Assembly: GCA_009602725.1 (NCBI GenBank)
Contig: WELB01000008.1
Location: 676,284-716,894, forward strand
Direction of reading: 5' to 3'
DNA: 40,611 nt
Origin: Spirogloea muscicola
Lineage: Eukaryota; Streptophyta; Zygnematophyceae; Spirogloeales; Spirogloeaceae
Every line of letters begins with the position of its first letter. Within the stretch, counting starts at the first letter, position 1. Positions 1 to 40,611 of this stretch are shown here, in pieces. A program made the position numbers and the translations under genes. The notes beneath the pieces were generated by a model that worked only from the letters and a program-made list of their open reading frames with translations, had not been told where the DNA came from and did not search any database.

Positions 1-3000
1 ACCGCCGCCGTCGCCGCCGCCGCCGCCGCCGCGCCCGGCCCGCCCCCGCCGGCGGTCGTCCACCTCTATCGGCGGCCGTTGCTCTCCGACTCCGCGGCCG
101 CTTCCCTCCTACACAAGGTACGCCAGGCGGGCGCGGACGGCCTTCAGGCCAGCGACGTTCGGCAGGCGCCATTCTAGCCACAAGCCGTCGTTGTCTGACG
201 AGGGGCTTGCCTCGCCTCCGCCGCTACCGCCGGCGCGGCCCCAGGTGCAGGACAAGGTGTCCGCCGACGTGGTCGCGATCGAGACTGAGCAGGTGACGTG
301 CTCGCCGTTGTTGCTGCCTGTCGATCGCGCCACTGCTGGCGCCGGCCTTGCTGCCGAGACTGATGCGGCCTGCATCTTCCGCCATCTGCGAGCGAGCAGT
401 GCTACAATGTGGAGCTGGTGGCGCCGCTCGAGGCTTCTGAGGCTGAGAAGCTCCGCTGGCTGCTGCGCGAGACCTTCGAGCCCTGGGCGCTGCAGGACTG
501 CAGCAGCCTCCAGGCCGACGACGGTACTACCACCGAGCCGGAGCCGCTCGCTTACGCTTCGTGGGCTTAGGCGCCATGTCGAGAACGTCGCCTTGTGCGT
601 GAGGTTGTCGATGCCAATACCTGCGCGAGCTGCCAGATCCCACTCTGCTTGTGGCTGGCCGGCAAGAGGTGTCAAGACGGCCAGTGAGCCTGAGACAGCT
701 GCCATTTTGTGGCCCTCCTGCACAGCAGTCGTCGAGGTTGGGCCGCGCCTGTCCTTCACGACGGCGTGGTCGGCGAACGCGGTCTCCATCTGTGCGGCCT
801 GCGGCCTCGGCGACAAGGTTGGGCGCATCGAACGCTCTCGCCAGTACCTGCTCCGGGTCGCCCCCGGTGCGCTGCCCCTCGATGCAACCCAGCTTGCGCA
901 TTTCTCCTCCCTGGTGAGCCGGCCCCCTGTCCTACTCATCCTTCAGCTATCACACTTGAAAACTTATACCTCAGAGAAGCCCAGAGTCTAGGAGTTGGCA
1001 TATTTCCATGAGATATCAGCAGCAGCATATGACGGCCTACGCCTGAGTAGTATACACTCGTCGATGCTGAGGGGTTCGCTTGTTCCCTTAAGGACTCTGC
1101 ACTGCTCAAGTCAACCAAAGGCTTTGGGGAATCCAGCCACCTTGAGGCCCACTTGTGAGCGACGTAGTCGAGGTCTCAATCCTGTGGTTGAGACCTGTTA
1201 AGCTCCTTACTGCTCCCTGTCTGGATGCCAGGCTTGTCTCAGAGGAAAGGCACTGATTGATGTCTCCTGTGCCTGCCGGCAGGTGCATGACCGAATGACA
1301 GAGTGCGTGTACCTCTCGCGTCTTGAATCCTTCAAGACAGATGTTGTGCCGCAGCCCGTTATCCAAATCCCAGTGATGGAGGTGTGGCCGATGCCGCTGC
1401 TCTTTGATCCAGCTGAAGCAATCCATGTTCTATCTGCGAGCTGCAAGCACTTACTTGTGCTGCAATTGTGATATGCTACTGATGCTATCTTGCAAATGAG
1501 GTTGTTCGTTGTGTTTTGGCGTTTACAGGAAGGGAGGGCGGCACTGGAGGCTGTGAACCGGTCCATGGGACTCGCCTTTGATGACTGGGATTTAGATGTG
1601 AGGCTTCTCGACTGCTAAGGGGTCCCATTCCTTGCTTGTTTGGCTCCCGCGGATATTGTTGACGCATCCAAGCTTCAAATGCAGGACTCTGTACCTGAGG
1701 TGCTTGTCAACTTTTATAGTGAGATCTACTTGGTGCTGCCGCTGGGCTTGCTAACCGTGACACACCATGTAGAGCAGTGGTCGTCAAAGGGGTCAGCTTT
1801 AAGCTTCCAAAGGTGAGGGCTGAGCGGAACGCGCCGCCTGCTCCATGTGCGCAAGACTGATGTGCTTGCCATGGCGCCACGTATGCTGCTGCAATTCCTG
1901 CCTGGGTGCAGTACTACACGACACTGTTCAGAGACGATATTGGGCGCAACCCCACCAATGTTGAGCTCTTTGACATCGCACAGTCCAACAGCGAGCACTC
2001 GCGCCACTGGTTCTTCCAAGTAATACCTTCTTGCGACCTTGGTTTGCCCTTGCAGCAACTACTTGTGCAAGCCGCCTGCTTCTGCGGCACTACATCATTA
2101 CACTTGCCGCCGCCTTTGCAACCTTGGGAGCCCCTCACAATCTCTGAGATGCGAGCACACTGCACTTCTGATACCATGCCACGCAAGGCAAATGGTTGGT
2201 CATGTCAGCCATTGCCACCTCAGCTCGCCTTGCCTCGCCTCGCCTCGCCTCGCCTCGCCTCGCCTCAGCTTCTGCCTGCGTTCGGCAGGGTAATCTGAGC
2301 GTTGATGGCGAGGCCGTGCCGCACACACTCATGAGCCTGGTCAAGGAGACTCTCAAAGCCAACCCGAACAACTCAGTAATCGGCTTCAAGGACAACTCAA
2401 GGTTGTGGACCTTGCCCCACTTCACTAATTTGGCAGCCTTACATGAGCGTACTTCCAGAAATCACAGGAAGCAAACATATAGAACCGTAATTTGTTGTAG
2501 ACCTCGTTACATACATCTATTACCGTGACGAGACAGCATGAGAAGTAGCAGCCTCCTGGATTGAAGATGGGGCAGAAGCGTCTCATCCAATGCTTGTCCT
2601 CGTGGCTAGCAGTGCAATAAGGGGAGGAGATGTTGTGGCCATCCTTCCCCGCGCCCCAGGCACTCCCAGCCCCGTGGACGCCGTGCGCAGGGACTTTGAC
2701 ATACTCTTCACTGCGGAGACCCACAATTTCCCGTGTGCGGTGAGTTGCCGATTTCTTATGGAATTGTATTGATTTCATACTTGACAAGCCCAAACAATTT
2801 CCTGTTTGCACTATAGTTGTACGTCAACTCTGTGCCTCACGGAGCGGCAGCTGCCTGTCCTGTGGCGCGCAAGTCTGCAGGTCGCTCCTTATCCAGGAGC
2901 TGAGACGGGGGCAGGGGGACGCATCCGTGACACTCACGCCACAGGCATTGGTTCCCTGGTTGTGGCGGCCACTGCAGGCTATTGCGTTGGGAATCTCCAG

Positions 3001-6000
3001 GTGCTCCATCATCATGATGCCCATGCCTTGCTCTTGATTGACCTTTCTATGTGGTCCATCCTACTTTGGCTGCACCTTATCGACTCAGCTCCTAGCAGCC
3101 GCTTGCTCTTACCTGTCCCCATGTTGTGCCCAAGACTGCTTTTTGACTTGCGTTTTGACGAACAGATTGTGGTTTCTTGATTCTCAATGCCATGCCTTTA
3201 CCAAGCACAATTATTACTGGCTTTCCTCTAACAGGTGGAAGGACACACTGCACCGTGGGAGGATACCTCCTTTGACTACCCGTCAAACCTTGCCCCGCCC
3301 CTGCAGGTCTGTCAAGGTCCTCATAAATTGACATACCCATGCTCGTCAAGGAAGTGAGCCCAGAGTCGAGGAGTTGTGCATCCCTGATGATCTCATTGTG
3401 GAGCAATGACACCCCAGATACTTCTTGATGCCAGCGATGGCGCATCTGACTACGGCAACAAGTTTGGCGAGCCTCTCATCCAGGTCAAGCGCTTGTTGCA
3501 GTGTTCTAGCAGGCTTTGAATTGCCAGGTTGCTCATGGTCCTTGTGGATGGTGTACAGGACATGGTAAAGTTTCGTTTTGGTGTTTATTCTTTGTGGCCC
3601 CATTTCAGAGGGATACCATTGCAAGCTTGCTGAGGGGGCTTGAGGTGCTTCATGCAGGGTTACACACGGAGCTTTGGAATGCGGATGCCCAGTGGCGAGC
3701 GGCGGGAGTGGCTCAAACCCATCATGTTCTCCGGCGGCATAGGCCAGGTCAGAATGCCACGCTGGAGTAAATTTGCATCCTTGAAGCAGTCTCCTGCACC
3801 TTGACTACCTGATTATAGATAGTCAGAGTACATCTTATGTTACTGTCCTTCCTCCACTGCAATGAGTGGGTTCTAGGGGTTGCATCGATTTTGTATATCA
3901 TATTCTACATGGTGCTCAGCTGTGGCCCGCAAGTTTGGCAGATTGACCACAATCACCTGAGGAAAGGGGAGCCCGAGGTCGGCATGCTGGTCGTGAAGGT
4001 CTGTGCCTCTCCTGCAGCTCCAGCAATGCTTCCCATTCCGCCCATTTGACCATACGGCTTGCTTCATGGTGTTAATCCTCCAGTTTCTGTTACATCTGTA
4101 TCTCAAGTAATAATGTCAATTGACGCATATATCTGCAAAATTGGGTGAGGAATACTGTAGCTGGAGCAGAGGCCAGACTGTAGAGCTCTGATATCGAGCT
4201 TGGATGATGGGCTAGATTGGCGGCCCAGCGTACAGGATTGGCATGGGCGGGGGGGCGGCATCAAGCATGGTGAGCGGCACTCGGGATGCGGCGCTGGACT
4301 TTGACGCCGTCCAGCGCGGCGACCCTGAGATGGCTCAGAAGCTGTACCGCGTAGTTCGGACGTGCGTGGAGCTGGGGGAGCACAACCCCATCGTGTCCAT
4401 TCACGACCAGGTCAACCAAATACCATGGGTTCTCAACTCCAGCGTATGCTTTGGTCCCAGGTCTCCATGTGCCTGCGCTGATATTTATTCTGACTCTTAA
4501 GCTTTTCTGTTCTGACAGGGTGCAGGTGGAAACTGCAATGTGGTGAAGGAGATCATCTACCCAAAGGCAGGAGCTTGCCTCCTGCCGTCCTCTATCTCCA
4601 CTTCTCTTGCCTAATTACATCGCCGTTAGGTGATGCTTTTGTCATTCTTAGACTTCCACCTGTCTCAATTACCTCGATCCGAATCATGATCATTCCCACT
4701 TGTATAGGCAAACCTGCAAAGCCCTTGACGCCACTGTATTTGTCATGTGCAGGGGGCAGCAATTGATGTGCGGTCGATTGTGGTTGGCGACGAGACAATG
4801 TCTGTGCTAGAGATATGGGGGGCGGAGTACCAGGAGCAGGATGCCCTGCTGGCCAGGCCTGAAAGTGAGGCACTGCTGCGCGCCATATGCCAACGCGAGA
4901 GGCTGTCGTTGGCTGTCATTGGCCGCATCAGGTAGTGTCTAAGCTCCAATAGTGTAAGATTGACACTTTGCCACTCTCTGACACGCCGCCACCAGTCCAA
5001 GGGAAAGGGGTTGGTAGTCTCTGAGTTGACCTTTGCTTTGCCAGATTTGATGGCATAGACCTCATGTGCTGCACTTCTGCTCCGAAAATATGGGTGTTCC
5101 TGACTCTTCAGTCTATTGCAGAGTGACAGGCTCAAAGTAGAGGCATGAGCAGGAGCCTGCATGTCCTTATAATGACCACATTAGGGCTGATGTGATTCCC
5201 TCCTACCTTGACAGTGGGGATGGTAAGGTGGTCCTCATGGACAGCAAAGCTCAGGAGGTTGCCAGGGAGCAAGGCCTGCCGCCACCGTTGCCCGCTGTGG
5301 ACCTGGATCTGGAGAAGGTCAGCTGCTTGACACACAGCAGAAGTTGAGGTCCTCTAATGGATGCCGGTACCTTGCCTTGCTCGCAAGTTAGCCATGGCCG
5401 TCACTGCTGCCTTCGAAACAGCGAGCAAAACCACCTGCATTCTGTGCCTAGGTACTTGGGGATATGCCCAAGAAGAACTTCCACTTCACAAGACGGAAGT
5501 TGGAGACAGAGATGTTGGACTTGCCGCTTTGCCTCACGTTCGCCGACGCCCTGGAGCGCGTCTTTCGCCTCCCGGCCGTTTGCTCCAAGCGCTTCCTCAC
5601 CACCAAGGTGATCATCAGCTCGGTAGCAGTATCGATGGGGTGTCGAGGCCCGTGACAGTGGCCCATTGTGGGCAGGCCCAATACAGCCATCACTGCAGTT
5701 GCACATGTGAGAGGGGCCTTTTAAGCCCTTCTTATCTTCCAAGCGAGCTACTCGTGCTCCATCCTTCTGACGCCTGGTCCAGCTACTTGCAACAGGTGGA
5801 CAGATGCGTCAGCGGGCTGGTGGCGCAGCAACAGACTGTGGGGCCTCTTCAGCTGGCGCTGGCAGATGTGGCTGTCATCGCTCAGGTCTGCACATGAGTA
5901 GCGGGAGTGCTCTCCTCCTGCTCCCTTGAACTCAGATATTGTCTTAGTTGTGAATTGACATGTCATCATCTTATGTTGTCATGTTATCCAAAGCAAGTAC

Positions 6001-9000
6001 TTGAGCCTGCCAGTCTGTGTGAACCTGACCCATGAGGCCATTTTTTGCAGACGCACACTGGCACCACTGGAGGTGCATGCGCCATCGGCGAGCAGCCCCT
6101 TAAGGTTTCTACTGATGACCTCCTACACAGCTATCAGCCAAGACCGTGACCCAGGGTACAGCAGTTGAAAAAGACAGTGACTCTTTGACGTGTTTAAGAC
6201 CAAGTCAGGGTGGTCAATTGCAGGGGCTCCTGAATCCTGCAGCCATGGCAAGGCTGGCCATTGCGGAAGCACTGTGCAACTTGGTGTGGGCCAAGGCAAG
6301 CTTACCAGACTAAATGAGTATTGACAAATTCCTGTAGGCTGACCATTTGCCTGTCCGTTGGTAGCTTGACGTGTTAATTGATTTAATACTATGAGCTGCC
6401 ACTTTCGCCTACAGAACTGCTACTGCTAGCATCTTAGCACAGAAGACTGCCAGGTGCTCAGATTTATCGTCCTGGAAGTAGGAGAGCATTGGGCACAGAG
6501 AATTATGTATCCCTTCTGTACGGCACTGAGTATTGGACACAGGCACCTTGCGTATTTCAGGTGAGCAAGCTGGAGGATGTGAAGGCGAGCGGCAACTGGA
6601 TGTATGCTGCCAAGATGCTGGGGGAGGGGGCTGCCATGTATGATGCGGCTATTGCTCTGAGGGACACCATGGTGGAGCTAGGGATAGCCATTGACGGTGG
6701 AAAAGACTCTCTATCCATGGCTGCCCAGGTACAGCTTGTGACTTGAGATGTGAATCATATAACACTTCCAGTTTTTGGCCTGTCATTTGCGGCAATACGT
6801 TGTGTAGCCAGCTCCTGGCGCTCAAGCCACAATCACGTTGACTAGAGCTGCCCATGGTAACTCAGGCAGGTGGCGAGACTGTCATGGCGCCTGGCAATCT
6901 GGTCATTTCTACCTACGTGACGTGCCCTGATATCACACTCACTGTGACCCCAGACCTCAAGGTTGGTCCTTTATTCTCAATGGTGGTACAGTCTGTTTTG
7001 CTTCTCACGTTGAGTTAAGGAGCTGAGATATAGAGGACAATCGGCCATACACCTAGGTCTTGATCACAAGGGCTGTAGGTGTGATGTCGTGTGAGGGGTG
7101 CCTTGTGACAGCTTGGTGATTGCGGCGTACTTCTGCACGTGGATCTTGGTGGTGGGGCGCGCCGACTGGGAGGCTCGGCATTTGCTCACGCATATGACCA
7201 AGTACTGTTTGATGCACAGTCACAGCGCATCTGGTGCAGCACAGTCATGACAGTGTGTGCTGGAGTTGCTAAATGGCATCATGTTCTATGCAAGATCAAT
7301 CTCCAGATTTGACTTAGCTGACTTGGCTGGTCGTTTGCTATGACAGCTTGGAGCTGAATGTCCTGATGTTGACATTGCAGTACTGAAGAAAGCATTCAAC
7401 ACAGTGCAGGTATGGCATTCTGCCTAGAAGGTTTCCAGCAGCTAGGGCTCCATACCTTGTCCTGCAAGCCAGCTAGACGTTCTTGTCGCACTTGTCACAA
7501 TTGCTTGTGATCCCAACACAAATATGGGCCTTTGAAACGTCAGTGTCTTGCGTAGCTTGCAGATGCAATATGTCTCGTCCTGCTCTGATTGATTCTTGTG
7601 CTCTTTGCAGTCATTAATCTCCAGGAGGCTCATCTCTGCTGGCCATGACATCAGTGACGGTGGCCTCATAACTGCTCTGGCAGAGATGGCCTTTGCTGGC
7701 AACTGCGGGCTTGTTGCAGACGTAGCTCTGCCACCACAATCAGATGCAGCGCCAAGGCATCACAATGCGTTCAAGGCCCTTTTTGCTGAAGAACCTGGGC
7801 TGCTCATTGAGGTTGTTTGTGCAGATGATTGTCTTTGTTGGGTTTCTGTTGGGTCAAGCAGCAACATAGCAGACCTGCCAACATGTTGTACAAAACCTGG
7901 TCTTAATTGATATTCTTTTGCCGTACTCAGGTGTCCAAGACCGACACAGAGCAGGTGAAGAGCGAATTTGCAGCTGCCGGTGTTCCCTGTGTGGAGATTG
8001 GACACGTCACATCTGCCCCTGTCATCAGAGTTTCGGTGGGCAGCAAACTCCACGTGGAGAGGGCCACTGCGGAGCTTCGTGATCTGTGGGAGGACACGTC
8101 CTTTGCCCTGGAGAGGCTGCAGAAAGTAGAGCACTGTGTGGATACAGAACAGCAGGTACGCTGCTGTTGCCTTGTTTGGTGCCAGTAGTAGTCAATCTGG
8201 AAATCTGATGGTGCACTCTGAGCACAGCCAGCACTTCATTTGTTCGGCTGCGGTTCAATTGCAGCCGCATCTTTCTGCTTGCGAGGTAGGATCTCTGGTG
8301 GTGGCAAAGTCCCGACTTTGGAATAATTGAGAAGGTTACCAGCAGCTTTAGGGACAGAGAAGTCCAGGTGATGGAGTACAAGGGCAAGTAAACCAGTAAA
8401 TTTGAGTGGAGGCAGAGCTACTGGGGGCCTTGTGATGTGGCAGGGGCTAAGGTATCGACAGACACCATCCTGGAACCTTTCCTTCACGCCAACAAGAACC
8501 GCGGAGGAAATCATGTTGCGACGCGATAAGCTTAAGGTGGGACTTCTTAATGTTCCTGCTTTTAACAGAGCCATGAGATTTTGTTGATTCTGGAGACTTT
8601 TGGAAGTGAGATAGGTTGCTGACAGTAGTGGTACAGTACAGTCAGGAGAGGGCTGCATGAGCAAGAGGAGTGTGGACCTGAGCGCCTTGGCAATAGCAGG
8701 TGGCGGTGGTTAGGGAGGAAGGCAGCAATGGCGACCGCGAGATGGCGGCAATGATCCACGCAGCTGGCATGGAGCCTTGGGACATTGCTATGTCAGACCT
8801 GCTGACTGGAAAAGCTTCGCTGCAGCCATTCTCTGGGGTAGTCTTTGTGGGCGGCTTCAGGTATTGCCGCTAAAGTCAACTTCGAAAGTGCAATTGCAAT
8901 TACTGCTTCAGTTGTCCGTGTGTCTCGACTTAACTGCAAACAGATTATCTGTGGAGCAAGCCACGAAGGTAGACATTCAGATTCAAGCTTTCTTTGCTGG

Positions 9001-10110
9001 CAGGAGTCGAGCCCGTGGTTGTCCTCCTGTAGACTTATGCTTAGGGCCTATATGTCTCATTATGAGCTTATCAATTCCCTCTCTTTCTTGAAGTTATGGT
9101 GACGTGTTGGACTCAGCCAAGGGGTGGGCTGGCACCATCCAGTTCAACGAGAATGTTTGGCAAGAATTTCAGAGGTTCTATGACCGGCCAGACACTTTCT
9201 CGCTTGGCGTCTGCAATGGCTGCCAGCTCATGGCACTTCTTGGCTGGGTACAGTATCTCAATCTCAAGCAGTGGGGCGCAATGCTTGGCTCGACGGGGTT
9301 CAGGGACTTGGGTTTGCATTACTTACCTTGCTGTAGTGTGGCAGGCAACTTGCTCAAGCTCGCTCATGCAAAGCACGACGCACAACTCACTTGTTGGAGA
9401 CTGTGGGAAATGCTCACATCTGCTGTGTCATTGATGCAGGTGCCTGGACCATTGATGGAGTGTTCATCGGGAGAAGTTGGGGATATCGCACAGCCGCGCT
9501 TTGTGCACAACGAATCTGGCCGGTTTGAGTGCCGCTTTGCGTCTGTAACAATCAAGGACTCCCCTTCGCTGATGCTCAAGTAAGCATAGGGATCTGTCGT
9601 GGGATGGCACTCCTCACAAGCCAATGATTTCCCCGTGCTCAGCTTGTCAGCCTTGCCTCACTTGGTCTTACATAAGTACGATCCTAGACAACTTTTACAA
9701 TCAAGCATTTTCGCAGACTGAGGGCTCACAAGTCTGTTTTTAGGAATATGGCCGGCACAACTTTGGGCATCTGGAACGCCCATGGCGAGGGTCGGGCGTT
9801 CTTCCCAAGCAGCCAAGTGCACGAGAGAATCCTGAAGTCAGGCCTGGCACCCGTGCGCTACTGCGACGACGGCGGAGAGCCGACTGAGCAATACCCGTTC
9901 TGCCCGAATGGTTCTCCTGGCGGCATAGCAGCGCTCTGCTCGCCAGATGGGCGCCACCTTGCCATGATGCCCCACCCAGAGCGGTGCTTCCTCATGTGGC
10001 AGTTCCCCTGGTTCCCGGCCAATTGGGCACACCTGGACTTGGCTGGGCCCAGCCCCTGGCTGCGCATGTTTCAGAATGCCCGCGAGTGGCTGGAGCTTCA
10101 GAGGATGTGA
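1..10110 (+). CDS. purL: Phosphoribosylformylglycinamidine synthase (FGAM synthase), 5' end cut by window
   Basis: This enzyme converts FGAR, glutamine and ATP to FGAM, the fourth step of purine synthesis; in plants it is imported into plastids and mitochondria. The visible exons join in one frame to 1350 codons plus a TGA at 10108, close to the size of the single-chain eukaryotic enzyme. Visible landmarks are VEVGPRLSFTTAWSANAVS (exon 726-913), NSEHSRHWFF (1912-2019), ETHNFPCA (2613-2739), GAETGAGGRIRDTHATG (2881-3000), GGGAASSM (4216-4410), GHDISDGG (7611-7811), and a C-terminal class I glutaminase domain with nucleophile Cys in GVCNGC (9094-9247, about residue 1171 from the window edge) and its His-Glu pair in MMPHPERC (9744-10110). 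The first visible residues are Ala/Pro-rich and then turn into the conserved VVHLYRRPLL, so the true start and any transit peptide lie left of base 1. All catalytic elements look intact. It converges on the GWD gene. Confidence 0.96.
2224..2266. repeat. CTCGC pentanucleotide microsatellite
   Basis: About eight copies of a five-base unit (CTCGC, one copy altered to CTTGC) lie inside the purL intron 2020-2288, about 20 bases before its acceptor. The tract is non-coding and C-rich, so it may act as part of the polypyrimidine signal. Confidence 0.9.
4567..4752 (+). other. GC-AG intron in purL
   Basis: The exon reading GAGGNCNVVKEIIYPK ends at AAAG followed by GCAGGA, and the next exon starts GAAIDVRS after a normal TGTGCAG acceptor. 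The join restores the conserved family sequence in phase 0. The nearest GT (4587) would break the frame. Confidence 0.75.
6296..6560 (+). other. GC-AG intron in purL
   Basis: The exon ending LCNLVWAK is followed by GCAAGC, the classic GC-donor context AAG|GCAAG. The next exon starts VSKLEDVKASGNWM after TATTTCAG. The join is phase 0 and matches the plant family. Confidence 0.82.
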
Positions 10111-10516
10111 TACTGCCGCAACAACCACATTGCCTTCATTGCTGCTCAGACTTGTTCTGCACCTACTCCAATGTCCACACACAGAACCTGCAGTCCCCAC
10201 ATGTTTGCAAGTACCCACAAGTTCGCTGGCAATTTGTCAGTGCACTGAGCTGTGAGTATCAATGGGTTGCTTCACAAGTGGTGTGACCTCATTGATACCA
10301 AGATTGAAAAGGAAGCAAGTTGCACGGCAGCTCTGCAGGGCTGGTAAAGAAAGTGTCATTGAATGGATAAAGGAGCTCAATTCAAGTAATCAGAATGTCA
10401 CCGCAGCTGTCTGAGCTCCAACGCCGCAGTCCCGTCAGAGTCAATGTTGGCAATCAGAGAAGACTAGACAACAGTTACATATTGTTTATGGACCGGGCAC
10501 CCACAGACAGTATGGT
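10111..10516. other. Convergent 3' region between purL and GWD
   Basis: These 406 bases separate the two stop codons and must hold both 3' untranslated regions. No further coding signal is seen. A UGUAA signal is visible for the minus-strand gene only; none is visible for purL within this interval. Confidence 0.75.
10475..10479 (-). promoter_or_regulatory. UGUAA poly(A) signal for GWD
   Basis: TGTAA on the minus strand lies 38 nt past the GWD stop codon. UGUAA is the usual poly(A) signal in chlorophyte algae, replacing AAUAAA. A five-base match alone is weak; its position gives it weight. Confidence 0.45.
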
Positions 10517-13500
10517 CTACATTTGAGGGCGAGTCTGCACAACATAGAGCTCCCCGTCCTTAATGACTCCTTCAATGTCCTGTGCCGAGCCAAGAGCTTC
10601 CTCAATGGCAGCACCTGCCTTGCCAATCTTGATGAGGATCTCTTTTCTAAATTCAGGATCAGTAGTGAGCGGGTCCGTCGAGTAATCCACCACCCTCTCC
10701 TCCTCCTCGTCCATGGGCACACTACAGAGTTGTATGCACAGTCGATGTATTAGATGCCATGCTAAACAAGTGGGATAGCATGCTACACAAATTTCAAATA
10801 CTGGTCGAAAGACTGTCATATTGCAGAACTGCAGTGTTGAGCACAGCCTAGCAGAACTCACTAAGAATGGCATCACAAGCTGGAGGGTGTCCAGAACCAA
10901 GATATACCTGTCATACAGCCCTGCACCAGCATAGCCCTCCAGATCCTCTCCATTGGAGTCTGATCGGAATATAACGGACTGCTTGATGAAGAGGCCTACG
11001 CGCTTGCTTGGGTACCCCAAAACCTGGCCACGCAGTGCTAGGAGAGCTAAGTTGACTGATGAGACAACTCAAATGACACAACATCAACATCTTGGTCAAA
11101 AATCTTGGTCATCTTGGTCATCTCGAACACATCATTCCAGTCCGAGTACAGCTGCAGGCTATAACAGGGTGTGAGATTCACGCCCCATTGCAAGTGCTTA
11201 CCACTCATGGGCCACGGAGACGTGAAAGGCATTGCTCACCTTGGGGCTGCTGAGGTCACTCTTCTTTACACTGAAGCTGAGAGCCCGGCCCGAGGATGCA
11301 CCCACTAGAGTCTCTCCCAGGCCCTTCACAAGCTCGGCATAAATCTCCGACTCGTCGCCCGTGGAAGGATTGGTGGTGTGGATAACAAAAGCATAATCGG
11401 CTTGCACCACCTCCTGGACGAGGACTGCCATGCAGAGATCCGCATGCGCCAGGTTCACCTTGCGCATACTAAAGTAGGCTCGCTCATTCCACTTGCTCGC
11501 CCAAACCTATACAACCACAGTCAAGTCAACAGTTACAATGGTGCTTGAAGGTGGGTGTTGACCAAGTGCAAGCAAGCCATCCTTGATCTTAAAGGTGTCA
11601 GAGGAGCCTCCAGTTGTCAGCTTGAGGTGGTACTGCAAAGCAGAAGCAAGTTGGAGATGCCTCTTAAGGTGTGAATGCCGTTACGGACCTTTTTGATTGC
11701 TGTCCACGCCTGCTCCCAGCGCTGCTCACCCTCATCACCAGGCCAGGGCATGCTAGAGCTCTTCATGACACTCTTCAGTTCCTCAACCTGTCAAACAGAC
11801 ACTTGACAGACGACTAATTGTTGTCAGTCCATGAGGTGACAAAGGGCCAAATAAACCTCCAGCAATCCAAAAGGGAGTGCAATTCAGGGGCCCTCTACAA
11901 CTTGAGGTGCAGGAGCACAACCCTAACAGGTGCAAAGGCACAAGTTGGGTAATATGCATGTAGTAGAGACCAGCGATGGTGTGGGCTGGAGCTTCAGCAC
12001 AGCCTTGCGAATGACTGGCAGCTTGTGAAAGTCGCCTGCTTCCACCTCGTTGACAAGAGCTTCAACCTCTGCCTTCACTTCCTGCATGAGACATAGCACA
12101 AATTGCCAACACCATTCATGATGAGGGTGAGTGATTATACCTGACAGCAGAATTCAAGCCATTGCCTACTTAATGATGACTACTGGTCTTACTCAAGATC
12201 AAGTATCTGGCAGCCCCAGCAGGAGAAGTTGGGGGAATTCACCTTGTTGAATGGCTCAGCGAGAACCTTCTCAAACGTGCCAAAAGGAAGGGCAGCTGAT
12301 GTAGGAAGCTTGACCCACGAAGGAAGCTGACCTCGCAGACCTGCAATGTTGCGAGACTTTGCTCCAACCTACATTTAGCACGCCCCATGTCAGCATGGTC
12401 AATAATTTGTAGCATTGCCATCACACATTGCAGACAGGCACAGAAATTCCAACAACTCCTCCAACAGTGACCCTCCACCAGCAACCCTTGCTTGAAAGTC
12501 CTTCAACAACACTCATGCAAAGAGTGACTTTGATAGCAACTAACCAGCTCCGGTGTAAATCCATCAGCAGAGACAGCGTATTTGCCAGCAAAGCTTTTCT
12601 TGGTGATAGAGAGGCCTGTAGGGATCTCCTCAGACGCCTCAGATGCCACAGGATCAGGAGAGACATCTGCCTCTGGTATCTCCCTGCATCAGAGACTCCG
12701 ACCAATGTGATATGCATGATGTTAGCATCTAATAGTCTGCCATGGCTTTGCTGGCCGTGATGCGACAACAACCCAACCAGGGCATCCATGCAATCTTTAC
12801 GTGTGAAATACGTATGTCTGCATACATTGACAAAAAGGTCTATCAAAGTAGGCGGAGGCACCTATATGTGAGATCTGCATTGGCAGTGGGGCTCACAACC
12901 AGTGCCTTGCTCTCCATGCCCTTGAGCTCAGCAAAAATTTGGTCATCAAAGCAGGTTGCAAAGCAGACCTGCATTTACGATGCAACCCACAGTCAGATAG
13001 CAGACTCTGAGTGAAGCTAATGCGTACACCACCCTTGTGAGCACTGACTCCTACACAAGTTGACCCTTGTGATTGCTGTCTAATTGCTGGACAGAAGGAA
13101 ACAGCCGCCCTACCTCAATCAAAGCTTGCTATACTTCTCTAAAAGCGGGTGAAAAGAACCATCATTGTCAAGTGCATCTTATACATGAGTTGTCTCCTTA
13201 CCTTGCTATTTCTTGCTCTGACAGAAACGTGGGAAAGGACATCCGGCATGTCAGGGGTGAGAACTGCGACGACTCCGTCTGGAATTTCTTCTTCGCCCTT
13301 CACCCTGCTGGCGATCAAGATTGTTGGCTTGCTGTACCTGTAGTCCTGCACCTCACTTAGATCTGCCACAACCTCCACAAAGCCCTTCACCTCGACTGGA
13401 CTGATTACTTGCCAACTGCATTCAATAAACAAAGGTTGACATAGGCTTAGAGTGGGAGCTTAACCTACAATGTCCCCATCTTTCAAAACTGGTTTATAGC

Positions 13501-16500
13501 TGCATGACTTGTTGCCCGCGTCTGCTATTCTAAGACATATTGTGTCAGAACAACAATCAATACCTGCCCATGTCAGCTGCCGCACGAAGAACAGGATCCA
13601 GTCGATTGAGGAGTAAAGAGAGAGACGCAGCTGAACCTGCCCTCACCATTTCCTCTGTAAAGATTGACACCTGCAGAGGGTAGGCTCATGAACGTCAAAG
13701 TCAAGCATGACTCAAAGTCATGAATGCCAACCTCCGCACATGCTAGTTAGCTGTGCAACCTTGCTCCTGGTGCAAATCAGATTGACATCAGGGCAGCTGC
13801 CTGACTGTGGCAGTTAAGCTATCTCCGAGATGAAGAAGCTGCTGTGGCTCATGTGAACGCACCGCCCATTTGTCAACGTTAAGCTTTGCTCCGAGGTACT
13901 CCGCTGATGGCTGCAGGATTGTGTGGAAGTACTCCGACTTATCAGCAAGGGCCAAGCGAGTCCTATCCATGACAGCCTTTGCCCTCAGTGCCCAATCATC
14001 CTTGCCAGTTTTGCAGATGTCCAGGACCGTGTACCAATCCTGCACCCACCAATTGGAGCTAAGGTCAATTCTTTGACATGGTGTAAGTGACCCTGGATCC
14101 ATGTAAGAGCCACAATACCACAAGCTCTGTGGCACAAAAGCGCATGGAAATTGGTTGCTGAGATTTGCCTTCATTATGTTGGGAGAGCCTTGACTACAAG
14201 TTTAACCAGCATAAGCGGCTGCTTCATTGCATTAAAAGCAAAATCGTACTGAATTGTGATCAGAGCAGAATAAAGATGTGACAAAGAACTTCATCACCTT
14301 GAGGCAGTACACAAGCTCCTCGTTACGATCACTTGTGAGACACAAATTCTCGACCACAAGGCTGACTAGGTAGATAATTTGCTGGATGTTGACAATAACA
14401 CGAGGTGACATATCAGCACCTGTCTGCCGCAACTTTAAGAAGAGTGCTACAATGCAACACGGCGATGGATTGTCATTCATTCACTCTCATACTGGCAGGT
14501 TTCTCAAGTGCAACTTGAAAGGATCACGTACACTAGGGTCACTGGAGAGGTTCTCAAAAGAGCGTTCAACAGCGGTTCGAACAGTGGAATCAAGAGAAAG
14601 GTCGAGGAATATTATGTCTTTTAGTCTATCGTGTGGTTTCAGCAGTGTTGGTCGCAGCTCTGCGCGAGCCTCGACCAGTCCCTGCAGGACACAACGCACT
14701 ATGTCAGGCTTTCATAGCCAGTCATTCAGGACATCCAAAATCTGTGTGATCCCATATGTAGCATGCTACACAAGTATGCTTGCAGGGTAAGATAGATGCA
14801 GTAACTTGATTAAAGTCACCTCAATAAGTGGGATGGTATCGCGGTCTTCCACGTGCTCAAGTACAAATTGCAACATATGCTGCACCAGTATAGCAAGCAG
14901 ATCAGCTGCTGCAAGTAAGGCATCTTGACAGAGGTACATAGACTTGTATGGAGCATATTGACTGCCTGGTCTGACATGCTTTCCTAATTGCTTGCCATGT
15001 ACTGGTATGTAGGCAACATACAGGCAAGTCGTTGGAAAGGCCACTGATAGGATGGATCTCAAAGCCTTTCATGAAGTCCTGCAGCCATTGGACAATGCAT
15101 GTTAATTGACTACAAACGGCGTGAGCACTTCTGTGCAGGCCAGGATGACCACCTCGTCAAGATCAACTTATATCATAACATATATCATTGACCAGTGGAC
15201 CAATACATGTGCAGGAGAATGCTCAAGATCAGTCTCACACATGGCTTGTGCAGCTCAAAGAGCCGCATATGCAGCAGAACTAAATATCAGTGGGTAGCCA
15301 TGTGCAGAAAACTGTACCTCTGGAACATCTTGCTTGCACCCCATGCAAATAGCAATGGCAGATTCCAGATCTGCCCCAGAGTGCACAGCCTGGCATGCAA
15401 TACAAATAAGGTGCAGGGTGAACCGGCGGCCCGTATATGCACAGGTGCTCCGCATCTCAAAGGCAGGCAAAGGTGCATGCAGCTGCCACGCCTACCACCT
15501 CAAGAACTTACCTTGAGGGACTTCATGTAGGCTTTGAGATCACGAATGAGACCGTCCTTCTGGTCCATCCTCAATTTTGGCTCGGACACAATGGGCCGAT
15601 CATAACTGGCAAGCCGCTCCTTTGTGACGCCGCTGGCTTGAAGTGTAGCCCAGTACACATCCATGTCCAGGTCGGCTTGAAGGTGGTCTATCAGTGCCTG
15701 CAGAAGGTGCACCTTGGAGAATGTAAGCTTAACGCAGACAATGCATCTGCTAACATGCCTGAGCAGGTCCAATCACCAATTCGTCAAAGCAATAAATGAT
15801 ATTACTGTGACAGCTGATGACATAGTACGCTCGTCTGATGACATAGTACGCTCGCAGGGACTGGACTCTGACCTGGCAGATGACAACGTCATCTGGACTA
15901 GTGTTGTTGTGAAGCTTCTGATGCCACTCCTCCATCATACCACCTTTGCAGTCATTGTGTCTCTACCAAACACGTCCAGGGCACTTGTGTCAGCACATGA
16001 ATAACCTTGAACAAAGTCGTCCATCTTGGCCCACATCTTACGGAAGGACCAAGTCGTGTAGCTGCCGCAGGTCAACATGGACACCGAATTGACAGTGCTC
16101 ACGAGCAACTTGCTCACCTGAATTACAAGGATTTCATCACGGATCCGCTGTCCAACATCACCCTCTGCTCCACGCCCAACTGTTGCCATGACCATCCGCA
16201 CTAGCTCCCTCACTTGAGGCTTATCCTGGAAGGTTCGCCTGAGTACGTCATTCAGTCTATCCTGCGCAGCACTGATCTCTCTGCACATCCACAAGCAAGC
16301 AGACAGAGCAAGTGGACAAATCAGTCAGCATCAAGGGTAGCGGACCTGTTTTTCTGCGCCCAACGATACAGTCACTGAATGAAGTATCCTTCATGATCTT
16401 TCTGTCATGTCATATGTGGCGCACCTGCAAGCATGACAAGCGTTCTGTGCACGCCAGAACAACGCGCTTATATCTTACCGTGGCTTCACATTGTAGTTCT

Positions 16501-19500
16501 TGTTCCAGATTAGCTGACGGGTGGCCATGTATCTGAACCAAACAAGTAGAGCTGCAAGCTCCAGCTCACCCCCACCTTTGGCTTGTTCTGCGAACCCTGC
16601 CCCAATGTTGAACCTGCAGTCAAAGCAATTTGCCACTGGGCATGGTCACTTTGGTCATCGTTGCCGGTACGTTGGCCAGTACACCACTACCACAAAGCAC
16701 TAAAGAAAACAGACGCAAGCATTGAGAGTGGTCAACAAACAGAAAATTTGACTTTATACTTGCTCATTTTGTACTTAGATACTGAATTCAGGAAGAGGAG
16801 TGCATGATATGCCATCGTGTTTGCTAGTCATACCGATGCATCAAAGACCGTTGTGCCTCAGTTTCCTGGTCAGCAATCTGGTCAAGCAGCCACCGAGCTG
16901 TACCCTTCCCATCCCCGACAGCAGCAGCCTGCAAAAATGTGTGCCAGAAACCATGAAGACCTTCAACAGACAGTAAATTCACCACGTGTATGTACACCTC
17001 GAGTATGTTGGCAACTCCAACACTGAATCTGGCTTTGCCAAATTCCAACGAGACTTGTTCCTGCCAAGACTAGACAGATTAGTTGAACATTTTGGAGGAA
17101 ATTGGTTACCATACCTTATTTGGATCTGGCTTGGGGATCCTGATGGGCGCATAGAAATCTGCACCAAGATCCTTGATGTAGTTGTTGTCTCCCTCCTTGA
17201 CTAGGAAAGAAACTCCCTTAATGTCCTTGGACGCCTTCGCAAGGTCAATCTCCACAGACTGCAACCAGATAGCGCTTGTCAGATGCATCCCATTAACAAT
17301 GAACTGGCCATTCAAGCTATCATTGAAGCAGCCTGCTAGCAAATGTACTCACTCTTGAGTGTTTCGTACATTGCACAGAACCCCTGACTTGCCCTAGTCT
17401 GCAGTCACAGGTTAGAAAGCATCAAGGCACCTGCAAGGTGTCTTCACCAGCAAACCCCTTCTTGAACGGGCTTTCTCCCGGAGTCTGCAGGCAGGATTGC
17501 AGGCACACATTCATCAGTCAGTGCAGACCATGAAGAAGTCAAAGCACGTGCCTAAGAGTTCACGATGTTGTCTTATCAAGGGGCTTCTTCAATAACTTGT
17601 TGAACACTACCTACGAGAAGGATGCCATGCTACTTACCAACCATTCATTTCCTTTGCCCTTGACCATGCCCCACACAAATGCAAGGGACCCGTTCATTCC
17701 AGTGGCAACCCTCAGCTTAAGCTCACCCCCTGGATTGGTCACCAACACCTGTCATACCCAAGCCTTGACGTAGTTGAAACAAAGTTCACACTGCAGCCTT
17801 ACGTGATCGTCAGTATCTGACAACTTGCTAATAATCACATGGAACTTCAATAAAGGTTTACGTGCCCATTACCAAAAGCTGCTCTTCTCCAATCTTGTAC
17901 ACTTTCTTGTGAACCACCTTGTTGTCATCATTGCCTTCCATGACCTGAGCTCCCAGCTCCAGTGGTGTCGGTTCTGGCGGAGGAGGAGGCTCCATACCCT
18001 CCGTGGCAGCGGGCCCGAAACGGTTGATGAGCTCCATGGCGTCACGCTTCTTCCTGGTTATTGTTGTCGTGGATGGGGGTGGCTTCACCTGCGGAGGAGG
18101 AGGTGCTGCAACCTCCTTCTTCCCGCCTGTAAACCGCTGCCTGATGTCGTCAACTGTGGCTCCAGATAGGACCTCCTTCTGGAGATCTTTGCGGGCTTCA
18201 GCGAAGTTCCGCTGCCAGATACAACCACAGGAACAGCCTCATAATGAGTATAACTGCACAGGTATCCCTGCAATTGCTGGATTGGCGCAAAAACTTCAGC
18301 ATCAGCGCAACAGAAGAGAAGTTTCAAATACCTGCTCTTGCTCGGGCGAGTAGTTTTGCTTTCCATCTCTCTCCCAGCGAATGTATGATTGTATGGCAAC
18401 AAGCTCATCCGGTATGTCAGGTGCTGGCGGCTCCGCCACAGCGATCTCACTCTTAGCAGACCCGTTTGACTCGCCTTCTTGCAGGCGCCTCCGCAGGTCC
18501 TCCACAGAGGTTCCAGCCTGGACTTCCTTTCTCAAAGAACTCCTTGCCTCCTCGTACTCAGACTGCATACTCAGATGCAGACCACATTTACCAGGAGCAC
18601 ACGCAGCACCCTCAAACAAGCCACGTTGTGCAGGTGTTCAAGGATTTGCAGGAGGAACTTGGTCACATGCGTGTACAAAAGCCCGTAGCATTTAACTGCA
18701 TTGTTCACAGTAGCACTTGTCATGCATGCTGCCTGCATGCGCGCAACTTCTCATCGGAACCATAACCACTAGACAAAGCTTGATGTTCAGACCAATAACC
18801 ACCTTGAGCACATCAAACCCCCAGCCATGCCACTAGGCTACTCCTCTCCTCAACGAAGCTCACCTCTAGTCAACAGATTTCCACCTCGCAACAGGACACA
18901 ACAACCCCTCAAAACTCTTTGGCACCTGAGAGGCAAGCAACAAGCAGGTGTTTACAGACCTTCTCCTGCTCTGGTGAATATGTCTGCTTGCCGTTGCGCT
19001 CCCACCGCAAGTAGGATTCAATGCCTACAAGATCTTCTGGGATCACAATGTCCTCAAGAGGTATCTCTCCAGTGGGCTTTGGCAAGTCCACGTGGAAATT
19101 CTTGTTGTTGTTCTTGTACCTGCAGGGTGGTGATGGTCCCATTTTCGCATCTCAAGCCCATCAAAGTGTCCTTCTGCATCCTGTTGCAGAAGAAGGGGGG
19201 CCCCCATGGCAAATGACAAGCATATGACAAGGTAGGGAGTCTCTAGACCCACCAGGAGTTGGTGCCCTCATCCTTAATAGTGAACTCAATGGCCTGGAAT
19301 AGCAGGTCCTTGAGCTCAATCTTGAGCATGGCAACACCATCAGCCTGCAGTTCATTGATCTGATCGTAGTGTTACTGATACAACAAAGCCACATACATAA
19401 CCCCTGTCATCCAAACCAAGACAATGCTCATATGTAGAAAAACCCCCCCAAAGCCAAAGAACCTCCGTGAACACCATCTTGAGTACCTCGACAAAAGGAG

Positions 19501-20663
19501 ACTGCAATGCCCGGTTCTTGTAGTTGCGCGTGCCTTCTGGCTGGTCTGGAGGTAGCACCCAGCCGCTGTAGAGGTCAGTCATACGGGTGAGAATTAAATC
19601 GAGGAAGTGTTGCAAGAAATAGGGGAAGCCAGTAAACACCTAAACACTATGTCTTTAGAGGGCCAAGGAGCGAGCTTATAATATGTGGCAGCTGGAAGTC
19701 CAGAGTGCACATGGGAATCCTCAGAAGCTGCAAATTAGCAGTTATTGTTTCAAGATTGAGCAAGAACTCACTCTTTGCCCAGACGGAGGGCCCCCCAGTG
19801 AGCCACCACCGGGGCATGGACCAGATCACCGCCTGACAGTTTCAGCTCCACATATGGCCGTGCACCATTGATGGAGCCAACCGCTCTGATCTGCAGAAGC
19901 CTCACTCAAAAAATTGTCAGCACCTCACATTGCACTGGAAGTAGTTCCCTGTGCAATTAATGGTTCACCAAATCATCTCCAGCTCCTCCTGGACGATATC
20001 TGCACTCAATCGGTCCTTGTAGGTGTTGCAAGCCCTCAGGTGGCTGAGACTGAATATGGGTGGCTTAGTTGTATCAGGTTGAGTGTAATGTGTGGGGAGA
20101 GACACCAGATGATTTAATGCTGCAAGCCGTGGGGAGGTTATTCACCTCGAGCTGGGTGCCGGCCCCAAGCTCATGCATCTCCTCAACCTGGTCAGCAGGG
20201 CAGGAGGACGTGAGAGCCCGCACGTACCTCCAGGTGTGCGTGGCTAGCTACTTTCTTCATGTTGCACATTGAGTGAGAGAGCCTGTGCTGTGCTGCTGTC
20301 CGACACCGCCTCTGGACTATCTGCAATGCTTGCAAGCATGCCAAGATTCGGCGGCAGCCAGACTCAGATGAGTTAGCCAACCTCAGCAGGTGCCCCTTCC
20401 GTCGCAACGGCAGCCCGGGGCGGAGCGGGAGGCCGCGCCCGGCGGCCTCCGCGGCCGCCGGGGCTGTCGACCAGAGCGGGGCCTCCGGAGAAGAACGGAG
20501 CCGCCGCCGCCGCCGNGAGGAGCGAAGGAGAGGCCGGCGAGGGCGAAGCCGGCGGCGGATGGCACTCGCGGCGCCGCCGCCGCTGCCGCCGCGGTCGCCG
20601 CCGGGGACTGGTGAGCCGTGGAGGCGCGCAACTGCAGCCGATGTCGAGTGGTGAATGTGGCTG
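10517..20663 (-). CDS. GWD1: Alpha-glucan water dikinase (starch R1/SEX1 type), plastid; start unresolved
   Basis: GWD transfers the beta-phosphate of ATP to the C6 position of glucosyl units in starch, which opens granules to degradation. From VEEMHELGAG at 20187 to the TAG at 10517 the exons give 1376 residues plus stop. Order: CBM45 starch-binding domain (about residues 10-125, with HWGAL and NSWYKNN); two repeats with LRWERNGKQ and IRWERDGKQ (about 135-245); second CBM45 (about 345-460); helical region with GDVGQRIRDEILVIQ and HQKLHNNTSPDDVV; phosphohistidine loop DVLSHVSVRARN with catalytic His about residue 978; C-terminal ATP-binding domain with GDEGEQRWEQAW, IFRSDSNGEDLEGYAGAG and terminal VVQTRPQM. 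A GC-rich open frame at 20382-20663, ending ATEGAPAE, splices in phase to the next exon and could encode part of a transit peptide, but it has no ATG and contains an N. In the second CBM45 the usual RWIKN Trp is Tyr (NYIKD). Confidence 0.93.
11563..11632 (-). other. Possible cassette or relict exon inside a GWD intron
   Basis: Within the intron 11507-11688, a 70-nt block sits between CTTTGCAG and CTTG|GTCAAC. Read in the phase of the upstream exon it gives a tidy beta-strand-like peptide beginning YHLKLTTGGSSD and including TFKIKDGLLAL. The constitutive junction WTAIKK|VWASKWNE is conserved without it. Its length is 3n+1, so inclusion would shift the frame and reach TGA eight codons on. It may be a regulated poison exon, a relict, or chance. 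Confidence 0.3.
15814..15854. repeat. Tandem duplication of a 20-base unit
   Basis: The unit CTGATGACATAGTACGCTCG occurs twice, separated by one T, in the GWD intron 15698-15872. The copies are identical, so the duplication is recent. Confidence 0.9.
20516..20516. other. Ambiguous base N in the GWD 5' exon
   Basis: A single N interrupts a GCC run in the putative first visible GWD exon. It may stand for a collapsed or unresolved GC-rich stretch, which would explain why no start codon can be placed. Confidence 0.7.
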
Positions 20664-20699
20664 CTAATACAAGGAGAGTGGCTGAGTCAGGAAATGTTA

Positions 20700-21560
20700 G
20701 GGGGCGGGGGCATGTGAATGGCCAGCCCAGAAAGGAATGAAAGCCTTGCAAAGTTTCCAAAAGCGAGCCCGAAGGAGAGAAATGTGGAGGGGGCAAGACA
20801 GGGAGGTAAGGGCTGTTAACAGCCAGCCCGGAAGATGCCAAAAACTCTGGAAAAAGGAGAAGAAGAAATTGGATTGTTAGGCAAAGGAAAGAGAAGGAAG
20901 TCAGATGAGGGGGATGATGAGCAGACTGTCGAGGTTTGGAGCTCCTCCCAGGCCCCCCTGGCGAAGCGCCACGCGGCAGAGCCAGTGCCTCCCACGTGGC
21001 GGGGTGCACCCCCCGCCCGGATCGGCCGCCACGCGGCGCGGCCTCGCGGGGCCGGCGGTCGACGGGCCGGGGGCCCCTCTCGCCTCGCAGGGGCCTGACG
21101 GCCTGACCCGCCTGATGGACCTGACGCTGACGACCTGACGTCCCTGCGCGCCTCGCCCCCATGCATGGCCGCCCCAGTCCCCTCGCGGCCTGTTGGTGCT
21201 TCCGGGTCTGGAAGAACGTGCTCTCCCCTGGTGTCGTGCCTTAGCTGCGGCCTTGAACCCCAGCCAGGGGACCCGTTACCAGGACAACACTCGCTCCCAT
21301 CTGCGGCTGCTTAGTAGGAGTCACCGAGTGTTCCGTAGCTGCTTGATTACTGTGTGTTTTAGCGCTTTCCTTGGCCCCTTCCGAACTTTGTTCATTCTTT
21401 TCTCTGGGCTGGCCTCTCCCAGCCATAGTCCTCTCCTGGAAGCGTCTTCTCACCAAAGGCGAGGGCTGTGAAAGACTGGCAGTGGCTCTTCCAAAGGAGG
21501 CGAGGGCTGTGAACAGCTAGCCCGAAAGGCCAGCCCGGAACCAAACAGCTCGTTGAAAGT
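20700..21560. repeat. Dispersed hairpin repeat family, GWD-upstream copies
   Basis: Minus-orientation GCCAGCCC cores occur near 20721, 20822 and 21529, and a plus-orientation GGGCTGGC core at 21406. The 21326-21344 segment GAGTGTTCCGTAGCTGCTT recurs with one change at 34912-34930 and more diverged at 39086-39104, each followed by TTAGCGCT. Cores such as GGCTGGCCTCTCCCAGCC can fold back on themselves. Confidence 0.65.
20993..21000. promoter_or_regulatory. G-box/ABRE-type element CACGTGGC upstream of GWD
   Basis: CACGTGGC matches the plant ABRE/G-box core. It lies about 330 bases upstream of the probable GWD 5' exon. A single 8-base match is only suggestive. Confidence 0.3.
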
Positions 21561-23411
21561 AAGGCGGTGGCATGGACAGCAGGTTCGTGCAGTGTGTGTG
21601 GCTGGTGACAAGATGGACAATGACGAATGCTGCATGGCAAGTCCAGCCACTTCATCACAGAGTGACACGCCGCGACAGTGACATTTCTAATCTTGCCCTC
21701 CGGCCGAGCTCCCTAGATTCCTACTTCCGCAAATCCGTTGAGCTGCCACTCTTGCAGCCCCAGTCACAAGTTGCCCTGGGAAGCGGCTCCTGATTGTAAG
21801 CCCGGGACTTGCAGGCTCTTGTATTTGTGCGCTGTGAAAGCATCTATTCCCCGTGACCGGCAGCTGTGAAGCACACACCAGAGTGGGACGAAGAAGCAGT
21901 GACGCTCTCAGTGCCACTGAGAAGGAGCGGCTCAGATCGCACTTCAGAACACAGACTTGACAGAATCGCTCGTGCTAGAGACCGCATGGCGGGGCCTTGG
22001 CAAGGAGGTGACTTAAGACCGGAGTATGTCACTTGGCACGAAGACAGGCGCCCTGCAGCAGGCCAGTCAGAGAAGATCCACATGCAGAATGCTTGGATAG
22101 CCGATCGAGCAGCCAACAGTCATGATTGCGACAGGCTACCACGCGGAGTAGGAGTGTAGTCATATCTCGAGCAGCAGGCAGATGCTGACGCTTGGTTTGT
22201 GTTATTAAAAGTACGTTGTCAAGAGAGAGCTGTTGATGGGCCCAATCATGACAGAAGAAAGGGAGCATTCCCATGACGAGGGTGGTTTCTATGGCTGGCA
22301 CCCACAGAAGAGTGACAAGTCGTGTGCACATCAAGATGAGAAACGGTGTGAGGTCCTTTTGACGGTGTAGAGGCATGTATGACTCAGGGCACCACTCATC
22401 TTACAATGTATACAGCAGAATATTCTGCCCCTGGGTATGGGGCTACTCAAAATGCCCTACACGATAGACAGTCCTGCAAGCCATCGATGCCTCACAGCTT
22501 TCAGATTGAAGCCAAGTTCACATGTTTTGGAACGACTGCGCCATCTCTATACATCACCTCTGAGTGAGGAACGTGCTCTCTTCTTGAGAAAAGGACTCAG
22601 CATGACTGTGTGCTATGCAGGCGCACTGCAGAACAAGAGACTTCCCTGCTCTTCCTTTGCTTCCACAAACAGCTGCCCATTGCGAGGACAGCGACGACAT
22701 GCAGGCGCACAGAGCAGCTTTCCACAATCAACGTCTGACGTGCAATTTGCAGATGGATGTCCCAAGAGCCTGCAACGTACACAGCTAGACATATTATTGC
22801 CTAGAATGCAGAGAGGCTTGCAAGGAAGGTAAAACATTAACAGCACCACAAATTGCTCAGCGCTATCCGAATGTTTTACACTGTTGCAAGGTAGCAGAAG
22901 TTGTTGACTTGCAGTGACAACCTAGCCGCACACCAAAAGCAACCCTACTCCATTGAAGCGCTCTGTAGGAGATACTAGAGCCTCTTATTATGATTCAGCA
23001 ATACTCTGCCTGCATGATTCTCCTTCCCAAGATGCTACGTGCACAGCAGGATCAACTTTTGTCATGTTGATGCTGAAGACGGGCCAATGACTGCGAAGCA
23101 CTGCCTTGGGAGCTAGATGGCACCGTTTACACGAGCAATTTGGTCTCCACGACTATCACGACGAGAGTGGAAAATCAAAATGGGAACAGGCATGATAACG
23201 TACTGTGAAGTCATGGAAAATGAATAGATGTACATCAAGTCAAAGTTGCTAGGCCAGTGTCATACATTATTACATCATGCATTTGGCACATGGCAGAAGA
23301 GTGGCTAACAATGTCGATCGCACATACCGCCTGTAATGAGACCGAGTCAGGGCTCTAAGCCTCATATGGGCCACCAACACCTATGCTAGCAGGGATGATG
23401 TGACATATTGA

Positions 23412-23428
23412 CGTGACATCATGTCACG
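23412..23428. repeat. Near-perfect palindrome with TGACAT half-sites
   Basis: CGTGACAT and ATGTCACG are exact inverted 8-base arms around one C. They lie about 290 bases downstream of the H+-ATPase stop. TGAC-containing palindromes resemble bZIP sites, but no nearby gene start makes this location an obvious promoter. Confidence 0.5.
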
Positions 23429-23718
23429 ATGTTCTAGCATGATGGATATGTACACTGCAGTATCGAACATAATCTACCAGCAGACAGGTGTAAGGTACGA
23501 AGTCTCGGCACACTGCCATGCCACCGCCAAGTCCAAGCTGGGCACTAATACCATGTAATAATATGTCTGCTCCTCCCAAGATGCCCATGTCATGTGCGAC
23601 ACAGAGCAGAGTACAGTACACCTGCCTGCAAGTCGCCAGCCTCCCAGCTGATCAAGTGCATCCGAGATACTAAACTGAATAACCCTGTGTGCTGACTATC
23701 TTGCAGGACTGCATACAT

Positions 23719-26700
23719 TCAAAGAGTGTATGCCTTATCAACGGAGTCCATGTTCTCCAGATTCTGCATCTTGAGAACAGATTCCACGTGGCCCTGCATA
23801 TGCTCAACAAAACAGCGTTACACGTCCAACAGCCCAAAATAATCGCAAAGCAGTTTCCTAGACAAGAAGCAGACCAGTCTTCCCAAGGTCACGTAAATGC
23901 AGGGAGATGACATGCATTCTGTGCACTAGACACCTGTATGAAGATGGCAACCTGCAATGAGGCCAAGAAGCTTACCCTCAGTGTGTGGCGCTCCCGAAGA
24001 CGTGCAATTTCTGCTCGTCTTCTTGCATCGAGATTGATCTTAGACATGGCCGGGTATCTCCTGTCAATGGGTACACTCTTCTCTCCACCTTGCATCCCGT
24101 GACTTGTCCGCTGCGCATGCGCCCACTGTGATTGCCTCTTGCGCTGCTGGTGATGGTGGTGTGTGAACATTGTCTGCGCAGTGGAGGAAGAAGTATGAGC
24201 CTGACCTGGTCTCACAACTGGGATGCCTCACGCACATACTCTGACTTTGCTTAAAACTTAGAGGTTTAGAGTCTACTTGTTTAGGGGTTAGGTTTTTATG
24301 GGCTAGGAAATGAAAGGTTGTATGGTTTGATCCCCCTGAATCAGCATATAGGTGAAGGAAGGCATGTTGTGATCAGATGCTTTTCCCTGATTCGCATCAT
24401 TGGTCGTCGTCACTGAAGATTACCTTGCTCTGTGTCATGAGATGCCACATCTGGCCGTCCATTGCATACTGCACACCAAGCTTGATGAAATCCATAGGGA
24501 AGTAAAATATCAAGTCATACAGCCAGATCACTCCTGCCCAACCCCAGCCTATGCCACGGATGGGAACAAAACCCCACCTTGCATACACCGAGATGAAGGT
24601 TGCCACCTGAAAGACGAGAAGGAGATCAGGCATCCAGAGGCCCATGTAGAGTCCCAAATGTAAAAGTAGCCTTCTGGATAACCAGTAGTTCTTACGAAGT
24701 GCAACTACCGTCTGATGTCACGTTGTCTTAAATTCAAAACAGATGTAGACTCAATCTGCAAAATCTTGTTCCTGGTAGTCTGACTAGGAAATGCAAGAGC
24801 ACCATGAGAGGTTGTGGTGCTGACTTACAAGCTGAGCAACAATGAAGGATATCATAAGAAGTATCCCGGGTCGCTCTGTGTAGGATATCCTCTGAGCTCT
24901 GGTAACAAAAATGAGCGCCTGGCTCATGATACTCACTTGAAGGTAGAGCGCTGAAGCCAGGCGGCTATTGCTGTGAGAGATATCCTTCACACCAAAGATA
25001 TTCTGCAATGAAGAGGTGACACTGTTCAGGCAAGGGTTTGGCAAGTGATTCAACTCAGAACATGCATGCAATACTGCTCCTACATTTCAGATCTACCATC
25101 ATTAAGGACAATGGCATCAGGTGAGCTGCCACATGGAGAGCACCAAATGGCCGGAGGTCAGGATGTCTTACATGGAACAAGTTTCCCCGCATACCAAGGA
25201 AGAACAGCACGCTGAAGAGAGCTTGATAGAGGCCAAGGGAAATTCCAGTTATGAAAATCTCCCTAAGCTTCCAGCTGTCTGGAGTCTGGCTGGGCTTCAC
25301 TCGATCCTGTGCAGAGGAACATCAAGCCGTTTCAGTCCATTATCGCATCAGCACGCCGAAAGCTTAAAAAAGTGCACAAATTTTCCACTGTGTACTCATG
25401 CCAACAAATGAGCAGGTATAATTCACATAAACATTGGTGGCCTGCAGAACAAGCGGGCACCATGCCCAGTATAAAGTTTGGCAGATGTGGCAAACCTTGG
25501 AGATGGTCATGATAGTGCCGTCATTTAGGAATGCAAGAATGAGCACCATGAAGGGAGGGAAATCATACTTCCAGATAAGAGCTATCAACAAGAAACCAAC
25601 CACCACACGGATGGTGATTGCAGTCGCATAGATGGTATAGTTCTGCAAAATCCCAAAGCTGACGCTTGTCACACAGAAGGCTGTTGATCTCTGATCCTAG
25701 TCTGTGCATCCCGAGAGCCTGCAAGACTACAGAAAAGCACAAACAACAAAAAGCGATCCCTGGCTCGTGCACTCACGACCACCCTGCCATTTCCCTCATT
25801 TTGTGCAGCTTTGCGCATCATGATAGACACAGTTTTGACCTCAAGCTACTCCATACTGAACACCTTCATGGCATACCTTCATGCGTTGGAAGATAACTCG
25901 TGAGCGAAGGATGGCACTAATGATTGTGCTCAAGCCAGGCTCCGTCAGGACAATGTCTGCTGCCTCCCTGGCAGCATCAGTAGCGCCAGCAACTGCAATG
26001 CCAATGTCAGCCTTCTTGAGCGCCGGAGCATCATTGACGCCATCGCCCGTCATGGCAACCAAGTGCTTCCTATCTTGCAACACCTTGACAATGTTGAACT
26101 TGTGCTCTGTCAAAGCAAACAATCAGAACACTTCAGTGCAAAGCTGGAGCCTCCTCAATTGCACTAAGCAGCAAGAATGGTAAGAGGAGCACAATGCAGC
26201 ATGTCACAATCTCAGCTACTGTAGTCAAACAGAGTATTGATACGAAGCATCTCTTTACTGACCTGGATAGACCCCAGCAAACCCGTCTGCTTTTTCCACG
26301 AGCTCCCCCAAGTCTGTGCCTGGTGGCAATTGCTCCTTGCCAGTCATAATGTGAGAAGGGTAGATATTGCTGCCCATTCCTAGTCTGCGAGCAGTCTCCT
26401 TGCCAATTGCTAGCTGATCACCTGCCACCCACATGTGTGCACATCGGAAAAGTCATTCTTAACACACTAGCTGCATGCTGGGAAGCTGGTATAGGCTGCA
26501 AGATAATTCTGAACATGAGTTCCTACAATATGCAGGCTCTACACATGGTTGGAAGTGTAGCGAGGAAGTCCTAGCGAGGAAGTCCTTGGGCACTGTGCAC
26601 CAACAAAGTTTCCTCACTGCTACAAAATGGCCTTGATCTTGCTGCTGACATGCAGCTTTCAATCGTGAAGCCTTTTGCAGACTCCTGTGTCTCTTAAACT

Positions 26701-29700
26701 AAGACCCGGCTACTAATCATCAAGAATCACAAGAAGGCGAGATGTAGTAGAAGACCTGTGATCATCTTGACATTGACACCCAGCTCAAGAGCTTTCTCAA
26801 TTGTATCTGCAGTGTCGTGGCGCGGGGGATCAAGCAAGGGCAAGAGGCCCATGAAACGCCAGGGCCCACCAGGTCCTTCTGCGTTGCCATCTGGAATTTC
26901 CTGCAAGTCGCACTTGCACCAGCGAGCATCAGAGCAAAACAGCTAACCTGCGCATTCCTCATGCTGAGTCCTCATCAGTGTGTCATGGCCAATTCTCTGT
27001 TATGACAACACCATGGTCATGCATGGCCTGGGCAACACATTCAGAATCTTGTCTCACCTGCAGAGCCACGCCAAGGGTTCTCAGCCCGCGCTCAGCAAGC
27101 TTGTCAATGCTAGCCATTGCCTTTTGCCGCACGTCCTCTGAGCACTTTGTGAGCTCCAGTACCTGCAGGAGCAAAGACCTTCAACTTACACAATCCATGT
27201 AGCCATTGCTGCATGCATTTGCTGGTGTCCCACACTATCCACACTATGCTGTCCACATCCTGCCCTGGATTAAGGTAAGGCATATCACTCTACCTGCTCA
27301 GGAGCTCCCTTGCTTGCCCTGTACATCTTGCCGTCCTCTGTGGTATACGTAATTGCAGCGCGCTTGTCCGTCGGATTGAAGGGCAAGAAGTGCTTCTCTG
27401 TAATACCAGCTCTTGCCTGCAGAATGCACATGATCAGCACATGGAGACATGGGTGCAGCACTTGCTCAAGTGCTCCAAGGTGCACATGCAATCATCATGG
27501 ATACTGGGTATGCACCTGTCCTGGTTCCTCAAGTGTTCCCACGATTGCCTTGTCAATTGCCTCCTGATTTACGGTACTGGAGGCCCGCGCAGCCAGCAGC
27601 AAAATTTCTTCCTTGTTCGATTGCCCATCAAACACCTGCTCACAAGTCAGGAAATCCCTGTGAGCAAGTGTCCGACACTCTAACCGAATCTGAGCAATGT
27701 TTAGATGGTTCAGAGTCATGCCACCGTCAGTGGGCAACTTGGGTTGCTTACAATAGGCACTACCCACGTAAGTATTACCCAGCATCTATCAGACTTATCT
27801 GTGCACTCAGGGTTGATGACATGCCTCTATGTTCTCCTTATCGACAGTCAGCTGGTTGAGAGTCAACGTCCCCGTCTTGTCACTGCATAATATGTCCATG
27901 CCAGCCATCTCTTCAATGGCCGTCATGCGCTTAACAATAGCTCCCTGCTTGTGCAGATGCAGATTAGGCGTCAGCGCATGTTGGAGCTACCCGTTTGTTG
28001 GGAGGCATCGCAAGCAAATTAGTCTATCACATCAGTAAATCCCATCCTTCCACCCTCTTCATCACTGTTGATCTGTACAGGGCAGTGGCCTTTGTCAGGC
28101 ATGTGAGAGATCAAGCAGTCTGTGTCCTCAAGGGCGTCAATTTCGAATGTGTCTTCAATAGCAGGCACCTGCTTGGCCAGGTGGTGGGAGCCGATGGCCA
28201 TGGTGACTGACAGAACAGTTGGCATGGCAATTGGAATGCCACCAATCAAAAGCACAAGAAGATTGTTGATGCCGTTTCTGTATCTCCGCTTTTGTATGGC
28301 AAACATCACAATCGCCTCTATGAGGATGCCAATGAAGATGGACACAATGCAGAAGCTTCCAATCATAGCAAGCACCTGCAGGCCAAAAGTATCTGACACT
28401 GTTGTAGGACACAGGCTAGAAAAGGCGACTGCAACTCCCAGCTTTAAGGCAATCAAAATCACAATATCAAAGTGCAGCTCCGCTCTGAAAATACATAAAG
28501 TCTGAGCAAGTGACGAACAGATCCCAAGCAGATCAGCAGCATTCACAGGAGCCCTAGACAAGTTTACCACTGGTCACAGACCTTCTGGAAGTGACCCTGC
28601 TGGTCCGCTGTATCCACCAGGTGCGCAGCCTTGCCAAAGAATGTGTGCACGCCCGTAGCAATGACCACTGCATGCAGGTCTCCCTGCTTGCATGTTGACC
28701 CTGAGTAAACTTCATCCCCTTCCTTCTTGTTCACTGGCAATGACTCGCCTGTCAGCGCCGACTGCACAGCCGAGTATCACAGTGCAATTACATGGCTTGC
28801 TTCCTTTGAGTAGACTAAACCTTCCATCTGTACAACTTGAGCTTCGGGCACCATATGCAATCACAGACCGCCTCAGCGAACAGCATGGGACAGTACCTGG
28901 TCCACTTTCAGAGGTTCTCCTTTCAGGAGCCGCGCATCTGCAGGGATGATGTCGCCGCCCCGGATGCCAATGAGATCTCCCGGCACAAGGTGCGTTGCCT
29001 CCATCTCTTTCCAGGCTCCGTCACGGAGGACCTACTCACGAAGGTCATCACACTTTGACAATGATGAGTGCTATCCATACTACAAGATGTGGAAGCGCTA
29101 ATATCCAATTGTACGATCAGCACATGTAGTACTGGCATGTACTGATCTGATAGCATGTCCAGTATTTTGCTTCTGACAGCAGATTATTTGCATGAAAACA
29201 TGCAGGCAGTCAGTAATGGCACTGACAACTCTGACTAAAGGAAAGTTGGGGCCATTGCAGCTGAAGAACATCTTTGAAGTCATAATTGACTATCTCAGTA
29301 TTTGACTAAACATGGACAGTGAGCGTCTGCTACTCGTACATTTGCCGAAGGTGCCAGGTTGGCCATGAGTGCAGCAGCAGCTTTGCCTGCATTGTTCTCC
29401 TCATAGAAACTGAGAGTCGCATTGACCATCAGGAGTATGATGATGCCAACAAAGTCCTCCCAATCAGGTGGGAGGCCCTGCACATTCGGTAGACAATTTT
29501 TGATAAGATTATAGATAGCCATAAAGCGCTTGACAATTAATGATTGCCTCGGCTGACTATTAGGCTGTTGGAACATGAAAGCAGATACAGCAGTGTTAGC
29601 AATGTGTGACGAGGTGACAGTCAGATCACATCTACTGCTGCGCCGTGGCAGGCAGAGGCAATAGCTGAGAGTGATTGTACTGATCGGACCTGGCCGTTAG

Positions 29701-30205
29701 CAACAACAATAGCGACCAGCGCAGCCATCTCCATGACCCAGGACAGCGGATTCCACAGGAAGCTGAGGAATTTCAGAAATGCACTTTGCTGGACACACGA
29801 AAGTGTGTCAAGGTGTCAGAGCATCAACTCTTGTCAAGCCTCTGACCGATGCTGACAATACCATGTCAACCGAAAGCAGCTGCTGGCAGCCGCACATGAT
29901 ATGACAAGCCCAATACATCCACGACTTTGCCCCAAACTTGGACACGTTGTTTGGTAGACTTACACCTTGTCAAGCCGGCCAAGTCAAAGTGACTGCAGTC
30001 TGCATGTTGGAAAGGAAGTTTTGCGATGTGTGTACCATTTGGACCTTATTGCAGGGCTTGCAGCAGCATTGGCCAACTCGTGTAAACAGTCACTCACATG
30101 CTTCTCTTCAAGCTTGTTTTGTCCGAAAATATTGATACGCTCTTCTGCTTCTTGGGATGTCAGCCCCTGCGGGCTTGTCTTGAGCTGATCCCAGACCTCG
30201 TCCAT
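23719..30205 (-). CDS. Plasma-membrane H+-ATPase (P3A type) with plant-like regulatory C-terminus
   Basis: This pump exports H+ across the plasma membrane at the cost of ATP. Nineteen exons join to 926 residues plus TGA. Landmarks: MDEVWDQL and NKLEEKH at the N-terminus; [12 protein letters not shown] in M2; [14 protein letters not shown]; actuator [25 protein letters not shown] in M4; phosphorylation site CSDKTGTLT (Asp about 311); [46 protein letters not shown] in M6, holding the proton-binding Asp; [13 protein letters not shown]. The regulatory domain has [14 protein letters not shown] and [20 protein letters not shown] and ends AYTL, so a penultimate Thr follows Tyr as in the land-plant YTV motif. 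The first ATG in frame is 30203-30205, but family homology extends a few codons upstream (NFKQEHAP) to a stop. A small upstream exon joining at an AG before 30231 is therefore possible. Confidence 0.94.
26559..26586. repeat. 14-base tandem duplication in an H+-ATPase intron
   Basis: AGCGAGGAAGTCCT occurs twice head-to-tail without change inside the intron 26422-26755. Confidence 0.9.
27636..27824 (-). other. GC-AG intron in the H+-ATPase
   Basis: The exon with CSDKTGTLT ends DKENIE (ATAGAG) and is followed on the minus strand by GCATGTC. The next exon opens [10 protein letters not shown] after GAGCAG. Only the GC border keeps the frame; using the nearby GT would lead to an in-frame TGA. Confidence 0.7.
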
Positions 30206-30231
30206 GGGGGCATGCTCCTGTTTGAAATTCA

Positions 30232-31053
30232 CTCAGCGGCGCAGACGCTGGAGGTGAGAAGGCGGTCTGCTCACATCGACCAGCAGGCTTTCGGTGGGCC
30301 ACATTTCCTCCACGCCAGGCTCGTCTTGAGAGGGCAAACCACGGGAATCGAACCTATATCGGGAAGGCTATACAAAGGACAGCCGCTCAAGCCCCTGAGC
30401 ATCTCAGTCAGGGTGACTGCAGCGAGGCCTCTCCTCGTGATGGCTGACTGCAGCAGCCACTCGCAAGGCCGAATTCGATGGCTACCGGGCCGCATTGCCG
30501 TCAGTGTGGAGTAATCAAATGCCTCCCAGCATGCAACGGCCCTGTGCTGGCGGCTGGGAAGTAAGCCCCGAGGTGCAGGCCGTCGGGCAGGACGGGTGGC
30601 GGGGAGCAGGGCTCGGCCAGACTGGCATTGCCGGCCTCACCAGATCAATCTTGTCGAGCGCGTCCGCCTGCAGGCCTCCCGCGGTGGCGCCATGCCCGCC
30701 GCCGCCGTTCACGTCCTTGCCCATGCTGCTGAGCGAGGCGTCGCCTGTCGCGAGCGGAAGCCCGCTGCTGGCTGCGGATGGCCCGCACTGGCGGTTCCCC
30801 CGGCAGCGCGCGCGGGCTCAGAGGCCGCCGCCGCCGCCGCTGCCGCCGCCGCCGCTGTCGCCGTCCTCCTCGCAGCTCTACCGTCAGGCCGCTGCCTTCG
30901 CGCTTGGGCCTGCGCTGAGCGTCCATCTCAGTCCTTCCGGCGGTGCTGGCGTGGAGGTTTGGCCGGCGAGCAACAACAGCTCTTATTCTTGGAAGCCAGG
31001 CAGGCCTGACGCAGGCGCCTCTGAGGTCCTCTGCTGCACTGTTGGCCTCCGCC
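30232..31053. other. GC-rich divergent 5' region
   Basis: This stretch lies between the H+-ATPase start (minus) and an unrecognised frame (plus). It probably contains the H+-ATPase promoter and 5' leader. It is GC-rich from about 30540 with a GCC-repeat core at 30820-30865, and includes the tRNA-like block described separately. No further gene is recognised. Confidence 0.6.
30332..30408 (-). pseudogene. tRNA-like block (degenerate tRNA or SINE head)
   Basis: On the minus strand there is a perfect B-box GGTTCGATTCC (30344-30354), a D-arm-like GCTC...GAGC with an 8-base loop (30385-30400), and between them a 5-bp anticodon-arm-like stem GCTGT/ATAGC with a 7-base loop. The loop lacks T33, one T-stem pair is mismatched, and no 5' strand pairs with the 3' GGTTTGC. 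It is therefore not a functional tRNA. A decayed tRNA or the tRNA-derived head of a SINE fits best. Confidence 0.45.
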
Positions 31054-31749
31054 ATGGCCGCGTCGATGACGACAAGCCTCGTTGTCTCGGATCAGGCTGC
31101 CGCTGTCTTGGCTGCATGTACGCCGAGCTGCAGTGTTGAGTTCCTGAGTAGGAGGCCTGGTGCGGTGAGCTCCGTTGCGAGAAGCAGGGAGGGCCGCTTG
31201 TCAAGCAGGCATGTCAGCGCAAGCCAGGGCCTCAGATTGGATCGACAGTCCCTTGAGCTGGTCCGGAGAAGGAGGAACAGGTGCTCAACCACTGAGAGGC
31301 TGCAGTATTCACAGACAGGACCAAGGGCAGAAGCCAGTGCTGTGGCGCCTGTTCTGGAGACCACAGCCCTCCCTCAATCCTTCATAAGCCAGAAGCAGAA
31401 ATCCACCCAGAAGTTCGTCATAGCTGGAGATTCTGGTGAGGATGGCAGATATGGGCAGGCTGTTGGTGCATTTGAGTATGAAGCGGTGCAGATCACCTCA
31501 AGGCTTCAGATCCTAGAACCCCCAAGTATTCTAGCAGCTCCAGCCAGGATCTCCCCAGTCACTACTGGTCGTAGTCCTGCTGTTGTGGAGACTGGTGCCC
31601 AGACTGGTCTTGTTGCAACTTCAAGGCCAGGACATACAAGTTTGGAGATCAAGACCAGACAGAGCAAACAGGCTTCCAGGCAGCTGGCTGGTGACCAGAT
31701 CAGCGTGCTTCGTGACCCAGCATTGAACAAGGGCACAGCTTTCACGTGA
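31054..31749 (+). CDS. Unrecognised 231-residue protein or first exon
   Basis: No family is recognised. The ATG at 31054 sits in CCGCCATGG, a strong start context. The first 40 or so residues (MAASMTTSLVVSDQ onwards) are rich in Ala/Ser/Thr, followed by Arg, and nearly free of acidic residues, as in organelle transit peptides. The rest is Ser/Thr/Gln/Arg-rich, with no predicted membrane segment by eye. The frame closes at TGA 31747, but that stop lies inside AC|GTGAGT, an excellent donor at 31746. The frame may therefore be a first coding exon of a spliced gene rather than a complete one. No in-phase downstream exon was identified before the next gene. It may also be non-coding. Confidence 0.35.
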   Translation: MAASMTTSLVVSDQAAAVLAACTPSCSVEFLSRRPGAVSSVARSREGRLSSRHVSASQGLRLDRQSLELVRRRRNRCSTTERLQYSQTGPRAEASAVAPVLETTALPQSFISQKQKSTQKFVIAGDSGEDGRYGQAVGAFEYEAVQITSRLQILEPPSILAAPARISPVTTGRSPAVVETGAQTGLVATSRPGHTSLEIKTRQSKQASRQLAGDQISVLRDPALNKGTAFT

Positions 31750-32105
31750 GTCGTTCTTTACTGAGCCAAATGTGAGATAGCACCTGCTCCAAGCAACTGC
31801 AACAGTGGCAGCTGTTCGCCTTGCTCNCCTCTCCACTACCCCCCTCCCCCTTCCTGGATTCCGCCGGTCCGCCTAGGGCCGCCCTCCCTCCTCTTGCCCT
31901 ACACAAGGCGCGGGAGTTACGACCTCGGCAAGTTCCATGCAGCTGCCCACCCAACTCGACCTCAAGCCCGTCTCGCTCAGCCCAACGTTGCCCACCACTT
32001 CGCCTGACTCTGACTCGAGCCGCCATCCTCTGCCACTACTCCGCCACCCAGTCTCCGCCGGCAGTCGGTGAGCAGAGCCGCGGCTTCCTCAGGCCCGCCG
32101 CCAGC
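31750..32105 (+). promoter_or_regulatory. C/T-rich leader and promoter of the first low-complexity gene
   Basis: About 350 bases upstream of the ATG at 32106 are strongly C/T-rich, with short CTCC and CCGCC runs. This is consistent with a 5' untranslated region. An N at 31827 marks unresolved sequence. No TATA box is evident. Confidence 0.4.
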
Positions 32106-33097
32106 ATGGACTACAATAACCAGCAGGGGGGCTACAACCAGCAGCAGGGGTACAACAACCAGGGCGGCGGCGGCATGGGCTACAACGACGGCCAGGGCCA
32201 GGGCTACAACCAGGGCGGCCAGAATATGGGCGGCAGTTATGGCCAGCAGCAGCAGGTAGTTAACCCGCTTCTAGCAGCATCTCCCAACCTGGCCGCGTCA
32301 ACCTTGGCTTGTAATTGTGACTACTACAAGTTCTCTTACTCATAAGGAGAGATGGTTTCTACGTTCTTTGCTTAGAGGAGGGCTACTCACAGTAGCTTCT
32401 GCTAGATTCTCTTCCATTGTCCTTAGAGCATGGACTATACAACAATTGCGGTGTCAGCTGCTAGCAATCTCAACCACATTGAGAAATGTGACGTGCAGGG
32501 CGGCTTCGGAGGACAGCAGGGTGGCTATGGTGACAACCAGGGCGGGTACGGCGGCCAGCAGCAGGGCGGGTACGGCGGCCAGCAGCAGGGCGGGTACGGC
32601 GGCCAGCAGCAGGGCGGGTACGGCGGCCAGCAGCAGGGCAACTATGGTGGGAACAACAATGGCCAGGTCAGGTCCTCGATGCATCCGGGAAAAACCTGGG
32701 CTAATGTATTGCGTTAATGACTTACTGCAACATTAGTAGGTACTCTTGCAACAACAATGTTGACCCTCATCTCACTTGAGTTCTTCAGGATGGCGAGAAG
32801 AAGCATGACCACAAGCGCTTGGAAGAGGTGGCCCTGGTCGGTGCTCTAGGTGTTGGTGCGTATGAGTATGAGCAGCACCGCAGGAAGGAGAAGCGGGAAG
32901 AGGAGCAGGAGCAGCAAAACAATTCTGACCAGCCAAAGCAGCACGACCACAAGCGTCTGGAGGAGGCGGCCGCGGTTGGCGCCCTTGGTGTAGGCGCCTA
33001 TGAGTATGAGCAGCACCGCCGCAAGGAGAAGGAGCAGGAGCTTCAGGAGCAGCAGCAGTATGGCGGAGAGAAGCCCAAGAAGGAGGGTTGGTTCTGA
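32106..33097 (+). CDS. Gly/Tyr/Gln-rich low-complexity protein with doubled ASR-like C-terminal module
   Basis: Three exons (32106-32255, 32499-32666, 32789-33097; both introns phase 0, GT-AG) give 208 residues. Residues 1-106 are almost only Gly, Tyr, Gln and Asn, in repeats such as GGYGGQQQ, like prion-like domains that phase-separate. Residues 107-208 are charged and predicted helical. They contain two copies, 46 residues apart (about 112-149 and 158-192), of HDHKRLEE, a Val/Ala/Gly stretch VGALGVGAYEYEQH, then a Lys/Glu/Gln run. The protein ends KKEGWF. The module resembles the C-terminal HK-x-EE-AAAVGAGG-x-HEHHEKKE pattern of plant ASR (ABA/WDS, water-deficit) proteins, which are disordered, bind zinc and DNA, and protect in stress. 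That is resemblance only. A paralogue lies 2.5 kb downstream. No signal peptide is seen. Confidence 0.82.
32541..32636 (+). repeat. Perfect 24-base coding tandem repeat, four copies
   Basis: Four identical copies of a 24-base unit encode GGYGGQQQ in exon 2 of the upstream low-complexity gene. Identity at every synonymous site implies very recent expansion. Copy number may vary between strains or be collapsed in assembly. Confidence 0.95.
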
Positions 33098-34639
33098 TTT
33101 ACATCAGTTGTGCACATTGCGTAGACAATGTCTTCCGCTAGATGTGTCAACGAAGTTAATGTTGGTTGGCAGCCTGAAGCCTCCTATTAGGTATAAAATT
33201 TTGCAGAGCCTCTTGTTTGCAGCCACTGAGCATATTTTATTTGTTCTAGTATATATACCCAGTTGAGAATGTCTACATTCCACCTTTTTAACATTTATTG
33301 GTATGGTTGTCAACAATACATATATGACCGTGAAATTTCACATCTACAGTGGATATGCTACAAGGGCTGTCGTATGCTTTTCCATGATGGAGTTGTTGTT
33401 GCCCACATCCATTTAAGAAGTTCAGGCTAGTGCCTGCAAGCCACAGAGCTAGAATACAATCTCCATGTTGTCATGGTGCTGTCTTATTGTGCCAAACAGC
33501 CCTAGGCTGCTGCCAGGCAGGTAGCTCTTTCTGAGAGCGCCACTGGATGGAGATACTCCTGGCATTCTTGTGTGGAACTCCTTGGCATTGCTGTTTGAGA
33601 CCATTTTGGACTCAGCTGTTAAGCCACTCGTCTTCAGGCTGGCAGGCGCTAGTCTCCCTCATTGAGATGAACTTAGTAGTAGCCAACCCGGCAAATTGTG
33701 ATGTCTTGACTTGTATACTTACTTCATAAGTGTTGAGCACCCATATCTGTACGACGTTCTTACCTCCCAAAATCTATGGAAAGCTGGCTTACATGGCCCC
33801 CACTGTAGCCACACGAGGAGAGTCGTGTCCTTGGGCTGGCTACTTTAAAGAGTCCTTTGAATGAGTTGCTAGCTTCTCTCGTCTTTCAGAAAGTTGCCCC
33901 AGTACTACTTATACCCTTGATGCTATGTGCCTCTCCCCTGCTCATGGGTGCTAAAGCAGTAAGCAGTTCTTCCAAAAGATGAAACAGCTCTCAGATTGCA
34001 GTGATGGCTGTCAGACGCCCAGCCCAAAGGAGTGGACTACAGTCCGCTTCAGCCTTGCTGAACTTGCTCAGCTTCTTTAGCCCCTCTTAGCCTAAAGCAC
34101 TTTCAGTTGTCCAACTTTTACCGTTTCCTCTGCTTTTCCTACATTGTCAGTGCATTCACACGGCTTGGCCTTAGTTTTGCGTCAAGCTCTCCGCGTGCCT
34201 TTCCTCCTAGCTGCTTCTTCCTTGGGCTGGCTTCTGCTGCACAGGCTCGTTGCCCGCTCTGGCAGCAATAGCAGGCTCTCCATTAGAATGGACGAAGTTC
34301 GAAGGGGCCACCTAAAGCACACAGCAACTAAAGTAGAACAAGGACGCCTCGAGTGGCCACTGGGTGCTCAATATCCCATGTTGAGCAGCCGCATGTCAGT
34401 AGTGGAAGTAGTCTCCGTGTAGCGCTTTAGCGGGCTCATACTTATTCGCTGGGCTGGCCAATCACCTCCAATGCCCCTATACTGGAAGAATCTCTCCCCG
34501 ACAAGGTTTAGATTAGGTCTCCGTATTATGTAGCATTGTTTAGTCTGCACTCGACTCTGCCTGAACAATGTATTGGCTTGAATTGGCCTCCCTTTCAATT
34601 CATGCGCCCCGCGCGCCTTCTCTCCCCGACAAGAATGGA

Positions 34640-35130
34640 AATGCTTCTCCCCAATAGGGCAAGGGCACCGGAAAAAGTAGGGTAAAGCAAAACGGAGTCG
34701 GAGAAAGCGAGGGGGCACGGGAGAACGAGTTGTTCGCCCACGGAGAACAGGGGCTGGGAAACGAGAGAAGTGGCTCTAGCCAATGGGGGGCAATGGCTGT
34801 GAGAGGCCAGCCCGACAAGGAGGGACAAGATGCAGAGAGCCAAAAAGGTGCCGAGGGCGAGAGGGCGAGCAGAGAAAGAGAGAATTGAAGTAAGCTCTGC
34901 CAAAGAGTACTGAGTGATCCGTAGCTGCTTTGTTTCTGTGTGCTAGTTTTTCTTAGCGCTTCCCCTGGCCCCCTTCTCGTCCTTTGTTGATTCATGTTTG
35001 GGCTGGCTTTTCCAGCCCCTATTCTCAATGGGCGAGCGCTTTCTGCCAAGGAGGGGCAAGGGCTGTGACGAAAGACAAGACGCTTCCAGGAGAGGGCGGT
35101 GGCTGAGAGAGGCCAGCCCAGAGAAAATGA
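34640..35130. repeat. Opposed copies of the hairpin repeat
   Basis: A minus-orientation copy (GCCAGCCC at 34806) lies next to a plus-orientation copy (GGGCTGGCTTTTCCAGCCC at 35000), followed by another minus core at 35112. Each core can fold on itself and the opposed copies could pair with each other over longer range. Confidence 0.55.
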
Positions 35131-35369
35131 CTAACAAAGTCCGAAAGACCAGGGAAAGCGCTACAGCACGCACGGAAATAGACAGCCCGAAAATAATTGA
35201 CCAAGTCCGAAGGGAAGAAAGAGGTTGGGGGGGGGGGCGCTCCGCAGCCGTCGGATCTGTTGAGGTGGACGTCCCCGTCTTTAAGAGCCGTTATGCGCCG
35301 CGTCAGCGTCACCTAGTCGCCGAGCCCTTGCGACCGTCCTCGCGCCCCGGGAGGGCCGGAAGGCATCGC

Positions 35370-35375
35370 CACGTG
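35370..35375. promoter_or_regulatory. CACGTG G-box upstream of the second low-complexity gene
   Basis: A palindromic CACGTG lies about 250 bases upstream of the ATG at 35625, in the context CCACGTGTGG. A G-box/ABRE would suit a water-stress gene, but a 6-base match is weak evidence. Confidence 0.3.
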
Positions 35376-35559
35376 TGGGACGCGTGGCACGCTTCAGCGG
35401 GTACCAAGTGGCCTCAAGCCGCTGTTGCTGAGGGCAGGGCCACCGTCTGGTTGACGGCATGCAGTCAAGCTGCCACCCCCCCCGGCTTCCACCCCACCCC
35501 GGCCGCGCCCAGAGAGAAACAACGGTTTAGACTCAGCCCGCTTCCGGCCAACCCCCGCC

Positions 35560-35590
<31 letters not shown>

Positions 35591-35624
35591 CCGCGGGCGC
35601 AGCTCGCCACCAGCGCAGCCAGCC

Positions 35625-36905
35625 ATGGAGTACGGGCGCGGCGAGGGCGGCGGGTACGGGGAGGGCGGGTATGGCGGCCCGCCGCAGGAGCACCACCACC
35701 ACCACCACGAGCGGCGCGACGAGGAGGGCTACGGCGGCGACGACCGCCGGCCCGAGTACGAGCAGCGGGGCGGCTACGGCCGCAACGACGAGGAGTCCCG
35801 TGGCCGGCCCGGCGGCTACAACCAGCAGGGGCCCGGCGGCTACAACCAGCAGGGGGGCTATGGCCAGGTTAGCTGCAAATTTCGATAGTGGTGGTGCCAG
35901 TGACCGTCCGTGCCTGCCTATCTACCAAGTAAGGCCTGCGGGCATCTTCACATCGAAAGGCTGGGCAAACATAGGGACATACTGAGACTTCCGTATAAGA
36001 GGTCCAATCTGCAGTCAAGATAAGAAATTGCAATTAGTATCTGCCACTGTAATCCATTTGCAAGCATCCCATCTCGTGCCGTCACCTGCGCCTGGTGTGA
36101 AGTCACTAATTTGCACGCGCATTCCAAGTCGTAGGCGAGCTCTTGATGTGCTCTTGCAGATAAAGTTTGAGGAACCTGCAATTTGTATAGTGCAATTACC
36201 CAGGCAAACTGCCTGTCCTTGAGCGATGCTTGTCTGGTGTCCGACTCCGCAGGGTCCATATCAAGGCCCTGTTGGTGGTGGAAGTGGATATGGTGGACAA
36301 CAACTTCCTCAGTACAACAACCAAGAGTATGGCTCTGGATATCCTGGCAATCAGCCAGGATATAATGCACAGGGACCTCAAGGATTTCAGGGACCTGGCG
36401 GTGGTGGCAGCGGCTTTGGTGGCCAGCAGATGCCGCAGTACAACAATCAGCAATATGGTGCAGGCTATGGTCCTGGCAGTGCGGTACGTGCCCTGATATA
36501 CCCTCTGATACACTCGTGCTTTGGTCTATCTATTTGCGGACGGGTAAGTGCTGGCTGGCTTGGAGGCCTTGAGTGAGTCCTTTTTGGCTGTAGTTATACC
36601 AAGAATAGCGGCCATCATCATGGATCTGGTGCTGCTTCAGCATCTGACTGCATTTGCAATCACATGTACAGAACCACGAGCCAAAGAAGCCTGAGAAGCA
36701 CCACTATCTGGAGGAAGCAGCTATTGTCGGAGCAGCAGGAGCTGCTGCTCTGGGGGTGTATGAGTACAAACAGCACGAGAAGAAGGAGAAGGAAGAGAAA
36801 CTTCGCAAGCAGCAGGAGCAGCAGCAGTATGGCCAGCCTTATGGTGGTCAGAACCAATACGGGCAACCTCCAAAGGAGGAGAAGAAGCATGGGTGGTTTT
36901 CGTGA
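35625..36905 (+). CDS. Gly/Tyr/Gln-rich protein with His6 run and ASR-like C-terminal module (paralogue)
   Basis: Three exons (35625-35867, 36253-36483, 36672-36905; both introns phase 0, GT-AG) give 235 residues. The N-terminus is rich in Gly, Tyr, Glu and Arg and carries six consecutive His at residues 23-28. Residues 82-158 have two related blocks (GYGGQQLPQYNNQEYG and GFGGQQMPQYNNQQYG). The last exon holds one module: KHHYLEEAAIVGAAGAAALG, then VYEYKQHEKKEKEEK, a Gln run, and the end KKHGWFS. Exon number, phases, domain order and the GWF ending match the upstream gene, so the two arose by tandem duplication. The upstream copy doubled the C-terminal module and expanded its own Gly/Gln repeats. 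Start choice: ATG in AGCCATGG, directly after the GCC-rich leader. Confidence 0.82.
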
Positions 36906-37061
36906 GTGTTCTTGAGCATTTGCTCCTTGGCCACAATATCTCACTGCCCATATCACTCGCCAAGCGAGCAATTCAAGTCCTTTGTTCTCAATCAGCAACT
37001 AATTGGTCCTAAGTTTTGACCTCTCTGTGCTTAGCAAACTCATTTCTAAATTTGTCTGCAA

Positions 37062-37066
37062 TGTAA
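37062..37066 (+). promoter_or_regulatory. UGUAA poly(A) signal
   Basis: TGTAA lies 157 nt past the stop of the second low-complexity gene. It fits the chlorophyte poly(A) signal in sequence and distance. Confidence 0.4.
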
Positions 37067-37699
37067 TGGTGTACATGTGGACATTTTGAGATGTTTGAGG
37101 GAGGACCTTCTCAGGCAATTTCTAATCAAATGTACGATTCACACCAGAAAGTACCAAGAATCACATAGGTATTGAGGTCGTGTTGTCCTGAGGAGTTGGA
37201 CTCGCTTGAGAATAACTTGTGAGAGTGACATACCAACATGAGACCAGCGGTGTGCATGAGCTCACAATGTCATATGGGCGATGTTATAACCAAACTCTCG
37301 CATTGAAGAAGTAAAAGCTGCGCTGTAGCTTCCCTGAGTGCGTTGCTCGGTTGAACCACTAACCCATCACCACCAGGCAGGGTTGGTGTTGAGGGTCGTT
37401 TCTTGGATGAACCTATCCTAACGTATGATGCCCCTAGTCAATGACCTATATTATGCTGCACTCCATTGTCACCTTATGATCCAGTGCTAACAAGACATAC
37501 CAAGCTCGGTTGAGTAGAGCATGCAAACTACTCAGAAGAATTTGCAGACACTTAGGAACTTGAGATCCGCGAATCTCCACTCATCCGTGGCCCCCTGGCG
37601 TTTGTGTTAAAGCCGCTTCCCGGACCATGGGGAGGCCAACATTTTACAGCTGCCTCGACGACTCTCCAGACGCCTAATTCTCAACTCCGTTGTGCTTTT

Positions 37700-39760
37700 G
37701 GCCTGTTACCGTGGCCCTTCTTAGCCACGGGCTTCGTGCTATGTAGCCCGAGATTCCATGTTCTTTGCCTGAACAGTGTGCTGGCTCGGTTTGGCCTCTA
37801 TATGTGCGCACAGCGCGCCTTCTCTCTCGTCATTGACTTTCACAACTTCTCGTCCTTATCTATTGCAGGGCCATCGCCCCTTTTGTGGCTGCGTGGCTTG
37901 CGCCTTCTGGCGCCTGCAAGCCTTATTCTTTTCTTTTGGCTGGCCTTTTACAGCCCTCGGCCCCTAGAAGGAGCTGCTTTTCTTCCACAGCCACCACCTT
38001 CAGCCACCATTTGGCCCTCCCCTCGTTCTTTTGGCCTCTCTAACGATTGCCTAACATTGGAATAGCTGTCTCTCTGTAGCCAAGGGCTTTGCTTAATGTA
38101 GCCCATTGCTTGAACAAGTAGTCTTCACAATGTCTTGCCAAACCGTGCACTGGCTCTTGGCCTTGTTCATTCTCTTGTGGGCTGGATTTTCCAGCCCTCG
38201 GCCTGAAATACTCCTTCGTGGGCTCCCTTCTGTTCACGCGCCCCGCCGCGCGGCCTTCTCTCTCACGCTCGCCGGTCGCATGTCATTGAAAGAGAGGCCA
38301 ATTCTTGCCTTACGAAAGTCTTAATGACGGGGAAATGAGCTGGCTAAGGGGGAGTAAGTTTTCTCAGACGGAGAGTAAGTTTCAGATGTTCTGCGCGTTC
38401 TGGCCTTTCGGACCTTGTTCAGTCCTTTGGGCTGGCCTCTCACACGGACCTTGTCAAGTCTTTTTGGGCAGTCTTATCACAGCCTCTGACCCTGGCAAGA
38501 AACGAGTGTGTAAAGAGATGGAGGGCCTCTGTGACCAAGTACAAAGGCAAGCACATTCACAAATGTACGTCACCTGCTGCTAAGCTGACCCGCTCAGTAA
38601 CCAGTCAGCACGAATCAGCATATAGAGGTAGCTAACTGATGCCCGAATATCGGACGGCAATTGACAAGCTCTTGAGCTACCAGCTAAGGCTCGACCAGCT
38701 TCCCGATGCAACGCATGAGCCTGAGCTCGCTGCAGACAAGCTGACACTCGACGTCGCAAGAATGACAAGTAGGCTACCGGCATGCCCATCTGAGCTGGAA
38801 GCATATCCTCACGTCGAGCATATCCCAAACTTGCAGTATTCTCCAGTAAGCTACTGAAGCGAGGACCCCGGCAAGGGAACCAGCTACCAGGAGACCAGGT
38901 TTTGCAACCTGCGGCTGCTCAAGAGGGAAAATTCCGTGTATTAGAAACAAATGTAGGCCAAATGGCCAAGTACTTAGGCAAGCACATCAAAAGATCTACA
39001 TAACCTACAGCAGATTGACCCTCTCAACAACCACGGGTCAAAACATGAAGGTCACTAATCGATGCATGAATCAACAGGGGATACTGAGTGTTTCTTAGCT
39101 ACTTGTTTCCTTGTGTGCTTTAGCGCTCTCCCCGGCTGCTGTATTCCTGGCCCCCTCGAACTTTGTTTGTTCTTTCTTTCTGGGCTGGCCTCTCAAATTG
39201 CATTTTCAGGCCCCTTCGTCATTGTGGCCCCTTCGACCCTTCGTCGAATCTTTTCGGGCTGGCTTTTCACAGCCCTTGCCCCCACTGGGAGAGCCACTTC
39301 TCTCACAGCCGCCGCCATCTCCTTCAACTTGCCTCTTTGGATTTTGTCCATTCTCTTTGGGTGGGCTGGCTTTGCCAGCCCCTCTGCTCTATGGGCGAGC
39401 AATTTTTCCTGGAAGCTCACTTCTCTCTATCAGGGCGACGTCTTTCCACCAGCTAGCTACTCGGATCTGCATCTCCTGTCTAGAGGTTACTGAGCGTTCC
39501 CTGGCTGATGTCTTAGTCCTAGTCGTTCACTCTCAAGCTCCCTCAGACTTGTCCATTCTTTTGGGCTGGCCTTTCCCAGCCACCAGTCAATCTGGCCGCG
39601 CTTTCTTTCTTTTTTTTCTCTATCACGGCCCTCGCCCCCTTTGAAAAGCGGCATTCTTATCTTTGGACGAGCTTCACTTCTCACAGCAATTGCCTTACAG
39701 TTAAGCAGAGCTGTTTCCGCCAGCCCCTCTCTTCTATGGGCGAGCTTTTCCTTGTTAGAG
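37700..39760 (+). repeat. Dense array of diverged hairpin repeats
   Basis: Plus-orientation cores occur near 37936, 38178, 38429, 39182, 39256, 39363 and 39563. Several can form short hairpins, for example GGGCTGGCTTTTCACAGCCC. A second shared segment, CCTGAACARTGT then TGGCTYG, with GCGCGCCTTCTCTC downstream, links about 37770-37830 to 34558-34625. The copies are diverged, in varying spacing, and show no coding potential. Confidence 0.65.
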
Positions 39761-39810
39761 TGAGGAAGCTGTTTCTACTTTTCCTCTCTTCCACACCGCG
39801 CCGCTGCCAA

Positions 39811-39936
39811 CACGTGTCAGCGAGGCACGGCGCTTGCAGGCGGCCCCCCCACTGCCACGTGGTACTTCAGGGCAGTACCACGTGCCGCTTACTGTGCCTT
39901 CGGAGGCGACGAAGGCGGAGGAGCCGGCGCCACGTG
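39811..39936. promoter_or_regulatory. Cluster of four CACGTG boxes
   Basis: CACGTG occurs at 39811, 39856, 39879 and 39931 within 126 bases; the last is CACGTGGC. G-boxes bind bZIP and bHLH factors in green plants. The cluster lies about 630-760 bases upstream of the putative gene start at 40568 and could be its enhancer. Confidence 0.5.
39856..39884. repeat. Inverted repeat carrying two G-boxes
   Basis: CACGTGGTACT and AGTACCACGTG are perfect 11-base inverted arms around a 7-base spacer. Each arm holds one of the four CACGTG boxes. Confidence 0.85.
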
Positions 39937-40567
39937 GCAGACGTACTTCCTTCGGCAGTCCCTAGGAGGCGGGGGGGCTTGGTACACACGAGGAGCACGC
40001 AGGGGGGGTGGGGGAAAGAAGGCGCTCGGTGAGCATACTTACAGTGTGGCCAAATCAAGCCAATGCATCGTAAAGTGAATGCTAGAGCAAGAAGGTGGGG
40101 CTACATGAATCGAAGCCGTTTGCTAAGATGGCGAAGGTAAACGGTGTTCCTGTATAACTGAAATAAACGAAGGCCAAAATGGGCAAGCACATCTGCACAT
40201 CTGTAGGGGGGGGTGGAAGGGGAGGGGGCCTGTTTTGTCCCCCTCGGCACCCCCTGCCCTCCCTCCCCCACCTCCCTCCTCCCACGGCCAGAGTCCACCT
40301 CCACCACCACGGCCTCCCCATCTCTTAATACACATGTCCCCTCCCCTCACCACCACGGGAGTAGTACGAGCGCACTGCCTGCCCAGCCTGTGGCCCCGCT
40401 AGTATGGTTTGCCGCCGCTAAAATGTTTACGCAAACCCTTCGTATTCGCCCGGCTGGCTTCTGCAGCTGCTCTCTTAACATCAGCAGCTGCACTCTGTCC
40501 CCCCCTCGACGGGTACAAGCCCGCAGCCGCGCCGCCGCCGCCGCCCCGCGGCCCGTCGGCGGCCGCC

Positions 40568-40611
40568 ATGGCTGCCGCCGCCCTCGGGCTCGGTCGGCTG
40601 CCGTCGCCGTC
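40568..40611 (+). CDS. Probable start of a further gene, cut by window end
   Basis: An ATG in the strong context GGCCGCCATGG opens a frame reading MAAAALGLGRLPSP to the last base. It follows a GCC-rich leader like those of the other genes here. The Ala-rich, non-acidic start could be a transit peptide. Fifteen codons are too few to name a product, and the GC-rich composition alone could produce an open frame. Confidence 0.35.
   Translation, partial: MAAAALGLGRLPSP

Follow-up and report, generated by a model that had tools for sequence, protein, structure and literature searches.

A tandem gene pair in the alga Spirogloea muscicola joins prion-like tails to a module resembling part of the plant ASR domain

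The closest described relatives of the locus considered here are the ASR (ABA/WDS) proteins, whose domain (PF02496) of about 78 positions consists of two diverged halves. A His-rich, zinc-binding N terminus is usual in these proteins but scattered across the family (PMC12202234), and a glutamate and a histidine 14 positions apart, E79 and H93, are widely conserved (PMC12202234). Among algae, Klebsormidium, Spirogloea, Mesotaenium and Zygnema have already been reported to possess ASR genes (PMC12202234, section 3.1). The word ASR is absent from the main text of a zygnematophyte osmotic-stress study (PMC12820192) and of a zygnematophyte genome study (PMC11096116), which counts against the account proposed below. 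Glycerol, TFE and zinc are reported to induce structure in two ASR proteins of cereals (PMC5686140). A further point of comparison is provided by the FLOE proteins of plants, which are prion-like and are described as undergoing hydration-dependent phase separation (PMC12448315). The gene pair that we describe here lies in a window of 40,611 nucleotides of contig WELB01000008.1, and what looks new about it is the architecture, a prion-like tail combined with one or two half-ASR units.

Genes A and B lie next to each other on the plus strand, and re-deriving their exons from the window sequence bears out the paralogous pair with a common three-exon structure proposed in a preliminary description. 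The splice sites and phases are consistent in both genes, all four introns being GT-AG and in phase 0. The 208-residue product of gene A begins in exon 1 (32106–32255, plus strand), which is open from the ATG to the GT donor and holds the start of a G/Q/N/Y-rich low-complexity region. Exon 2 (32499–32666, plus) is also low-complexity and includes a 24-base tandem array, and exon 3 (32789–33097, plus) carries two copies of an ASR-like module followed by QQQYG, a GWF end and the stop codon. Gene B encodes 235 residues: exon 1 (35625–35867, plus) has a G/Y/E/R-rich start with an HHHHHH run and then GGYNQQ repeats, exon 2 (36253–36483, plus) is a G/Y/Q/P-rich low-complexity region, and exon 3 (36672–36905, plus) is an open frame with a single module copy, QQQYG and the stop codon. 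The GWF end said to be shared is terminal in gene A, whereas gene B ends GWFS. In both genes the last intron separates the low-complexity part from the module.

The composition of the N-terminal parts agrees with the G/Y/Q-rich, low-complexity character first ascribed to them, with G, Y, Q and N making up 92% of the 106 residues in A and 63% of the 158 residues in B. The maximum of Q+N per 80 residues is 32 in the tail of A and 24 in that of B, and by composition alone both proteins possess the long Q/N/G/Y-rich region of a prion-like domain protein. Aromatic residues are spaced approximately eight residues apart in both tails, and that of gene A is devoid of K and R. It also contains no His, so that the contrast drawn earlier with the His-rich N termini of ASR proteins stands for gene A; it fails for gene B, which carries HHHHHH at residues 23–28. 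Since its tail lacks the His-rich N terminus, we term gene A an ASR-domain protein and not a canonical ASR protein. The array in exon 2 of A (32538–32639) comprises 4.2 copies with a 100% match, and exon 1 of B also contains a perfect tandem array, of 2.1 copies. Part of the gene A tail is thus a perfect repeat that could be a neutral expansion, an observation that speaks against a condensing tail.

The charged module with a GA-rich middle, already recognised in the preliminary description, is present in exon 3 of both genes, although its doubling in gene A had been missed: A carries it at residues 112–141 and 158–187, and B only once. Repeat 1 of gene A, HDHKRLEEVALVGALGVGAYEYEQHRRKEK (32804–32893, plus), lies within a 46-residue piece that scores 25.4 bits against PF02496 at profile positions 38–77 of 78, and repeat 2, HDHKRLEEAAAVGALGVGAYEYEQHRRKEK (32942–33031, plus), within a 57-residue piece that scores 22.3 bits, below the cut-off. 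The two repeats are identical at 28 of 30 positions, with a dN of 0.06 and a dS of 1.18 over 30 codons; dN is therefore far below dS, marking a constrained part of the protein. The flanking motifs proposed for the module each hold strictly in one gene only, H-x-HK-x-LEE in A (HDHKRLEE, with KHHYLEE in B) and EY-x-QH-x-KKE in B (with EYEQHRRKE in A). Exon 3 of A and B align with a Smith–Waterman score of 150, which none of 1000 shuffles equalled (best 76) and which compares with 74 for reversed controls, although BLASTP with composition adjustment gives a far weaker E of 0.012. The genes are clearly homologous to each other, and it is the tails that have diverged while the module was kept.

A profile search with PF02496, for which the curated cut-off is 25 bits, upholds the proposed ASR resemblance for gene A but not for gene B. 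The full gene A protein scores 34.3 bits (E 3.4e-8), exon 3 alone 35.8 bits, and the gene A region 37.1 bits in a genome-wide search that included in-frame neighbouring sequence. Of 43 shuffled or reversed sequences, one listed this profile, at E 0.91, while the same controls listed other families down to E 0.0079; the control listing covers 25 of 32 families and gives no sure information on DUF3824. Gene B remains below the cut-off with exon 3 (14.4 bits) and with a 54-residue module piece (16.0 bits), and its full-length protein goes unlisted even at E 10; it is given the ASR label solely because it is homologous to gene A. A PF02496 search can thus detect one member of the pair and yet miss the adjoining one. 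Two of the five rows of the genome search are gene A itself and the other three (C16, C223 and C345) fall below the cut-off; the surroundings of C16 and C223 look like those of a thiamine-diphosphate enzyme (PHYLLO/MenD-like) rather than of an ASR gene.

We also compared the genes with the ancestral ABA/WDS domain whose reconstruction is given in PMC12202234 (section 3.5). Gene A aligns to it with a score of 76, which none of 5000 shuffles reached (reversed A, 45), whereas gene B scores 58 forward and 54 reversed, so that the reversed sequence does nearly as well. On these profile and alignment scores we take the module to be homologous to part of the ASR domain, plainly so in A, and in B through common descent with A. 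Residues 4–84 of gene A exon 3 align to profile positions 5–75, yet its two units are near-identical and repeat 1 alone matches the C-terminal half of the profile. Points of likeness are the score of gene A, the match of that repeat, the charged-GA-charged unit and the tandem gene arrangement. The differences from ASR proteins are the G/Y/Q-rich prion-like N terminus, the three exons, the longer linker between units, the sub-threshold score of B, and the presence of a single unit in B, or of two nearly identical ones in A, in place of two diverged halves. One half-by-half alignment pairs H93-K94 with H8-K9 of gene A exon 3, but the best full alignment is shifted by two, and the E and H of gene A that possibly match E79 and H93 are 26 residues apart.

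Other searches returned little. With gene A exon 3, the best match among solved structures had an E of only 2.6, and the best NCBIfam matches were 15.5 bits for B (cut-off 300) and 12.4 bits for A (cut-off 180). Relatives elsewhere were sought with short peptide patterns; 208 stretches in genome_contigs and 211 in viral_contigs each matched two of them, and none was confirmed by tblastn. AlphaFold2 models from single sequences show two long helices for exon 3 of A and one for that of B, with block means of pLDDT of 82–93 over the core of the units; no fold is established by them, since the pTM values are 0.32 and 0.39.

We tentatively propose the following account, to which we would give somewhat less than an even chance. 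Genes A and B are a tandem pair descended from one ancestor, and each encodes a small protein whose prion-like G/Y/Q-rich region meets the ASR-like helix module, repeated in A, at an exon border. In hydrated cells the proteins would be soluble and largely disordered; on water loss or zinc binding the module might then adopt a helical form, as has been measured in ASR proteins of cereals, and tyrosines set at even intervals along the tail could drive condensation, yielding a protective or storage condensate in the drying alga. The composition and the predicted helices are compatible with such intrinsic disorder and induced folding. The clear likeness of gene A's helix to a portion of a drought protein of land plants suggests that the two genes may aid survival of drying. 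The FLOE family is comparable in how it works only, A and B having a putatively disordered prion-like region that we propose to respond to water status. FLOE1 depends on a QPS-rich region (PMC12448315), unlike A and B, and no sequence relation is claimed.

Several other explanations must be weighed against this condensate model. Perhaps the most serious, unlikely but by no means negligible, is that the proteins are ASR-type (LEA-like) protectants or zinc-dependent DNA-binding regulators whose tail is a passive, non-condensing extension driven by minisatellites. The perfect tandem arrays in both genes, the divergence of the tails beside a conserved module and the prior reports of ASR genes from these algae would all fit, but both tails retain the aromatic spacing of about eight residues and the common three-exon layout. 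It is also improbable, though not greatly so, that the module is convergent and not ASR by descent, being instead an amphipathic helix of charged-GA-charged type that attaches to membranes or to partners, with an accidental stress link. Here the competing family is DUF3824 (PF12868; cut-off 22.7 bits), which exon 3 of both genes exceeds (A 27.1, B 24.6 bits). The full-length proteins differ, A scoring 18.5 bits, below the cut-off, and B going unlisted. Low-complexity DNA elsewhere in this genome (C49) also brings the model to 23.3 bits, and we therefore do not accept the match as a confident placement in an unrelated family, the outcome that would have told against an ASR-like module, and membership is not claimed; both remaining rows of this family in the genome (C49 and C95) are low-complexity DNA. 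The poor margin of B over its reversed sequence and the weak composition-adjusted BLASTP would also suit convergence. Against it, gene A and one of its repeats alone exceed the PF02496 cut-off, whereas one of the 43 controls listed that profile, at E 0.91, and a search with the reconstructed ancestral ASR domain lists nothing from DUF3824 up to E 1.

Two further possibilities carry very little weight. Glycine-rich structural cell-wall proteins would share the G/Y-rich composition, but we find this identity very improbable, as by eye no hydrophobic leader is seen in the starts MDYNNQQGGY (A) and MEYGRGEGGG (B), and exon 3 is charged, with constrained repeats in A. That these are not genes at all, the exons being misread simple-repeat DNA, is scarcely credible: exons 1 and 2 are of low complexity, yet splice sites and phases are consistent in both genes and the gene A repeats have a dN far below dS.

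The condensate model can be extended to a scenario for the origin of the ASR family, which we offer as speculative and rather doubtful. Algae related to land plants would carry a hydration-sensing, FUS-like G/Y/Q tail with half-ASR units, kept single in B and independently doubled in A. The land-plant ABA/WDS domain would represent an old doubling of the same unit, since the two halves of the reconstructed ancestral domain align at 66, a score that none of 5000 shuffles reached. If true, this stress family would have begun as a condensate-forming protein and later become tail-less. Through its union of a prion-like tail with one or two half-ASR units, the pair allows hydration-dependent condensation to be connected, in a testable way, with the origin of a stress family of land plants.

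Upstream of gene A, a malic-enzyme 5′ exon was considered as a neighbouring gene or nesting host but rejected: it is a near-copy of C26, 1,000 bases long, which runs up to the N at 31827 and is probably an assembly artefact. At the two homoeologous H+-ATPase loci of this triplicated zygnematophyte genome, C42 and C39, N occupies 8,987 and 8,722 of the 9,901 bases in which A and B would be expected, and for this reason we do not claim that triplicate copies are absent. No ABRE core is present in the 278 readable bases upstream of gene A, a point against the condensate model. About 250 bases upstream of the gene B start codon, an ABRE core and a CE3-like word form a pair (35368–35388, unstranded as a pair), the core being ACGTGGC on the minus strand (35368–35374) and the CE3-like word ACGCGTGGC (35380–35388). 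Together with the tail composition, this pair is compatible with the genes being expressed, with a tie to desiccation and with phase separation. Among 5000 dinucleotide-shuffled versions of the 500 bases preceding B, 650 contained an ABRE core, 84 the CE3-like word and 1 the two within 25 bases of each other, figures to be read in the light of the motifs having been picked after reading the sequence.

Genes A (32106-33097, 208 amino acids) and B (35625-36905, 235 amino acids) form a real tandem pair on the plus strand, each with three exons in open frames read from the sequence, and all four introns are of the GT...AG type and lie between codons. Both genes share the same layout, in which a low-complexity region is followed by the last intron and then by an exon encoding a charged, GA-rich module and a GWF end, as the preliminary description had stated for exon structure and ending alike. 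Its Gly/Tyr/Gln low-complexity N terminus is likewise borne out by composition counts, with G, Y, Q and N making up 92% of the 106-residue tail of A and 63% of the 158-residue tail of B. Aromatic residues recur on average every 8.0 residues in the A tail and every 7.9 in the B tail, the A tail carries no lysine or arginine, and exon 2 of A is partly a perfect tandem array of a 24-base unit in 4.2 copies.

The module is a 30-residue unit, found twice in exon 3 of A (28 of 30 residues identical) and once in B. Of the base differences between the two A repeats, 13 fall in codons whose amino acid is unchanged and 3 in codons where it differs (dN 0.06, dS 1.18; NG86, 30 codons), the pattern expected of protein-level constraint, which argues against a non-gene reading. 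Exon 3 of A aligns with that of B at a score of 150, reached by none of 1000 shuffles (best 76; reversed controls 74); BLASTP with composition adjustment returns a much weaker E of 0.012, which we count as a caution.

Against PF02496, the ABA/WDS (ASR) profile with a curated cut-off of 25 bits, full-length A scores 34.3 bits (E 3.4e-8) and its exon 3 35.8 bits. A 46-residue piece holding repeat 1 alone matches profile positions 38-77 at 25.4 bits; the score is 22.3 bits for the repeat 2 piece and 16.0 bits for the B module piece. One of 43 shuffled or reversed controls matched PF02496, at E 0.91, and these same controls matched other families at E as low as 0.0079. A reconstruction of the ancestral ABA/WDS domain is given in PMC12202234 (section 3.5); aligned to it, A scores 76 (0/5000 shuffles), against 45 for A reversed, and B scores 58 (2/5000), against 54 for B reversed. 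Judged by these scores and the usual criterion, A is classed as an ASR-domain protein and B is tied to the family only through its homology to A; the proposed ASR likeness, for which a PF02496 search had been suggested, thus stands for A but not for B alone. The competing assignment is DUF3824 (PF12868, cut-off 22.7 bits), which exon 3 of both A (27.1 bits) and B (24.6 bits) exceeds. We set it aside because the same model reaches 23.3 bits, with neighbours, on a low-complexity frame elsewhere in this genome (contig C49, 432010-432207); a second such frame (contig C95, 58613-58819) scores 21.0 bits, under the cut-off. The matching frames on these contigs are rich in alanine, arginine or lysine, which calls for caution in applying the model to GC-rich genomes. 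None of the openly licensed papers searched mentions DUF3824.

ASR genes are already known from Klebsormidium, Spirogloea, Mesotaenium and Zygnema, according to a survey that required PF02496 at E below 1e-5 (PMC12202234); by PF02496 E-values, A would pass this threshold and B would not. What looks new is the prion-like tail together with the half-ASR units. In what is probably a streptophyte alga, A carries its ASR-type domain in an unusual architecture and is not a canonical ASR, since its N terminus, in contrast to those of canonical members, is without histidine. Among the papers listed in searches of openly licensed work, no title or abstract opening described an ASR protein with a G/Y/Q-rich or prion-like region, and two studies of zygnematophytes (PMC12820192, PMC11096116) do not use the word ASR in their main text.

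The best-supported reading is of a disordered protein whose module would turn helical upon water loss and whose tyrosine-spaced tail may promote condensation. The helical step is carried over from two cereal ASR proteins, for which such a change is reported as measured (PMC5686140); the condensate idea, drawn from tail composition, is a plausible hypothesis. AlphaFold2 models made without an alignment predict two long helices for exon 3 of A (mean pLDDT 73.0, pTM 0.32) and one for that of B (73.4, 0.39), which is compatible with a conditional helix but does not establish a fold. A search of solved structures with A exon 3 found no relative (best E 2.6).

The genome searched comprises 153 Mb in 471 contigs and includes chloroplast psaB, whose best-scoring solved relatives are, we take it, moss photosystem I entries. 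It contains 92 GRAS-domain matches, counted per exon; genes of this family are a marker for both zygnematophytes and land plants. Head to head with A lie minus-strand exons (about 24000-30230) that we take to encode a plant-type P3A plasma-membrane H+-ATPase. One of these exons lies on contig C8 and has near-copies on C42 (97%) and C39 (90%), with three weaker matches elsewhere. A malic-enzyme exon occurs on C11, C18 and C26, adjoining malic-domain matches, and as a near-copy in the window. The Spirogloea muscicola genome is reported as 174 Mb (PMC11096116) and as recently triplicated (PMC9065682). Taken together, these features make Spirogloea the probable source of the genome. When the modules were used as protein queries against the genome, 2 and 3 rows came back, all within A and B. 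PF02496 gave 5 rows; the two that exceed the cut-off when combined in frame are gene A. These results do not prove other copies missing, because at the homoeologous H+-ATPase loci the stretch corresponding to A and B is N for 8,987 of 9,901 and 8,722 of 9,901 bases.

The upstream region of B contains an ABRE core (35368-35374, about 250 bases from the gene), and the word ACGCGTGGC (35380-35388) begins 12 bases after the start of this core; the first seven bases of the word are common to coupling element 3, given as ACGCGTGTCCTC in PMC3016407. The pair, picked post hoc from reading the sequence, arose in 1/5000 shuffles of the 500 bases upstream of B (ABRE core alone 650/5000, CE3-like word alone 84/5000), and the window holds 12 ABRE cores against 6.3 expected. 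The 278 readable bases upstream of A contain none. Beyond these, 30827-31826 is exactly 1,000 bases long, 99.8% identical to the 5' exon and flank of the malic-enzyme gene on C26, and ends at a single N (31827). This near-copy is most likely an assembly artefact, so the sequence beyond the N is not to be taken as the promoter or neighbour of A; the more distant C18 copy remains aligned for some ten bases beyond the N, by chance in our reading. Stretches at about 34550-35050 and 39200-39300 recur beside the malic-enzyme copies of C11, C18 and C26, in their flanks, and are apparently dispersed repeats with GGCTGG/CCAGCC words. A second single N, at 20516 within a GC-rich stretch, may mark another assembly join.
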